Origin: Aureimonas flava
GTDB lineage: Bacteria; Pseudomonadota; Alphaproteobacteria; Rhizobiales; Rhizobiaceae
Assembly (NCBI RefSeq): GCF_003583935.1
Contig: NZ_QYRN01000001.1
Coordinates: 1-64,000, forward strand
Direction of reading: 5' to 3'
Length of the DNA: 64,000 nucleotides
Below, in pieces: positions 1 to 64,000 of the stretch (within the stretch, counting starts at the first letter, position 1; each line of letters starts with the position of its first letter). The notes under the pieces were generated by a model. The model searched no databases and was not told the DNA's origin. It saw only the letters and a list, made by a program, of their open reading frames with translations. A program made the translations under genes and the position numbers.

Positions 1-1
1 G

Positions 2-148
2 TTCGTCCACGTCAAGCTCGATACCGGCGAGACGATCACCGCCCGCTCGCCCGGCGACTTCCGCGTTCGGCATGGCGATCCCGTCTGGCTCACCCCGGAG
101 GACGGTCGGATGCACAGATTCGACGCGAACGGTGCGGCGCTGCGATAG
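2..148 (+). CDS. ABC transporter ATP-binding protein, C-terminal end (partial)
   Basis: Only the last 48 codons of this gene lie in the window. They begin in frame at base 2 and end at a TAG stop. The peptide (FVHVKLDTGETITARSPGDF, then a stretch around VRHGDPVWLTPEDGRMHRFD) resembles the TOBE domain that ends UgpC/MalK/MsmK-type ATPases of carbohydrate importers. The ATPase core is outside the window, so function rests on this tail alone. The gene converges on the glycosyltransferase that ends at 221. Confidence 0.6.
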   Translation, partial: FVHVKLDTGETITARSPGDFRVRHGDPVWLTPEDGRMHRFDANGAALR

Positions 149-220
149 CAGCGCCCCGGGCGACGAGCCTTAGTGACACGCACCGACGCGTCCGCGAGTA
201 GGGCCTACGGCCCCACCTTC

Positions 221-2119
221 TCAGGCGACACGGGCCACGTCCCGCGATGGCCTGTGGCGCCAGGGTTTGGTCATGGCGTCGCTATCGCGCAGTCGGAAGT
301 TGCCGTTCTCGCGCGAGAAGTTTCCGTTGTAGAATGGATCGTTCCGTATCTGGGTCCGCCAGTTGCGGACCATGTACTCGCATTCGCGCCGGAAGCGAGC
401 CGCCTTCTCGGGCGAGAAGTCGTCACCGCGTGACTGCGACTCGTAATGGTAGAGCTGCGCGAACGGCGTCCACAAGACCTTCAGGCCGCGCTCCCGTATG
501 CGCAGGCACAGGTCCACGTCGTTGAACGCGACCGGAAGGTCGATCTCGTTCAACCCTCCGACCGAATCGAACGTTTCGCGACGCATCGCGAGGCAGGCGC
601 CCGTCACGGCGGACATCTCGCGCGTCAGGATGTACTGGCCGAAATAGCCGTTGTCGTTCCGGTTGGCGGACATGCCTGCATGGCCCGCAATCCCGCCGTC
701 CTCGTTGAACTGGCCGATACCCATGATGACGCCGGCATGCTGAACTTCGTCATTCGCGTAGAGAAGCTTGGCACCGACCGCGCCGACGTCGGGACGGATC
801 GCGAGCGACACGAGCTCCGATAGCCAATCCGCACCGATGACGTCGATATCGTTGTTGAGAAGCACGATGATCTCGGAGCTGCATTCCGCAACCGCCAGGT
901 TGTTCAATCGGGAGTAGTTGAACGGGCCCGGTATCTCCATGATGCGGACGTTCGCTGCCTGCCGAAGCTGGGCGAAAAGCTCGTGCGTTTCCGGCTCCCG
1001 GCTTTCGTTGTCGACGATGACGATCTCGAAATCGTCGTAGTCCGTCCGTTCCCGGAGTCCCCTGACGCACGTGGCGAGAAGGTCTGCGCGATCGCGCGTC
1101 GGTATCACGACCGAAACCGATGGCCGAGGAGAGGGCAGGGGCCAGAGGGTTCGCAGGCAATCCGGATTCAGCGGGTTGGTCACGACGCGCGGGGTCGGCG
1201 CCGGCCCCAACAGGCCCTTCAGGTGATCCTCGACGGCGCGCTTCCCTGCCACGCGACAGCGCTCGAGCTGTCGCTGCGAGAACGACTCACCGTCGATGCG
1301 CCGCCAATGGTACAGGACTGTGGGGATGTGGCGGATCGTACCCCGCGGTGCCGCAGCCACCGCGCGCAAGGCCAGATCGTGATCCTGGCTGCCTTCGAGC
1401 CCGGTCCGGAATCCGCCGATCTCGAGCACGAGGTCCCTGCGATAGACTCCGAGGTGGCTGATCACGTTGTGGCCGAGGAGGAGGTCGAGGTTCCAGTCCG
1501 GCTTGAAGTACGGCGTATGTCTGCGCCCCGAGCGGTCGATCTGGTCTTCGTCGGAATACACGATGCGAAGTTCGGGATCATGGACGATCTCGCGGGCGAC
1601 CATGTAGAGCGCGTGTTCGGACAGGACGTCGTCGTGATCCATCAGCACCACGAAATCGCCCGTCGCGAGTTCGAGCGCGGTGTTGGATGAACGGGATATA
1701 TTCCCGTTGACGGCGCGGACCTGCCATTTGATGCGAGGCTCCTCCGCCGCCAGCTTGCGCAACAGCTCCGGCACGTCCCCGTTCGGCGACGCGTCGTCCG
1801 CGATGCACAGCTCCCAGTCGGGATAGAGCTGGTTCCGAACGGAGCGGATCGCGAGTTCGAGAAGCTCGAGATCCGAATTGTAGGTCGGCATGACGATCGA
1901 GAATGTCGGCCGTGCGGAGAAGGCCGCGATGTCCTCCCGGATCGCCCGGCGATCGTCCGCATCCAGCGTGTCGTATTGCGCCACCCAGCTTTCGTAGGCG
2001 CTCGGTCCGATCGACCGCGCCGCCTTCCAAGCCCGGTATCGTTCCGGCATCTGGAAGGTCAGCGTCCAGAAGATGACCTTGGCCAGTCTCGGCAGGAACC
2101 TGCGGGGGAGGAGCGTCAT
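221..2119 (-). CDS. two-domain GT2 family glycosyltransferase
   Basis: This 632-residue protein carries two GT-A (GT2) domains. The first starts near residue 73 (SIVMPTYNS) with a DHDD metal/nucleotide-sugar motif at 161-164. The second starts near residue 335 (SVVIPTRDR) with NNDID at 422-426. Such tandem enzymes add sugars, often rhamnose, to O-antigen or capsule chains in the cytoplasm. The ATG at 2119 was chosen because longer in-frame extensions run into the preceding ABC gene. The gene lies 77 bp downstream of the Wzm/Wzt exporter genes on the same strand, so it probably builds the glycan they export. The sugar specificity cannot be read from the sequence. Confidence 0.85.
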   Translation of the reverse strand: MTLLPRRFLPRLAKVIFWTLTFQMPERYRAWKAARSIGPSAYESWVAQYDTLDADDRRAIREDIAAFSARPTFSIVMPTYNSDLELLELAIRSVRNQLYPDWELCIADDASPNGDVPELLRKLAAEEPRIKWQVRAVNGNISRSSNTALELATGDFVVLMDHDDVLSEHALYMVAREIVHDPELRIVYSDEDQIDRSGRRHTPYFKPDWNLDLLLGHNVISHLGVYRRDLVLEIGGFRTGLEGSQDHDLALRAVAAAPRGTIRHIPTVLYHWRRIDGESFSQRQLERCRVAGKRAVEDHLKGLLGPAPTPRVVTNPLNPDCLRTLWPLPSPRPSVSVVIPTRDRADLLATCVRGLRERTDYDDFEIVIVDNESREPETHELFAQLRQAANVRIMEIPGPFNYSRLNNLAVAECSSEIIVLLNNDIDVIGADWLSELVSLAIRPDVGAVGAKLLYANDEVQHAGVIMGIGQFNEDGGIAGHAGMSANRNDNGYFGQYILTREMSAVTGACLAMRRETFDSVGGLNEIDLPVAFNDVDLCLRIRERGLKVLWTPFAQLYHYESQSRGDDFSPEKAARFRRECEYMVRNWRTQIRNDPFYNGNFSRENGNFRLRDSDAMTKPWRHRPSRDVARVA

Positions 2120-2196
2120 GCGAACAGTCTTTCTCGGTCGGCGTATCGTCCCGATAGGGCAAACGATGATGGCTGGCCTATGTTGGACCCGACGGG

Positions 2197-2949
2197 TCAG
2201 GCCGAGACGGACGCCTGGTAGGCTTTCAGGACCTCGTCGATGTCGCCGTGCATGCGCATGCGTCCGTGCTCCATCCAGAGCGCGGTGGTGCACCATTGGC
2301 GCAGGAGGTCGTTGGAGTGCGAGGCGATCACCAAGAGGCCCGCCTCGCCGATGAAGCGCTGCATGCGCTCCTTCGCCTGCTGGAGGAACGCGGCGTCTCC
2401 CGCGCCGATACCCTCGTCGATCAGGAGGATGTCCGGCCGGATCGAGGTGGAGACGGCGAAGGCAAGGCGCGTCGCCATGCCGCTCGAATAGGTGCGCAGC
2501 GGCATGTCGAGGAAGGCGCCGAGATCGCTGACGGCCCCGATCTCGTCCATGCGCCGGCGGATCTCGGACTTAGAGAAGCCGAGGAGGCGACCGCGCAGGA
2601 TGATGTTGTCCCAGCCCGTGGCGTCCGGATCCATGCCGAAGGCAAGGTCGAACATCGGCGCGACGTCGCCGTCCACCGCGACGCGTCCGCCCGTCGGGGT
2701 GTAGATGCCCGCCATCACGCGCAGCATCGTGGACTTGCCGGCGCCGTTGTGGCCGACCAGCCCGACGCGCGTCCCGTGCTCAAGGTTGAGCGTCAGCCCG
2801 TCGATCGCGCGCACGCTGATGCGCCGTGTGTCACGCGGCGAGATCTGGCCGCCGGTGGCTGCCGAGATGATGTTGTTCTTGAGCGAGCGATTGGTCGCGT
2901 TGAAGACCGGGATGTCGACGCTGACGTCGTGAAACGCGATGGAGGCCAT
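2197..2949 (-). CDS. polysaccharide ABC exporter ATPase, short Wzt/KpsT type
   Basis: This 250-residue ATPase energises export of a lipid-linked polysaccharide across the inner membrane. Walker A is GHNGAGKST at 66-74, the signature is YSSGM at 154-158, and Walker B is LLIDEG at 175-180. It ends shortly after the nucleotide-binding domain. It therefore lacks the C-terminal carbohydrate-binding domain of long Wzt proteins that recognise a capped O-antigen. It starts 5 bp after the stop of the permease gene, so the two are one transcription unit. Confidence 0.88.
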   Translation of the reverse strand: MASIAFHDVSVDIPVFNATNRSLKNNIISAATGGQISPRDTRRISVRAIDGLTLNLEHGTRVGLVGHNGAGKSTMLRVMAGIYTPTGGRVAVDGDVAPMFDLAFGMDPDATGWDNIILRGRLLGFSKSEIRRRMDEIGAVSDLGAFLDMPLRTYSSGMATRLAFAVSTSIRPDILLIDEGIGAGDAAFLQQAKERMQRFIGEAGLLVIASHSNDLLRQWCTTALWMEHGRMRMHGDIDEVLKAYQASVSA

Positions 2950-2954
2950 GTCGA

Positions 2955-3797
2955 TCAGGCCCAATACGCGATGCGGGCGCGATAGCGCGAGAAGAACAGA
3001 ATCGCCACCGTCCCCATGACGATGGTCATGGCGATGCAGGCGATCCAGTTCATCGGCAGCGCCGGGTTGCCGAGGAGCGGATCGCGCAGGATCTCGATCA
3101 GGTGGTAGAACGGGTTGACCGCCAGCAGCACGGCCCGGTCGGGCAGCATGTGCGCGCTCCACAGGATCGGGGTCATAAAGAACACGACCTGGACGACGCT
3201 GGCGACGATGAGCGGGATGTCGCGGAAGCGGGCGCACAGGGGGCCGAGGATCATGCCGGCGAACACGCCGTTGAGGAGCAGGATCGCGAGCGCGGGAAAG
3301 AACAGGAGCCCGGTCACCCCCGGCCAGATGTCGAAGATGAACGCCACCAGGATGTAGATGACGAAGTTGTGGCCGAACGTCAGGAACTGGCGCCACACGA
3401 ACTGGAAGATGTAGACGCTGAGCGGCATGCGGACCTGTCGCACCGACGCCGCTGCCGCTGAGTAGATGTCGCAGGCGCCGATGATGATGCCGGAGATCAG
3501 GCCCCACATGATGAAGCCGATGGCCAGGAACGGCAGGTAGGAGCTGATGTCCTGCCGGAAGATCTGCGAGTAGAGGACGCCGAGGCCCGCCACCATCACG
3601 CCCATCGAGAGCGTCAGCCAGAGCGGCCCGAGGATAGAGCGGCTGTAGTGCTTCTTCACGTCGCGCCAGCCGAGAAACAGCCAGAGCTCGTGCAGCCGCA
3701 GACCGGCCACGAAGTCTTCTCGGGCCGCGCGGAGCATCGCCGCGCGATCCTGATGACCGTCGGTGACCCAGGAGCGGGCGCTGATCGCTGCTTTCAC
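2955..3797 (-). CDS. polysaccharide ABC exporter permease, Wzm/KpsM type
   Basis: This 280-residue ABC-2 type membrane protein has about six hydrophobic helices, for example SMGVMVAGLGVLYSQIF and FGHNFVIYILVAFIF. Segments such as RDIPLIVASVVQVVFFMTP and NPFYHLIEILRDPLL are typical of O-antigen/teichoic-acid export permeases. The GTG at 3797 is preferred because an AAGGACAGGA ribosome-binding sequence precedes it; an ATG at 3737 is the alternative. It forms the transmembrane channel for the ATPase encoded immediately downstream. Confidence 0.88.
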   Translation of the reverse strand: MKAAISARSWVTDGHQDRAAMLRAAREDFVAGLRLHELWLFLGWRDVKKHYSRSILGPLWLTLSMGVMVAGLGVLYSQIFRQDISSYLPFLAIGFIMWGLISGIIIGACDIYSAAAASVRQVRMPLSVYIFQFVWRQFLTFGHNFVIYILVAFIFDIWPGVTGLLFFPALAILLLNGVFAGMILGPLCARFRDIPLIVASVVQVVFFMTPILWSAHMLPDRAVLLAVNPFYHLIEILRDPLLGNPALPMNWIACIAMTIVMGTVAILFFSRYRARIAYWA

Positions 3798-3949
3798 TCT
3801 GTCCTGTCCTTCAACGTCGCATGGCTCGGCGAGCCGGCCGCGCGGATCTCCCGCGCAGTGCCGGCCAGCCTTCGCCGAGGCGGGTCCTGATACCTCGCGG
3901 GCCCGCCGGCGCACAAGCGGGATCGCATGAGGCGCCCCGCCGGCGCGAC

Positions 3950-4825
3950 CTAGTCGCGCGACTGCTGCGCGAGCTTCTGGAGGTAGATGCCATAGGTGCT
4001 CTTGCCCAGCTCCCGGCCGAGGCGCTCGAGCTGGTCGGCGTCGATGAAGCCGAGGTTGAACGCGATCTCCTCCGGGCAGGCGATCTTGAAACCCTGGCGG
4101 TGCTCCAGCGTGCGCACGAACTCGGAGGCTTCGAGCAGCGAGTCCGGCGTGCCGGTGTCGAGCCAGGCAAAGCCTCGCCCCATGCACTGCACGCTGAGCG
4201 AACCTTCCTCCAGGTAGATCCGGTTCAGGTCCGTGATCTCGAGTTCGCCGCGCGGCGACGGCTTCAGCGTACGGGCGAGATCCGAGGCGCGCCCGTCATA
4301 GAAGTAGAGGCCGGTGACCGCCCAGTTGGACGCCGGATTGGACGGCTTTTCCTCGATCGTGGTGGCGCGCCCCTGCCGGTCGAAGGCGACGACTCCGTAA
4401 CGCTCGGGATCGTTCACGTGGTAGGCGAAGACGCTGGCTCCGTCGCCTTTGGTCGCGGCGGCGCGCAGGAGTTCGGGCAGGCCGTGGCCGTAAAACAGGT
4501 TGTCGCCCAGCACCAGCGCCGAGGGCTCGCCCGCGACGAAGCCTTCACCGATCAGATAGGCCTGGGCAAGCCCGTCCGGGCTCGGCTGCTCGGCATAGGT
4601 GAAGGACACGCCCCAACGCTCCCCGGAGCCGAGCAGCGCCCGGAAGCGCGGCAGGTCGTGCGGCGTGGAGATGATGAGGATGTCGCGGATGCCCGCCAGC
4701 ATCAGGGTCGACAGCGGATAGTAGATCATCGGCTTGTCGTAGACCGGCAGGAGCTGCTTGGAGGCCGTCAGCGTCATCGGATGCAGCCGCGTGCCGCTGC
4801 CACCTGCCAGGATGATTCCCTTCAT
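3950..4825 (-). CDS. rfbA: glucose-1-phosphate thymidylyltransferase
   Basis: This 291-residue enzyme makes dTDP-glucose from glucose-1-phosphate and dTTP, the first step of dTDP-L-rhamnose synthesis. The N-terminal GGSGTRL motif (8-14) is followed by [15 protein letters not shown], and the later VLGDNLFYG and EEKPSNP blocks are typical of RfbA/RmlA. The ATG at 4825 puts the nucleotide-binding motif at the usual distance from the N-terminus. The gene is divergent from rfbC-rfbB, an unusual arrangement compared with the common single rfbBDAC operon. Confidence 0.95.
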
Positions 4826-4994
4826 CGCGGATTGCCTTCCTCGGGTGCGAACAGTCAAATCTCGTGCGGCTGTCTATCGCCTGCGGCGCGAACTTGCCAG
4901 TTCGTTCTCCGGTCGTGCCCGGTCGCGTCCCTTGCGGGCGGCTCTGCGATGACGCAAAAGCGTGCCGACCGAACCGACGCGTGAAGGGTGCGCC
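4826..4994. promoter_or_regulatory. divergent promoter region between rfbA and rfbC
   Basis: This 169-bp spacer separates the divergent starts of rfbA and rfbC and must hold both promoters. It contains a perfect inverted repeat, CGAACT-TGCC-AGTTCG, at 4889-4904 and a small ACGC-AAAA-GCGT hairpin near 4952. The repeat could be an operator, but no regulator can be assigned. No convincing -35/-10 pair stands out. Confidence 0.4.
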
Positions 4995-5566
4995 ATGCTC
5001 GAAGTCCGCAAGCTGGACATTCCAGAGGTTCTCGAGATCACGCCGCGCAGGTTCGGCGACGACCGAGGCTTCTTCTCCGAGACCTTCAACCGAATGCGTC
5101 TCGCCGAGAACGACGTCGCCGTCGACTGGATGCAGGACAACCAGTCCTATTCGGCCGAGGCCTTCACCCTGCGCGGCCTGCACTATCAGGAGCCGCCCTT
5201 CGCGCAGGACAAGCTTGTACGCGTCCTGCGCGGGCGGATCTTGGACGTCGCGGTGGATATCCGCGCCGGGTCGCCGACCTTCCGCCGCTGGGTGGCGCTG
5301 GAGCTGTCGGCCGATGCCTTCAACCAGATCCTCGTGCCCGCCGGCTTCGCGCACGGCTTCCTGACCCTCGAGCCGCATACCGAGGTCTTCTACAAGGTGT
5401 CGGCACCCTATAGCGGCCAGCACGACCGTTCGATCCGTTTCGACGACCCGGACATCGCCATCGCGTGGCCGCTCGAAGGGCACACGCCGGTGCTTTCGGC
5501 CAAGGACGAGGCCGCGCCGCGCCTCGCCGACATTCAAACGCCCTTCGTCTTCGGGGAGACCGCAGC

Positions 5567-5570
<4 letters not shown>
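4995..5570 (+). CDS. rfbC: dTDP-4-dehydrorhamnose 3,5-epimerase
   Basis: This 191-residue cupin-fold enzyme epimerises dTDP-4-keto-6-deoxyglucose at C3 and C5 in dTDP-L-rhamnose synthesis. The RGLHYQ block contains the catalytic His and the later FYKVSAPYS block the conserved Tyr. The ATG at 4995 follows an AAGGG ribosome-binding site and gives the family's usual length; an in-frame start 33 bp upstream is less likely. Its stop overlaps the rfbB start by 4 bp (GTGA). Confidence 0.94.
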
Positions 5571-6628
<1,058 letters not shown>

Positions 6629-6677
6629 GCGACGTGCGCGCAGGACCCGCGCGGACCGCGAACGGCGTGGCCGAGGC

Positions 6678-7595
6678 ATGAACGGCGTCCCCGTCGTCTT
6701 CGTCCACGTCCACCATCCCGACGTCTGGGCCGAGATGGCGCGCGACATCGCCGCCGCCCTCTCACGCCCCTTCGGCCTCGTCATCACGTGCCGCGACGCG
6801 GACATGGCGCTGGCTCCGGTCGAGAGCCCGCATCTCGTCTTCTCGCGTCGGCTCACGGTCGAGAACCGCGGGCGCGACGTCCTGCCCTTCATGAAGGCGC
6901 TGCGAGCCGAGGGCGACGGGTTCGAGATCGGCCTGAAGCTTCACACCAAGCGCTCGGTCCACCGGGCGGACGGCGACCAATGGCGCCGTTTCCTTACCGG
7001 GTCACTTCTGGCGGGGGAGGACGGAACGCCGGACGCGCTGGTTGCCATGGAGCGCGTGCCGACGCTCGGGCTCGTGGCGCCCGAGGCGCACCTCCTGGCG
7101 CTGCGCTCGCGGATCGTGCTGAACGGCCGCATCACGCGCCGCATGATCGAGGCGATGGGCCTCGGCCTGACCCTTGCCGAGTTGGAGGGGCGCCGCTTCG
7201 CGGCCGGGTCGATGTTCTGGTTCCGGCGCGAGGCCCTTACGTCCTTCGCCGACCCGGCGCTCGAACCCTTGTTCGCGCCCGAGCGCGGCCAACTCGACGG
7301 AACTGCGGCGCATGCGGCCGAGCGCCTATTCGCAGCGGTCGCCGAGCGGCAGGGCTTCGTCGCGGCCGGCGCCGAGGCGCTGCCCGCGCTGCGCGACGCC
7401 CCGCCGGACCGGATGGCGGCAGTCGCCGAGGCCGCCGCGGCCGAGGCGCGCAACCCGTTCGTGCTGCCGCTCGGCCAGTTCTGGCAACGCTATCCGGCGG
7501 CGCTGGTGGCAGCGCACTACCTCTATCTCTATTCGCCGCAGCCTGTCTGGCGCGCGGCGCGGGCGCTGTTCCGCCGCTTCACCGTGGATCGCTGA
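6678..7595 (+). CDS. rhamnan synthesis F (RgpF)-like protein
   Basis: This 305-residue protein resembles the rhamnan-synthesis-F family, which is associated with rhamnose-rich polysaccharide assembly. Recognisable blocks are ENRGRDVLPFMKAL, LKLHTKRS and FAAGSMFWFRREAL. The ATG at 6678 has a GAGG sequence just upstream. It lies 49 bp after rfbB on the same strand, as expected for a gene that uses dTDP-rhamnose. Its last 17 bp overlap the convergent oxidoreductase gene. The precise glycosyl-transfer role is inferred from family and context. Confidence 0.75.
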   Translation: MNGVPVVFVHVHHPDVWAEMARDIAAALSRPFGLVITCRDADMALAPVESPHLVFSRRLTVENRGRDVLPFMKALRAEGDGFEIGLKLHTKRSVHRADGDQWRRFLTGSLLAGEDGTPDALVAMERVPTLGLVAPEAHLLALRSRIVLNGRITRRMIEAMGLGLTLAELEGRRFAAGSMFWFRREALTSFADPALEPLFAPERGQLDGTAAHAAERLFAAVAERQGFVAAGAEALPALRDAPPDRMAAVAEAAAAEARNPFVLPLGQFWQRYPAALVAAHYLYLYSPQPVWRAARALFRRFTVDR

Positions 7596-8658
7596 GCGTC
7601 TCCGAAAACCGATCGAGGATCGCCAGGATCTCGATCGACTGCGCGATCGGCATCACGTCGCTGTCCTGCTTTCCCGCCCCGAGAAGGTCGGCGAAGTGGT
7701 CGACTTGATACTGGAGGCCCGATCCCACGTAGAGCGTCGGGATCGGCCGTTCGCGCATGGGCCGAGCCAGCGCCTTGAGCGCGGGCAGGGCGCCACGGAG
7801 CCCTTTTCGCGCAAGGGGAATGGAAACGTCGTCCGGCTGGTCACCCGCCCGCACGGGCGGCGACGGGGCCCATGTCTTCAGGGACAGCGACGGTGGGCAG
7901 AGGAAGGGCGCGCGGAGCCGCAAGCGTCCGGCCGAGCCCGAGACGGCGGCGTCGTTGGGGCCTTCCGAGAGGAAGCCGAAGCCGAGGGTCGCCACCGCGC
8001 GCGGGTAGGCGAGCACCAGGCCGCCCGCGACCGGTACGCCGTTGGGGGCTCGAACGGCGGTCTGCGCCACTTCGCTCGGGCTGCCGAGGAGGTGGAATGC
8101 CAGCGACAGCGGATAGACGCCGAGATCGAGATGCGCGCCTCCGCCGAGGGCCGGGTCGAACAGCCGGCTCTTCGGGTCGAAGGCGTTGGGGTAGGACAGA
8201 TGCGCGTCCAGGGCGCGAGGCTCGCCGATCCGGCCCCCGTCGATCAGGCGCTTCGCCGCGCGCAGGCCGGGGGTGAAGCGCATCCACATGGCTTCCATGC
8301 ACAGGAGCCCGGCGCGGGCGGCCGCTTCCGCCATCTCCGTTGCCTCCCCTGCCGAAGCGGCGAGCGGCTTCTCCACCAGCACGGACTTGCCGGCCGCCAG
8401 CGCGGCCAGCGCATGCTCGCGGTGTCGTGCGGTGGGGCTGGCAACGTAGACGGCACGCACGGCCGGATCGGCCAGCACCGCGTCTAGAGTGTCGCCCTTG
8501 ACGCCGGGGCCGACCGCGCCCGCGAGGCGCCGGGCTCGCGCCGCGTCGCGCGAGGCGACGGCGACCACGCGGCTGCCGCGCGAATGGCGCATGTCGGAGC
8601 AGAAGCGGCGAGCGATGGCGCCCGTCCCGACGACGGCCCAGGTGACGGGGTCGTTCAC
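7579..8658 (-). CDS. Gfo/Idh/MocA family oxidoreductase
   Basis: This 359-residue protein has an N-terminal Rossmann fold (VVGTGAIARRF) and the EKPLA block typical of NAD(P)-dependent sugar or polyol dehydrogenases. The GGGAHLDLGVYPLSLAFHLLG segment matches the C-terminal substrate domain. It starts with GTG at 8658, 16 bp after the stop of the DedA gene upstream. The substrate is unknown. Its position beside the rhamnose genes permits, but does not prove, a role in sugar metabolism. Confidence 0.82.
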   Translation of the reverse strand: MNDPVTWAVVGTGAIARRFCSDMRHSRGSRVVAVASRDAARARRLAGAVGPGVKGDTLDAVLADPAVRAVYVASPTARHREHALAALAAGKSVLVEKPLAASAGEATEMAEAAARAGLLCMEAMWMRFTPGLRAAKRLIDGGRIGEPRALDAHLSYPNAFDPKSRLFDPALGGGAHLDLGVYPLSLAFHLLGSPSEVAQTAVRAPNGVPVAGGLVLAYPRAVATLGFGFLSEGPNDAAVSGSAGRLRLRAPFLCPPSLSLKTWAPSPPVRAGDQPDDVSIPLARKGLRGALPALKALARPMRERPIPTLYVGSGLQYQVDHFADLLGAGKQDSDVMPIAQSIEILAILDRFSETLSDPR

Positions 8659-8674
8659 GCGCGGGAACGCCCGG

Positions 8675-9340
8675 TCAGGTCGGACTGCGCAGCGAGGCCC
8701 GACGTGCGCCGCGCTCTGCGCGGCGGTCGCGGCTGAAGTGCCGGCCGCCGATCACCGTCGCCACTGCCGTGACGCCCAGAACGGCAACGAGGATCAGCAA
8801 CCCGTCCGTCGCCGACATGTGGGTGACGCCCTGCGCGCCCTTCATGCCGAGCCAGCCCGGCATGAACATCGCCGGCGCCCAGAGCACGGCGGACAGGACG
8901 TTGGCGATCTGGAACCGCTTCTGGTCCATCGCCATCATGCCGGCCACCAGCGGCACGGTGGAGCGGATCGGGCCGAGGAACCGGCCGATGAACACGGCCC
9001 AGAACCCGTAGCGCCGGAAGAACAGGCGCGTCTTGGCGACGGCATGCCGGTAGCGGCGCAGGGGCGGGCGATGCACGACCCCCGGACCGAGCCAGCGCCC
9101 GAGGAAATAGGAGATGATGTCGCCGACGATGGCTCCGACCGCGGCGGCCGCCAGCGTCACGAACGGATCGATGACGCCGGTTCCCATCAGCCCGCCGATC
9201 AGGAGCATCACGGCGGTCGCCGGAATCACCAGCCCGACCAGAACCAGCGACTCGCCCAGACAGATGGCGGCCACGATCAGGGCCGCCCATCCGGGGTTGG
9301 CTTGGATCAGTGCGCCGAGTTGGGAGAGATAGGCCTCCAT
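8675..9340 (-). CDS. DedA family integral membrane protein
   Basis: This 221-residue inner-membrane protein has the DedA/SNARE-associated signature. GDIISYFLGRWLG is followed by a basic stretch, then FFRRYGFWAVFIGRFLGPIRSTVPLVAGMM. Members of the family are linked to lipid carrier recycling and membrane homeostasis. The start is ATG at 9340, and the gene is probably cotranscribed with the oxidoreductase 16 bp downstream. Confidence 0.88.
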   Translation of the reverse strand: MEAYLSQLGALIQANPGWAALIVAAICLGESLVLVGLVIPATAVMLLIGGLMGTGVIDPFVTLAAAAVGAIVGDIISYFLGRWLGPGVVHRPPLRRYRHAVAKTRLFFRRYGFWAVFIGRFLGPIRSTVPLVAGMMAMDQKRFQIANVLSAVLWAPAMFMPGWLGMKGAQGVTHMSATDGLLILVAVLGVTAVATVIGGRHFSRDRRAERGARRASLRSPT

Positions 9341-9412
9341 CGCATGCCTGCCGTTCGCGAGTGCCGGGTGGGTGCCGCCGAACCATGCGGTCGCGGCGTG
9401 TAGAAAAGATGA

Positions 9413-9444
9413 CGAGGCGCGACCCTACGACGGATCGCGCCTCG
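9413..9444 (-). terminator. probable rho-independent terminator after the DUF2076 gene
   Basis: A perfect 10-bp stem, CGAGGCGCGA against TCGCGCCTCG, encloses a 12-nt loop. Read on the minus strand it follows the DUF2076 stop and is succeeded by TCATCTTTTCT, a moderately T-rich tail. It would end the Bax-inhibitor/DUF2076 transcripts before the DedA operon. Confidence 0.65.
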
Positions 9445-9481
9445 AAATCGTAAATGTTTCACACGGGGTTAGACAAAGCGG

Positions 9482-10102
9482 TCAGATTTCTTCGTCGAAG
9501 CCGCCGCCGTCGTCGAAGAAGCCGCCCTCGTCCGCGGTCTCCTCCATCGCCGGCTCGTCGGCCGGAGCTTCGGGTTCGGCGGCCTGGGCTTCACCGCCAT
9601 CGAACATGCCGGCGATCGCGTTACCCAGGAGCACACCGCCCGCGACGCCCATCGCCGTCTGCGCCGCCCCGGCGAGGAAACCGCCCCCGCCGCGTCCGCC
9701 CGTCATGCCCGGCTGGCCCATCGGGGCGCCCGCGCGGCCCTGCGCGCCCCAGGGACCGGCAGCCGCGCCCGGCGCGCCCATGGCCGGGGCGGGACGCGAG
9801 CGGGGCGCCTCGCCGCCTCCGAACATGCGCGACAGGAAGCCGCCGCCGCTGCCCTGTGCGGCACCGCCGCCGGCGGGCGCCTGCGCCTGGGCGCGAACCG
9901 CTTCGAGCTCGCGCTGCTGGTTCTCGAGCGCCATCTGCTGCATCACGATGGTCTGAGCCATGTAGTAGGGCGAGCCGGGCTGACGGCCGACCTGCTCGGC
10001 GATGAAGCGATCGGCCTCGGCGTCGCGCTGGGGCATGTCGCGCTCCAGCGTGCCGAGCTTGCGGAACAGGTCCTCGATGGCCTGACGGTCGTTGGTGTCC
10101 AT
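9482..10102 (-). CDS. DUF2076 family protein
   Basis: This 206-residue protein has the N-terminal DUF2076 pattern: IEDLFRKLGTLE, then ADRFIAEQV and YYMAQTIVMQQMALENQQ. A long Gly/Ala/Pro-rich middle, a short hydrophobic stretch (FLAGAAQTAMGVAGGVLLGNAIAG) and an acidic Asp/Glu tail follow. The ATG at 10102 has a GAGGA ribosome-binding site. The family's function is unknown. It lies 50 bp downstream of the Bax-inhibitor-like gene and probably shares its transcript. Confidence 0.82.
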   Translation of the reverse strand: MDTNDRQAIEDLFRKLGTLERDMPQRDAEADRFIAEQVGRQPGSPYYMAQTIVMQQMALENQQRELEAVRAQAQAPAGGGAAQGSGGGFLSRMFGGGEAPRSRPAPAMGAPGAAAGPWGAQGRAGAPMGQPGMTGGRGGGGFLAGAAQTAMGVAGGVLLGNAIAGMFDGGEAQAAEPEAPADEPAMEETADEGGFFDDGGGFDEEI

Positions 10103-10152
10103 GGGTGTCGTCCTCGATATCGTAACGGGGGAACAGGCAGGCGGACCGCCGG

Positions 10153-10875
10153 CTATTCGCGCTCGCCCGTGAAGTTCAGAAGAAGCTGAAAGATGTTGAT
10201 GAAGTTCAGGAACAGCGAGAGCGCGCCGAACACCGCCATCTTCTGGAGAGACTCCGAGCCGTGGTTCTCGGCATACTGCTCCTTGATGTTCTGCGTGTCC
10301 CAGGCGGTGAGGCCGACGAACACGATGATGCCGATCACCGAGATGGCGAACTGCAGAGCCGACGAGCCGATGAAGATGTTCACGATGCTCGCGATCACGA
10401 CGCCGATCAGGCCCATGATGAGGAGCGAGCCGAACTGCGTGAGATCGCGCTTGGTCGTGTAGCCGTAGAGGCTGGTGGCGCCGAACATCGCCGCGGCGAT
10501 GAAGAACGTGTTGGCGATGCTGGCGCCCGTGAACACCAGGAAGACCGACGACAGCGACAGGCCCATCACCGCGCAGAAGGCCCAGAACAGCGTCTGCGCC
10601 GTGGCGGCCGAGATGGCGTGGATGCGGAACGAGAGGAACAGCACGAAGCCAAGGGGCGCCAGCATCACCACCCATTTCAGCGGCGACTGGAAGATGGGCA
10701 CGTAGAGCGCCGGCGTGTTGCCGACCACGAAGGCGACGAGGCCGGTGACCACGAGGCCGAGGCCCATGTAGTTGAAGACGCGCAGCATGTGCTGGCGCAG
10801 ACCTTCGTCGAACAGGGCTTGGGACTGGTAGGTGCCGGCGTCGCGGACGCCGAACCCCCGGAAGGGCGTGTTCAT
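10153..10875 (-). CDS. Bax inhibitor-1 / YccA family membrane protein
   Basis: This 240-residue protein has about seven hydrophobic helices and ends in the family-like block around WDTQNIKEQYAENHG, followed by LSLFLNFINIFQLLLNF. BI-1/YbhL proteins are inner-membrane proteins proposed to act as pH-sensitive calcium leak channels. The ATG at 10875 (MNTPFRGFG) is used; a longer open frame upstream begins too near the anti-sigma gene. Confidence 0.88.
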   Translation of the reverse strand: MNTPFRGFGVRDAGTYQSQALFDEGLRQHMLRVFNYMGLGLVVTGLVAFVVGNTPALYVPIFQSPLKWVVMLAPLGFVLFLSFRIHAISAATAQTLFWAFCAVMGLSLSSVFLVFTGASIANTFFIAAAMFGATSLYGYTTKRDLTQFGSLLIMGLIGVVIASIVNIFIGSSALQFAISVIGIIVFVGLTAWDTQNIKEQYAENHGSESLQKMAVFGALSLFLNFINIFQLLLNFTGERE

Positions 10876-10901
10876 GGATTGGGTCTCCGTTGGGATGGGG
10901 T

Positions 10902-11678
10902 TCAGTAGAGGGTGCGCGACAACCGCCCGGCCCATTGGCCGAGATCGGTGCGGTCGGTCCCCGTCGAGACGAGGGCGTAAGCGACCTCGCCGATCTGCCA
11001 GTAGGCCGTGTCGGCCTCACCGCCTGCGCCGAGCCGCGCCTCCACCACGTCGAACGTGCCGGGTCGTGCGGCGTAGAGCGACAGCGTGGCCCGGCCCTCG
11101 GTGCGCAGCGTCATCTCGACGCTGGACCCGTGCGTGGACGGGAACACCTGGACGTCGCTCACCGTCCAGCCGTCGGGAAGCGTCGGAAGCCGGATCGCGG
11201 TGGCCGACAGGATCTCCGCCGGATCGAAGCGCGAGGTCTCGGGCTGCGACGACATGCCGGCACGCAACTGGCTCGTCCGGTGCGCGCGCAACGCGTCCTC
11301 CACGAAGGGCGGCGGCTGGACGGAGGCGACGCTTTCGCGCACGCCGAGATGGCCGAGCTGCCCGTGCGCCGCCCATCCGGCCGCGACCAGGAGCCCGAGC
11401 GCAGCGACGCGTCCGAGCCGCGGGGCGAGGCGGCGGCGGAGCCGGCTGGCCTGCAACCGGCGCGCGGCGTGCGATACGCGCAGGCCCGCGCCGCCTTCGG
11501 GCAGGGGCATGGCGAGCCGCAGCTCGGTGTTGATCCGCAGCTCCGCCATCACCCGCGCAGCCTCGAGCGGGTGGTCGGCCAGGAAGGTCTCCACCGCGAG
11601 GCGCCGCGGGCCGGCAAGCTGGCCGTCCACATAGGCCGCGAGGTCGACCTCGGTGATCGGATCAGGATGCGGCGTCAT
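10902..11678 (-). CDS. anti-sigma factor, membrane anchored
   Basis: This 258-residue protein begins with EVDLAAYVDGQLAGPRRLAV, typical of the sigma-binding N-terminal domain of ECF anti-sigma factors. A single membrane segment lies near residues 90-108, with a periplasmic C-terminal domain beyond it. No HxxxCxxC zinc motif is visible, so it is not a ZAS-type redox sensor. Its ATG at 11678 lies inside the end of the sigma gene (17-bp overlap), which supports a cognate, translationally coupled pair. Confidence 0.8.
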   Translation of the reverse strand: MTPHPDPITEVDLAAYVDGQLAGPRRLAVETFLADHPLEAARVMAELRINTELRLAMPLPEGGAGLRVSHAARRLQASRLRRRLAPRLGRVAALGLLVAAGWAAHGQLGHLGVRESVASVQPPPFVEDALRAHRTSQLRAGMSSQPETSRFDPAEILSATAIRLPTLPDGWTVSDVQVFPSTHGSSVEMTLRTEGRATLSLYAARPGTFDVVEARLGAGGEADTAYWQIGEVAYALVSTGTDRTDLGQWAGRLSRTLY

Positions 11679-12204
11679 CGAACCCTCCGCGAGCCTTGAA
11701 GCGCACGACGTTGGAGCCGTCGTCCTGGTCGATCGCGCGCAGCCGGGCGCGGGCACGCGACACGCGCGACACCAGCGTGCCGACGGGAATATCCAGCGCG
11801 GCGGCGGCTTCGTCGTAGGACAGGCCTTCGATCGCCACGAGGTGTAGCGCCTCCCGCTGCTCCTCGGGCAGGTCGAGAAAGGCCCGGCGCACGTCCTGCA
11901 GGCGCAGTGACGCGTCCTGCGGGGCCGGCATCGCGACGTCCGCGTCCGGTCGCGCGGCGCTCTCGACGCCGGCGCGCGCCACCTGGGCCCGGCGCCGGTC
12001 GACGAAGGTGTTGTGCAGGATGGAGAACAGCCAGGCGCGCGCGTCGCGGCCGGGCCGGAACTGGCGCTCCCGCTCGATCGCCTTCACCAACGCGTCGTGG
12101 ACGAGGTCCTCGGCGTCGCCGCGATCGCGCGTCAGCGACAGGGCATAGCGTCGAAGCGGGGCAAGCTGTGCGAAGAGATCGTCGGTTCTGGGCGTATCGC
12201 GCAT
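11662..12204 (-). CDS. ECF RNA polymerase sigma factor
   Basis: This 180-residue sigma-70 family protein has region 2 at about 12-72 (LTRDRGDAEDLVHDALVKAI, then ARAWLFSILHNTFVDRRR). Region 4 is at about 108-157 (LPEEQREALHLVAIEGLSYDE, then GTLVSRVSRARARL). It should redirect RNA polymerase to a stress regulon once released from the anti-sigma factor encoded downstream. A GGAAC element at 12230-12234 on the coding strand could be part of an autoregulated promoter, but no matching -10 was found. Confidence 0.88.
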   Translation of the reverse strand: MRDTPRTDDLFAQLAPLRRYALSLTRDRGDAEDLVHDALVKAIERERQFRPGRDARAWLFSILHNTFVDRRRAQVARAGVESAARPDADVAMPAPQDASLRLQDVRRAFLDLPEEQREALHLVAIEGLSYDEAAAALDIPVGTLVSRVSRARARLRAIDQDDGSNVVRFKARGGFDDAAS

Positions 12205-12291
12205 ACCCGCATATACGGATCAGTCCGACGTTCCATCCGGCGGACTCGTCGGTTTCGCGATCACGAAACGGCGAGCCGCCGGACTGGAGCG

Positions 12292-13476
12292 TTATCGAAG
12301 AGCGCGAACCGCCGCGAAACCCCGCTCCAGGTCGGCCTGGAGATCGGCGACATCCTCCAACCCGACCTGAAGCCGGATCACCGGCCCTTCGGGCGGCGCC
12401 GTCGCCAGGCGCCTGTCGGACAGGTCGACCTCGACCGCCAGGCTCTCGAACCCGCCCCACGAATAGCCGAGGCCGAACAGCGACAGAGCATCGAGGAACG
12501 CCGCCGCTTCCGTCCGGCCCCCGCCGTCCAGCACGAAGCTGAAGAGGCCGGTGGAGCGACCGATCTGACGCCGCCACAGCTCATGGCCCGGAAAGGAGGG
12601 AAGGGCAGGGTGCAGGACGCGGGCGACGTCGGCCCGCTGCTCCAGCCACCGTGCCAGGGTCAGCGCCGAGGCCTCGTGCGCGTTGATGCGCAGGTCCATC
12701 GTCTTCAGGCCGCGAAACACCATGTAGGCGTCCTCGGCCGAGACGTTGATGCCGAGCTGCATCTGCGCATCGCGCAGCCGGCCGAAGGTCTCGCGCGTCG
12801 CCGAGACGCTTCCCATCAGAAGGTCGGAATGGCCGCCGGGATACTTGGTCAGGGCATGGATCGACAGGTCGACGCCGTGCTCCAACGGGCGGAAGTGGAG
12901 CGGCGTCGCCCAGGTGTTGTCGAGCATGCTCACCGCGCCTCCGGAGCGCGCGATGCTCGCCGCCTCGGCCACGTCCATCATCTCGAACGTATTGGAGCCG
13001 GGCGCTTCCAGGAACACGACCCGCGTGTTGGGCCGCATCAGGTTCGCCAGGCCCGGGCCGACCGCCGGATCGAAATACTCCGTCTCGATGCCCATGCGCT
13101 TCAGCATCGTGTCGCAGAAGAGACGCGTCGGCCCGTAGACGCTGTCCACCACGAGGCAATGGTCGCCGCTCGATAGGAAGGCGAGAAGCGGAAGCGACAC
13201 GGCCGCAAGGCCGGAGGGCACGAGAACGGTGCCGTGCGAGCCCTCCATCTCGTCGATCACCTCCTCCAGGGCCGAGATCGTCGGCGTGCCGCGCAGGCCG
13301 TACGTATATTTTTGCGCGCGGCGACGCATGGTCGAGGTGTCGGGGAACAGGACCGTGGAGCCCCGCACGATCGGCGGGTTCACGAATCCTTGAGAGGAAT
13401 CGGCGTCGTGGCCGGCATGGAGCCTGCGCGTCGAGGCACCTCGCGGCGATGAATTTTTGGGGTCTTGCGAAGTCAA
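12292..13476 (-). CDS. metC: cystathionine beta-lyase
   Basis: This protein of about 394 residues is a Cys/Met-metabolism PLP enzyme that cleaves cystathionine to homocysteine, pyruvate and ammonia. The SIHALTKYPGGHSD block holds the PLP-binding lysine, and TRRLHAGHD, YTYGLRGTPT and NTWATPLHF are family motifs. No ATG is available near the expected N-terminus. TTG at 13476, with AGGA ten bases upstream, gives the usual length; TTG at 13518 is an alternative without a ribosome-binding site. It is divergent from the amino-acid transporter operon. Confidence 0.85.
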   Translation of the reverse strand: MTSQDPKNSSPRGASTRRLHAGHDADSSQGFVNPPIVRGSTVLFPDTSTMRRRAQKYTYGLRGTPTISALEEVIDEMEGSHGTVLVPSGLAAVSLPLLAFLSSGDHCLVVDSVYGPTRLFCDTMLKRMGIETEYFDPAVGPGLANLMRPNTRVVFLEAPGSNTFEMMDVAEAASIARSGGAVSMLDNTWATPLHFRPLEHGVDLSIHALTKYPGGHSDLLMGSVSATRETFGRLRDAQMQLGINVSAEDAYMVFRGLKTMDLRINAHEASALTLARWLEQRADVARVLHPALPSFPGHELWRRQIGRSTGLFSFVLDGGGRTEAAAFLDALSLFGLGYSWGGFESLAVEVDLSDRRLATAPPEGPVIRLQVGLEDVADLQADLERGFAAVRALR

Positions 13477-13553
13477 ATTCCGATCATCCTGTGGAATATG
13501 TGCCCAGTTGGCGAGCAAATGCCACGCGCGCGTTGGAAAAAAACGTCAGTCGC

Positions 13554-13582
13554 TTGACCTGCTCATTCCGATGGCATGTGAT
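13554..13582 (+). promoter_or_regulatory. possible promoter for aapJ
   Basis: TTGACC at 13554-13559 and TGTGAT at 13577-13582 are separated by 17 bp and lie about 110 bp upstream of the aapJ start. The -35 is good and the -10 is weak. TGGCAT with CCGCA also occurs here and faintly resembles a sigma-54 site, so the class of promoter is uncertain. Confidence 0.3.
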
Positions 13583-13688
13583 CCGCAACGAGGTTTCCTC
13601 GCGTGGGTCCCGGCATCGGACGGTTTTCGGAAAAGCGCCGTGTCCGACCCACTCATATCAGCAACCGGGCGAACTTGAAGGTAATCGG

Positions 13689-14708
13689 ATGAAACTGAAG
13701 CTACTGACCGCCGCGCTCTGCCTTTCCGCGTTCGGCGCCGTGACGAGCCATGCCTCCGCCGCCACGCTGGACGACACCAAGGCCCGCGGCACGGTCCGCT
13801 GCGGCGTCAACACCGGCCTTCCGGGCTTCGGCTTCCAGAACGACCAGGGCCAGTGGGCCGGTCTCGACGTCGACTACTGCAAGGCCATCGCCGCCGCGAT
13901 CTTCAACGACCCCTCCAAGGTCGTCTACTCGCCGCTCTCGGCGGTGCAGCGCTTCCCGGCGCTCCAGAACAGCGAGGTCGACGTCCTCGCGCGCAACACG
14001 ACCTGGACCATGAGCCGCGACACCTCGCTGGGGCTGAAGTTCGCCGGTATCAACTACTACGACGGCCAGGGCTTCATGGTCCGCAAGGAGCTCAACGTGA
14101 ACTCCGCGCTGCAGCTCTCGGGCGCCACCGTCTGCGTGCAGAGCGGCACCACGACCGAGCTGAACCTCGCCGACTACTTCGCCGCCAACAACATGCAGTA
14201 CAACCCGGTGGTCATCGAGGCGCAGTCGGACGTCAACTCCGCCTACGACAGCGGCCGCTGCGACGTGCTCACCACCGACCAGTCGGGTCTCTACGCCTCG
14301 CGCCTCGAGCTCGCCACGCCGGACGATCACGTCGTGCTGCCCGAGATCATCTCCAAGGAGCCGCTCGGCCCCGCCGTGCGCCAGGGCGACGACCAGTGGT
14401 TCAACGTCGTGAAGTGGACGCATTTCGCGCTGCTCAACGCCGAGGAACTTGGCGTCACGCAGGCCAATGTCGAGGAGATGAAGACCTCCTCGAACCCCGA
14501 GATCCGCCGCCTCCTGGGCGTCGAGGGCACGTTCGGCGCCGATGCTGGCCTGACCAACGACTTCGTGGTGAACATCATCAAGGCCGTCGGCAACTACGGC
14601 GAGCTCTTCGAGCGCAACGTCGGCACCGGCTCGCCGCTCGGCATCGCGCGCGGCCAGAACGCGCTGTGGACCAAGGGCGGCCTCCAGTACGCGCCGCCGA
14701 TCCGCTGA
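13689..14708 (+). CDS. aapJ: general L-amino acid ABC transporter, periplasmic binding protein
   Basis: This 339-residue binding protein captures L-amino acids in the periplasm and delivers them to AapQ/AapM. It has a signal peptide (KLKLLTAALCLSAFGAVTSHASA) followed by the type-3 solute-binding fold: VRCGVNTGLPGFGF, WAGLDVDYCKAIAAAIF and QSGTTTELNLADYF. The length equals that of rhizobial AapJ. The ATG at 13689 has a GAAGG ribosome-binding site. It is first in aapJQMP, and a strong hairpin separates it from aapQ. Confidence 0.95.
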   Translation: MKLKLLTAALCLSAFGAVTSHASAATLDDTKARGTVRCGVNTGLPGFGFQNDQGQWAGLDVDYCKAIAAAIFNDPSKVVYSPLSAVQRFPALQNSEVDVLARNTTWTMSRDTSLGLKFAGINYYDGQGFMVRKELNVNSALQLSGATVCVQSGTTTELNLADYFAANNMQYNPVVIEAQSDVNSAYDSGRCDVLTTDQSGLYASRLELATPDDHVVLPEIISKEPLGPAVRQGDDQWFNVVKWTHFALLNAEELGVTQANVEEMKTSSNPEIRRLLGVEGTFGADAGLTNDFVVNIIKAVGNYGELFERNVGTGSPLGIARGQNALWTKGGLQYAPPIR

Positions 14709-14731
14709 TCCCGCAAGGCGCTAGACGCTCC

Positions 14732-14762
14732 CAGACCCGCCGCCAGTCCGGCGGCGGGTCTG
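14732..14762 (+). terminator. strong intercistronic hairpin between aapJ and aapQ
   Basis: A perfect 13-bp stem (CAGACCCGCCGCC with its complement) and a 5-nt loop lie between aapJ and aapQ. No T-run follows, so it more likely slows or partly stops transcription, or protects the 3' end of the aapJ message, than acts as a full terminator. Such hairpins often keep binding-protein levels above those of the permeases. Confidence 0.6.
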
Positions 14763-14787
14763 AATCCCGATCGGAATAAGGACCTTC

Positions 14788-15978
14788 ATGACGGTAAGCT
14801 CCGGCCCGACGCCCCAGGAATACACGCGGGATTCCGCGTTCACCAATCCTGCGGTGCGCAGCATCGTCATCCAGGTGACGCTGATCGTCGCCTTGGCCGC
14901 CTTCGCTTGGTGGATCGTCGGCAACACGGCGCAGAACCTTCAGCGGGCCAACATCGCGTCGGGCTTCGGCTTCCTCGACACGCGCGCCGGTTTCGACATC
15001 TCGCAGGTGCCGATCGCCTACACCAACAACGCTCCCTATGGGCGCGCCATCATGGTGGGTATCGTCAACACGCTGATCGTCGCGGGCACGGGCATCGTCG
15101 CCGCCACGATCTTCGGCTTCCTGGTCGGCATCGGTCGCCTGTCGCACAACTTCCTCGTGCGCGGCCTGTGCACGGTCTACGTCGAGACGTTCCGCAACAT
15201 CCCGACCCTCCTCGTCATCCTGTTCTGGTATTTCGGCGTGCTTTCGGTGCTGCCGCTGCCGCGCAACGCGATCGAGCTGCCCTTCGACTCCTACATCTCC
15301 AACCGCGGTCTGCAGACGCCGAAGGCCATCTTCGAGCCGGCCGCCTGGGCGACCTTCTGGGCGTTCGTGATCGGTATCGTGGCGACGGTCGTCCTCGCCC
15401 GCGTTTTCGCGGCGCGCCAGCGCGCGACCGGCCACCGTCCCGGCCTGCTCCTGCCGGCGCTCGGCCTGATCGTCGGGCTCCCCATCGTGGTGTTCGCGCT
15501 GTCCGGCTTCCCCGCGACGCTCGACGTGCCGACGCTCGGCACCTTCAACCTGTCCGGCGGCTTCCAGATCCGCCCGGAATTCCTGGCGATCTTCCTGGCG
15601 CTGTCCGTCTACACGGCGGCCTTCATCGCCGAGATCGTGCGCGCGGGCATCATGTCGGTCTCCAAGGGCCAGAACGAGGCGGCCGCCGCGCTCGGCCTGC
15701 GGCGCGGCCAGGCGCTGCGGCTGGTGATCGTGCCCCAGGCCTTCCGGGTCATCATCCCGCCGCTGACCTCGCAGTACCTCAACCTCATCAAGAACTCCTC
15801 GCTCGGGCTGGCCATCGGCTATCCCGACCTCGTCGCCGTCGGCTCCACCGTGCTCAACCAGTCCGGCCAGTCGATCGAAGTCGTGGTGATCTGGATGAGC
15901 GTCTATCTCGGCATCAGCGTGACGATCTCGATCCTGATGAACTGGTTCAATCGCCGCATGAAGCTGGTCGAGCGCTGA
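14788..15978 (+). CDS. aapQ: general L-amino acid ABC transporter, permease AapQ
   Basis: This 396-residue His/Glu/Gln/Arg-type permease forms half of the membrane channel. It has several hydrophobic helices and the ATPase-contact EAA loop at EAAAALGLRRGQALRLVIVPQA. The length matches rhizobial AapQ. The ATG has an AAGGA ribosome-binding site, and the stop lies 11 bp before aapM. Confidence 0.94.
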   Translation: MTVSSGPTPQEYTRDSAFTNPAVRSIVIQVTLIVALAAFAWWIVGNTAQNLQRANIASGFGFLDTRAGFDISQVPIAYTNNAPYGRAIMVGIVNTLIVAGTGIVAATIFGFLVGIGRLSHNFLVRGLCTVYVETFRNIPTLLVILFWYFGVLSVLPLPRNAIELPFDSYISNRGLQTPKAIFEPAAWATFWAFVIGIVATVVLARVFAARQRATGHRPGLLLPALGLIVGLPIVVFALSGFPATLDVPTLGTFNLSGGFQIRPEFLAIFLALSVYTAAFIAEIVRAGIMSVSKGQNEAAAALGLRRGQALRLVIVPQAFRVIIPPLTSQYLNLIKNSSLGLAIGYPDLVAVGSTVLNQSGQSIEVVVIWMSVYLGISVTISILMNWFNRRMKLVER

Positions 15979-15989
15979 GGGGCCGGACG

Positions 15990-17489
15990 ATGGAAGAGCA
16001 GGTTTCCCGTTTCGTCGCCCGCGGCCAGATCGAGCCGCTTCCGCCCCCGGCCAGCGAGACCGGCGTGTTCGGCACGGTGCGCAAGCACCTGTTCGCCACG
16101 CCGTTCGACGCGGTCCTGACCATCGTCTGCGGTCTTCTGGTCGCCTACGTGATCAGCGGGCTCGTGCAGTGGGGCATCGTGAACGCCGTCTTCGACGGTG
16201 CGGACCGGACGGCCTGCCTGTCCACCGAGGGGCGGGAGGTCGGCGCGTGCTGGGCCTTCATCGGCGCGAAGTTCGACCAGTTCCTCTATGGCACCTATCC
16301 GCTGGACCAGCGCTGGCGGGTCGACCTCGTCTTCTTCCTCCTGGTCGCGCTGATCGTCCCGATCGCCATTCCCAAGGTGCCGTTCAAGCGCCTCAACGCG
16401 GCGCTGCTCCTGCTGCTCTTCCCGCTGACCGCCCTGGTCCTCCTGACCGGCGGGCGCTTCGCGATGTCCGGCTCGGCGATCGGCGTCGTCTTCGCCCTCG
16501 CGGCGGGCGCCACGATCTTCCTGGCGACCGGACGCAGCACGACCGTGATGCGCGCGCCGCTGATGCGGATCGCGCTGTGGCTGGCCGTGGCCGCCTTCCT
16601 CGTGTCGTTCCTGTCGTTCTACGTGAACAGCGGTCGGACCCTGTTCCTGTCGTTCCGCTTCGATACTCTCAGCCTCGTCGCGTTCTTCGCGGCGCTCGCC
16701 TCCAGCGTTCTGGCGGTGATCGCCACGGTGCGCACGGCGGAAGCCGGCGCGAGCCTCGTCGGCATCTTTCTGCCGACGGTCGCCGCGCTCGCCTTCGTGC
16801 TCATCCTGACCAGCAACTTCGGCCTCCAGTTCGTGCCCACCAATCTGTGGGGCGGCCTGCTGATCACCCTGGTCGTCGCGCTGACGGGCATCACGGCCTC
16901 GCTGCCGCTCGGCATCCTCCTGGCGCTCGGACGCATGTCCAAGATGCCGGCGGTTCGCCTCCTGTGCGTGGTGTTCATCGAGTTCTGGCGCGGCGTGCCC
17001 CTGATCACCGTGTTGTTCATGGCGAACTTCATGCTGCCGCTGTTCCTGCCGAGCGGGGTGAGCTTCAACCAGCTCCTGCGCGTGCTGGTCGGCGTCTCGC
17101 TGTTCGCGGCCGCCTACATGGCGGAGGTGATCCGCGGCGGCCTGCAGGCCATTCCGAAGGGCCAGTACGAGGGCGCCGACGCCATGGCGCTCACCTATTG
17201 GCAGAAGATGCGGATGATCATCCTGCCGCAGGCCCTGACGCTGGTGATCCCGGGCATCGTGAACACCTTCATCGGACTCTTCAAGGACACCAGCCTCGTC
17301 TACATCATCGGTCTCGCCGATCTCCTGGGCACCATCCGCCGCGGCTTCGGCGATCCGATCTGGATCACGCCGTCGACGCCGGCCACAGGCCTCGTGTTCG
17401 GTGCCTTCTGCTTCTGGGTCTTCTGCTTCGGCATGTCGCGCTATTCGCTCTTCATCGAGCGGCGCCTCTCGCGGGGGCACAAGCGTTGA
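15990..17489 (+). CDS. aapM: general L-amino acid ABC transporter, permease AapM with a large internal insert
   Basis: This 499-residue permease pairs with AapQ. The N-terminal and C-terminal parts look like ordinary AapM: GADRTACLSTEG with GACWAFIGAKFDQFLYG early, and LWGGLLITLVVALTGI, EGADAMALTYWQKMRMIILPQA and FGMSRYSLFIERRL later. From memory, rhizobial AapM has about 385 residues. The surplus lies between about residues 156 and 275, an extra hydrophobic stretch with about four helices. Reading frame and codon use are continuous, so it is an insertion or ancient extension, not a frameshift. Confidence 0.92.
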   Translation: MEEQVSRFVARGQIEPLPPPASETGVFGTVRKHLFATPFDAVLTIVCGLLVAYVISGLVQWGIVNAVFDGADRTACLSTEGREVGACWAFIGAKFDQFLYGTYPLDQRWRVDLVFFLLVALIVPIAIPKVPFKRLNAALLLLLFPLTALVLLTGGRFAMSGSAIGVVFALAAGATIFLATGRSTTVMRAPLMRIALWLAVAAFLVSFLSFYVNSGRTLFLSFRFDTLSLVAFFAALASSVLAVIATVRTAEAGASLVGIFLPTVAALAFVLILTSNFGLQFVPTNLWGGLLITLVVALTGITASLPLGILLALGRMSKMPAVRLLCVVFIEFWRGVPLITVLFMANFMLPLFLPSGVSFNQLLRVLVGVSLFAAAYMAEVIRGGLQAIPKGQYEGADAMALTYWQKMRMIILPQALTLVIPGIVNTFIGLFKDTSLVYIIGLADLLGTIRRGFGDPIWITPSTPATGLVFGAFCFWVFCFGMSRYSLFIERRLSRGHKR

Positions 17490-17558
17490 CCCGTCCCGTT
17501 TCCAGCCCGTCCGCCCGTTCGGCCGGCGTCCCGTCCTTCCAGCGCGCAGGAACCTGAC

Positions 17559-18329
<771 letters not shown>

Positions 18330-18430
18330 CGGATCGCGGATCGCGATCGAGGCCGGCCCTTCCGCATCCGCGCGGCGGAACGTCGCGTCCTGCGCGGCGT
18401 TGCAACCGCAGGGCATGCCGGAAGCGATCG

Positions 18431-19594
18431 ATGAACGAGACGAAGCAAGACCCCAGGGAGCCTGCGATCGTCGCGCCGGCGATCGGCCTGGTGAACCGTC
18501 AGACGTTCCAGGCCGCGCCGCGACGGGCGATCACCGGCATCTTCCTGATCCTTCTGTTCGGCGCGCTCTACCTTGCGGCGAGCTTCGTGCTGCCGGTGGT
18601 CTTCGCGCTCCTGTTCATGCTGGTGCTGAGCCCGGTGGTCCGCTTCGCGCAGCGCAAGTTGCACATCTGGCCGCCGCTCACCGCCGCCGCCTTGGTGTTC
18701 GGCACGTTCCTGGTCATCATCGGCGGCTTCTCCTTCCTGACCGGCCCGCTCACCGACCTCGCTTCCAACGTGCCGCGCTACATCGCCGCCGTGAACGAGG
18801 AGGTGGAAGCGGTGCGCGAACGGTTGGGCACCCTTCGCGGCGCCCGAATCGAGGCATCGCAGGCCGTGCGCAGCGAAGCCGCGCCACAGGGGCCGCAAAG
18901 CGTAATCCTGGACGGGCCCCGGCTTCTCAACAGCGCCGCGCTCCTGGTGCCGCAGATCGCGGCGAGCATCGCCTTCGCGCTGATCTTCCTGTTCTTCCTG
19001 CTGTCGTCGGGCAGCCTCTTCTACCAGAAGCTGATCGAATCGCTGCCGAAGCTCTCGGACAAGAAGCTGGCGCTGACCATCGCCCACGAGATCGAGACCG
19101 AGCTCTCGCGGTACCTTTTCACGATCACGCTCATCAACGCGGGGCTCGGCGTGGTCATCGGCACCCTGATGTGGGCGATCGACCTGCCGATGGCGCCGGT
19201 CTTCGGCGTGCTCGCCTTCGCGCTGAACTTCATCCCCTATCTCGGCGCGATCGCCGGCATGATGCTGGTCGGGCTGGTGGGGCTGGCCGAGCACGGCGAA
19301 GTTTCGGGCGCCTTGCTTCCGGTTCTTCTCTATCTGGCGGCTACCACGGTCGAGGGACAGTTCCTGACCCCGATCCTCGTCGGCCGGCGGCTCGCCATGA
19401 ACGCCGCCGCGATCTTTCTCGCCGTCGCTTTCTGGGGCTGGATCTGGGGCGTGGTGGGCATGTTCCTGGCGGTGCCGATCATGGTCGGCCTGCGCATCGT
19501 CGCGGGCTATGTCGACGGCTTGAAGCCGTTGGCGAACTTCCTGTCGGCCGAGCGCCACCCGTCAGAAGGCCACGACGACGCCGAGACCGAATGA
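18431..19594 (+). CDS. AI-2E family transporter (PerM/TqsA-like)
   Basis: This 387-residue polytopic membrane protein has the family pattern: a hydrophobic N-terminal third, a soluble middle with LTDLASNVPRYIAAVNEEVE, then FIPYLGAIAGMMLVGLVGL and VEGQFLTPILVGRRLAMNAAAIF. Members are putative exporters or signal-molecule permeases; the substrate is unknown. The ATG at 18431 has only a weak GGAAG upstream. It lies 101 bp after aapP and may be transcribed separately. Confidence 0.85.
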   Translation: MNETKQDPREPAIVAPAIGLVNRQTFQAAPRRAITGIFLILLFGALYLAASFVLPVVFALLFMLVLSPVVRFAQRKLHIWPPLTAAALVFGTFLVIIGGFSFLTGPLTDLASNVPRYIAAVNEEVEAVRERLGTLRGARIEASQAVRSEAAPQGPQSVILDGPRLLNSAALLVPQIAASIAFALIFLFFLLSSGSLFYQKLIESLPKLSDKKLALTIAHEIETELSRYLFTITLINAGLGVVIGTLMWAIDLPMAPVFGVLAFALNFIPYLGAIAGMMLVGLVGLAEHGEVSGALLPVLLYLAATTVEGQFLTPILVGRRLAMNAAAIFLAVAFWGWIWGVVGMFLAVPIMVGLRIVAGYVDGLKPLANFLSAERHPSEGHDDAETE

Positions 19595-19610
19595 CGGTGC
19601 GACCCGCGAG

Positions 19611-19646
19611 CCGAAGGCCGGGGTGCGCTGGCACCCCGGCCTTCGG
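19611..19646. terminator. bidirectional terminator between the AI-2E gene and ompA
   Basis: A perfect 16-bp stem (CCGAAGGCCGGGGTGC and its complement) with a GCTG loop sits between two convergent genes. It can fold on either strand and is well placed to end both transcripts. Confidence 0.85.
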
Positions 19647-19654
19647 TGGTTTCG

Positions 19655-21625
19655 TCAGTTGGCCTGCGAGGTTTCCACCGGCTTCACCAGCGCGGTGATG
19701 CGGCGCAGCGTGACGCGCCGGTTCTCGCGGTTGGCTTCTTGGGTATCCACCTTCAGGTCTTCCTCGCCGTAGCCCTGGGTCACGAGATTCTCGGGCGGGA
19801 TCTCGAAATACTCCGTGAGGGCGGAGGCGACGGCTTCGGCACGGCGGTCCGACAGGGCAAGGTTCGCCACGTTGCTGCCCACGGCGTCCGTGTGGCCCTC
19901 CAGAAGGAAGACCTCGCCGGGGTTCCTGTCGACAACGCGTTTCACCGCGTCCGCCAGGGCCTGGAGGTTGTCGACTTCGCCCTGCTCGATCTCGGCCGAC
20001 CCGAAGGCGAAGTTGATCGTGTTGAGGTCGATCCGGCGCACCTTGTCGCGGATGCGCGGGCTGCGGCGAACCTCGTTGAGCGAGTAGATCCGCTCCACCG
20101 TCTCGACCGGCGGGGCCACGAGCGTGTCGTAGTAGAGCTGCTCGTCGGGCGCCGAGACGTCGACGATGTAGCGGTCCCGGGGGATCTCCAGCCGGAGGGG
20201 CGGCAGATCCGCACCGGCGTCGTAGTAGTAGTCCGGCCGCTGGTCGTCCTCCGCATAGGGGTCGTAGAACAGGACCGTCTCGCGGCCGTCCGGCGCGATC
20301 CGCGAACGCTGGATCACGTCGCCGTACTCGTTCTCGATCGTGACGACCTGAACGCCGTTGGGACGGGTGATGACCTGACGCGTCAGCCCCCGCGGAAGCT
20401 GCTCGTAGTAGACCTCGCGCGAATTGCCCACCAGCCGGTCGCTGTCGTCCGAACGGATGAAGTAGGCCGCCGCGGCACCGGCCGCCGCGCCCGCGATGCC
20501 GGCGCCGACCAGCGAGAGGATATCGCGGTCACCGACGCGCTGGACCACTTCCACGTTGTTGGGCAGCACCGCCTGCGGGGCCGCCTCGAGACGCTGTCCC
20601 CGCTCGGAGGTGATCGGGCGAACCTCGACCGGCGCGGCAAGCTGCTGGACGCGCGCGTCGCTGGACGCCACGCCGCCCTCGGGCACGGGCGCGGTCTGGA
20701 TGTCGGCCGCGACCGGTTGCGGGGTCTCGGCCGGCGGGGGCGCCACGGCGCCCGACTGCTGGGCCGGGGCTGCGCCGGGAGCGGGCTGCTCCGGTGCCGT
20801 ACCCGGTGGCGGCGTCGGAACCGCACCGGCCGGAGCGGGCGGGGAGGGCGGCGTGCCGGGTGCCACGGGAGCGCCGCCCGGCGCGCGCAGGGCCGGGTCG
20901 GTCGGCGCCGTGGGCGGGGCGGTGGGTGCGGCCGGGGTTCCGCCGGGTGCCGGAGGCTCGGCTCCGGGAGCGGGTGGCGTCGCCGGTGCGGCATCGGGCG
21001 CCGGCGCGGGGGGCGCGGCGGGCGTCTCGCCGGCTCCGGCCGGAGGCTCCGGCGGCGTCGCGGCGGCAGGCGGGGCCGGAGGCGGCTCCGCGGCCGGGGC
21101 GGTCGGAGCCGCGGGCGCTTCCGGCGCGGTCTCTCCGGCGGCGGGCGAACTCGAGCCGTTCGACAGGTCGTTCTGCGTGCCGGCGTCTTCCGGCAGCTCG
21201 GCGGGGTTGCCCTCCGGGGCGTCGACCGGCGGGCCGCTGTCCGGCGCGGCCTGCACCGGTGCGGCGGGCGGTTCGGGCGCAGGCGCAGGCGCGGGTTCCG
21301 GAGCCGGGGCGGGCGGCGGCGCCTCAGGTTCGGGCGCCGGTGCCGGCTCGGGCGCGGCGGCGGGAGGCTCGGCCGGCGCTTCGGGCTCCGGGGCCGGCGC
21401 AGGGGCGGCTTCCGGCTCCGGCGCGGGGGCCGCCTCCGGTTCCGGGGCGGGCGGTGCTTCGGGCGCGGGCGCGCGCTCGGCCGGAACCTCCGGCGGCGCG
21501 TCCTGGATCAGCGGCGGCGGGGTGTCCGATTCCTGCGCAAGGGCGGACAGCGGACCCGTCATCGCCGTGGAGGCGGCAAGCGCCGTCACCGTCAGCAGGC
21601 GTCCCGTTCGCTTCAGATTCATCAT
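19655..21625 (-). CDS. OmpA-family outer-membrane/peptidoglycan protein with a long Pro/Ala/Glu-rich region
   Basis: This 656-residue secreted protein has a signal peptide (GRLLTVTALAASTAMTGPLSALA). About 300 residues dominated by Pro, Ala, Glu and Gly in PEPEAAPAP-like repeats follow. A short hydrophobic stretch (IAGAAAGAAAAYFI) and a C-terminal OmpA peptidoglycan-binding domain complete it; that domain contains INFAFGSAEIEQGE, LLEGHTDAVGSN and LSDRRAEAVASAL. The low-complexity part probably spans the periplasm or the cell wall. The ATG at 21625 has GAGAAGG upstream; a second ATG follows directly at 21622. Confidence 0.85.
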   Translation of the reverse strand: MMNLKRTGRLLTVTALAASTAMTGPLSALAQESDTPPPLIQDAPPEVPAERAPAPEAPPAPEPEAAPAPEPEAAPAPAPEPEAPAEPPAAAPEPAPAPEPEAPPPAPAPEPAPAPAPEPPAAPVQAAPDSGPPVDAPEGNPAELPEDAGTQNDLSNGSSSPAAGETAPEAPAAPTAPAAEPPPAPPAAATPPEPPAGAGETPAAPPAPAPDAAPATPPAPGAEPPAPGGTPAAPTAPPTAPTDPALRAPGGAPVAPGTPPSPPAPAGAVPTPPPGTAPEQPAPGAAPAQQSGAVAPPPAETPQPVAADIQTAPVPEGGVASSDARVQQLAAPVEVRPITSERGQRLEAAPQAVLPNNVEVVQRVGDRDILSLVGAGIAGAAAGAAAAYFIRSDDSDRLVGNSREVYYEQLPRGLTRQVITRPNGVQVVTIENEYGDVIQRSRIAPDGRETVLFYDPYAEDDQRPDYYYDAGADLPPLRLEIPRDRYIVDVSAPDEQLYYDTLVAPPVETVERIYSLNEVRRSPRIRDKVRRIDLNTINFAFGSAEIEQGEVDNLQALADAVKRVVDRNPGEVFLLEGHTDAVGSNVANLALSDRRAEAVASALTEYFEIPPENLVTQGYGEEDLKVDTQEANRENRRVTLRRITALVKPVETSQAN

Positions 21626-21864
21626 CGATCGGCCTTCTCGTTGCGTCCCTTGCCTTTGCCGGCCGGCCGACGTCCCAGAACGACGCTGGGACGAGCGGAG
21701 CCGTAGAGCGGCAAACTAGGCCGGGTCGCGCGCAAGGGAATGAAGTCGGTCGCGCGCAAACGGTAAGAACCGATAAGTGATGGGTTCCGGATTCGCAGCC
21801 AAGGCGCTCGTTTCGCTCGCCGATCCGGCGAAGGCTGGCCTAGGTCGATCGGAGAAGGCGTCGT

Positions 21865-22989
21865 TCAGACGAGGCCGCCGGGCTGCGCGCCGTCCTGCGC
21901 GCGCCAGTCGTAGAGCCAGGCGAGATCGCGACGAAGCGAGGCGGGCGAGCGCGCCGCAAGGGCGAGGTCGCGGGCGTAGGAAAGCGGGCGCGGCAGGTGG
22001 TAGACGCGGCGATGGAACGCCACGCGGCTCAGCACCCGGCGCAGGCGCGGCGCCCGCAGCGCCTCGTATCGTTCCAGCGCCGCCCCCCGGTCGCCCGCGC
22101 CGGCGAGGCAGGCCGCCAGCACGAAGGCGTCCTCGATCGCCATCGCGGCGCCCTGCGCGGCGTAGGGAAGCATGGCATGCGCGGCATCGCCGACGAAGGC
22201 GACGGGAAGGGCCGAGCCCGCCCGCCAACGCGGCTCCACCTCGAGAAGCGGCCATGAGCCGAGAGGGCGGCCTTCGGCAAGGCAGGACACCAGGCGCGGA
22301 TCCCAGCGCGCGACCGGTCCCAGCGTCGGATCGCCGTCCGGCACGATCACCACGAGGTTCTGCGCGCCCGCCGCGTCGATCCGGTAGCGCACGGCATGGC
22401 GCCGCGATCCGAGCCAAGCCTCGATCGCGGCCGTCGGCGGATCGGCCGTTGCGGCAAAGCGCAGCGCCGTCGCGCCGGCGGCCTTGGGCGGAGGAAAGCC
22501 GAGGAGCCTCGCGGTCTCGGAGCGCACGCCGTCGGCCGCGACCAGGAGCTCGGCCTCGTCCTGGATGGGGCCGGCGAACTCTGCGCGAACGCGCGTCGGC
22601 TCTCCCGAGAGGGCGACGAGCGGCTGGCCGAGATGGAGCGAGACCGCCGGCACCGCCTCCACGGCGTCCAGGAGCACGCGCTGGAGGGCGGCCCGGTGAA
22701 GCACACGGTAGCCCCGTCCGTCCGAGCTCGACACCGGCACGGAGGCGATCCGTCGGCCGGTCGGTCCGTCGCGCAGCAGCACGCTGTCGGCCGAGACGCC
22801 GACGTTGCCCACCGCGACGCCGAGCCGATCCAGGACGTCGAGGGCATTGGGCGAAAGCTGGATGCCGGCGCCCACCGTTTCGAGGCGCGCCGCGCGCTCG
22901 TGGATGCGGACCGTCCAGCCGCGACGCGCCAGAGCCAGCGCGGCGGTCAGCCCCGCGATGCCCGCGCCTGCAACGATGGCGCTCGGCAC
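21865..22989 (-). CDS. FAD-dependent aromatic hydroxylase-like monooxygenase
   Basis: This 374-residue flavoprotein has the FAD Rossmann motif VAGAGIAGLTAAL at its N-terminus and the second flavin motif FVGDAAHAMLPYAAQGAAMAIEDA. These are features of salicylate or 3-hydroxybenzoate hydroxylase-like enzymes. The start is GTG at 22989, the codon that leaves a normal short N-terminus. It ends 240 bp from ompA and begins 14 bp after the zinc-finger gene. The natural substrate is not evident. Confidence 0.82.
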   Translation of the reverse strand: MPSAIVAGAGIAGLTAALALARRGWTVRIHERAARLETVGAGIQLSPNALDVLDRLGVAVGNVGVSADSVLLRDGPTGRRIASVPVSSSDGRGYRVLHRAALQRVLLDAVEAVPAVSLHLGQPLVALSGEPTRVRAEFAGPIQDEAELLVAADGVRSETARLLGFPPPKAAGATALRFAATADPPTAAIEAWLGSRRHAVRYRIDAAGAQNLVVIVPDGDPTLGPVARWDPRLVSCLAEGRPLGSWPLLEVEPRWRAGSALPVAFVGDAAHAMLPYAAQGAAMAIEDAFVLAACLAGAGDRGAALERYEALRAPRLRRVLSRVAFHRRVYHLPRPLSYARDLALAARSPASLRRDLAWLYDWRAQDGAQPGGLV

Positions 22990-23002
22990 GCCTGCGGTCG
23001 GA

Positions 23003-23248
23003 TCAGGCCGCGCGGGTGCGGTAGAGGCAGCCCGGCGGCACGCTCTCGTCGCGCTTCAGCGCGGTGTTCAGCTTGTAGAGCGTCGAGCAGTAGGGGCAGA
23101 CCTTCTCGCCCTCGTCGCCCATGTCGAGGAACACGTGCGGGTGGTCGTAGGGAGGCGTCGCGCCCACGCACATGAACTCGGCGACGCCGATCTCGATCAC
23201 CGCATGGCCCCCGTCGTTCTGGAAGTGGGGGGTTCCGTAGTCGGCCAT
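23003..23248 (-). CDS. zinc-finger (zf-CHCC, NDUFS6-like) protein
   Basis: This 81-residue protein carries a CPYCSTLYKL block with Cys51 and Cys54, preceded by Cys27 and His36/His38. That matches the CHCC zinc site of the small complex I-associated NDUFS6/zf-CHCC family. It may assist respiratory complex I or an iron-sulfur enzyme. Short spacing (14 bp) to the monooxygenase gene suggests cotranscription. Confidence 0.85.
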   Translation of the reverse strand: MADYGTPHFQNDGGHAVIEIGVAEFMCVGATPPYDHPHVFLDMGDEGEKVCPYCSTLYKLNTALKRDESVPPGCLYRTRAA

Positions 23249-23380
23249 CCTGCCGTCTCCATTCGCTCAACTCGAAGCGGGCGGAACTTATCGACCCTCG
23301 GTCAAAAAGAACAGGGTGGTTCTGGCGCCCGACTTCGCGCTATCGGGGACCCGATGTCCCCAAGCGGAGCGGCGTGCCCG

Positions 23381-24154
23381 ATGCCCGAGTTCCAGAACGA
23401 TGGCCTGCGCCTCGACTACCTCGACGAAGGGGAGGCGTCGGCGCCCGCCATCGTGCTGGTGCACGGCTTCGCTTCCAACATGCGGGTGAACTGGATCGAC
23501 CCGGGCTGGGTCGACACGCTGACGCGCGCTGGCTACCGCGTGCTCGCCTTCGACCACCGCGGCCATGGCGGCAGCGACAAGCCGCACGACGCGGCCGCCT
23601 ACACGCCCGAAGCCATGGTGGGAGATCTCGTGGCCCTGATGGACTGGCTCGAAGTCGAGCGCGCTGCCCTCTTCGGCTATTCCATGGGGGCGCGCGTGTC
23701 CGCCTTCGCGGGACGTCTTCATCCCGAACGGTTTCCGCTCCTCGTGTTCGGCGGGCTCGGGATCGGCCTGGTGGAGGGCGTCGGTGACTGGGATCCGATC
23801 GCCGAGGCGCTTCTCGCGCCCTCGCTGGATGACGTGACGCACGAGCGCGGCCGCATGTTCCGCAGCTTCGCGGACCGGACCGGCAGCGACCGGCTCGCGC
23901 TGGCCGCCTGCATCGCCACCTCGCGCCGCGAGCTGACCGAGGCGCAGGTCGGCACCCTCGCCCAGCCGACGCTGATCGGCGTCGGCACGCGCGACGACAT
24001 CGCCGGCTCGCCCGAGCGGCTCGGCGCGTTGATGCGCGATGCGGAGGTCTTCGAGATCGTGAACCGCGACCACATGCTGGCCGTCGGCGATCGGACCTTC
24101 AAGGCCGCCGTTCTCGACTTCCTCGCCCGGCACCGGGATGCCCTGGCCGGCTGA
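23381..24154 (+). CDS. alpha/beta hydrolase
   Basis: This 257-residue alpha/beta hydrolase has the oxyanion-hole segment IVLVHGFAS, the nucleophile elbow GYSMG with Ser101, a late acidic GTRDDIAG segment and the catalytic His in NRDHMLAVG. The ATG at 23381 (MPEFQNDG) is preferred on family alignment; ATG at 23354 would add nine residues. The substrate is unknown. It is divergent from the zinc-finger gene. Confidence 0.82.
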   Translation: MPEFQNDGLRLDYLDEGEASAPAIVLVHGFASNMRVNWIDPGWVDTLTRAGYRVLAFDHRGHGGSDKPHDAAAYTPEAMVGDLVALMDWLEVERAALFGYSMGARVSAFAGRLHPERFPLLVFGGLGIGLVEGVGDWDPIAEALLAPSLDDVTHERGRMFRSFADRTGSDRLALAACIATSRRELTEAQVGTLAQPTLIGVGTRDDIAGSPERLGALMRDAEVFEIVNRDHMLAVGDRTFKAAVLDFLARHRDALAG

Positions 24155-24325
24155 GGTCTTTCGGGGAGCATTTGCAAACCCGGCGCGTTCGGCTAGACGC
24201 TGCGGCGACCCTTCGGTCCGATCGCGGAGCGGGGGAGCCTTTCACAGGGCGGGCTGGTGAAGCGCGTCGACGTGCTTATGTTTCACCGAAGGCGCGGAAC
24301 CCGAGCGAACGAAGGCAGGATCACC

Positions 24326-25147
24326 ATGACCGTCTTGATGAAGGCCGCGACCGAGCGCGTGCAGGCGGTGGACCCGATCTGGGCCCGCGCGCGAGACGAG
24401 GCGCTGACCGCCAGCGAGCGCGAGCCCGCGCTCAGCGGCTTCCTCTATGCTGCGGTGCTCAACCACCGCACGCTGGAGGCGGCGATCGCCCATCGGATCG
24501 GCCAGCGGCTCGACCATGCCGACCTGCCTGCCTGCCACATCGAGCAGGCCTTCGCCGAGATGAACGCCTCGCGGCCCGAATGGGGAGGGATCGTGCGCAC
24601 CGATCTCCAGGCCGTGTTCGACCGCGACCCCGCCTGCGAGCGGATGATCGAGCCCCTCCTGTACTTCAAGGGCTTCCACGCCATCCAGACCCACCGGCTG
24701 GCCCACTGGCTCTGGAACGAGGGGCGGCGCGACTTCGCACTCTACCTCCAGTCGCGCTCCTCGTCCGTGTTCCAGACCGACATCCATCCCGCCTCGCGCA
24801 TGGGACGGGGCATCTTCCTCGACCACGCCACCGGGCTGGTGGTCGGCTTCACGGCGACGATCGGCGACAATGTCTCGATCCTGCAGGACGTGACGCTCGG
24901 CGGCACCGGCAAGGAGTTCGGCGACCGGCATCCCAAGATCGGCAACGGCGTCCTGATTGGCGCTGGGGCGAAGATCCTCGGCAACATCAAGGTCGGCGAC
25001 TGCTCCAAGATCGCCTCCGGCTCCGTGGTGCTCGCCGAAGTCCCGCCCAACTCGACGGTTGCGGGCGTTCCAGCGCGCATCGTCGGCAGTTCCGGTTGCG
25101 CCGAACCGGCGCGTGCCATGGACCAGAACTTTTCCCGCGACGACTGA
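24326..25147 (+). CDS. cysE: serine O-acetyltransferase
   Basis: This 273-residue enzyme makes O-acetylserine from serine and acetyl-CoA, the committed step of cysteine synthesis. The helical N-terminal domain is followed by YFKGFHAIQTHRLAHWLW and hexapeptide repeats with DIHPASRMGRGIFLDHATG and IGAGAKILGNIKVG. The ATG at 24326 has an AGGA site; upstream in-frame codons are not needed by the family. Confidence 0.94.
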   Translation: MTVLMKAATERVQAVDPIWARARDEALTASEREPALSGFLYAAVLNHRTLEAAIAHRIGQRLDHADLPACHIEQAFAEMNASRPEWGGIVRTDLQAVFDRDPACERMIEPLLYFKGFHAIQTHRLAHWLWNEGRRDFALYLQSRSSSVFQTDIHPASRMGRGIFLDHATGLVVGFTATIGDNVSILQDVTLGGTGKEFGDRHPKIGNGVLIGAGAKILGNIKVGDCSKIASGSVVLAEVPPNSTVAGVPARIVGSSGCAEPARAMDQNFSRDD

Positions 25148-25223
25148 GCGCGGACCATCCGTTCGGCCGTCCCGGCCGTTGTACCCCCTCGACGCGCAGG
25201 ACGCGCCCAAGGAGACTGACCTC

Positions 25224-25433
25224 GTGAAGCCCGACGAAATCCGCAAGCTCGAAGCCTACCTGAACCGCACCTTCAAGACGTCCGGCGTCCAAGTGAAGGC
25301 GATGCCGCGCAAGAAGGATACGGCCGAGGTCTATGTCGGCGAGGACTTCATCGGAACGGTCGGCAAGGATACGGAGGAGGGCGAGACCTCCTACCACGTC
25401 ACCATCACGGTGCTCGACATCGACCTCGACTGA
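25224..25433 (+). CDS. DUF3126 family protein
   Basis: This 69-residue protein matches the small DUF3126 family seen in alphaproteobacteria (EIRKLEAYLNRTF, then EVYVGEDFIGTVGKD and SYHVTITVLDIDLD). The GTG at 25224 is preceded by an ideal AAGGAG ribosome-binding site, which settles the start. It lies 76 bp after cysE, an association that is frequent in this order. Function unknown. Confidence 0.85.
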   Translation: MKPDEIRKLEAYLNRTFKTSGVQVKAMPRKKDTAEVYVGEDFIGTVGKDTEEGETSYHVTITVLDIDLD

Positions 25434-25465
25434 CATTGGCCGAACGGCGGCCATCCCGACGCGAA

Positions 25466-25498
25466 CGAAGAAGGCCGGCTCGAAGCCGGCCTTTTTCG
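25466..25498. terminator. bidirectional rho-independent terminator
   Basis: The core stem is AAGGCCGGC with its complement around a 5-nt TCGAA loop. It extends outward to about 14 bp and includes a run of five T on the plus strand. It lies between the convergent DUF3126 and BTLCP genes. Confidence 0.88.
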
Positions 25499-25515
25499 TT
25501 CGGAGGCTTGGGCGA

Positions 25516-26133
25516 TCAGCGCACGCTGCCGACCAGCATGTCCCGTCCGTCCTCGATCGCCACCCACTTGGCGGAATTCTGCTCGGACTGGCGCTTCAGA
25601 AACTTGTAGGGCGTCAGGGTCCAGTCGAGGGCGCGCTTGTCGAGATTGTCGAGGACGATGTCGCCGCGATCCGTGCGCACGGTCAGCACCGCGTGACCCT
25701 CGCCGTTCGGCTGGCGTACCACGGTCATGAGCAGCGCCGAGCGCGGGAAACCCTCGCGCTCCAGCATGTACTGCTTCAGCAGCGCGAAATCCTCGCAGTC
25801 GCCCTCGATCGACGGATAGGACCAGAGTTCGGCGACGCCGTGCATCTCCATGTCGGTGCGCGGGATGATGCCCTCGTTCACCGTGTTGTTGACCTCCACG
25901 ATCGCCTGCCACGTTCGGTCCGAGATCTGGATGATCCCGACGCTCGCGTTGGGGCCGCAGGTGTCCGGGTAGGACTTGCAGAACTCGAAGTGCCCGATCG
26001 GCTGGGACGTCGGGCCGCGCAGCCTCATCCCGGCATCGGCCGCGCCTGCATAGAACAGGCCGAGGGTCAGGATAGTGACGACGGAGAGGAGGCGGTTGCT
26101 GAGCTGCACTTTCGGTCTCCAGCGGTGACGCAC
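25516..26133 (-). CDS. BTLCP family transglutaminase-like cysteine peptidase
   Basis: This 205-residue exported protein has a signal peptide (RLLSVVTILTLGLFYAGAADA) and the catalytic set of bacterial transglutaminase-like cysteine proteinases: Cys in GDCEDFALLKQYML, His in GEGHAVLTV and Asp in VLDNLDKR. LapG belongs to the same superfamily. The start is GTG at 26133. No LapD-like partner is encoded nearby, so a biofilm role is only a possibility. Confidence 0.85.
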   Translation of the reverse strand: MRHRWRPKVQLSNRLLSVVTILTLGLFYAGAADAGMRLRGPTSQPIGHFEFCKSYPDTCGPNASVGIIQISDRTWQAIVEVNNTVNEGIIPRTDMEMHGVAELWSYPSIEGDCEDFALLKQYMLEREGFPRSALLMTVVRQPNGEGHAVLTVRTDRGDIVLDNLDKRALDWTLTPYKFLKRQSEQNSAKWVAIEDGRDMLVGSVR

Positions 26134-26201
26134 GCACAGTCGCAGACCGGATTTACTTGAAATCCAAACGCCGGATATGAATTTTCTTAAACTGATCCTC
26201 G

Positions 26202-26240
26202 AATTGTTCAGATCTCTTGCTTGCGCGGATCTGAAGAATT
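26202..26240. repeat. 13-bp imperfect inverted repeat in an AT-rich island
   Basis: AATTGTTCAGATC at 26202-26214 faces GATCTGAAGAATT at 26228-26240. Twelve of 13 pairs match (one G-G mismatch), with a 13-nt spacer. No T-run follows on either strand, so it is not a typical terminator. It could be an operator or the fold of a small RNA. Confidence 0.6.
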
Positions 26241-26464
26241 GCCCTTAAAATGTCGTTCCACCGGGCAATGCTTCGGTAAGCATGGCCGGCGAGCGTCCAC
26301 GAAGGTGAAGGCGGAAGGGGGCGGCGGCCCGCCGCGCGGGGCGCGGGGCAGCCAGGCGTTAACGCCGCGGCGGCCGAAAGGTTAAGGCCGGGGAGGGGGC
26401 TCGATCGAAGGGTACGGAACACGCTTGCCACACTCCTTAAGAAAGGATGAGCAAGACCCTAACG

Positions 26465-26484
26465 GCGGCGCGCATAGGCGCCGC
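26465..26484 (-). terminator. possible terminator downstream of the PilZ gene
   Basis: A 7-bp GCGGCGC/GCGCCGC stem with a 6-nt loop lies 65-84 bp past the PilZ stop. On the minus strand a modestly T-rich tail follows. The stem is GC-rich but short, so this is tentative. Confidence 0.4.
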
Positions 26485-26507
26485 GGGGCCGTCGAGAACG
26501 GTCCCCG

Positions 26508-26516
26508 TTATCCACA
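26508..26516 (+). promoter_or_regulatory. consensus DnaA box (single)
   Basis: TTATCCACA matches the consensus DnaA-binding 9-mer exactly. Only one copy is seen and no dnaA, hemE or parAB gene is nearby. It could titrate DnaA or regulate a flanking gene, or be a chance match. Confidence 0.4.
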
Positions 26517-26548
26517 GGTTTGTGATGGTCGAGAGTGGGCGCCGGCGG

Positions 26549-27154
26549 TCAGCCGAGGTGATCGAGCAGCGATTCGCTGGTCTGGAGCGCGGAGAACTCG
26601 ATCGCGACGCCGTCCTCGAGCTGGCGCACAACCCGGCCGGACATGGTCCCGAGCGTGAGCCGGGAGCCGATCGCCGGGCGTACGGCGCACACGACGGCGG
26701 CGCCGGAAAGCGACAGGTCGTTGATGCGGACCTCGTAGCCGCGCCCGTCCTCCAGCACCATGCGGATGATCGGGTTGCGCGGCTGGATGCGCTCGTGCCG
26801 GCGATCTTCGGGCAGCGACAGCTCGGCGCGGTTGGCCATCCACATGAGCTGCGCCGCCAGCTTCTCCCGCTTGCGTTCCGTCGCATTGAGCACGAGGGCG
26901 AAGCCGCCGGCGAAACGGCGGGCGACGGTGCCTTCGAGGCGGCCGACCTGATCGGCGTAGAGGATCACGCGCTCGCCGCTGGCAGGCTCGACCGGCGACA
27001 CCACGGCGACGTCGCCCGGCGACATGTTGTCGATGCGGCAGGGGTATTCGCGCTGGTCCTCGAGCATGAACCGCCCGAGAAGGTCGATCGAGACGCGCTT
27101 GAAGTGGCGGCGGTCTTCCGTCACGGCAGGGGTCTTGGGCAGGGTGTTGAGCAT
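26549..27154 (-). CDS. PilZ protein with two PilZ-like domains
   Basis: This 201-residue protein appears to contain two PilZ units. The second has both c-di-GMP-binding motifs: RRHER (RxxxR) and NDLSLSGA (D/NxSxxG). The first has RHFKR but a changed second motif (DNMSPGDV), so it may not bind the nucleotide. Such proteins usually couple c-di-GMP to motility or exopolysaccharide control. The ATG at 27154 is the only sensible start. Confidence 0.82.
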   Translation of the reverse strand: MLNTLPKTPAVTEDRRHFKRVSIDLLGRFMLEDQREYPCRIDNMSPGDVAVVSPVEPASGERVILYADQVGRLEGTVARRFAGGFALVLNATERKREKLAAQLMWMANRAELSLPEDRRHERIQPRNPIIRMVLEDGRGYEVRINDLSLSGAAVVCAVRPAIGSRLTLGTMSGRVVRQLEDGVAIEFSALQTSESLLDHLG

Positions 27155-27352
27155 GATGTCGGCCCGCGTCTCTCGTTTCCAACTGATAAGCGATGAGGCT
27201 TAACAAGCGGTTGTACCGGGCGCGGCCGTGAAAGCCCTCGGGAACCATTCGGGGCGACCCGCGAGATCTTTCCCACGCGCGCCGACGGGGAAGGGATGCA
27301 TTGCCCCGGCCGCCGCGAGCGATACAACGGCACTGCCATATGGAGTTCAGCC

Positions 27353-28090
27353 GTGTCCCTCGACCATCGCCCGCCGCCCTCCGATCTCCCGCCGCCGCGC
27401 CAGCCTGCCTTCAACGTGCCGGGCATCGTGCTCGGGCTGCTGGCGGCGCTCGCTTTCGCACACTGGGTGCGGGTGGACTGGCTGGACGACTGGCAGGGCG
27501 GTTGGGCGCTGCTGAACCTGTCCTTCCTGGCGGGCTGCTACGGCTCCTCGGACGAGGTGTGCCTTCTGCGCGCGCCGTTCGCGCCCTGGACCTCGCCCGT
27601 CACGCACGCCTTCCTGCACGGCGACTGGATGCATCTGGCGACCAACGCGATGTGGCTCTTGGCCTTCGGCACCCCGGTCGCGCGGCGGCTGGGGCCCGGG
27701 CGCTTCCTGATCTTCTGCGCGGCGGGCGCGGTGGCCGGCGCGGCGATGTTCTACGTCATGAACACCCACCTCATCCAGCCGATGATCGGGGCGTCGGGCG
27801 TGGTGTCGGCGCTGATGGGCGGGGCGGCGCGTTTCGCGCTCGGTTCGATGGGGCGGGGCGACATCGCCTATGCGCCGTTGCTGTCTATCCCGAGAAGCCT
27901 GTCCGATCGGACCGTCGTGTTCTTCGTGATCGTCTTCTTCGCCACCAACCTCGCGCTCGGCTCGGGGGCCGGGATGGTGTTCGGCGCTGGCGGCGCGATC
28001 GCCTGGGAAGCGCATGTCGGCGGCTTCCTGTTCGGCTTCCTGTGCTTCTCGGCCTTCGACCCGCGGCGACAGCATCCCGTCGGCGTCTGA
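27353..28090 (+). CDS. rhomboid family intramembrane serine protease
   Basis: This 245-residue polytopic protein has the rhomboid catalytic residues: Ser148 in GASGVVSA and His221 in AHVGGFLFG. It also has the conserved HGDWMHLATN loop with His94 and Asn98. The GTG at 27353 has GGAG at good spacing; ATG at 27296, with AAGGG upstream, would add 19 non-conserved residues. Substrates are unknown. Confidence 0.85.
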   Translation: MSLDHRPPPSDLPPPRQPAFNVPGIVLGLLAALAFAHWVRVDWLDDWQGGWALLNLSFLAGCYGSSDEVCLLRAPFAPWTSPVTHAFLHGDWMHLATNAMWLLAFGTPVARRLGPGRFLIFCAAGAVAGAAMFYVMNTHLIQPMIGASGVVSALMGGAARFALGSMGRGDIAYAPLLSIPRSLSDRTVVFFVIVFFATNLALGSGAGMVFGAGGAIAWEAHVGGFLFGFLCFSAFDPRRQHPVGV

Positions 28091-28156
28091 GACCCGGTTG
28101 CGAAGCCGCCGGCTTCGTCGCACCATGATCGCGGACAACGGTGGAAGGAGGCCATC

Positions 28157-28594
28157 ATGACCGTGCGGCGCATTCTCGAATCCAAGGGGCGGGACGTGGT
28201 GACCATCGAGCCGGGGACCACCGTCACCGACGCGGTACGGCTCCTGGCGGAACGGCGGATCGGCGTCCTCGTCGTCACCGGCCCCGACGGCGACCTCCTG
28301 GGCATCCTGTCCGAGCGCGACGTGGTGCGCCTCGTCGCGGGCGGCGGGATGGACGCGCTGTCGGGCGAGGTCGCGGGCGTCATGACCCGCGAGGTGACCA
28401 CGGCCGGCGAGGAGACCACGGTCGACGAGGCGATGGAGATCATGACCCGTCGCCGCTTCCGCCACCTGCCGGTCTGCGAGGACGGCCGCCTCGTCGGCAT
28501 CGTGTCGATCGGCGACGTGGTGAAGCGGCGCATCGAGGCTGCCGAGCAGGAGGCCGAGGAGATGCGCAGCTACATTCACGCGGCGGCGGGTTGA
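28157..28594 (+). CDS. CBS-domain pair protein
   Basis: This 145-residue protein consists of two CBS motifs (GVLVVTGPDGDLLGILSERD and HLPVCEDGRLVGIVSIGD). These form one Bateman module that usually binds adenine nucleotides. A GGAAGGAGG ribosome-binding site precedes the ATG. No catalytic domain is attached and the partner is unknown. It converges on the patatin gene. Confidence 0.9.
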   Translation: MTVRRILESKGRDVVTIEPGTTVTDAVRLLAERRIGVLVVTGPDGDLLGILSERDVVRLVAGGGMDALSGEVAGVMTREVTTAGEETTVDEAMEIMTRRRFRHLPVCEDGRLVGIVSIGDVVKRRIEAAEQEAEEMRSYIHAAAG

Positions 28595-28604
28595 TCGCTC
28601 CGGC

Positions 28605-29594
28605 TCAGGTCGTCGGAAGGCATTCCTGCAGCCGGCGGATCTCGTTCATCGAACGCATCGTCTCCTCGTAGCCGAAGGCGATGCATTCCTCGGCGCGGAA
28701 GAACTCCGACAGGCCGATGTCGCGCACGCGCGGATGGACCGAGAGGTCCGGCGGGTCGCCGGCCAGGCGCGAGCGCGAGATGCGGTCCTGGATGATGTTG
28801 AACGCATCCACCACGGAGCGGGCGAAGCCGATCCGGTCGCGGCGGTTGGCCGGCCGCGTCCGCGTCATCAGTATCGGGTCGATCGGGTTCTCGATGGCGG
28901 CCCCGTGGGTGTCCGTCCCCTCCGCGCGCATGCGCAGCACGGCGGCGCGGCCGAACAGGTCGTAGTGCAGGTTCACGGCCACCACGAGCGGCTGCTCGTA
29001 GGCCCGGCAGACCGAGACGGGCACGGGGTTCACGAGCGCCCCGTCCGAGAGGCGCCGCCCCCCGCACTCCACGGGCTGGAAGATGCCGGGCACCGCGTAG
29101 GATGCCCGCATCGCCAGCACCAGCGAGCCCGAATCCAGCCAGACCTCGTGGCCGTTGCGCGCTTCCGTCGCCACGGCCACGAACGGCCGGTCGAGGTCCT
29201 CGATGCGCAGATCCTTGAGCGTGCTGGTCAGCCGGGCGTTGAGACGCATGCCGCCGAGCAGGCCGTCGCCGCCAAAGCGCAGGTCGAGCAGGCCCATCAG
29301 CCCGCGGCGGGTGAGGGACCGGGCGAAGGCTTCCAGATCGTCCAGCCGCCCGGCGAGATAGCAGCCGCCCACCAGCGCGCCGATCGAGGTGCCGGCGATC
29401 ATGGAAACGGGAACGCCCGCCTCGTCCAGCGCGCGCAGCACCCCGATATGCGCCCAGCCGCGCGCGGCGCCCCCGCCGAGCGCCAGGGCCACGCCCCGGC
29501 GTTCGTGACGGCGCGCCCGCGTCGACGTGCCGCCGTCGCTCCGGTCGGCCGGCGAGGCGCGTTCGGCCTGTCTGAAAATGCGATCCAGCATCAT
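28605..29594 (-). CDS. patatin-like phospholipase, RssA type
   Basis: This 329-residue serine hydrolase has the glycine-rich oxyanion loop (LGGGAARGWAHIGVL), the nucleophile motif GTSIGAL and the catalytic Asp in SDGALVNPVP. It resembles bacterial RssA-type cytoplasmic patatins, which may act on lipids. The ATG at 29594 is used; there is no signal peptide. Confidence 0.88.
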   Translation of the reverse strand: MMLDRIFRQAERASPADRSDGGTSTRARRHERRGVALALGGGAARGWAHIGVLRALDEAGVPVSMIAGTSIGALVGGCYLAGRLDDLEAFARSLTRRGLMGLLDLRFGGDGLLGGMRLNARLTSTLKDLRIEDLDRPFVAVATEARNGHEVWLDSGSLVLAMRASYAVPGIFQPVECGGRRLSDGALVNPVPVSVCRAYEQPLVVAVNLHYDLFGRAAVLRMRAEGTDTHGAAIENPIDPILMTRTRPANRRDRIGFARSVVDAFNIIQDRISRSRLAGDPPDLSVHPRVRDIGLSEFFRAEECIAFGYEETMRSMNEIRRLQECLPTT

Positions 29595-29708
29595 GTCCCA
29601 CGCCCTTCGGCTGGTCCCCTCGCCAAAGGATGGGTCGCGATGCTTTCGGCTCCATGCACGATCAGCGTTAACGCGGACACAAGATGTTGTGCGCTGCGAT
29701 GAAAAGTG

Positions 29709-30122
29709 TCACCCGGCGGTCAGACGGCCGCCATCCGGCCCCATCGCGACGGTGCGGTAGAAGCAGGTGTCCCGGTGCGTGTGGCAGGTGTCCTCGGGCT
29801 TGGCGACCGACACCTTCAGCCACACGGCATCCTGGTCGCAGTCGACGCGGATCTCCCGCACGCTCTGGAGCGCCCCGGACGTCTCCCCCTTCTTCCAGAG
29901 GCTTCCGCGCGACCGGCTCCAGTAGTGCGCGATGCCCGTACGGATCGTGAGATCCAGGGCTTCGGCGTTCATGTGCGCGACCATCAGCAGGCCGCCGCGC
30001 TCGGCGTCCGTGACCACGGCCGTCACCAGCCCAGTGGCATCGAAGCGCGGGGTCAGTGCAGAGCCTTCCTCCAGTTCGGCCTTGGAGCCGGGCGCGGGGA
30101 AGCGCCGCGCGGCTTCGCTCAT
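29709..30122 (-). CDS. hisI: phosphoribosyl-AMP cyclohydrolase
   Basis: This 137-residue enzyme hydrolyses phosphoribosyl-AMP in histidine synthesis. It shows the metal-binding blocks [12 protein letters not shown] and [11 protein letters not shown]. It is the free-standing HisI without a HisE domain. Its ATG overlaps the folE stop by 4 bp (ATGA), so both are cotranslated. The pairing with folE, away from other his genes, is notable because extra HisI and FolE copies occur in zinc-starvation regulons of other bacteria. Confidence 0.93.
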
Positions 30123-30739
30123 CGCCGGCCCACCATCGCCAGGAAGCGCGTCTGCTCCTCCCGGTCGTCACGGAACACGCCGTAGAAGCTGGTGGTGACC
30201 GTGGTGGAGCCGTGCGTGCGGATGCCGCGCATGGACATGCACATGTGTTCGGCCTCCAGCATCACCGCGACGCCCTTCGGCGTCAGCGCGCCGTCGATCA
30301 CGGCGGCGACCTGCTCGGTCAGCTTCTCCTGCGTCTGGAGGCGACGGGCGAAGATCTCGACCACGCGGGGGATCTTCGACAGGCCGAGCACGCGCCCGTC
30401 CGGCACGTAGGCCACGTGGGCCTTGCCGATGATGGGCACCATGTGGTGCTCGCAATGCGAGGTGAAGGGGATGTCGCGCAGCAGCACCATCTCCTGGTAG
30501 CCGGCGACTTCCTCGAAGGTGCGGGTCAGCACGTCGGCCGGCTGCTGGCCGTAGCCGCCGTAGAGTTCCTCGTAGGCCTTCACGACGCGCCGGGGCGTAT
30601 CCACCAGGCCCTCGCGGGCGGGATCTTCGCCGATCCAGCGCAGCAGCGTCTCGACGGCGGCTTCCGCCTCCTCGCGCGACGGGCGGCTGACCGGTTCGGC
30701 CGCGGCGGCCGGGGCGAGCTTTCTGATCGTGGCGTCCAT
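30119..30739 (-). CDS. folE: GTP cyclohydrolase I, zinc-dependent type
   Basis: This 206-residue enzyme converts GTP to dihydroneopterin triphosphate for folate synthesis. The zinc ligands are visible in [12 protein letters not shown] and in [12 protein letters not shown], so this is type IA and not the zinc-independent FolE2. A Zur-like palindrome lies 75-92 bp upstream. It is coupled to hisI by an ATGA overlap. Confidence 0.94.
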
Positions 30740-30812
30740 GCTGAACCCTGAGCCGAGGCGTCTGCGCCGAAAGGATCGCGGCCGGTGCCGCGTTCCGATC
30801 CGAAGGCCCGTT

Positions 30813-30831
30813 GATGTTATAGTATACCACG
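30813..30831 (-). promoter_or_regulatory. Zur-box-like palindrome upstream of folE-hisI
   Basis: GATGTTATA-G-TATACCACG is centred on base 30822, in a short AT-rich patch of an otherwise GC-rich spacer. The left arm equals the half-site of the known zinc-uptake-regulator motif (GTTATAnTATAAC core). Six of the eight inner pairs are symmetric. It lies between divergent folE and the NifU-like gene and could affect either. Confidence 0.45.
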
Positions 30832-30871
30832 CCCGTCAAGTCGCCGGGCGCGGCCGCATCGCGCGGGCGCC

Positions 30872-30900
30872 TTTCGGCCTTCCGCGACCACCCCTATATA
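30872..30900 (+). promoter_or_regulatory. possible promoter for the NifU-like gene
   Basis: TTTCGG at 30872-30877 and TATATA at 30895-30900 are 17 bp apart, 63 bp upstream of the NifU-like ATG. The -10 is good for this GC content; the -35 is poor. Confidence 0.35.
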
Positions 30901-30962
30901 GACGTCCGACACGGCGCTTCACAGGACCGCCGTCGCGCGACGCAGCGTCCACGGGACACGCC

Positions 30963-31406
30963 ATGATCGACGACCTCTACAACGACAGAATCCTCGACCT
31001 GGCCGGCAACATTCCCCGGATCGGACGCCTCGACGCGCCGCACGGCACCGCCAAGGCCCATTCCAAGCTCTGCGGGTCCACCGTGACGGTGGATCTCGCG
31101 CTGGAGAACGGCGTGGTGTCGGATTTCGCCCACGAGGTGCGCGCCTGCGCGCTGGGGCAGGCCTCCTCGTCGGTGATGGCGCGCCACATCGTCGGGGCGA
31201 CACCGCTCGAACTGCGCGAGCTGCGCGCGGCGATGGAGCGGATGCTGAAGGCGGGCGGGCCCCCGCCCGAAGGCCGCTTCGCCGAGCTTCGCTACCTCGA
31301 GCCGGTGCGCGAGCATAAGGCGCGCCACGCCTCGACCATGCTGACATTCGACGCCGTGGTGGAGGCGCTGGACAAGGCCGAGGCGCGGGACGGCCTGGCC
31401 GCTTGA
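30963..31406 (+). CDS. NifU-like iron-sulfur cluster assembly scaffold
   Basis: This 147-residue protein resembles the NifU N-terminal/IscU scaffold family ([10 protein letters not shown], then [17 protein letters not shown]). Two of the three scaffold cysteines are clear. Where the third would be, the sequence reads [11 protein letters not shown], so His or another residue may substitute. Assembly activity is therefore uncertain. It overlaps yidD by 4 bp. Confidence 0.82.
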
Positions 31407-31699
31407 GCGGCCGCCTGCCAAAGGCCGCCGGTCGGAACTATGCCGGCCCTTGGCGCCGCACGCCCGGCCGCCTGCTCGGCACGGCGCTGGTGCGGCTCTA
31501 TCAGGTCAGCTTCTCGCCGCTGGTGGGTGGGCACTGCCGCCACGTCCCGACCTGTTCGGAATACGCCTACGAGGCGGTCGCGCGCCACGGGCTTTGGCGC
31601 GGCGGCTGGCTGGCGGCACGCCGGGTCGCGCGCTGCGGGCCGTTCGGGGCGGGCGGGCTCGATCCCGTTCCCGACGACGAGAACCCTGCGGGGCGCTGA
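31403..31699 (+). CDS. yidD: membrane protein insertion efficiency factor YidD
   Basis: This 98-residue protein has the YidD core: [17 protein letters not shown], then [18 protein letters not shown]. YidD assists YidC in inserting membrane proteins. TTG at 31403 overlaps the previous stop (TTGA) and gives the full domain; no ATG is available in frame. Confidence 0.88.
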
Positions 31700-31761
31700 C
31701 CTCGCGCCGTCGCGGCAGCTTGCGCCTCCGCGTCGCGGTGCTAGAAGTCGCGCCTTCGCAA

Positions 31762-31780
31762 CGGAGGCCGAGCGCCTCCG
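31762..31780 (+). repeat. hairpin in the thrS leader
   Basis: CGGAGGC-CGAGC-GCCTCCG forms a 7-bp stem 55 bp before the thrS ATG. It has no T-run. It may be a weak terminator of yidD or part of a thrS leader structure. Confidence 0.4.
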
Positions 31781-31834
31781 ATCGATCCAGCTTTCCCGCA
31801 TGGTAGGCGGGGGTGAGCACACGAGGACATCGCC

Positions 31835-33796
31835 ATGATCGACCTGACCTTTCCCGACCAGTCCGTCCGCTCCTACGAGCCTTCCGCCACCGGCGCAGAG
31901 ATCGCCGCCGGCATCTCGAAGTCGCTCGCCAAGAAGGCGGTGGCCTACGCGCTCGACGGCGAGGTGCGCGACCTGTCGGATCCGGTCGGGCGCGGCGGAA
32001 GCCTGGAGATCCTGACGCGGGACGACCCGCGCGCGCTGGAGCTCATCCGTCACGACACGGCCCACGTCCTGGCCGAGGCGGTGCAGGAACTGTGGCCGGG
32101 CACGCAGGTGACGATCGGCCCGGTGATCGAGAACGGCTTCTACTACGACTTCGCCAGGGACACGCCGTTCACGCCGGAAGACCTCCCGGTGATCGAGAAG
32201 AAGATGGCGGAGATCATCCGCCGCAACGCGTCCTTCACCAAGGAGGTCTGGTCGCGCGAGGAGGCGCGCCGCGTGTTCGGCGAGCGCGGCGAGACCTACA
32301 AGGTCCAGCTTGTGGACGCGATCCCGGAAGGGCAGGACCTCAAGATCTACCGTCAGGGAGACTGGTTCGACCTCTGCCGCGGGCCGCACATGGCCTCCAC
32401 CGGACAGATCGGCGAGGCGTTCAAGCTGATGAAGGTCGCAGGCGCCTATTGGCGCGGCGATTCCAACAACCCGATGCTGACGCGCATCTACGGCACCGCG
32501 TGGGCAACGCCGGAGCAGCTCAAGTCCTATCTCCACATGCTGGAGGAGGCCGAGAAGCGCGACCATCGCCGGCTCGGGCGCGAGATGGACCTGTTCCACT
32601 TCCAGGAGGAGGGGCCGGGCGTCGTGTTCTGGCATCCCAAGGGCTGGTCGCTGTTCCAGGATCTCGTGGCGTACATGCGGCGCCGTCTGCGGGGCGACTA
32701 TGCCGAGGTGAACGCGCCGCAGGTGCTCGACAAGTCGCTCTGGGAAACGTCCGGCCACTGGGGCTGGTACCGCGAGAACATGTTCCAGGTGCAGTCGGCC
32801 GGCGACGAGGCGGAGGACAAGCGCGTCTTCGCCCTGAAGCCGATGAACTGCCCGGGCCACGTGATGATCTTCAAGCACGGCCTGAAGTCCTATCGCGAAC
32901 TGCCGATCCGCTATGCCGAATTCGGGCTGGTGCACCGCTACGAGCCGTCGGGCGCCATGCACGGGCTGATGCGCGTGCGCGGCTTCACGCAGGACGACGC
33001 CCACATCTTCTGCACCGACGAGCAGATGGAGGCCGAGTGCCTCAAGATCAACGACCTGATCCTGTCGGTCTATCGCGACTTCGGATTCGAGGAGATCGTG
33101 GTCAAGCTGTCGACGCGCCCCGAGAAGCGTGTGGGCACCGACGCGATGTGGGATCGCGCGGAGAGCGTCATGCGCGAGGTGCTGAAGACCATCGAGGCGC
33201 AGTCGGGCGGGCGGATCAAGACCGGGATCAACGAGGGCGAGGGCGCCTTCTACGGTCCGAAGTTCGAGTACACGCTGCGCGACGCGATCGGGCGCGAGTG
33301 GCAGTGCGGCACGACGCAGGTCGACTTCAACCTGCCCGAGCGGTTCGGCGCCTTCTACATCGATTCCAACTCCGACAAGGTGCCGCCGGTGATGATCCAC
33401 CGGGCCATCTGCGGCTCGCTGGAGCGCTTCCTCGGCATCCTGATCGAGAACTTCGCGGGCCATTTCCCGCTCTGGCTGGCGCCGACGCAGGTGGTCGTGG
33501 CGACGATCACCTCCGAGGCCGACGAATACGCGAGCGAGGTGGCCGCCGAGCTGAAGGCGGCGGGCATGCGCGTCGAGACGGACCTGCGCAACGAGAAGAT
33601 CAACTACAAGGTCCGCGAGCACTCGCTCGCCAAGGTCCCGGTGATCCTCGTGTGCGGCAAGCGCGAGGCGGAGGAGCGGTCGGTCAACCTGCGCCGTCTC
33701 GGCTCGCGCGATCAGGAGGCCATGAGCCTGGCGGACGCGCAGGCGCTGCTGCGCGACGAGGCCGTGGCGCCGGACCTGCGCACGCGCGCCGGCTGA
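31835..33796 (+). CDS. thrS: threonyl-tRNA synthetase
   Basis: This 653-residue class II synthetase has the TGS domain at about 1-60, the editing/SAD domain with [17 protein letters not shown], and the catalytic core. The core shows MNCPGHV with the zinc Cys, motif 2 ([20 protein letters not shown]) and motif 3 ([17 protein letters not shown]), followed by the anticodon-binding domain. It is full length. GAGGA precedes the ATG. Confidence 0.96.
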
Positions 33797-33824
33797 TCTC
33801 GCGGTGCCGGCGGCCGGGCTTGCC

Positions 33825-34937
33825 CTAGTCGCCGGTGCCCACCTCCGGGTTGTTGGGGTCGACGAGGTCGCTGGTGAGCACCTCGACCTCCTCGTCGGCG
33901 CCGGGCCGCACCGCGATCTGCCGTTGGAAGATCCGGTCCTTGTTGCGCGCGACGAGCAGATAGTCGCCTTCCGTCAGCACCATGGACGCGAAGGCGCCGA
34001 CGCTCTCGCGGATGATGTCGCCCTGGTCCGAGGAGACCGACCACGCCGTGTCGGCCAGGGCCTCGCCGCCCTTCTCGCGTACGAGCTTCATGGTCACCTC
34101 GGCCGCCCGGTGGTGCAGCGTCGCGTCGGTGATCTTGCCCGCCTCGATATGGATGTCGGCGCGCGTCACCGCGTTCACCGAGCCGTAGCGCGACACCACG
34201 TGGTAGTCCCCGGCGTTGAGGCGCAGGACGCTGCCGGGCTTCACGTCCGGGGCCAGCAGGCGCCGGTCGCGCCCGTCGGCGCCGCCGGCATAGACGTCGA
34301 AGGTCACCTTGTCGTCCGGCAGCGCGTTGCCGTCCAGGATGTCGGCATGAAGGCGAAGCCCGCCCGCGTCGAGCGCCACGGTCTCCTGCGTCTCCTCTCC
34401 CGAGAAGTCGACGCGCTTGGTCATGCCCGCGCGACCGAAGCCGACATGCAGCAGATAGTTGCCGGCAGGAACCTCGAACGCGGCCTGTCCACCCTTGGCC
34501 ATCGCCACCACCGGCAGCTTGCCGTCCGGGCCCGGCAGCGGCGAGAACAGGCGCCAGACGAGATCGGAGGGGATCTCCGGCCCGTCCTTGCCGAGCGTCG
34601 CCTTCAGCCGGAGGCTCCGGTTCGGCCGCACGATATCGAGATGGGGCGCGGGCTGCGGCGCGAAGGCGGGCAGCGGCGGCAGATCGAGTTCGGGCGACAG
34701 GGCGTCCGGCCGCTCGGGCAGGGCGATCGGCTCCAGCCTCTTCAGCCCGACGGACGGGGCGATGCCGATGTCGCGGCTTCGCAGGTCCTGCGGAATGGCG
34801 GAGGGCGACGCATAGGCGCCCGGCCGGTCCGCGCCGCCCCCGCCGGGGCCCGGCGGTGCGTCCTGCGCGACGGCCGCTGCGTGCGGGGCCAGGAGGGCCG
34901 CAAGGGTCAAGGCGAAGCCGGGCGCGCGCTTGATCAA
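33825..34937 (-). CDS. conserved secreted protein of unknown function
   Basis: This 370-residue protein has a signal peptide (PGFALTLAALLAPHAAAVAQ) and a Pro/Gly-rich linker. Several beta-rich segments follow that look like repeated carboxypeptidase-regulatory or Ig-like modules: VPAGNYLLHVGFGRAG, LNAGDYHVVSRYGSVNAVT and LTEGDYLLVARNKDR. TTG at 34937 is chosen because GGAGGATAGAGG lies directly upstream. I do not recognise a named family. Confidence 0.75.
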   Translation of the reverse strand: MIKRAPGFALTLAALLAPHAAAVAQDAPPGPGGGGADRPGAYASPSAIPQDLRSRDIGIAPSVGLKRLEPIALPERPDALSPELDLPPLPAFAPQPAPHLDIVRPNRSLRLKATLGKDGPEIPSDLVWRLFSPLPGPDGKLPVVAMAKGGQAAFEVPAGNYLLHVGFGRAGMTKRVDFSGEETQETVALDAGGLRLHADILDGNALPDDKVTFDVYAGGADGRDRRLLAPDVKPGSVLRLNAGDYHVVSRYGSVNAVTRADIHIEAGKITDATLHHRAAEVTMKLVREKGGEALADTAWSVSSDQGDIIRESVGAFASMVLTEGDYLLVARNKDRIFQRQIAVRPGADEEVEVLTSDLVDPNNPEVGTGD

Positions 34938-35089
34938 CCTCTATCCTCCATAGGCCTGCCGTCGGAACGACCCATCAATGCCATCTCGTGGTCCATTTCA
35001 AGGCAACTCCGTCGCGGGGCGCATCTCGCCGGTTGGCCGGCGGGCGCAGTTCGGCTAGCACGGCGGTCGGAACGCAGAAGGATTTCCCG

Positions 35090-35671
35090 ATGATCGACGC
35101 CAAGACATTGCTGGCCACGCGCCGTTCGGTCTCCATCCCCGCACTGCGGGCGCCGGGCCCCTCCGACGGGGAACTGCGGGACATCCTCGTTGCCGCGTCG
35201 CGCGTGCCCGATCACGGCAAGCTGACGCCCTGGCGCTTCGTGCTGTTCCGCGGCGAGGCCGCCGCCGCCACGGGCCGTGCGCTGGCCGCGCTCGCCGAGC
35301 GCCGCGAGGGCCCGTTGAGCGAGGGGCGCCGCGCCTACGAGGAGGCGCGCTTCACCCGCGCGCCCCTGGTGATCGGCGTGGTCTCCACCGCCCGGCCGCA
35401 CTTCAAGATCCCCGAATGGGAGCAGGTCCTGTCGGCCGGCGCGGCGACGATGAACCTCATCCACGCGGCGCACGCCCACGGCTTCGCCGCCAACTGGATC
35501 ACCGAATGGGTGGCCTATGACGAGGAGGCCAAGATCCTGATGGGCATCGGCCCGGAGGAGAAGGTCGTCGGCTTCGTCTATGTCGGCACGCCGTCCGAAG
35601 TGCCGAGCGACCGTCCGCGTCCCGAACTCTCGGCCGTCGTGTCGGACGCGCCGATGCCCCCGGAGGCGTGA
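35090..35671 (+). CDS. nitroreductase family flavoprotein (YdjA-like)
   Basis: This 193-residue FMN oxidoreductase has the nitroreductase pattern TRRSVSIPALRAPGPSD, then RVPDHGKLTPWRFV and AAHAHGFAANWITEW. The small size and sequence resemble E. coli YdjA. The ATG at 35090 follows AAGGA. It overlaps the next flavoprotein gene (TGATG), so the two are coexpressed. Confidence 0.88.
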   Translation: MIDAKTLLATRRSVSIPALRAPGPSDGELRDILVAASRVPDHGKLTPWRFVLFRGEAAAATGRALAALAERREGPLSEGRRAYEEARFTRAPLVIGVVSTARPHFKIPEWEQVLSAGAATMNLIHAAHAHGFAANWITEWVAYDEEAKILMGIGPEEKVVGFVYVGTPSEVPSDRPRPELSAVVSDAPMPPEA

Positions 35672-36297
35672 TGCTGTTCTACGAGACCGCGACCAACGAC
35701 CACGGGCTCGCGCACGACCCGTTCAAGGCGATCGTCGCCCCGCGCCCCATCGGCTGGATCTCGACGCGCGCACGCGACGGCAGCACGAACCTGGCACCCT
35801 ACAGCTTCTTCAACGCGCTGTCGGATCGCCCGAAGCTCGTGATGTTCTGCTCCACCGGCATGAAGCATTCGGCGGGCATCGCGATCGAGACGGGCGAGTT
35901 CGTGGTCAACCTCGCCACGCGCGAGCTCGCCGAGGCCGTCAACCTGTCGTCCGCGCCGGCTTCGGCCGGCGACAGCGAGTTCGCACTGACGGGGCTGAGC
36001 GAGGCGCCTTGCCGCCTCGTGGCCGCGCCGCGCGTCGCCGAGGCGCCGGCCGCCCTGGAATGCCGCCTGACGCAGTGGTTCCGCCCGGTGGGGCTGGACG
36101 GTGCCGAGGGGGAGGCGGTGATGGTGATCGGCCAGGTGGTCGGCATCCACATCGACGAGCGCATCCTGCGCGACGGGCGGATCGCACTGGACCTCGCCCG
36201 CCCGCTCTCGCGCCTCGGCTATCTCGACTTCGCCTCCACCGACGAGGCGTTCGAGATGCGGCGTCCGAAGATCGCGGAGGCGAAGGGGCAAGGTTAA
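35671..36297 (+). CDS. flavin reductase-like FMN-binding protein
   Basis: This 208-residue protein has the flavin-reductase-like split-barrel start (FKAIVAPRPIGWIST, then NLAPYSFFNALSDRPKLVMF). It probably binds FMN and may supply reduced flavin or act on its own substrate. ATG at 35671 has GGAGG five bases upstream, and is preferred over the GTG three bases earlier. Confidence 0.88.
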   Translation: MLFYETATNDHGLAHDPFKAIVAPRPIGWISTRARDGSTNLAPYSFFNALSDRPKLVMFCSTGMKHSAGIAIETGEFVVNLATRELAEAVNLSSAPASAGDSEFALTGLSEAPCRLVAAPRVAEAPAALECRLTQWFRPVGLDGAEGEAVMVIGQVVGIHIDERILRDGRIALDLARPLSRLGYLDFASTDEAFEMRRPKIAEAKGQG

Positions 36298-36348
36298 GCA
36301 AGTGCGACCGGATTTGGTGAACGCTTTCTTAAAGGTTTGAGCCGCACC

Positions 36349-37524
36349 ATGGGACGCATCGAGTCTGATGCGGATCATGGGCACATGCTGGCACAGCAAT
36401 TCGTCTTCTGGTGCGAGACAGCGAGTTCCGCCGAGCGTTGCGCGGCGGTGGAGATGCTGGCCAACGCCGTGGTGAACCGCAAGTTCCTGCCCGGAGACCT
36501 GCGAGAGGCGGAGGCCGCCCTGGTGATCGCCGCCGAGGATCCGTCGCCGCGCGTGCGGCGCGCGATCGCCGACGGCGTGGCCGATGCCGACAACGTCTCC
36601 CGCCAGCTCGTGCGCATCCTCTCGCAGGACGTGGACGACGTCGCGCTTCCCGTGGCGCTCCTGTCGCCCATGCTCACCGCGGAGGACCTCTGCGAGCTCG
36701 TTCGCGGTGGACGGCTCGCGCTGTGCGTCGCGATCGCGCGGCGCGCGGATCTTCCGGCCGCCGTGGCGGCGGCCATCGCGGAAGGGGCCGAGCCGAGGGC
36801 CCGCGTCGAACTGGCCCGAAACCGCTCCGCGTCGCTGGAAGGCGCGGCGATCGCTCGGCTGGTCGAAGCGGCCGCGGAGACGGCGGAGCTGCGCTTTGCC
36901 CTCCTACAGCGCGACGACCTGCCGGCGGGCCTGCGCCACGCGCTTCTCTCGGCGCTGGGCGACGCCCTGTGCGCCTCGCCCCTCGTCGCCAACGTCGTCG
37001 GGCTGCCGCGCGCCGCGCGGCTGCGCGACGAGCTGCACGAGCAGGCCACCGCCTCGCTGATCGACACGATCCGATCCGACGAGATCGCGGCCTTCGTGGA
37101 GCAGCTTCGCGGCGCGAGCCAGCTCAACGCCGCCGTCCTGGTCCGTGCCGTGTGCATGGGGCGGATCGACCTCTTCGCCGCCTCGCTGTCGCGGCTCACC
37201 GGGCTGCCCGACGCCCGGGTGCGCGCCATCGTCGCCGAGGCGCGCGAGCCTGCCTTCGCCGCGCTCGCCGCCGCCGCCGGCCTGCCGAAGAGCGTGGTGC
37301 CGCTCCTGCTTTCCGCGATTCGGGTCTGGAAGGACATGGCGGGCGACGACCGCTTCGATCCCGCCGACGCCGCATCCACCGTGATGGACCGGCTCGCCGT
37401 CGCGTTTCGCGGCGAGGCGCGCGGCGCGGAGGCGGAGGACGTCTCGCGCCTCCTCCACCGCATGTCCTGCGAGGTGCAGCAGAGCACCGCGCGTCGCCGG
37501 GCCGAACGCTACCTCGCGGCCTGA
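36349..37524 (+). CDS. DUF2336 domain-containing protein
   Basis: This 391-residue, helix-rich protein resembles the alphaproteobacterial DUF2336 family. Repeats such as LAEDPSPRVRRAIADGVAD-like and ARRADLPAAVAAAIAEG-like units suggest a HEAT-type solenoid. Function is unknown. ATG at 36349 is used; TTG at 36337 lies only two bases after AAAGG and is less suitable. It converges on nadK with 2 bp between the stops. Confidence 0.78.
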   Translation: MGRIESDADHGHMLAQQFVFWCETASSAERCAAVEMLANAVVNRKFLPGDLREAEAALVIAAEDPSPRVRRAIADGVADADNVSRQLVRILSQDVDDVALPVALLSPMLTAEDLCELVRGGRLALCVAIARRADLPAAVAAAIAEGAEPRARVELARNRSASLEGAAIARLVEAAAETAELRFALLQRDDLPAGLRHALLSALGDALCASPLVANVVGLPRAARLRDELHEQATASLIDTIRSDEIAAFVEQLRGASQLNAAVLVRAVCMGRIDLFAASLSRLTGLPDARVRAIVAEAREPAFAALAAAAGLPKSVVPLLLSAIRVWKDMAGDDRFDPADAASTVMDRLAVAFRGEARGAEAEDVSRLLHRMSCEVQQSTARRRAERYLAA

Positions 37525-37526
37525 CC

Positions 37527-38300
37527 TCAGTAGCGGAACATCTCGGCCAGGATTCGCTCGTCCCAGGAATGCTCGGCGTCGAACAGGATCAGGCTGCGCA
37601 GCTCCGACGATTCGCGGATGCGGATCGACTGGACCGACTTCACCTCGCGATGGTCGGCCACCGCATTGACCGGGCGCTTCTGCGCTTCCAGCACCTCGAT
37701 GTCGACGATCTGGTGGCGCGACAGGAGCGCCCCGCGCCAGCGTCGCGGGCGGAAGGCGCTCACGGGCGTCAGCGCGAGAAGCGGCGCGCTGATCGGCAGG
37801 ATCGGGCCCTGGACCGAAAGGTTGTAGGCCGTGGACCCGGTGGGCGTCGCGACCAGCACGCCGTCGCAGACCAGCTCGTCCAGCCGCGCCGTGCCGTCGA
37901 TGCTGATCTTGAGCCGGGCGGCCTGGTAGGACTGGCGGAACAGCGCCACCTCGTTGATCGCAAGCGCCGAATGGGGCAGGCCGTCGCCGTCCACCGCGGT
38001 CATCTCCAGCGGATGGATCACCGTCTCGGCCGCGCGCTCCAGGCGTTCGGACAGGCCCTCTTCCCGATACTCGTTCATCAGGAAGCCGACGGTGCCCTTG
38101 TTCATGCCGTAGATCGGCTTGCCCGTGTCCATGAAGCGATGGAGGACGTGGAGCATGAAGCCGTCGCCGCCCAGCGCGACGATGACGTCGGCCTCCTCGG
38201 GCTCCACCGTCCGGTAGAGCGCCGACAGGCGCTCGGCCGCCTCCAGAGCTTCGGGCGCGTCGCTGGCGAGAATGGCTATGGGGCGTGACGTGCTCAGCAT
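37527..38300 (-). CDS. nadK: NAD kinase
   Basis: This 257-residue enzyme phosphorylates NAD to NADP. It has the GGDG motif ([13 protein letters not shown]), [14 protein letters not shown] and the glycine/Thr-rich [16 protein letters not shown] block. The size matches short alphaproteobacterial NadK. Confidence 0.95.
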
Positions 38301-38388
38301 GATGGTCCGATGGAGACGGTCTGGCCGCCGACGCTGGTGCCGAACCTAACCGCAACGCACCGGCAGGCAAGCCCCACGATGCCCATGT

Positions 38389-39528
38389 TCAGAAGGTGGA
38401 GCGTGGGCGATAGGGCATCGCGAAGCGTTCGGCGCTCTGGGCGACGATCGACAGTTCGGTGACGTGGAGCGCGAAGGCGCCGGCGAGCGGCGGCTGCGAG
38501 CCGTCGCGAATCGCCTCGGCCAACCTCGCCGGGCCGCGCATGAAATCCATGCGCGACGAGGTGTCGGGCACCACCGCCTCGCTGCGCGGCACGGCCACCC
38601 GCTTGCCGAACCAATGCTTGAGCGGCCGACCGCGTTCCAGACGCCGCAGCACCTTGCCGAGGATGCCGGCTCGGGGGCGCCAGTGGCCGGCCGGATCGCG
38701 AAGGTAGAGCGGCGAGCGCGCGTTCCAGCCGTCCGTCACCGACAGGACGCCCTGCGTGCCGACGATGTGCAGCGAACGGTCGCTCGGCGCGGCGAGGCCG
38801 CAGGTGAGCCGGGCCACCGCGCCGCTTCGGAAGCGCAGGCAGGCGACGGAGAAGTCGTTGGCGATCTCGTGCGGCGCCTGCCCCGTGCCTTTGTCGGGAA
38901 ACAGCTTGGCCGAAAAGGCGGTCAGCTCCTCCACCGGGCCGAAGAACTCGCACAGCCAGGTGAGATAGTAGCCGGCATGCTCCAGCGTGCAGCCCACGGC
39001 GAACTCGTCTTCCGCCGGCCAGGGCGCGCCGGAGAGGCTGCGCCAGGAGTGGTAGTTCTCGCGGAAGACCATTGAATCCTCCATCTCGGCATAGGCGAGG
39101 CGAACCTCGCCGAGCGTCCCGTCGTCGATCGCGCGGCGCGCGGTCTGCGCAGCCTCGCCGAGGACGGAGGAGGGGGCGGACGCGATCTGCAGTCCCCGTT
39201 CGCTCGCCAGCGCGACGAGATGCTCGGCCTCGCCGATCTCCATCGCGAGCGGCTTCTCGGAATAGACGTGCCGCCCGGACTCGAGGCAGGCGCGCGAGAC
39301 CGCGTAGTGGCTTGCCGGATTGGTGAGGTTCAGGACGAGTTCGATCGAGGGATCGGCCAGGAGCTCGTCCAGCGTGTCGAAGATGCGGGCCCCGTGGAAG
39401 GCCGCGAAGCGCTTGGCCGCCCAGATGTCGCGATCATGGACGCCGACCAGCCGGAGGCCCGGATGGTTCGGCAGGGTGGTCGTGTAGTAGTCGGCCACGA
39501 AGCCGCAGCCGACGATCGCGATGTTCAT
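38389..39528 (-). CDS. Gfo/Idh/MocA family oxidoreductase
   Basis: This 379-residue dehydrogenase-like protein has IAIVGCGFVADYY for NAD(P) binding, EKPLAMEIGEAEHLV and a family-type C-terminal domain (HAGYYLTWLCEFFGPVEELTAF). It is not closely similar to the other Gfo/Idh protein near 8 kb. The substrate is unknown; related proteins in polysaccharide loci act on nucleotide sugars. Confidence 0.82.
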   Translation of the reverse strand: MNIAIVGCGFVADYYTTTLPNHPGLRLVGVHDRDIWAAKRFAAFHGARIFDTLDELLADPSIELVLNLTNPASHYAVSRACLESGRHVYSEKPLAMEIGEAEHLVALASERGLQIASAPSSVLGEAAQTARRAIDDGTLGEVRLAYAEMEDSMVFRENYHSWRSLSGAPWPAEDEFAVGCTLEHAGYYLTWLCEFFGPVEELTAFSAKLFPDKGTGQAPHEIANDFSVACLRFRSGAVARLTCGLAAPSDRSLHIVGTQGVLSVTDGWNARSPLYLRDPAGHWRPRAGILGKVLRRLERGRPLKHWFGKRVAVPRSEAVVPDTSSRMDFMRGPARLAEAIRDGSQPPLAGAFALHVTELSIVAQSAERFAMPYRPRSTF

Positions 39529-39611
39529 GGCGGCCTCCGGTCGTCACGGGCTCCAAGCTCTGCCACCGGACGCCATAAGAAATCGCCAACGGGCCGGGGG
39601 TGGGAGCCGCG

Positions 39612-41015
39612 TCAGCCGCCGGACGCCATCTCCTCGGCCCGCGCCGCCTCGTCCATCGGCGCGGCCGGCCGCGCCTCGTAGCGGCGCAGGAGGCTGGGCA
39701 CGACGCCCGCCGCCGCCAGCACCGCCGCGAGCGCCAGCGCCGCCCGCAACGGCTCGGCCGCGACGAGGCCGAGGATCACCGCGACCAGCGCGACGCCGAG
39801 CGACTGCCCGACGAGGCGCGCGGTGGACTGGATTCCGCTCGCCCCGCCGCTTCGCTCGCGCGGGGCGCTGGTGATGAGGATCTTGTTGTTGGGCGTCTGG
39901 AACAGGCCGAAGCCGAAGCCGGCCAGCGCCAGGCGCCAGACGAGATCGAGATCGCCGGCGCCTGCGGGCAGGAACACCAGCGCAACGAGGCCGGCGGAGA
40001 ACAGCACGAGCCCCAGGGCGCTCAGGCGCGCCGGATCGAACCGATCTGCCAGCCGGCCGGAGATGGCCGCCGCGATCGCCGTGGCGATCGGCCAGGGCGT
40101 CAGCAGGAGGCCGGTCTCGGCGGCCGAGCGCCCGAGTTCGTCGTGCAGCAGGAAGGGTAGGGACACGAAGGCGATGCCCTGCGCGCCGAATGAGCAGACC
40201 GAGGTCGCCGCCGAAAGCGCGAAGATCGGCCGGCGCAGGAGATCGACGGGCAGGATCGGCTCGTCCATCCGAAGCTGCATCCGCACGAAGACGACGCCGA
40301 TGGCGAGCCCGCCCACCAGCAGTCCGAGCGAGGCCGGCAGCCCTTCCGAGTGACCGATCCCGTTGACGCCCGAGATGACCATGCCGAACGTCGCGGCGCT
40401 CAGGAGCGCGCTCGTGAGATGGAACGGGCGGGTCGATCTCGGCGTGTCGGGCAGGGTCCGCGACCCGGCGAGAAGCGCCAGGACGCCGACCGGCACGTTG
40501 ATCAGGAACAGCGCCTGCCAGGACGTGACGGAGAGGATCGCGCCGGCCAGCGAAGGCCCGGCGGCGGACGACACGCCCACCACGATGGCGACGCGCCCGA
40601 CCGCGCGGCCGAGCCGCGCCGCCGGGAAGATGAAGCGGATCAGCGCGATGTTCACGCTCATGATGCCCGCCGCGCCCATGCCTTGGATCACGCGCGCGGC
40701 GATCAGCACGTCGAGCGAGGGCGAAAGGGCGCAGGCGAGGGAGGCCAAGGTGAAGACGCCGAGACCGGCGAGATAGACCCGCCGGTAGCCCAGGATCTCG
40801 CCGAGCCGCGCCAGCGGCAGGAGCAGGACCGTGACGGCGAGCTGGTAGCCGTTGACCACCCAGATCGCTTCCACCGGCGAGACGCCCAGATCGCGGGTGA
40901 TCGGCGGAAGGGCGACGTTGGCCACCGTCCCGTCGAGAACGGCGACGAAGAGCGTCATGGCGATGGTCGCGAAAGCGAGCCGGCGGCGAAGGGGGGGCAA
41001 CCCATCCTGGTGCAT
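39612..41015 (-). CDS. MFS transporter, DHA2 drug-efflux type
   Basis: This 467-residue carrier shows the DHA2 N-terminal pattern (TLFVAVLDGTVANVALPPI, then WVVNGYQLAVTVLLLPLARL) and about fourteen hydrophobic helices. It probably exports drugs or other toxic compounds by proton antiport. The ATG at 41015 leaves a short cytoplasmic N-terminus, as usual. The substrate is unknown. Confidence 0.88.
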   Translation of the reverse strand: MHQDGLPPLRRRLAFATIAMTLFVAVLDGTVANVALPPITRDLGVSPVEAIWVVNGYQLAVTVLLLPLARLGEILGYRRVYLAGLGVFTLASLACALSPSLDVLIAARVIQGMGAAGIMSVNIALIRFIFPAARLGRAVGRVAIVVGVSSAAGPSLAGAILSVTSWQALFLINVPVGVLALLAGSRTLPDTPRSTRPFHLTSALLSAATFGMVISGVNGIGHSEGLPASLGLLVGGLAIGVVFVRMQLRMDEPILPVDLLRRPIFALSAATSVCSFGAQGIAFVSLPFLLHDELGRSAAETGLLLTPWPIATAIAAAISGRLADRFDPARLSALGLVLFSAGLVALVFLPAGAGDLDLVWRLALAGFGFGLFQTPNNKILITSAPRERSGGASGIQSTARLVGQSLGVALVAVILGLVAAEPLRAALALAAVLAAAGVVPSLLRRYEARPAAPMDEAARAEEMASGG

Positions 41016-41121
41016 GCGAGACCGATCGTGGTTTCGGGCCGGCGCGAACGGGCCTTGGGACAGTCTGGTCCCGGTGCGGTCGCGGGCTAGGTGTGACGCG
41101 TAGCAGCACAGGCGTCCGTGC

Positions 41122-41805
41122 ATGGCAAGCCTTGCGCTCGCAGGGGAGGCGGCGATCTGCAACCTGTATTCTCTCACCACGCCGCAGACGGCGCTGCTGG
41201 CCGCCATGCGCGCGACCCGCGATCGCGCGGGCAATCTTCCCGCGATGCCGGCCGTGTTTCCGGATGGACGCGCGCCGATCGTGCGCCTCGCCGAAGGGGA
41301 GCGCGAGCTGGCGCTCGCCCGGTGGGGCATGCCCTCGCCGCAGTTCGCGCTGAACGGCCGCAGCACCGACCCCGGCGTCACCAACATCCGCAACACGGCG
41401 AGCCCGCACTGGCGTCGCTGGCTGTCGCCGGCGCATCGCTGCCTCGTGCCCTTCAATGCGTTCTGCGAGTACGAGACGGGCGCCGACGGGAAGAAGGTGC
41501 CGGTCTGGTTCGCCGCGTCCGAGGATCGCCCGCCTCTGGCCTTCGCGGGCATCTGGACCGCGTGGACCAGCACACGGCGCAAGGCCGAGGGCGAGGTGAC
41601 GGTGGATGCATTCGGCTTCCTGACGACGACCCCCAACGCGGTGGTCGCGCCGATCCATCCGAAGGCGATGCCGGTCGTCCTCACGCGAGGGGAGGACATG
41701 GACCTGTGGCTTGAAGCGCCCTGGGAGGAGGCCAGGGCGCTTCAGCGTCCGCTGCCGGACGACGCGCTGCGCATCGTCGCGAAAGGCGAGCGCAGCGACG
41801 GCTAG
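41122..41805 (+). CDS. SOS response-associated peptidase (SRAP/YedK/HMCES family)
   Basis: This SRAP protein would shield abasic sites in single-stranded DNA by a covalent link to an N-terminal Cys. Family landmarks are [40 protein letters not shown] and the late [10 protein letters not shown] with the active-site His. The ATG at 41122 is the only conventional start, but it puts 12 residues before the Cys that must be residue 2. The codon just before that Cys is ATC (41155-41157), with AGGGGAGG five bases upstream. The true start may therefore be the rare codon ATC, giving 216 residues. The 41122 boundary is conservative. Confidence 0.85.
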
Positions 41806-41808
41806 GCG

Positions 41809-42147
41809 TCAGGCCTTGAAGTCGAGCTCCGCCGGGCTCCCCGCCACACGGTCCTCCGCCTGGCTGCGAACGGCCTCGTCCTGGTTGGCCAACCCGTCCT
41901 CGGTCTCGTCGTATCCGGTGCCCGGCATCGCTGCGGTGATCTCGCTACGCGGCTCCGCTCGCACGTCGATCCTCGTCGCGTCGTCGTCGGCCGGCGTGTC
42001 GGAGCGCCGGTCGGCTTCGTCGCGCAACGCCTCGGCGGTGGCGCTTTCGAGAAGCGCGCGGTCGGCCTGGTCGAGCTGAGCCGTCTCCGCGAATTCGCTG
42101 TGCTGCCGGTCGTTGGGCATGCGCTGCTCGGGAAAGTCCTTGGTCAT
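41809..42147 (-). CDS. small acidic protein of unknown function
   Basis: This 112-residue protein is hydrophilic and rich in Asp, Glu, Ala and Arg, with no membrane segment or known motif. An AAGGAG site precedes the ATG at 42147. It lies 23 bp after the DUF2934 gene and looks cotranscribed. It appears disordered; the family is not recognised. Confidence 0.65.
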   Translation of the reverse strand: MTKDFPEQRMPNDRQHSEFAETAQLDQADRALLESATAEALRDEADRRSDTPADDDATRIDVRAEPRSEITAAMPGTGYDETEDGLANQDEAVRSQAEDRVAGSPAELDFKA

Positions 42148-42170
42148 GTCGTGTCGCTCCTTCGCGCCGG

Positions 42171-42509
42171 TCAGGCGCGTGTGCCCTGCGAGGGCACCGT
42201 GTTGTCGGGATCGGCGTCGTCCTCGTCCGTCGTTGCGCGCGCCGCCTGCCAACTCGGGCCGCGTGCGCCGTCGCCCATGTCCGTGAGACCCGGGAACTCC
42301 CCCTGATTCTCGAAGGCGACGGCCGGCTCGGCCTCCTGCTCCAGCGAATTCGCCACAGGCGTGAGGGTCGAGCCGTAGCTGTCCTTCAAGGCCACGATCT
42401 CGCGTGCCTGCTGCCAGTGACTGTCGGATCGCCCGTCCGGCCGTCCCTCGGACTCCCAGATCTCGTGGGCCTTCCGGCGAACCCTGTCTTCGTCCAGCGT
42501 CGTGCTCAT
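42171..42509 (-). CDS. DUF2934 domain-containing protein
   Basis: This 112-residue protein starts with the DUF2934 pattern VRRKAHEIWESEGRPDG, then SHWQQAREIV. Its C-terminal half is acidic and low in complexity. DUF2934 proteins are common in rhizobia and of unknown role. It is divergent from the acyl-CoA hydrolase gene and upstream of another small acidic protein. Confidence 0.8.
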   Translation of the reverse strand: MSTTLDEDRVRRKAHEIWESEGRPDGRSDSHWQQAREIVALKDSYGSTLTPVANSLEQEAEPAVAFENQGEFPGLTDMGDGARGPSWQAARATTDEDDADPDNTVPSQGTRA

Positions 42510-42643
42510 CGCGATGTCCCGTTCTCGTGCGTGGTGACCGGACTACGCGCGACGGGATCGCCGGTTGCATCGCCCGACGACGCTCGACCGTGACAGGCGA
42601 CGGTTTTGCCGTCAGGCTGACGCGGGATGCAGGAGGAGGACGC

Positions 42644-43726
42644 ATGAGCGAGGACCAGGGCACGATCGTCGCGAGCCGGGAGGGTGGGGCAGGCATCGTC
42701 CGGCTGAACCGCCCCCGGGCGCTGAACGCGCTGGACCTCGGCATGGTCCGGGCGATGCGGTCCGCGCTCCGCGATTTCCTGGCCGATCCGGCCGTGGCGC
42801 TCGTGATTCTCGAGGCCGAGGGCGAGCGGGCCTTCTGCGCCGGCGGCGACATCCGCGCGGTGGCGGCCAGCGGCCGGGCCCGCGACGGCATCGCAGAGGC
42901 CTTCTGGCGCGAGGAGTACGAGCTGATCGCCCATCTTGCCCGCGCGCCCAAGCCCGTGGTGGCGCTGGCCGACGGGATCGTGATGGGCGGCGGCGCGGGG
43001 CTGGTCATGCACCTGCGACACCGCGTCGCGACGGAGCGCGTGCGCTTCGCCATGCCGGAGGTCGGCATCGGCTTCCTGCCCGACGTCGGCGCCACGTACC
43101 GACTTCCCCGACTCGGAGGGGCCTTCGGGTGCTACCTCGGCCTGACCGGCGAAACGGTGGAGGCGGGGGACGCGCTCGCCGCCGGGCTGTTCGACCGTTG
43201 CGTCCCCTCGGACCGGACGGCCGCCTTGCGCGCCGCGCTGGTCGCGGTGGAGCCCGGCGCCGACGGTGCGGCCGTGGACGAGGTGATCGCGGCGTATGCC
43301 GCGCCGCTCGGCGCGCCCCTCCAAGAGCGCCATGGCGAAGCGATCGCCGCGGCGTTCGGGCGCGAGGACCCATGCGCGATCGAAGCGGCACTCTCGGCCA
43401 TGACGGACGACGCGAACCACGGCGACTTCGCCGCGCGGACGCTGGCCGCCATGCGCGCGCGCTCACCCTGGTCGATGGGCCTGACCAATGCCCTTCTGAA
43501 AGCGGGCGCAGACAGCGGGACGCTCGAGGAATGCCTGGTTCGCGAGTTCCGGGCCGCGTGCCACTGCCTCCGCGTCGCGGATTTCCACGAGGGCGTCCGG
43601 GCCGCCGTGATCGACAAGGATCGCAATCCGATCTGGCCGTCGCGAGAGGCCGACTGGCGGGCGCCGCCTCTGTCGGACGTCCTGGCCGAGCATCCCGGCC
43701 GGCCCGATCCCGTGTTCGGCGGCTGA
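42644..43726 (+). CDS. enoyl-CoA hydratase/isomerase family protein, probable 3-hydroxyisobutyryl-CoA hydrolase
   Basis: This 360-residue crotonase-fold protein has the oxyanion-hole segments ERAFCAGGDIRAVA and GIVMGGGAGLVMH, followed by FAMPEVGIGFLPDVGATY. Its length and the C-terminal extension (LVREFRAACHCLRVADFHEG) fit the hydrolases of valine breakdown better than simple hydratases. AGGAGGAGGA precedes the ATG. Confidence 0.88.
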   Translation: MSEDQGTIVASREGGAGIVRLNRPRALNALDLGMVRAMRSALRDFLADPAVALVILEAEGERAFCAGGDIRAVAASGRARDGIAEAFWREEYELIAHLARAPKPVVALADGIVMGGGAGLVMHLRHRVATERVRFAMPEVGIGFLPDVGATYRLPRLGGAFGCYLGLTGETVEAGDALAAGLFDRCVPSDRTAALRAALVAVEPGADGAAVDEVIAAYAAPLGAPLQERHGEAIAAAFGREDPCAIEAALSAMTDDANHGDFAARTLAAMRARSPWSMGLTNALLKAGADSGTLEECLVREFRAACHCLRVADFHEGVRAAVIDKDRNPIWPSREADWRAPPLSDVLAEHPGRPDPVFGG

Positions 43727-43736
43727 GGGGTTCGGC

Positions 43737-43919
43737 TCAGCCCTCGGCCGCGGCTTTGTTGTCCAGGATGCGAGCGAGCTCCACGGCCGTGCCGGAAAAG
43801 GTCTTGCCGCGCTCGGGATCGCGGAAGCACTTCCACAGCCCCGTCTTCTTGTCCCGCTTCCAGCCGGCCTTGGCGATGCGGGCCTCGGCGGCGGTCTCGT
43901 GCGGCGTCTTGAAGGCCAT
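43737..43919 (-). CDS. small conserved hypothetical protein
   Basis: This 60-residue basic protein (MAFKTPHETAAEARIAKAGW, then KKTGLWKCFRDPERGKTF) has no recognised domain. Its start and stop are clean and it converges on the hydrolase gene with 10 bp between stops. Function unknown. Confidence 0.6.
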   Translation of the reverse strand: MAFKTPHETAAEARIAKAGWKRDKKTGLWKCFRDPERGKTFSGTAVELARILDNKAAAEG

Positions 43920-44048
43920 GGCTCGCGTCCTTTCGTGCTGGCCGCTCTCATACCCGCCGGCGGGCGCGTCCCGGAAGCCCGTGGAGGCGACAATCCGCCC
44001 ACGTGCGCCATATCGCCGCCAGAGGGACGCGCGCGACGGAGCAAGATT

Positions 44049-44243
44049 TTGGCCAAGTTCGACAAGCCCGCCAATCGCACGAGAGGCTCTCTCTGGGCGG
44101 TGATCACGGCGGTGTTCGTGGTCGCGGTGCTCTATTTCATGTTTTTCTCGAGCCGCGAAGGCGAGCGGCCCGCCACCACCGCCGGCGGCACGGTGACGAC
44201 GGGTGCCGCGCCCGCGACGGGGGCGGCGCCTCCCGCGCAGTGA
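44049..44243 (+). CDS. small single-pass membrane protein, hypothetical
   Basis: This 64-residue protein would begin at TTG 44049, with GGAG seven bases upstream. It has one membrane helix (GSLWAVITAVFVVAVLYFMFF) and a Thr/Ala/Pro-rich tail. No family is recognised. The lack of ATG makes the call tentative. Confidence 0.5.
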   Translation: MAKFDKPANRTRGSLWAVITAVFVVAVLYFMFFSSREGERPATTAGGTVTTGAAPATGAAPPAQ

Positions 44244-44387
44244 CGACGCGACAGTTTCGCCCCCTCGGGTCGTCGGCGGTAGCGACAACGTGATGGCATC
44301 ATGCTAGAGCCCGTCGCAATCCGTTCGCACGCCTTACGATATCGCGCCGAAACGGGGAACGGGTGACCGGATCGGGGTTCGTTCAGC

Positions 44388-45587
44388 ATGTCGTCCATCA
44401 TCGCCGCTGCGGGGCCGATGCGCCGCAAGACAACGCTCTCCGTCCTCCTGGCGATGAGCGGCTGCCACATGCTCAACGACGTGATGCAGTCGCTCCTGGC
44501 GTCGCTCTATCCGCTTCTGAAGGCGAACTACGCGCTGGATTTCGTCGAGATCGGGTTGCTGACGATGACGTTCCAGGTCACGGCGTCGCTTCTGCAGCCC
44601 GGTGTCGGGATCGTCACCGATCGCTGGCCGATGCCCTATTCGCTGCCGGTGGGCATGGCATCGACCCTGGTCGGGCTGCTGCTCCTCTCGTCCGCCGCCA
44701 GCTTTCCGATGCTGCTCCTGGCCGCCAGCCTGATCGGCTTCGGCTCCGCCGTGTTCCACCCCGAGGCCTCGCGCGTCGCCCGCGCCGCGTCGGGCGGGCG
44801 GCACGGCTTCGCGCAGTCGCTGTTCCAGCTCGGCGGCAACGCCGGCACGGCGCTGGGTCCGCTGCTTGCCGCCTTCGTCGTGCTGCCCAACGGCCAGCGC
44901 AGCATCGCCTGGTTCGCCGGCATCGCGCTGCTGGGCATCTCTGTCCTGACCTGGGCAGGCAACTGGTACGTGGGCCATAGCCGGGCGCAGGTGGGTCGCG
45001 AGCCGCCGAGCCGGGCGTTGCCGCTGCCGCGCAACACCGTGCTGTGGGCGATCGCCATCCTGGTGCTGCTCACGGCGACCAAGAACGTCTACATGGCCAG
45101 CTTCTCCAGCTACTACACGTTCTACGTCATCGACCGCTTCGCGCTGACGGTGCGCGAGGCGCAGCTCATGCTGTTCCTGTTCCTGGGATCGGCCGCGGCG
45201 GGAACGTTCCTGGGCGGCCCGATCGGCGATCGCTACGGCGCCCGCTTCGTGATCTGGTTCTCGATCCTCGGCGTGATCCCGTTCGCGCTGGCACTTCCCT
45301 ATGCCAACCTGCCGCTCACGGCCGCGCTCACCGTGGTGATCGGCTTCGTGCTGGCCTCGGCCTTTCCGGCGATCGTCGTCTTCGCGCAGGAACTGCTGCC
45401 GGGTCGGGTCGGGCTGGTGGCGGGCATGTTCTTCGGCTTCGCCTTCGGCGCAGGCGGCTTCGGGGCGGCCTTCCTCGGCGATTTCGCCGATACGTCGGGC
45501 ATCGAGTTCGTGTATCGGACGGTTTCCTTCCTGCCGCTTCTCGGCCTCGCCACGATCCTGCTGCCCCGGTTGCCGACACTGCGCTGA
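44388..45587 (+). CDS. MFS transporter, fosmidomycin-resistance (Fsr) type
   Basis: This 399-residue twelve-helix carrier resembles Fsr: SGCHMLNDVMQSLLASLYPLL at the start, FQVTASLLQPGVGIVTDRWP, and GSAVFHPEASRVARAASGGRHG. Such carriers export fosmidomycin and perhaps other compounds in E. coli. The actual substrate here is unknown. Confidence 0.88.
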   Translation: MSSIIAAAGPMRRKTTLSVLLAMSGCHMLNDVMQSLLASLYPLLKANYALDFVEIGLLTMTFQVTASLLQPGVGIVTDRWPMPYSLPVGMASTLVGLLLLSSAASFPMLLLAASLIGFGSAVFHPEASRVARAASGGRHGFAQSLFQLGGNAGTALGPLLAAFVVLPNGQRSIAWFAGIALLGISVLTWAGNWYVGHSRAQVGREPPSRALPLPRNTVLWAIAILVLLTATKNVYMASFSSYYTFYVIDRFALTVREAQLMLFLFLGSAAAGTFLGGPIGDRYGARFVIWFSILGVIPFALALPYANLPLTAALTVVIGFVLASAFPAIVVFAQELLPGRVGLVAGMFFGFAFGAGGFGAAFLGDFADTSGIEFVYRTVSFLPLLGLATILLPRLPTLR

Positions 45588-45617
45588 CGGGGCGGTCCCT
45601 CAGAAAAAGGACCCGTC

Positions 45618-46598
45618 ATGCCGCGCATCCAGCTCGTCACCACCGGCGGCACCATCGCCTCCAGAGCCGAGACCACGGCGGCGAACGCCGATGTCGTCGC
45701 CTCGGTGCGCGGCGAGGCGCTGCGCGCGGGGCTGCACGACCGGCTGGAGGGGATCGAGATCGCCGTGGACGATTTCTGCAGCGTCAACTCGTTCTCGATC
45801 GACCTGCCGTTGGCGTTCGAGCTTGCCCGGCGCGTGGGCGCGCATCTCGCCGATCCGTCCTGCGACGGCGTCGTGGTCACGCACGGCACCGACACGATGG
45901 AGGAAAGCGCCTATCTCGCGGACCTCGTGGTGTCTTCCAAGAAGCCCGTGGTGTTCACCGGCGCGCAGCGTAGCGCAGACGCGCCGGACACGGACGGCCC
46001 GCGCAACATCTCCGAGGCGGTTCGGCTGGCGACGAGCCCCGATGCGGTGGGGCTTGGCGCCATGATCCTGTTCGAGGGCGACTTCCACGCCGCGCGCGAC
46101 GTGACCAAGACCCACACCGCTCGCACGGACACGTTCCGCTCGGGCGAGCATGGCAAGCTCGGCGAGGTGGACGGGTCGATCGTGCGCGTCCATCGCCGGC
46201 CCGTGCTGCGCCGGACCTTCGTGCCGACCCGGATCGAGACCGGTGTGGAACTCGTGCGCATGGCCATGGGCGCGTCGGATCGCGTGCTGCGCTTTCTGGT
46301 GGGCGAGGGCGCGCGGGCGATCGTCCTCGAAGGGTTCGGGCGCGGCAACACGCCGCCGGTCGTCACGGCGGCGGCGGCCGAGATCATCGCCGGCGGCATC
46401 CCGGTGATCGTCGCTTCCCGCTGCCCGGAGGGGCGCGTGAAGCCGGTCTACGGAAACGGCGGAGGCCGGGACCTCGAGCGGGCCGGTGCCATCTTCGCGG
46501 GCGACCTCACCGGCGCCAAGGCCCGGATTCTCGCGGCCGTCGCGCTCGGCTGCGAGGGAACCGACCTCCGGGCCGTCTTCGCGGACCTCGGTGGCTGA
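45618..46598 (+). CDS. L-asparaginase
   Basis: This 326-residue enzyme hydrolyses asparagine to aspartate and ammonia. It has the two catalytic threonine motifs of bacterial asparaginases, VTTGGTIAS with Thr12 and VVTHGTDTMEES. No signal peptide is visible, so it is probably cytoplasmic. AAAGGA precedes the ATG. It converges on the Crp/Fnr gene. Confidence 0.92.
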   Translation: MPRIQLVTTGGTIASRAETTAANADVVASVRGEALRAGLHDRLEGIEIAVDDFCSVNSFSIDLPLAFELARRVGAHLADPSCDGVVVTHGTDTMEESAYLADLVVSSKKPVVFTGAQRSADAPDTDGPRNISEAVRLATSPDAVGLGAMILFEGDFHAARDVTKTHTARTDTFRSGEHGKLGEVDGSIVRVHRRPVLRRTFVPTRIETGVELVRMAMGASDRVLRFLVGEGARAIVLEGFGRGNTPPVVTAAAAEIIAGGIPVIVASRCPEGRVKPVYGNGGGRDLERAGAIFAGDLTGAKARILAAVALGCEGTDLRAVFADLGG

Positions 46599-46605
46599 CG
46601 GTCGA

Positions 46606-47355
46606 TCAGGGGGCGCGCTTCCCCGGGTCCGCGGGGAGGGACGGGGCGCCGATCAGGCGCTCGTACTCGTCCTCGGGAATGCCGTAGCAACCGGCGGCGA
46701 TCTTCTCCAGGCCTCGGCGGTCGAGGATGTGGATGCGCCCGCGGGTCGCCTTGATGAGCCGGGCGCCCTCCAGGACGTGGACCTCGTTGGTCACGCCCGA
46801 CCGGCGCACGCCGAGCATGAGCGACAGGAACTCGTGTGTCAGCGGCAGGCTGTCGCTTCCCAGCCGATCCTGCGACATCAGCAGCCAGCGCGCGAGCCGC
46901 TCGTTGATGTTGTAGCGCCCGTTGGCCAGCGCCGAATACGAGAGCTGGATCTCGTAGCAGTGAACGTAGCGCAGGAGGATCCGGCGCAGCGGCTCGTCGG
47001 ACGCGGCGATCTTGGTCAGCACCGCGGCCGGAGTGCGCAGCGCGGCGCCGCCGGTCTGCATGAACGTCCGGTGCGGCGTGTGGTCGACGCCGTGCAGGAC
47101 GTGGAAGCCCGTCATGCCCTCGCGGCCGATGTGGCCGACCTCGATCTCCTCGGCTCCGTGCCGGCTCGTCGCCACCATGGAGGCCAGCCCGGATTCCAGG
47201 AAATGCACGTCACGGAGCGGCACCCGGTCTTCGACCAGGAGTTGTCTGGCCGAAAGCTCAACCGACGTCAGATGCGGCGCAAGACACGCGAAGCTCTCCG
47301 CAGGGATTGCGGCGAGCAAGCGGTTGCGCACGCGGGACTGCATGTCGGTGGGCAT
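46606..47355 (-). CDS. Crp/Fnr family transcriptional regulator
   Basis: This protein of about 249 residues has a cyclic-nucleotide-binding-like domain (LLVEDRVPLRDVHFLESGLASM) and a C-terminal winged helix (LPLTHEFLSLMLGVRRSGVTN). The N-terminal cysteine cluster of oxygen-sensing FNR is absent, so the signal is unknown. ATG at 47355, with GGAGGAAG upstream, is the best start; an ATG 105 bp upstream is possible. It is divergent from the ABC importer. Confidence 0.85.
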   Translation of the reverse strand: MPTDMQSRVRNRLLAAIPAESFACLAPHLTSVELSARQLLVEDRVPLRDVHFLESGLASMVATSRHGAEEIEVGHIGREGMTGFHVLHGVDHTPHRTFMQTGGAALRTPAAVLTKIAASDEPLRRILLRYVHCYEIQLSYSALANGRYNINERLARWLLMSQDRLGSDSLPLTHEFLSLMLGVRRSGVTNEVHVLEGARLIKATRGRIHILDRRGLEKIAAGCYGIPEDEYERLIGAPSLPADPGKRAP

Positions 47356-47727
47356 CGACCGATCGCTTCCTCCAAACAACAGCCCGTTCCGGTCTTGCCT
47401 GCCGGGTTTGAACTCGAAGCCGATCAATAGCTTATGCTGCAAGGATTCGAATTGCTCCATAAGCCTTCGTGCATGGTACGATTTTGACGCTTTCCGCCCC
47501 CATGCGTCACGCGCACGGATCACGCTTGGAGCAGTTGCGGGTCACGCGGCGACGATGTGGCGGGAGATTGGGCTCAACTGCTGCGAGGCCGCTCGCCGCT
47601 CACCTCTACGCGCGTGGCGCGAACTGAAGGCGACGGTGGATTGGGCAGAATCCTTCGCTGTCTAACTCTTGACCAGAAAGGGCGGATCGCTAAGCTCCCT
47701 TATGTTTATACAAATCGGGGCCTGGCC
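47356..47727. other. divergent intergenic region
   Basis: This 372-bp spacer separates the Crp/Fnr gene from the ABC importer. Apart from a possible promoter at 47669-47696 I see no gene, clear operator palindrome or terminator. An N-terminal extension of the Crp/Fnr protein could occupy its left end. Confidence 0.5.
47669..47696 (+). promoter_or_regulatory. possible promoter for the NitT/TauT-type ABC operon
   Basis: TTGACC at 47669-47674 and TAAGCT at 47691-47696 are separated by 16 bp, 32 bp before the ATG of the binding protein. The -35 is strong, the -10 weak. Confidence 0.35.
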
Positions 47728-48669
47728 ATGGATGTGAAGACGACGCTCGGGGCGCTGGCCCTTCTGGTTGCGGGCACCGCCCATGGGCACGCGACCGACA
47801 TCAATCTCGGCTATTCCGGCTGGACGGGCTTCGCGCCGCTCACGCTGGCGCGCGACGCCGGGATCTTCGAGAGGAACGGTCTCAACGTCACCCTCTCCAA
47901 GATCCCGCAGGCGAGCCGGCATCTCGCCATCGCCTCGGGCGACATCCAGTGCGCGGCGACCACGGTGGAGACTTGGATCGCCTGGAACGCCAATGGTGTC
48001 GCCACCACGCAGATCTTCCAGCTCGACAAGAGCTACGGCGCCGACGGGATCGCGGTGCGCGAGGGCGTGAAAAGCTTCGAGGACCTGCGGGGCAAGACCG
48101 TCGCCGCGTCCGCGCCCGGCACCTCTCCCTACTTCCTTCTCGCCTGGATGCTGCACCAGAACGGCATGACGATGAAGGACGTGCGCGTCGTGAACCTCGA
48201 GCCCGGCCCGGCCGCGCAGGCCTTCGTGGCCGGCCAGAACGACGCGGCGATGAGCTACGAGCCGTATCTGACCACCGTGCGCGACGCGCCGGAGGCCGGC
48301 AAGATCCTCGCCACCACGCTCGACTATCCGGCGGTGATGGACACGGTGGGCTGCACGCCGGACTTCCTGGAGAAGAACCCGGATGCCGCCCGCGCCCTCG
48401 CCAAGAGCTATTTCGAGGCGCTGGAGATGATCGCGGCCGAGCCGGACCGGTCCTACGAGATCATGGGCCGCGACGTGAACCAGACCGCGGAGCAGTTCAA
48501 GGCGTCCGCCTCCAACCTGCGCTGGCAGGACAAGGAGGCCAACAAGACCTTCTTCGCCGGCGAATGGAGCGACTTCTCGAACGCGGCCGCCGACCTCCTT
48601 CTGGAGATCGGCGTGATCCGGCAGAAGCCCGAGATCGCCCCGCTCGCGAACGCGAGCTTCATCGACTGA
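47728..48669 (+). CDS. ABC transporter substrate-binding protein, NitT/TauT (NMT1) type
   Basis: This 313-residue exported protein has a signal peptide (KTTLGALALLVAGTAHGHA) and the NMT1/SsuA-like fold (INLGYSGWTGFAPLTLARDAG, DLRGKTVAASAPGTSPYFLL, FVAGQNDAAMSYEPYL). Family members bind taurine, sulfonates, nitrate or pyrimidine precursors. The ligand here cannot be named. It is first in a three-gene importer operon. Confidence 0.88.
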   Translation: MDVKTTLGALALLVAGTAHGHATDINLGYSGWTGFAPLTLARDAGIFERNGLNVTLSKIPQASRHLAIASGDIQCAATTVETWIAWNANGVATTQIFQLDKSYGADGIAVREGVKSFEDLRGKTVAASAPGTSPYFLLAWMLHQNGMTMKDVRVVNLEPGPAAQAFVAGQNDAAMSYEPYLTTVRDAPEAGKILATTLDYPAVMDTVGCTPDFLEKNPDAARALAKSYFEALEMIAAEPDRSYEIMGRDVNQTAEQFKASASNLRWQDKEANKTFFAGEWSDFSNAAADLLLEIGVIRQKPEIAPLANASFID

Positions 48670-48743
48670 GGCGACGCCTCGCATGACGGGGGCGCCCCGC
48701 GCGCCTCCGTCGCCCGTCGACCCTGCCGGACCGAAACCTCCCT

Positions 48744-49520
48744 ATGATCCGACCCTTTCAGCCCGTGAGCGCGAGAACGCGCGTGCTTCTCGGAATCTCC
48801 TTCTTCGTCCTGTTCGTCGCGGTCTGGTCGATCGCCACCTTCGGCGGCCTCGTCTCGCGAACCTTCCTGGCCGATCCGCTGACCATGCTCGCCGACGGCT
48901 GGTACCTCCTGACCCGGCAGAACTTCCTCGGCGACATCGGCATGACGATCTGGCGCGTGGTCGGCGGTTTCGCGATCGCGGCCGCGTTGGCCGTGCCGAT
49001 CGGCATCCTGATGGGTGCCTACAAGCCGGTGGAGGCGCTGCTCGAACCCTTCGTGTCCTTCGCGCGCTACCTTCCTGCCTCCGCCTTCGTGCCGCTCCTG
49101 ATTCTCTGGGCGGGCATCGGCGAGACGCAGAAGCTGCTGGTGATCTTCATCGGCTCCTTCTTCCAGATCGTCCTGATGGTCGCCGGCATCGTCGGGGGCA
49201 CGCGCCAGGACCTCGTGGAGGCGGCCTACACGCTGGGCGCCAAGGACAGGGGCATCGTCGCCCGCGTCCTGATCCCCTCCGCGGCGCCCGACATCGCCGA
49301 GGTGCTGCGGCTCGTCCTGGGCTGGGCCTGGACCTATGTCATCGTCGCCGAACTGATCGGCGCCTCCTCCGGCATCGGCTACATGATCATCAACAGCCAG
49401 GCGCTGCTGGCCACCGGCCAGATCATCTTCGGCATCATCGTGATCGGCCTCATCGGCCTCGTCTCCGACTTCCTGTTCAAGTCGCTGAACCGACGCGTCT
49501 TCGCCTGGAGGCTCGCATGA
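48744..49520 (+). CDS. ABC transporter permease, NitT/TauT type
   Basis: This 258-residue permease has about six helices and the EAA loop EAAYTLGAKDRGIVARVLIPSAAPDI. It resembles SsuC/TauC. Its stop overlaps the ATPase start by 4 bp (ATGA). Confidence 0.9.
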   Translation: MIRPFQPVSARTRVLLGISFFVLFVAVWSIATFGGLVSRTFLADPLTMLADGWYLLTRQNFLGDIGMTIWRVVGGFAIAAALAVPIGILMGAYKPVEALLEPFVSFARYLPASAFVPLLILWAGIGETQKLLVIFIGSFFQIVLMVAGIVGGTRQDLVEAAYTLGAKDRGIVARVLIPSAAPDIAEVLRLVLGWAWTYVIVAELIGASSGIGYMIINSQALLATGQIIFGIIVIGLIGLVSDFLFKSLNRRVFAWRLA

Positions 49521-50302
49521 GCGCGCTTCTCGTCTCCGGCGTCGGGCGCATCTTCCCGGGTGTGAAGGGCGGGCCGCCCGTCACCGCGCTCCAGCCGACC
49601 GACCTCGAGGTGCCGTCCGACGACTTCGTCACCATTCTCGGCCCCTCGGGCTGCGGGAAGTCGACGCTGCTGCGCATCATCGCCGGGCTCGACCGGCCGA
49701 CGAGCGGCGTGGTGACGCTCGATGGAAAGCCGATCGAAGGGCCGGGTCCCGACCGGGGCATGGTGTTCCAGTCCTACACGCTGTTCCCGTGGCTGAACGT
49801 CGAGGACAACATCGCCTTCGGCCTTCGCGAGAAGGGGGCCTCGGCCGCCGAGACGCGCGAGCGCGTCGGCTTCTTCATCGACCAGGTGGGGCTTCGCGGC
49901 TTCGAGAAGCACTGGCCCAAGCAGCTCTCGGGCGGCATGCAGCAGCGCACGGCGATCGCGCGCGCGCTCGCAAACGATCCGAAGATCCTGCTCCTCGACG
50001 AACCGTTCGGCGCGCTCGACAACCAGACCCGCGGCCTGATGCAGGAACTGCTGCTCGGCATCTGGGAGCGGCAGCACAAGATGGTGCTGTTCGTCACGCA
50101 CGATATCGAGGAGGCGATCTTCGTCGGCTCGCGCATCGTGACGATGACGGCGCGTCCGGGGCGCATCAAGTCGATCATCCCGGTGGACCTGCCGCACCCG
50201 CGCCACTACACGGTGAAGTCGAGCCCCGAGTTCAGCGCGCTGCGCGCCCGGCTGACGGAGGAGATCCGCTCCGAGGCGATCCGCGCGGACGCCGGCCACT
50301 GA
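49517..50302 (+). CDS. ABC transporter ATPase, NitT/TauT type
   Basis: This 261-residue ATPase has Walker A GPSGCGKST, signature LSGGMQQR and Walker B ILLLDEPFGALD. It resembles SsuB/TauB and powers the importer encoded upstream. It converges on the GntR regulator with 4 bp between stops. Confidence 0.92.
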   Translation: MSALLVSGVGRIFPGVKGGPPVTALQPTDLEVPSDDFVTILGPSGCGKSTLLRIIAGLDRPTSGVVTLDGKPIEGPGPDRGMVFQSYTLFPWLNVEDNIAFGLREKGASAAETRERVGFFIDQVGLRGFEKHWPKQLSGGMQQRTAIARALANDPKILLLDEPFGALDNQTRGLMQELLLGIWERQHKMVLFVTHDIEEAIFVGSRIVTMTARPGRIKSIIPVDLPHPRHYTVKSSPEFSALRARLTEEIRSEAIRADAGH

Positions 50303-50306
50303 GGCG

Positions 50307-51008
50307 TCACAGAAGGCTGGTCAGGCGGTGCGTGCGCGGGTGCACCATGCGCACGAAGGTGACCGGACGGCTGCCGAGCCAGGTGCGGCGCTCGCCGACC
50401 AGAACCGGTTCGGCGGCGCCGACACCCAGATGGTGCGCCTCGTCCCGCGTCGGCCGATCCGCGAAGAAGGTGAACTCGCCGCGCGAGAAGGGCGCGGCCG
50501 AGACCAGCCATTCGTTCGGGCCGATCGCGTCGAAACGCTCGGCGAGGGCACGGGGCGCGACCTCGGGATTGATGAGCCGATCCTCGACCTGATAGGGCCG
50601 CCCGTCCGCCAGATGCAGGCAGAGAAGGTGGAGCACCGTATCGCCCGGCGCCACCGCGAAACGTTCCGCATCCTCCGCCGTGGCGGGGCGCTCCCGCCGC
50701 GCCAGGAGGCGATACTCGTAGGAGGCGCCGGACGCGCGGATCTCGCTGGCGACCAGCGGGATGGCGAAGCGGGCCTCGCGCGGCGGGTGCAGCGCGACCC
50801 GCGTGCCAACCCGGCGCTTTCGCTCCACCAGTCCGGCGCGGGCCAGTTCCTGGAGCGCGCGGTTCACCGTCGCGCGCGCGGCGCCGAACTCGGCTGCGAG
50901 CTGTTCCTCGCCCGGGATCAAGCTGCCCGGCCGCCATTCACGCTCGCCGATGCGCCGCGCGATCTCGTTCTGGATATCTCGAAAGGAGGAGCGCGGTGCT
51001 GTGCTCAT
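50307..51008 (-). CDS. GntR family regulator, HutC type with UTRA domain
   Basis: This 233-residue repressor-type protein has an N-terminal GntR winged helix (GSLIPGEEQLAAEFGAARAT, then VNRALQELARAGLVERKRR). A UTRA ligand domain follows (ILINPEVAP-like, then IGPNEWLVSAAP), closest in pattern to histidine-utilisation repressors. No hut enzyme genes are nearby. It faces the ABC importer tail to tail and may control it; the ligand is unknown. Confidence 0.85.
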   Translation of the reverse strand: MSTAPRSSFRDIQNEIARRIGEREWRPGSLIPGEEQLAAEFGAARATVNRALQELARAGLVERKRRVGTRVALHPPREARFAIPLVASEIRASGASYEYRLLARRERPATAEDAERFAVAPGDTVLHLLCLHLADGRPYQVEDRLINPEVAPRALAERFDAIGPNEWLVSAAPFSRGEFTFFADRPTRDEAHHLGVGAAEPVLVGERRTWLGSRPVTFVRMVHPRTHRLTSLL

Positions 51009-51179
51009 GCGGAACGGGTATCCTCGACGGTGCCCGTCCTGCCTAGCGCCCCCTCCGCTCAGCGGAAAGGGCGATCGCGATGGTGGAAGCCACGCATCGC
51101 TTTCGGACGAGCCCGCGGCGAGGCCGCGTTCCTCGCGCGTTCAGCAACCTAGGAACGGTTCGTGATCCGGCACGGCGTT

Positions 51180-52106
51180 TCAGAAGCGCGATGCACGAAT
51201 TTCGGGCTGGGGGGATTTCAACGAGTTGCAGTCGCAGTCGTCGAGCGTTGCAATGGCGACGAGCGCCTCCAGCGCGACGCGCGAGCTCGTTTGGGCAAGT
51301 CCGGCAAGCACGTCGTCGTGCAGGAGACCGCCGCGCTCACGGTCGAGATAGTCGTTCATTCCTGCCGTGACGTAGGCGCACGGAACGAAACAGGCACCGA
51401 TTTCCCGCGAAAGAGTGGCTTCCGGCGCGATCGAATGATTGATCAGATCGGCGCCCAGCATCCGAAATGCCATCGCTTCGGCGGGAGAGGTCAGGCGTGG
51501 GCCGTAGGCGTGGGCTGCCACGAGCCCCTCCTCGATGCGGTGGACGCGGGCGGAAGACGGCCAATGCCGAGTGGCTGTCTCGGCCAGCGTGGCCGCGCAG
51601 GAAGGGCATACGAGACGTTTCCCCGAGCAATCGAAGCTTTGCCGCCCCGGCAGGAGGGAAAACGGCGTCTGCGTCATCTCGATGATGTCGGCATTGATCA
51701 CGAAGTCGCCGGGCAGCACCGCGCGGTTCACCGAACCCACCGTGGAACAGGCGAGTACGCGCTTGACGCCGGCTTCCTGAAGCACGGCAAACGCGCGCCG
51801 GTGGCAGGAATGATCGATCGCACCGCGTGGATTGCCATGGGAGTACATGCACAAGGCGCGCCGCGCCGCCCGATCGGGGAAGAGATCGGCTGACAGTTCC
51901 AAGATCTTCCAGTTGTCGCTCGTTCCATAGGGGGTATCGAACGAAACGTCCCGCTCCAGGACGGTGACGCCCGGCATGTCGACGTCCTCGGGAAAGGCAA
52001 GACCCCAGTTTGCCGAGCCGGTGATCACGGCGAGCGATACCTGCGGGATTGTCTTCGCGATCCCGTGCGGACGATGGGGGACGTGCTTCATGAATGTCTC
52101 GAACAT
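51180..52106 (-). CDS. purine-nucleoside/methylthioadenosine phosphorylase-like protein
   Basis: This 308-residue protein resembles 5'-methylthioadenosine phosphorylases: AVITGSANWGL at the N-terminus, MYSHGNPRGAIDHSCHRRAF, ACSTVGSVNRAVLPGDFVI, then YGPRLTSPAEAMAFRMLGADL and SIAPEATLSREIGACFV. It would cleave a nucleoside or MTA with phosphate. A cysteine set (FDCSGKRLVCPSC, C-x8-C-x2-C) is unusual. It is the last gene of the Pot-type importer operon, 49 bp after potC. No good ribosome-binding site precedes the ATG. Confidence 0.8.
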   Translation of the reverse strand: MFETFMKHVPHRPHGIAKTIPQVSLAVITGSANWGLAFPEDVDMPGVTVLERDVSFDTPYGTSDNWKILELSADLFPDRAARRALCMYSHGNPRGAIDHSCHRRAFAVLQEAGVKRVLACSTVGSVNRAVLPGDFVINADIIEMTQTPFSLLPGRQSFDCSGKRLVCPSCAATLAETATRHWPSSARVHRIEEGLVAAHAYGPRLTSPAEAMAFRMLGADLINHSIAPEATLSREIGACFVPCAYVTAGMNDYLDRERGGLLHDDVLAGLAQTSSRVALEALVAIATLDDCDCNSLKSPQPEIRASRF

Positions 52107-52155
52107 GCGATGGAGATAGGTGGGATGCCCGTGCCGAACGGGGGCGCCCGGATCG

Positions 52156-52947
52156 TCAGACCGGGCGGCGTAGTCCGATCGCCAGCACCACGATTACGAC
52201 GAGAGCGCTCCAGAGGACTGAGATGGCTGCGATGGTGGGATCGATCTGATCGCGCAGGGAAAGAAACATGACCTTCGTCAGCGTGCTGTTCGCGCCGCCG
52301 GAGACGAAGATCGAGATCACTGCCTCGTCGAGTGAGGTGAGAAAGGCGAGCAGGGCCGCGGCCACCAGCGTGAAGCCCATCTGCGGCAGGACGACGTCCT
52401 TGATCGAGCGCATCCATCCCGCCCCGAGGCTGCGGGCTGCCTGCACCTGGTTCCAGTCGAAGCGCCGTACGGCCGGCATCAGAACGATGGCCGCAACGGG
52501 GATCGCCAGCGCGACATGCCCAAGCAGGACACCAAAGAGCGTTCCAATCAGCCCGAGCCGGGCCAGCACGAAGTAGATGCCGATCGCCAAAAGGATGCCG
52601 GGCACGAAGGACGGCATGAGCACGAAGGCGAACATCGGGCCTGTGAAACGGCGACCGAGCCTATCCATCCCGATGCATGCGGAGAAACTGACGGGAACCG
52701 CCAGAACGGCCGTGAGCCCTCCGAGAAGAAGGCTCGTCCGGAGAGCTTCCATCCAGGTCGCGGACCCGAAGAAGTTTTCGTACCACCGTAGCGAGAACGC
52801 TCTCGGAGGGAACTCCATCAGGTTGGACGCGGAGAAGGAGATCGGCACGACCACGAGCGTCGGCAGAATGAGGAAGGCGAGAACAAGGGCCGCGACGCAC
52901 CGGAGCGCGAGAAAGCTCAGGCGAGAGTCTTCATAGGCATCGAGCAT
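52156..52947 (-). CDS. ABC transporter permease, PotC-like
   Basis: This 263-residue permease of the spermidine/putrescine class has the EAA loop QAARSLGAGWMRSIKDVVLPQM and about six helices. It starts 4 bp after the PotB-like stop. The substrate could be a polyamine or another small cation or nucleoside. Confidence 0.88.
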   Translation of the reverse strand: MLDAYEDSRLSFLALRCVAALVLAFLILPTLVVVPISFSASNLMEFPPRAFSLRWYENFFGSATWMEALRTSLLLGGLTAVLAVPVSFSACIGMDRLGRRFTGPMFAFVLMPSFVPGILLAIGIYFVLARLGLIGTLFGVLLGHVALAIPVAAIVLMPAVRRFDWNQVQAARSLGAGWMRSIKDVVLPQMGFTLVAAALLAFLTSLDEAVISIFVSGGANSTLTKVMFLSLRDQIDPTIAAISVLWSALVVIVVLAIGLRRPV

Positions 52948-52951
52948 GGCG

Positions 52952-53860
52952 TCAGGCTCCGGCCGGTTGGCGGCGCAACAGCCGGCGGACGCCCGAAAGC
53001 GCCGTCGCGACGATAGCCACGAGAAGGAGAAGAAGAACGCCGAGCGCGCTTGCTGCGCCCCAGTCTTGAAAGGTGGAAAGATTGCGCTCGATACGGATCG
53101 CGATCGGCGTTACGCGTCCACCGCCGAGAATGGCAGGCGTGATGAAGAACCCGAGCGTGTAGACGAAGACGATCATCGACCCCGACGCGATGCCACCCGA
53201 GGCAAGCGGGAGGACGACCGAACGCAGCGTTCGCCAGAAGCTCGCTCCGAGACTGGCCGAGGCACGGATCGCGTTGCGGTCGATGTCCCGAAAGGCGGCG
53301 TAGACCGGCAGGACGAAGAGCGGCAGCATGAAATGGACCATGCCGACGAGCGTTCCGGTGAAATTATAGACGAGCGCCAATGGCGCGTCGACCAAACCAG
53401 AGCCGACCAGCACGTCGTTCGCCAAGCCATCCCGGCCGAGGATCACAAGCCAACCGTAGGTTCGAACGAGGATTGATGTCCACAGGGGCAGCATCACCAG
53501 GATCAGTAGGCGATTGGCGGTTCGCGGAGAGGCGGCCGCAAGGACGAGCGCGAGTGGCAGGCCGAGCAGCATGCACAGCGCGAGAGTGGCGGCGGATAGG
53601 AGCAACGTCGTTTCGAACGTGGCGAGCGTCAGCGAACTACCGAAGAGGCGCTCGTAGTTGGCGAAGGTGACATCGCCTCCTATCGAAAGAAAGGACTGAC
53701 GAACGATCCACAGGACGGGCAGAAGTGCGCAGAGTCCGACGATCAGCAGGGCCGGCAGCGCAAGGCCCAGGAACAACGTGCGCTCACGCCGTGCCTCGCG
53801 CGCCAGCGCAGTTCGTGATTCACCGGAGAAGGCGCCGGCAGGCAGACTGATGTGGCTCAA
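52952..53860 (-). CDS. ABC transporter permease, PotB-like
   Basis: This 302-residue permease has an N-terminal helix (LFLGLALPALLIVGLCALLPVLW) and the EAA loop RASASLGASFWRTLRSVVLPLA. TTG at 53860 overlaps the ATPase stop (TTGA), and GGAGGGCGGG lies just upstream, so this codon is well supported. The longer open frame upstream is the shadow of the ATPase. Confidence 0.88.
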   Translation of the reverse strand: MSHISLPAGAFSGESRTALAREARRERTLFLGLALPALLIVGLCALLPVLWIVRQSFLSIGGDVTFANYERLFGSSLTLATFETTLLLSAATLALCMLLGLPLALVLAAASPRTANRLLILVMLPLWTSILVRTYGWLVILGRDGLANDVLVGSGLVDAPLALVYNFTGTLVGMVHFMLPLFVLPVYAAFRDIDRNAIRASASLGASFWRTLRSVVLPLASGGIASGSMIVFVYTLGFFITPAILGGGRVTPIAIRIERNLSTFQDWGAASALGVLLLLLVAIVATALSGVRRLLRRQPAGA

Positions 53861-54900
53861 GCGCCCGCCCTCCGGTTGAGCGGATGCACGTCGCTTCGGT
53901 TCACATAGGCAGTGATGGGATCGCCTGGCGCCAGTTCCTCGCAGGTGCGCCCTTCGAAGGCCGGGATGCTGAGCGTGAGAAGCCGCTGTTCTTTCATCGC
54001 GACCTGGAGCATCCAGTTTTCGCCGCGGAACGCTTTGGCCGCGAGCGAGCCGTGGAGGCGAAGAGCGCCGGGGGCAACGGCGTCGGCAGAAAGGCGCAGG
54101 TTTTCGGCGCGCACCATCAGCGTCTCGCCATCGGGCATCGCGCCGATATCGGCAGCGTCGAAGCTGCATCGCTGCAGAATGTTGGCTTCGCCCAGAAACG
54201 TGGCGACGAAGTCGGTCTGCGGGCGATCGTAGAGGAGGCGCGGCGTCTCGACCTGGCGGATGCTCCCGCTTTCCATGACCGCGATGCGATCCGACATCGT
54301 CAGCGCCTCGCGCTGATCGTGCGTGACGTAGACGGTGGTGATGCCCACCTCGTCGTGGATGCGCCGGATCTCGAACTGCATCTGCTCGCGCAGGTTCTTG
54401 TCGAGCGCCGAGAGCGGCTCGTCCATCAGCATGATGCGCGGCTCGAACACCATGGCACGAGCAAGAGCCACGCGCTGGCGCTGGCCGCCCGACAAAGCGG
54501 CGATATCGCGCCCTTCGAACCCTTCCAGCCGCACCCGAGCGAGTGCGATGCGCGCCCGCTCGCTCGCTTCGCGGCGGGGCACTTTGCGAAGCTTCAGAGG
54601 ATACTCGACGTTGGCGAGGACGCTCATATGCGGGAACAGGGCGTAATTCTGGAAGACGAAGCCGATGTCGCGCCGGTTCGGCGGCAGATGGGCGATCTCG
54701 CGCTCACCCACCCGTATGCTGCCGGCATCGGGGCGCACGAAACCCGCGATCGCCATCAGCAGCGTCGTCTTTCCCGATCCCGACGGACCGAGAAGGGTCA
54801 GGAACTCTCCCGCGCGGATCGCGAGCGACACGTCGTCCAGCGCCACGTTGCGGCCGTAGCTCTTGCGAATGCCCTGAATGGCGATCGGCTGAGAGGTCAT
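53857..54900 (-). CDS. ABC transporter ATPase, PotA-like
   Basis: This 347-residue ATPase has Walker A GPSGSGKTT, signature LSGGQRQR, Walker B IMLMDEPLSALD and a C-terminal TOBE-like domain. It resembles PotA/FbpC-type ATPases. The ATG at 54900 has AAGGATTGCAGGA upstream. It is the second gene of the operon after the binding protein. Confidence 0.9.
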   Translation of the reverse strand: MTSQPIAIQGIRKSYGRNVALDDVSLAIRAGEFLTLLGPSGSGKTTLLMAIAGFVRPDAGSIRVGEREIAHLPPNRRDIGFVFQNYALFPHMSVLANVEYPLKLRKVPRREASERARIALARVRLEGFEGRDIAALSGGQRQRVALARAMVFEPRIMLMDEPLSALDKNLREQMQFEIRRIHDEVGITTVYVTHDQREALTMSDRIAVMESGSIRQVETPRLLYDRPQTDFVATFLGEANILQRCSFDAADIGAMPDGETLMVRAENLRLSADAVAPGALRLHGSLAAKAFRGENWMLQVAMKEQRLLTLSIPAFEGRTCEELAPGDPITAYVNRSDVHPLNRRAGA

Positions 54901-54939
54901 TCCTGCAATCCTTCCCGCTCCGTCGAGCACACGCAGCCT

Positions 54940-55989
54940 TCAGCGGCTCATCATCTCATCGAAGGCGACCTGCGCCTCCTGTCCGTTTTCGGCCCACCAG
55001 TCGGCTCGGGCGAAAAGAGCGTTCTCGACGTTGCCGGGCGCCGTTGCGAGCTTGGCCAGTGTTTCGGCCGGGATCGCACCGCCTTCGAAGGCCGTCTTGT
55101 TCACCGGTCCGTAGGAGATCAAAGTCGCCATGGCCGCTTCACGGGGGCCCGTCGTCATGGCCGCGATCAGCTTCATCGCCTCGGCCGCGTGCGGGGCGCC
55201 CTTGGGTACGCCGAAGCAGTCGGTTCCCACGATGTTCTGGTTGAACGTGTAAGCGGCGGCCCCACCATCGGCGGCGGCATTGGCGGCGCGGCCGTTCCAG
55301 GTCACGACCATGTCCACCTCTCCGTCCTTCAGGATCTGCGTGGACTGCGCGCCGGAGGTCCACCAGATGGCGACGTTTGGCTTCAGTTCTTCGATGCGTT
55401 TGATCGCGCGCTCCAACCCTTCGGGCGTCGAGAGCACCTGGTAGACGTCCGCCGGCGCGACGCCCTCGGACAGGAGAGCGATCTCGATCTGATCCTGCGC
55501 GTTCGCGCGCAACGCCCGACGCCCCGGAAAGGCCTCGACGTTCCAGAAGTCGGCCCAAGTCTTCGGCGCCTTGTCGCCGTAGGTCTTGGTATTCCAAGCC
55601 AGGACCGTGCCGTAGGAGGAGAACGGCACGCAGTACTCGGAACGAGCGCCCTCCGGGATCTCGTCCTGTTTGACGACGCTTGCATCGAGGGGCTCGAGCA
55701 GGCCCAGTGCGGCGGCCTGTGCGCCTTCGTTCGACCCGAGATGGATCACGTCCGCCGTCACGGAACCGGAGGCCACCTGCATGCGAAGCGCGGCAAGACT
55801 GTCGCTTTGGCTTTCCGCGCGGACTTCGAACCCGAGTTCCTTGGCGGCCGGCTCCCACATTGCCTGGCGCATCGCATCGCCATATTCCCCGCCGGCCGTC
55901 ACCACCGTCAGCGTCTCGGCCGTTGCGGGAAAGCTGGCCACCAGAAGAACCGCGACCGCTGGGACAGCCGTATGAAGCCACTTCGACAT
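54940..55989 (-). CDS. ABC transporter substrate-binding protein, PotD-like
   Basis: This 349-residue exported protein has a signal peptide (WLHTAVPAVAVLLVASFPATA) and the polyamine/iron-type binding fold (TLTVVTAGGEYGDAMRQAMW, then VVTWNGRAANAAADGGAAAY). AAGGA precedes the ATG at 55989. It is the first gene of the operon, behind the palindrome at 56024-56041, and is divergent from the LacI-family gene. Confidence 0.88.
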   Translation of the reverse strand: MSKWLHTAVPAVAVLLVASFPATAETLTVVTAGGEYGDAMRQAMWEPAAKELGFEVRAESQSDSLAALRMQVASGSVTADVIHLGSNEGAQAAALGLLEPLDASVVKQDEIPEGARSEYCVPFSSYGTVLAWNTKTYGDKAPKTWADFWNVEAFPGRRALRANAQDQIEIALLSEGVAPADVYQVLSTPEGLERAIKRIEELKPNVAIWWTSGAQSTQILKDGEVDMVVTWNGRAANAAADGGAAAYTFNQNIVGTDCFGVPKGAPHAAEAMKLIAAMTTGPREAAMATLISYGPVNKTAFEGGAIPAETLAKLATAPGNVENALFARADWWAENGQEAQVAFDEMMSR

Positions 55990-56023
55990 GAGGAAATCCT
56001 TCAGAAAAGGGATCACGATCTGA

Positions 56024-56041
56024 AATCGTAACGTTACGATT
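56024..56041. promoter_or_regulatory. perfect 18-bp palindrome, probable LacI-family operator
   Basis: AATCGTAACGTTACGATT is fully self-complementary. Its AACGTT centre with a CG dyad is typical of LacI/PurR-family operators. It lies 35 bp upstream of the PotD-like start and between it and the divergent LacI gene. TTGACG on the minus strand (56059-56064) may be the -35 of the importer operon, so bound repressor would block it. Confidence 0.75.
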
Positions 56042-56057
56042 ACCCACTTTGGTGGGT
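56042..56057. repeat. second inverted repeat beside the operator
   Basis: ACCCAC-TTTG-GTGGGT directly abuts the 18-bp palindrome. It lies between a possible -35 and the palindrome, and could be a second binding site or a short hairpin. Confidence 0.45.
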
Positions 56058-56234
56058 TCGTCAATCGGCCTTCATCGTCGTATGCATCCTTTGTCGGTAA
56101 CCCGCCTTCCACAACGGATCGAAAACTCGCGATGTGTGCAAACGCGAGTCGGTGCTGAATCATGGTATGGAACGATCCGGGTGCAGGCTTCGGGTCGCGC
56201 GGCCCACTTCCCCTTCCGCATCCGGTTGAACTCC

Positions 56235-57257
56235 ATGCCCCCATCGAAACGGCCCAACCTGAAGGCGCTCGCCGATAGTGTCGGCCTGTCCGTCACCACG
56301 GTTTCTCGCGCGCTCAAGGATGGACCGGAGGTGCAACCGAGCACCATCGCTCGGGTGAAGAAAGCCGCCGAGGCGCTTGGCTACATCCCCAATCTCCAGG
56401 GCCGCGCCTTGCGCACCGGCCGAAGCGGGATGATAACGGCGATGCTCCCTCTGGAAGCCCATTCGCCCCTTGCCGACCTCGCCAAGATGCCGCTGATCGA
56501 AGGGATGACGCGAGCCGCGCACGGCAGAGGCTACACGCTTTCCATCCAATCGACGGGGCCGGACGAGGATCCGCTGGAAAGCTTGCGTCGCCTGGTCCAG
56601 TCCGGCTCAAGCGATGGCGTCGTCATCACCCGAATGCTGCCGCGCGATCCGCGCATTGCATTCCTGAAGAAAGCAAACATGCCTTTCGTGACGTTCGGCC
56701 GGTCCGACATGAGCGAACCGCATGCCTTCGTCGATATCGACAATGAAGCCCTCGTTTCTCAGGCCGTCGCCCTCCTTGCCTCGCGTGGACGGCGGCGGCT
56801 AGGGCTGCAACTTCTCTCCCGCCAGGACCAAGCTAGCTCCCGACGGCGCAGTGCCTTCATTTCGGCTCTCGAAGAGGCGGGCCTTCCTTACGATCCGGCG
56901 CTCGTCAGTGTCGAACATTTCACGGCATCCGACAGCGAGCGATTCGTTTCCGAAAGGCTGGACGCAGACGACCCATTGGACGGGTGGATCAGCGCCCACG
57001 AGTTGGGGGCACTCGGTGCGCTGAACGCCATCCGCAAGCGAGGGCTGACGCTGGAGCGGAACCTCGACATCGTATCGCGGGACAGCACAGGCCTGTGCGA
57101 CTATCTCGACGCCCGTATGCATGTCCAACACATTGATATGGTTCGCGTCGGCGAAGAGCTCGTCTGCGCGCTTCTAGAGAGAATCCTGCAACCGAACGCG
57201 ACGTTGGCGAGCGTTCTGATTACGGCGCGACTGGCGATGGCGGGACTGAACACCTAA
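56235..57257 (+). CDS. LacI family transcriptional regulator
   Basis: This 340-residue regulator has the LacI helix-turn-helix and hinge (NLKALADSVGLSVTTVSRAL, then KKAAEALGYIPN) and a periplasmic-binding-like effector domain. The ATG at 56235 begins the HTH at the normal position. The gene is divergent from the Pot/MTAP operon and probably represses it through the palindrome at 56024. The effector is unknown, perhaps the imported compound. Confidence 0.9.
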   Translation: MPPSKRPNLKALADSVGLSVTTVSRALKDGPEVQPSTIARVKKAAEALGYIPNLQGRALRTGRSGMITAMLPLEAHSPLADLAKMPLIEGMTRAAHGRGYTLSIQSTGPDEDPLESLRRLVQSGSSDGVVITRMLPRDPRIAFLKKANMPFVTFGRSDMSEPHAFVDIDNEALVSQAVALLASRGRRRLGLQLLSRQDQASSRRRSAFISALEEAGLPYDPALVSVEHFTASDSERFVSERLDADDPLDGWISAHELGALGALNAIRKRGLTLERNLDIVSRDSTGLCDYLDARMHVQHIDMVRVGEELVCALLERILQPNATLASVLITARLAMAGLNT

Positions 57258-57467
57258 GCCCTGGGACAGCGGTCGCCCGACAGTCCCGAGGCCGGACGAG
57301 ATGCAAGGAAGCCAGTCAGCTTCCGACGCAAATCCTCGAGCATCAACGGCACGGGGGAAGGTGCCCGATTGGGGTCCCGGATCGTTTCGTGCATTCCTCC
57401 GAACCAAAGGGGGAGGAGGGTGCAGGCTCCGAAGTGGAGGCCCGGAAATTTGCGAGCCATTCGTTCG

Positions 57468-57626
57468 CTAGGGCGCTGGGTCCGGTCGAACGACCGCCAT
57501 GATCTCGGTGAGGCCCGCCCATACGCCGAGATGTCGGTCGCCACGAGCGAGGAACACCTCCATCCCGGCTTCGCGGCACAGGACTGCGCCCGCGGCGGCA
57601 TCCCACATCGTCGTCGTCGGTTGCAT
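57468..57626 (-). pseudogene. C-terminal remnant of an inositol-monophosphatase family gene
   Basis: About 50 C-terminal codons remain. MWDAAAGAVLCREAGM nearly fits the second IMPase signature (W-D-x-A-A-G...), with Met in place of the last Gly/Ala. The N-terminal catalytic motifs are absent: further upstream on this strand the sequence switches to phage terminase on the other strand. The break lies about 57610-57690. Confidence 0.6.
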
Positions 57627-57902
57627 ATGCCCGTCGAGCCGCCCCAGGGCCGCGAGACGACGATCGGCGGCTTCGAGGCGCACTACAAGCTCACGAAACA
57701 GGCGAGCGCCGGCGCGACCGACAAGCTGGCGGTGGCGAAGAACAAGTATTCCCACATCCACGACGGCTGGCAGTACCTCGCCCTCGGCCATCGCGGCCGG
57801 GCCGGCGCGATCACGGACGCCGCGCAGATGGGCCGGGCGTCCAAGGTGGTGCCGATTTCCTCGCGCCGAGCCCGCGCGGACTTCAACGTGTTCGATGTCT
57901 GA
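57627..57902 (+). pseudogene. 3' fragment of phage terminase large subunit gene
   Basis: The segment IGGFEAHYKLTKQ, followed by KNKYSHIHDGWQYLALGHRG, matches the C-terminal end of podovirus-type terminase large subunits (GF..Y, KN.YSH.HDA.QY). The ATPase and most of the nuclease domains are missing. An ATG at 57627 could make a short peptide, but the gene is clearly truncated at its 5' end by the IMPase remnant. Confidence 0.65.
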
Positions 57903-58293
57903 CGCTCTGCGGGTCGAGACCCCGGCCAATCTCGTGGATGTGATGCGACTGGCGGGGGCGCACCGCCGGCTGCGGCGGCTGGCGACCTATCAGGCGCGAC
58001 GCTCCGAAACCGTCGCCGTGTATCGCGGCGACCGCCTACTTTCCGTCGCGACGCTGTTTCCGGAAGGGCCGCACGTGCGCGAGCTCTGCCTCCTGTTCGC
58101 GCCCGAGGCGGCCGGTGCCATGCTCTCGCTGGTCAGGATCGCGCAGTTAATGATCCGACCCGTCGTGGATCATGGCATCGTCATCGTCGCGCGCATCAAG
58201 CCCAGCAATCGGGCCGGCCAGCGAATGGCCCGCCTGGCCGGCTTCCTGGAGACGGACGCGGAAGGCGGTCGGCTTTGGATCTGGAGGGGTTGA
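57895..58293 (+). CDS. phage-associated GNAT-like protein
   Basis: This 132-residue protein sits between the terminase fragment and the connector, a position where podoviruses often encode small acetyltransferase-like proteins. The central CLLFAPEAAGAMLSLVRIAQ and late NRAGQRMARLAGF loosely resemble a GNAT fold. The ATG overlaps the terminase stop by 8 bp. Function is uncertain. Confidence 0.6.
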   Translation: MSDALRVETPANLVDVMRLAGAHRRLRRLATYQARRSETVAVYRGDRLLSVATLFPEGPHVRELCLLFAPEAAGAMLSLVRIAQLMIRPVVDHGIVIVARIKPSNRAGQRMARLAGFLETDAEGGRLWIWRG

Positions 58294-58520
58294 TGGGTTC
58301 CATCTTCAGCGGCAACAAGGATGCGAAACGGGCGGCCGAACAGGCGCGCGCCGACGCGGAGCGTTCGCGCCAGATCCAGCAGGTCGCGAACGACCAGCAA
58401 CTGGCCCAGCTGACGGCGGCCGACACCGATACGGGGGCCAGCCGCCGGCCTTCGCGTGGCCGGCGGCTCTTCGTCAGCGACGCCAATTCCGGCGGTCTCG
58501 CGACCAAGCTCGGCGGCTGA
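58293..58520 (+). CDS. small phage hypothetical protein
   Basis: This 75-residue hydrophilic protein starts MGSIFSGNKDAKRAAEQARA. The TGATG overlap with the previous stop and GGAGGGG upstream make the start firm. It is probably a virion or assembly accessory; no family is recognised. Confidence 0.65.
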   Translation: MGSIFSGNKDAKRAAEQARADAERSRQIQQVANDQQLAQLTAADTDTGASRRPSRGRRLFVSDANSGGLATKLGG

Positions 58521-58521
58521 C

Positions 58522-60087
58522 ATGGAGTATGCCGACCTGGCGCGACGGCGCGAACAGATCTGGGCGCTGCGGGCGCCCTGGAACGACATCTATCGGCAAG
58601 CCTACGAATTCGCGATCCCGCACCGCCGGCCGGGCGGGCAGGGCGCGGCCAAGAACGTCGTGGACCGGATCTTCGACATGACGGCCACGACGTCCGTCAT
58701 GTACTTCGCCGGTAGCCTCCAGCGCGATCTGTTCCCGGCGGGGCAGCCGCCCTTCACGCTTCAATCCGGCCCGCTCGCCAAGCTCAAGCTCGGGGCCGGA
58801 GCGGCCCGCCTCGATCGCGAGCTCGAGCGCATCGCCATGTCGATGCACCCATTCTTCCTGACGGGCGAATGGGACATGGCGGTGCACGAGTGCTGCATCG
58901 ATCTCGGCGTGGGAACCGGCGCCATCCTGCCGGTCGCCGGCACCGCCGACCAGCCGGTGATCTTCGTGGCGATACCGTTCGACGAGATCGCCGTAGGAAC
59001 CGATGGCTACGGCCGCGTCAACTTCGTGTCCTGGCGGCAGAGGATGGAGCGGCAGGCGATCCGGGACGCCTTCCCGCGCGGCCGATTCCCCGACGACTTT
59101 GGCAATCGCGAGAAGGCCTACCAGCCGGAAACGCTGTTCCAGGACTTCGTGAAGCGGCCGGACGGGCGCGGCTGGGACTTCCTGGTGTCGCTCGGCGAGA
59201 CGCGATCGGGCGAGTTCGTCACCCGTTCCTGGTCGCGGACGCAGCCGATCGCCGTGCCCCGCTATTACCGCGTGCCCGGCGAGCCCTACGGCCGCGGCCC
59301 CGTCCTCCTGGCGCTCCCCTCGATCAAGACGCTCAACAAGGCGCAGGAACTGGCGCTCAAGGCGGCCGCGATCCAGATGCTCGGGATCTGGGCCTACCGG
59401 TCCGGCGGGACCTTCAACCCGGATACGGTGCGTGTGGGGCCCGGCGAGTTCTGGCCGATGCAGTCCACCGGCGGCGTGCTGGGGCCGGACGTGTCGCGCA
59501 TCGACCCGGCGACGGGGCGCCTCGATGTCGCGCGCATGGTGATCGGCAACCTTCAGGCCGACATCAAGCAAACCCTCTTCGACGTCAGGATCCCGGAATA
59601 CGAGGGCACGCCGCGCTCGGCCTCCGAGATTGCCGGCCGGCTCCGGCAGAAGGCCGAGACGCATATCGGCGCCTTCGGACGCCTGACCAACGAGATCATG
59701 CCGGTGATCGCGCCGCGGGTCGCCGAGATCCTCTACGACGCCGGCTTCATGGCGACGCCGATCCTGATCGACCAGTTCCTGATCGCCACGAGCGTGCAGT
59801 CTCCCATGGCGGCGGCGCTCAACGGCGAGCGGCTTGGGAACCTCGCCACCTATGTCGAGATGGCGCAGGCGATGGCGGGGCCGGAGATGGTCCCGATGTA
59901 CGCGCATATCGACAAGGTGATGGCGCGGATCGGGGAGGGGCTGCACGTCGACAAGGACGTGATCCCCGACGAGGACGAACGAAACCAGATCGCGGCGGAC
60001 ATGCAGCAGCAGCGCCTCCAGGCGATGGCCGCTCAGGCCATGCAGGATGCGGCGCCGCGTGTCATCGAAGGGGCAATGACCGCATGA
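58522..60087 (+). CDS. phage head-to-tail connector (portal) protein
   Basis: This 521-residue protein resembles the podovirus head-to-tail connecting (portal) family. It has an N-terminal EQIWALRAPWNDIYRQAYEF, then RIFDMTATTSVMYFAGSLQR and CCIDLGVGTGAILPVAG. The gene ends in a Gln/Ala-rich tail. The portal forms the DNA channel at one capsid vertex. The ATG at 58522 fits the start of the homology. Confidence 0.8.
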   Translation: MEYADLARRREQIWALRAPWNDIYRQAYEFAIPHRRPGGQGAAKNVVDRIFDMTATTSVMYFAGSLQRDLFPAGQPPFTLQSGPLAKLKLGAGAARLDRELERIAMSMHPFFLTGEWDMAVHECCIDLGVGTGAILPVAGTADQPVIFVAIPFDEIAVGTDGYGRVNFVSWRQRMERQAIRDAFPRGRFPDDFGNREKAYQPETLFQDFVKRPDGRGWDFLVSLGETRSGEFVTRSWSRTQPIAVPRYYRVPGEPYGRGPVLLALPSIKTLNKAQELALKAAAIQMLGIWAYRSGGTFNPDTVRVGPGEFWPMQSTGGVLGPDVSRIDPATGRLDVARMVIGNLQADIKQTLFDVRIPEYEGTPRSASEIAGRLRQKAETHIGAFGRLTNEIMPVIAPRVAEILYDAGFMATPILIDQFLIATSVQSPMAAALNGERLGNLATYVEMAQAMAGPEMVPMYAHIDKVMARIGEGLHVDKDVIPDEDERNQIAADMQQQRLQAMAAQAMQDAAPRVIEGAMTA

Positions 60088-60452
60088 CCCAAGCGGCCAT
60101 CGGGCGGCGCGAGGCGCAGCCGCTCCACCAACTCTCCGGCGCCGACGGATGGGAAGGCCTCGAGGCGATGTTCGCCCCGCAGCCCGGCCGTCCCGTCAAG
60201 AACCAACCGGCCGACGAGGTCGCCCTCCTGCTCGCCGGGCTCGCACGCGAGCCGCGCGGTCGCCAGCTGATCGAATGGCTGATGGACATCACGTTCCGCC
60301 AGCCCTTCCGCGCGACGGGCAAGACCCTCGAGGAGACGGCGCTCCTCGCCGCGACGCGGCAGGGGATCGAGGGCGTCGGCGAAGTGATCCTCCATGCGCT
60401 CGCGCATGGCGAAGACGTGCTCCAGAAGCGAGAACAGGGACAGGACGCATGA
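60084..60452 (+). CDS. phage hypothetical protein between portal and scaffold
   Basis: This 122-residue protein overlaps the portal stop by 4 bp (ATGA) and the next gene by 4 bp. It contains EVALLLAGLAREPRGRQLIE and a helix-rich C-terminus. Position suggests a head-assembly accessory role; the family is not recognised. Confidence 0.65.
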   Translation: MTQAAIGRREAQPLHQLSGADGWEGLEAMFAPQPGRPVKNQPADEVALLLAGLAREPRGRQLIEWLMDITFRQPFRATGKTLEETALLAATRQGIEGVGEVILHALAHGEDVLQKREQGQDA

Positions 60453-61342
60453 GAAATCTACTCTTCCGCATCCTTCGCGCGCCTGACGGCGAGGGCGGTG
60501 GCGGCGAGGGCGGTGGCGGCGCGGGCGCCGGCGGCGGCGCGGGTGACGGCGGCGCGGCGACCGTCGCGGGCGGCGAGGGCGGCGCAGCTGCGGGCGGTGC
60601 GGACACGATCGCCGGCGGCGCGGGTGATCCGGTCCAGCTCTACCGGCCCGACGGCCTCGCCGAGCAGTATCGCGGAGAGAGCGATACGCAGACGATCGAC
60701 AAGCTCATGGCAGCCGTCGCCGAGCGTTCGGCCGACGTGCCGGAGGACATCGCCGCGTATCGCGACCACGGCGAGGTCTCGGACGAGCTGAAGCCCTACT
60801 ACGCCACGCTCGAGCGGGACGGCCTGTTCGATGCCGTGGCGTCCAAGGCCAAGGATCTCGGCGTCGGCAAGGCCCAGTTGCAGGGCATCCTCCAGGCCTA
60901 CATGACCGGCGCGCAGGAAATGGGCCTCCTGGAGCCGCCGATCGACGTCTCGGCCGAGCGGGGCGCCCTCCTTCCGGACAGCGCCAGGTCCCTGCCGAAG
61001 GCCGAGCAGGACCGCGCGATCGACCAGCGCATGAACGACAATCTCGGCTGGGTCGAAAAGATGGTCGAGCGCGGTCTCCCGGCCGATTCCGCCAAGCACA
61101 TGGCGCTGATGCTGGGCGACACGGCGGACGGGCACAAGGCCATCGAGTTCTTCCGGTCGCAGATGGGGCGTGCGGACGAGGCCCGGCCGGCGGGCAGCGG
61201 CGGCGGCGGCGGCGGCAACTCGGCGCGCGGCGATCTCCAGCGCCGTTCGGAACTGCCGGAGAACACGCCGGGCCACCAGAAGTTCAGTCGCGACAGCTAC
61301 GACCAGTTGCAGCGCGACTATCAGTCCGCCTTTCCCGACTGA
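60449..61342 (+). CDS. probable phage scaffolding protein
   Basis: This 297-residue protein has an N-terminal segment extremely rich in Gly and Ala (about residues 10-55), a helical acidic middle (DKLMAAVAERSADVPEDIAAY, then MNDNLGWVEKMVERGLPADSA) and a charged C-terminus. Composition and its place between portal and capsid fit a scaffold or capsid-assembly protein. Confidence 0.6.
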   Translation: MRNLLFRILRAPDGEGGGGEGGGGAGAGGGAGDGGAATVAGGEGGAAAGGADTIAGGAGDPVQLYRPDGLAEQYRGESDTQTIDKLMAAVAERSADVPEDIAAYRDHGEVSDELKPYYATLERDGLFDAVASKAKDLGVGKAQLQGILQAYMTGAQEMGLLEPPIDVSAERGALLPDSARSLPKAEQDRAIDQRMNDNLGWVEKMVERGLPADSAKHMALMLGDTADGHKAIEFFRSQMGRADEARPAGSGGGGGGNSARGDLQRRSELPENTPGHQKFSRDSYDQLQRDYQSAFPD

Positions 61343-61361
61343 CCCTCGCAGTTAAGGCCTT

Positions 61362-61396
61362 CCGGCGGGTGCCATCTTCGATGCGCTACCCGCCGG
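61362..61396 (+). terminator. hairpin between scaffold and capsid genes
   Basis: CCGGCGGGT at 61362-61370 pairs with ACCCGCCGG at 61388-61396. The 17-nt loop contains a small inner CATC-TTC-GATG stem. No T-run follows. It may tune the strong capsid transcript. Confidence 0.45.
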
Positions 61397-61481
61397 GATC
61401 GGTCCGGGAGGCTCGCGCCCGCGAGGCCTCCATCCGTCGACCCTCGGGCATGGTTCTCACCAACATCCCCCAGGGTCGATC

Positions 61482-62441
61482 ATGACGATTCAAGCTCCCA
61501 AGTGGTACCGCGAGAAGATCCGCGATCTCGTGCGTGCCCGTTACCAGTCCCGCGGCTCCTACCTCGACGGCACCATGTCGCGCGGCGACGGCGGCGCCGG
61601 GGTGATCAAGTTCCCGGTGGTCGGGCGTGTCGAGTGCTACGAGATCTCCGGCTCCATCCAGGCGATCACGAACACCAATCCCGATCTCGACATCGTCGAG
61701 GTCCGGATCCGCGACTTCGAGGTCAATTCCTACATCCGCCCGCAGGATCTCCGCCGGCAGGGGCCGAACGAGCAGGCGGCCGTCGCCAAGCAGCTCGGCA
61801 ACGCGATCCGCCGCCAGCGGGACGTCCTCAAGCTCGACGCGCTGCACAACTTCTGCAACATCGCGCCCGGCGCCGCCGGCGGGCCGCAGCTCCAGGACCT
61901 GACCCGTCCCGACACGATCGGCGACGGCACCGCCCGCATCGACGTCGTCGACGCTCTCCAGGCGGTCGATCAGATCCGCGGCGCCGGCGCCGAGGAGGAC
62001 GTCTGGTGGCCGATCCCGGAGGCGTGGTTCACGCAGCTGATGATGTACAAGGAGTTCGCCAACGCGGACTACATCGGCCCGTCGGACCTCCCGTTCGCCA
62101 AGGCGGCGAACGTTCGCAAGCGCACCTGGCGCGGCATCCATGTGATGACCCTGCCGGACGAGCACTTCAAGTACGGGACGGCCGCCTGGGGCACGGCCAC
62201 GCTCAACAACAAGCCCACCTACGGCACCGGCTATATCGACACCTTCATGTGGACCACCGAGGCCGTCGGCGCCGAGCACGAGTGGGACAAGGAAGAGCCG
62301 GAGATCAACAAGGACATCACGAAGGAGGGCCATCCCTGGCAGCTCCATTCGGAGATGTCCGGCAACGCGGTCGGCATCATGCCGGAGGGCGTCAAGCGTC
62401 TTCGCTTCAAGGCGCCCGAGCGCGCCGTCCGCGTCTCCTGA
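61482..62441 (+). CDS. probable phage major capsid protein
   Basis: This 319-residue protein follows the scaffold gene, in the usual place of the coat protein. Features include VECYEISGSIQAITNTNPDL, RRQRDVLKLDALHNF and WWPIPEAWFTQLMMYKEFAN. The call rests mainly on gene order and size; I cannot name the exact coat family. Confidence 0.65.
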   Translation: MTIQAPKWYREKIRDLVRARYQSRGSYLDGTMSRGDGGAGVIKFPVVGRVECYEISGSIQAITNTNPDLDIVEVRIRDFEVNSYIRPQDLRRQGPNEQAAVAKQLGNAIRRQRDVLKLDALHNFCNIAPGAAGGPQLQDLTRPDTIGDGTARIDVVDALQAVDQIRGAGAEEDVWWPIPEAWFTQLMMYKEFANADYIGPSDLPFAKAANVRKRTWRGIHVMTLPDEHFKYGTAAWGTATLNNKPTYGTGYIDTFMWTTEAVGAEHEWDKEEPEINKDITKEGHPWQLHSEMSGNAVGIMPEGVKRLRFKAPERAVRVS

Positions 62442-62504
62442 CGCATCGCCGACGACGGCGGCGTCACGGCGCCGCCTCTTCCCCATTCCAGCACAGAGGC
62501 TTCC

Positions 62505-62765
62505 ATGGCTCTCAATCTCAAGGCGATGTCGCGCTTCGCGACCAGCGATCGCGGCTCCACCAAGCAGGCCAACTGGTACGTCTATTCGACGCCGGACGCG
62601 GCGGCGACCGTTTCCGCGGCCGGGTACTGGAACGGCGCGGCCGTGCCCCAGAACCTCAAGAAGGGCGACCGCATCGCCTGTTCCGTCAACGTGGACGCGA
62701 CGCCCGCGATGCTCAACCTGATCGTGACCGACGTCGCCAACGGCGTCGTCACGGTCGCGAGCTAA
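62505..62765 (+). CDS. small phage structural protein
   Basis: This 86-residue protein is rich in beta-forming segments (QANWYVYSTPDAAATVSAAG, then MLNLIVTDVANGVVTVAS). It lies directly after the capsid gene, where decoration proteins often occur. No close family is recognised. Confidence 0.55.
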   Translation: MALNLKAMSRFATSDRGSTKQANWYVYSTPDAAATVSAAGYWNGAAVPQNLKKGDRIACSVNVDATPAMLNLIVTDVANGVVTVAS

Positions 62766-62774
62766 GGGGCCGTC

Positions 62775-63398
62775 ATGTCCCAGCCGATCGACAAGGCGAC
62801 GATCGTCAACCGGGCCCTCGGCCGGCTGGGGCAGGCGCCCGTGTTCTCGCTCGACGGCGAGAACCACGTGACCGGCCATGTCGACGGCGTGTGGGACGAC
62901 GTCGTGGCGGAATGCTTCGGCCTCCACGACTGGAGCTTCTGCCGGCGCACCACGAAGTTGACGCGCCTCGCCGTCGAGCCGGGGAACGGTTGGTCCTACG
63001 GCTTCGCGCTGCCCGGCGACCGGATCGGGGAGCCGCTGCTGGTTCTGGCGGCCGTCGCTCCCGCGGAGCATGTCCTGCGCGACTTCTCGATCGAGGCCGG
63101 CGTCCTTTATGCACGCGCCGCGAACGTCTGGGCGCGGTGCAAGGTCGCCGTGGATCCGGAAGCCTGGGACATCGGCTTCCGGGGCGCGTTCGTCACGGCG
63201 CTCGCTTCGGCGCTGGCCGTGCCGATGCAATCGGATCAGGGCTTGCAGGACGATCTGCGGGCGCAGGCCTTCGGCACACCGTCGCAGGGCGGCACGGGCG
63301 GCCAGTTCGGCCGCCTCGTCGCGCAGAACCGCGCGGGATCGCCCGTCGGCTCCCCCTTCCTGCGGGGCGACCCGCTCACCGATGCGCGGTGGGGCTGA
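62775..63398 (+). CDS. phage tail tubular / head-completion adaptor protein (gp11-like)
   Basis: This 207-residue protein starts IDKATIVNRALGRLGQAPVF and has WDDVVAECFGLHDWSFCRRTTKL. This pattern is found in podovirus tail tubular protein A and related adaptors. It would connect portal and tail. The next gene starts at its stop (TGATG). Confidence 0.65.
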   Translation: MSQPIDKATIVNRALGRLGQAPVFSLDGENHVTGHVDGVWDDVVAECFGLHDWSFCRRTTKLTRLAVEPGNGWSYGFALPGDRIGEPLLVLAAVAPAEHVLRDFSIEAGVLYARAANVWARCKVAVDPEAWDIGFRGAFVTALASALAVPMQSDQGLQDDLRAQAFGTPSQGGTGGQFGRLVAQNRAGSPVGSPFLRGDPLTDARWG

Positions 63399-64000
63399 TG
63401 GCGGGGCAGCCGGGACGCGGCCAGCAGAGCATGAACGCCGGCGAGTTCTCGCCGGAGCTCGCGGGCCGGATCGACATCAAGCAGTACTACTCGGCCGGGC
63501 TCCGCTTCCTGAACGTCGAGCCGGTGGCGCAGGCCGGGTTCCGCAATCTGCCCGGCACACGCCGGGTGGTTTCCACGGACACCCCCTGGCGCCCGCGCTT
63601 CTGGCGGCTACGCCATTCGCGTGAGCTGCATTTCCTGATCGCGGTCGTGCCCTATCGGATCGACGTGTTCGAGGGGACGGCGCTGGTGGCGCGGATCCCG
63701 ACCCCCGTCACGCCGGAGATCGCGGCCGAGGTGTCGCTGTACCTGGAGGCGGACACGGTCGGGGTGTTCCACCGCGATCTGCGCCCGCTGCGCCTGGTGC
63801 GCCAGAGCAACGGGTCCTGGACGCTGGGTTTCTGGCCGTTCGGCAAGATCCCCGACCAGGACTACGGCGGCGACTATGCGAAGCGGGAAGACATCTGGGA
63901 GCTGTTCGTCCGCTTCGACGGCACAGCAGCTTCCTCCAACCCGATCATCGCGATCAGCGTGGACGGAGAGGCGATCGAGGCCCAGCAGCTTTCCGGTACC
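63398..64000 (+). CDS. phage tail (nozzle/tubular B-like) protein, partial
   Basis: The first 201 codons are in the window and run off its end. The N-terminus NAGEFSPELAGRIDIKQYYSAG, continuing with N....A.AGFRNLPGTRRV, is a common phage structural pattern in which each subunit begins near a PGT turn. It is probably a tail tube or nozzle protein, but the rest of the gene is needed to assign it. Confidence 0.55.
   Translation, partial: MAGQPGRGQQSMNAGEFSPELAGRIDIKQYYSAGLRFLNVEPVAQAGFRNLPGTRRVVSTDTPWRPRFWRLRHSRELHFLIAVVPYRIDVFEGTALVARIPTPVTPEIAAEVSLYLEADTVGVFHRDLRPLRLVRQSNGSWTLGFWPFGKIPDQDYGGDYAKREDIWELFVRFDGTAASSNPIIAISVDGEAIEAQQLSGT

Follow-up and report, generated by a model that had tools for sequence, protein, structure and literature searches.

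The SRAP gene lying in the 64,000-nucleotide stretch of Aureimonas flava DNA analysed here (the window) raises the question of where its translation begins: the codon standing directly before the catalytic cysteine is ATC. A preliminary description had pointed to this codon and to a Shine-Dalgarno sequence five bases upstream of it, and had left three explanations side by side, namely a start at the rare AUC codon, a protein whose chemistry is lost or altered, and a misread base. The sequence bears out the arrangement, and the SRAP frame that follows is intact (Table 1). In our reading, the AUC is very probably a genuine translation start, conserved within its lineage and served by a strong Shine-Dalgarno sequence, from which a protein beginning fMet-Cys would be made as a working SRAP at a low, IF3-sensitive level. 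The features of the sequences on which this reading draws are the conserved ATC-TGC, the Shine-Dalgarno sequence, a close relative (SK2) with no other start, purifying selection and intact active-site residues. An AUC start fits the need of SRAP proteins for a Cys directly after the first residue; provided that AUC is the start, the TGC that directly follows encodes residue 2.

Table 1. Features of the SRAP locus and its surroundings, with coordinates as positions in the window
Feature	Position	Strand	Basis or remark
MFS transporter, divergent neighbour	39612..41015	-	Pfam MFS_1, 179.9 bits
Intergenic region between the divergent MFS and SRAP genes	41016..41154	.	Presumed to hold both promoters
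In-frame ATG, judged not to be the start	41122..41124	+	No counterpart in AU22 or SK2; weak Shine-Dalgarno pairing, -3.0 kcal/mol
Shine-Dalgarno sequence AGGGGAGG	41142..41149	+	Sequence; five-base spacer to the ATC
ATC, proposed AUC start codon, to be read as fMet	41155..41157	+	ATC at the same place in AU22 and SK2
TGC, catalytic Cys2	41158..41160	+	Directly 3' of the ATC
SRAP gene, CNLY-type, 216 residues including the proposed fMet	41155..41805	+	Stop TAG at 41803-41805; Pfam PF02586
112-residue protein, convergent neighbour	41809..42147	-	Present in 6/6 orthologous loci searched
DUF2934 protein, next neighbour	42171..42509	-	Pfam DUF2934, 44.4 bits

SRAP copies were gathered from 61 genomes and from 21 genomes of the genus Aureimonas, and the contigs of GTDB genomes were scanned as well. 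From the GTDB scan the best 80 of 406 relatives were kept, and all but L111, which runs off the end of its contig, could be read; among these 79, ATG-Cys occurs in 70, GTG-Cys in 6, ATC-Cys in 2 and ATG-Phe in 1. The two with ATC-Cys are the two nearest to the window gene among these 80, Aureimonas sp. AU22 (84%) and SK2 (83%). The ATG-TGC that one might expect in close relatives is thus absent from the nearest two, which have ATC-TGC, but is found in the next four. An AUH codon, ATC, therefore occupies the homologous start in three species and is kept between them, with ATG in the four next relatives. When 40 SRAP places were read, 34 had ATG, one ATA (L042), one TGG (L019, where the match begins at residue 2 and contains a stop) and four ATC: the window, AU22, SK2 and a paralogue, L021 of genome G001. 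A draw across the order covered 397 genomes, 76 of them with a match; 94 rows matched and 65 were read, the other 29 being dropped (2 from the window's own genome, 2 from genome G055 with internal stops and 25 matching after residue 1). The 65 places, all outside the genus, have ATG (61), GTG (2) or TTG (2), and no AUH start was found among them. This set and the GTDB best-80 set overlap, with several genes in both. In Methylopila capsulata (L102), which lies outside the 19-row alignment discussed below, ATG is followed by TTC, so that Phe replaces the catalytic Cys.

The Shine-Dalgarno sequence before the ATC is predicted to pair with the 16S tail, for which we used the sequence as we take it to be, at -12.2 kcal/mol in the window, rank 3 of 80 SRAP starts. 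In AU22 and SK2 the predicted value before the ATC is -11.7 kcal/mol in each (ranks 5 and 6 of 80). The next four relatives, which have ATG, give -11.7 (A. phyllosphaerae), -7.1, -4.8 and -3.8 kcal/mol. A strong Shine-Dalgarno sequence is typical of the ATC species and not exclusive to them, since A. phyllosphaerae ties at -11.7 with an ATG. In the alignment of the window, AU22 and SK2, 11 of the 13 bases from the Shine-Dalgarno sequence to the ATC are identical (11/14 when the 14 bases before the ATC are counted), as are all three columns of the ATC itself. The three species are also alike in 22/44 columns just upstream of the Shine-Dalgarno stretch and in 42/74 further upstream; with about half of the upstream columns alike, three shared bases taken alone are weak evidence. 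The predicted folding energies of the 85 bases around the start lie between -24.6 and -28.4 for the three species with ATC and between -17.7 and -27.3 for the four with ATG. Across these 3 and 4 species there is no consistent difference in the openness of the start, and if anything the predicted fold of the leader is slightly tighter where the codon is ATC, which counts against the AUC reading.

The protein matches the SRAP profile PF02586 at 90.6 bits (cut-off 27.1) over profile positions 2-204 of 214, and its nearest solved chain by sequence is PDB 2aeg (AGR_pAT_140). It resembles YedK and HMCES in belonging to the SRAP family and in its N-terminal Cys and Asn/Glu/His columns; it differs from them in being of the CNLY-type and not the CGRF-type, and in its proposed start at AUC. 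A hand-picked alignment of 19 rows, one gene being entered twice, has this Cys2 throughout. The active-site Cys, Asn, Glu and His are kept in the window gene and in both ATC orthologues (columns N76, E104 and H167 for the last three). By our own motif-based matching, these columns would correspond to Asn75, Glu105 and His160 of YedK, where the roles of the active-site Cys, Asn, Glu and His are described in the accessible text of PMC9436759. Within the ATC trio, dN/dS is 0.119, 0.168 and 0.116 (Nei-Gojobori, own script), with a proportion of changed synonymous sites (pS) of 0.46-0.51. Judged from these substitutions, the SRAP gene with ATC is under purifying selection and alive.

The obvious competitor for the start is the in-frame ATG at 41122, which counts against the AUC reading. 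From the preceding stop up to the Cys the window has 18 codons, counting the ATC, and among them it is the sole ATG, GTG or TTG. The preliminary description had noted that it is the only ATG and would add 12 residues; the Cys would then stand behind 12 residues, 11 more than if AUC were used. Translation might thus begin there, with the extension either kept or later removed to free the Cys, for instance by self-processing of the kind proposed in the case of human HMCES (as the accessible text of PMC9436759 notes). The predicted Shine-Dalgarno pairing is -3.0 kcal/mol before this ATG vs -12.2 before the ATC, and the codon is without a counterpart in AU22 and SK2. In AU22, the canonical in-frame starts are limited to two TTG codons that immediately follow the stop. 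They lie 20-21 codons upstream of the ATC, and the predicted pairing is -6.4 at this distant pair vs -11.7 at the ATC. In SK2, the open stretch from stop to Cys comprises 15 codons including the ATC, and none is ATG, GTG, TTG or CTG. The alignment of the three species requires a one-base gap between the ATG of the window and the Shine-Dalgarno sequence; this gap and the missing ATG argue that the upstream frame is no shared coding stretch. Mass spectrometry of YedK active-site mutants, moreover, showed every one of them to be still without its N-terminal Met, according to the same portion of PMC9436759. We therefore regard a start at the upstream ATG as very improbable. That ATC and ATG differ by one base leaves room for a misread base in the assembly, but two further assemblies, each from another species, have the same ATC, and this explanation, which had been among those first offered, is refuted unless all three are wrong alike; its probability is negligible. 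The case for the AUC is made by the lack of any other start in SK2 together with the coding constraint, and the proposal of the preliminary description that the gene starts at a rare AUC gains support from an ATC and ribosome-binding site common to two separately deposited species, one of them, SK2, without a canonical start.

The remaining alternative is that an ATG decayed to ATC in a gene that is becoming a pseudogene or has no chemistry, and the other SRAP genes of these genomes lend it some substance. A CGRF-type SRAP of ~210 bits is found in each of the seven genomes compared, in all seven with ATG-TGC. A further CNLY-type copy with ATG occurs in the window genome, which holds two other SRAP genes altogether, and in AU22 (L002 and L050); AU22 also carries an SRAP fragment with two stops, and no CNLY-type SRAP besides the ATC gene was found in SK2. 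With ATG-start SRAP genes also present in these genomes, the ATC copy may be dispensable. Two paralogues speak for decay. L021 (G001:C12:3592-4236), from another Aureimonas genome, has an ATC before the Cys, a weaker SD-like stretch (-6.4) and an open frame, and its active-site Asn, Glu and His have become Ile, Gln and Asn; it is probably without activity although its frame is open, and may illustrate how a decaying copy looks. That its Cys, too, follows an ATC is an argument against taking each ATC for a start. L042 has ATA, a pairing of -1.9, and ends at a stop after 97 residues. The sister of L021 in the tree, L056 (G010:C2:122306-122947), is an ATG-start paralogue in which the catalytic Glu has become His. 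Against decay at the window locus stands the state of the ATC trio: after long divergence none of the three genes has lost any of the four active-site residues, the Shine-Dalgarno sequence is strong in each, and dN/dS is low. Loss of function is hence a very improbable account of this gene, and with its residues intact and purifying selection acting on it, the suggestion of lost or altered chemistry finds no support.

The three ATC cases belong to one Aureimonas lineage and perhaps go back to a single event, which counts against the AUC reading. The SRAP trees neither show nor reject an ATC clade (AU p 0.379 for DNA and 0.216 for protein); in the 34-row SRAP protein tree the ATC species form a grade, and the rpoB tree groups them with weak support (49/81). 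The ATC may have arisen once, or an older ATC may have reverted in the A. phyllosphaerae group.

Initiation at an AUH codon, differing from AUG in the third base, has a counterpart in the same genus. The start place of infC, which we located by its N-terminal motif, is ATT in 21/21 Aureimonas genomes (L137-L157), and 8/21 (G005, G011, G013, G014, G016, G019, G012 and G017) have a stop codon three codons before it. The presence of ATT in all 21 genomes indicates that AUH initiation is at work in Aureimonas. The CAU tRNAs of the window genome are ordinary (three inspected), and one, L281, has what we take to be initiator-type ends. We considered an unusual initiator tRNA, one able to form a normal pairing with AUC, and rejected it, there being no GAU anticodon among 44 tRNA hits, a set that is itself incomplete, since tRNA-Ile(GAU) is missing from it. 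The absence of that tRNA may reflect an rRNA operon lost in the draft assembly.

The relative of infC, dsg of Myxococcus, reportedly starts at AUC. In E. coli, as in Aureimonas, infC starts at AUU, and the likeness to the SRAP gene lies in an AUH start, with a third-base difference from AUG, that is decoded as Met; the E. coli start is limited by IF3 (accessible parts of PMC1780047 and PMC9410913). The difference is that infC, as the gene for IF3, is self-regulating, whereas the SRAP gene has AUC and no self-regulation. The same sources describe E. coli pcnB (AUU), an unrelated gene with a different codon, whose expression is likewise held down by an inefficient start. In S. aureus, ccpN (AUA) and cvfC1 (AUU) share with the SRAP gene a conserved non-canonical start and a strong extended Shine-Dalgarno sequence, and in poor medium their reporters reached ~10% of the output from AUG (PMC13009471, accessible text); these are other genes, codons and a different phylum, and initiation was measured there, whereas for the SRAP gene it is read from the sequence. 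Raised IF3 inhibits non-canonical starts (PMC2268962, in excerpt), and in a purified system IF3 lowered AUU initiation with anticodon CAU (PMC10158994, in excerpt). AUC itself was among the seven best-initiating codons in an E. coli reporter survey quoted in the accessible portion of PMC12350097, and annotated AUC starts exist in prokaryotes (PMC9845219, in part). In the accessible literature, outside which most subscription papers lie, we found no published AUC start in an SRAP gene, and the present gene adds a new case to the known AUH starts.

The surroundings of the gene are conserved, the MFS, 112-residue and DUF2934 genes keeping their order around SRAP in 6/6 orthologous loci searched. 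No sigma-70-like promoter consensus was found in 40950-41200. A LexA-type box at the SRAP gene was considered and rejected: using the direct-repeat pattern as we take it to be, there is none near 41155, the nearest being at 39328. The window as a whole has six such LexA-like repeats (22576, 39328, 51128, 55223, 59214 and 61250) vs 1.73 expected, and 1/100 shuffles reached six.

On our reading, the strong and well-spaced Shine-Dalgarno sequence would hold the 30S subunit over the AUC, which the usual initiator tRNA with anticodon CAU would decode as fMet in spite of the mismatch at the third base. Translation would yield a protein beginning fMet-Cys, from which deformylase and methionine aminopeptidase would expose Cys2; together with Asn, Glu and His, this Cys would make up a functional SRAP site able to crosslink to abasic DNA. 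The decoding of the AUC, the removal of the Met and the crosslinking to abasic DNA are steps that we infer from the sequence. The AUC would also set a low, IF3-sensitive expression, like the AUU and AUA starts elsewhere; the analogy with these suggests a reduced, IF3-dependent output of the SRAP gene. A more tentative idea, which we think rather unlikely, is that selection has kept the AUC as a control point that, together with the AUU of infC, ties this SRAP copy to the IF3 level. If that were true, SRAP synthesis would rise as initiation fidelity relaxes, for example under stress, a purely translational switch for a DNA-damage protein.

Start finding usually allows ATG, GTG and TTG only, and AUC starts are for that reason easily missed; one screen lost an AUC candidate to such a restriction to canonical starts (accessible text of PMC12350097). 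The chemistry of SRAP proteins fixes the N-terminus independently, so that the sequence reveals the true start and an activity assay can test it. Start-codon annotation could find a natural test set in SRAP genes, and the AUC SRAP gene of Aureimonas could be a natural reporter of IF3 discrimination outside E. coli.
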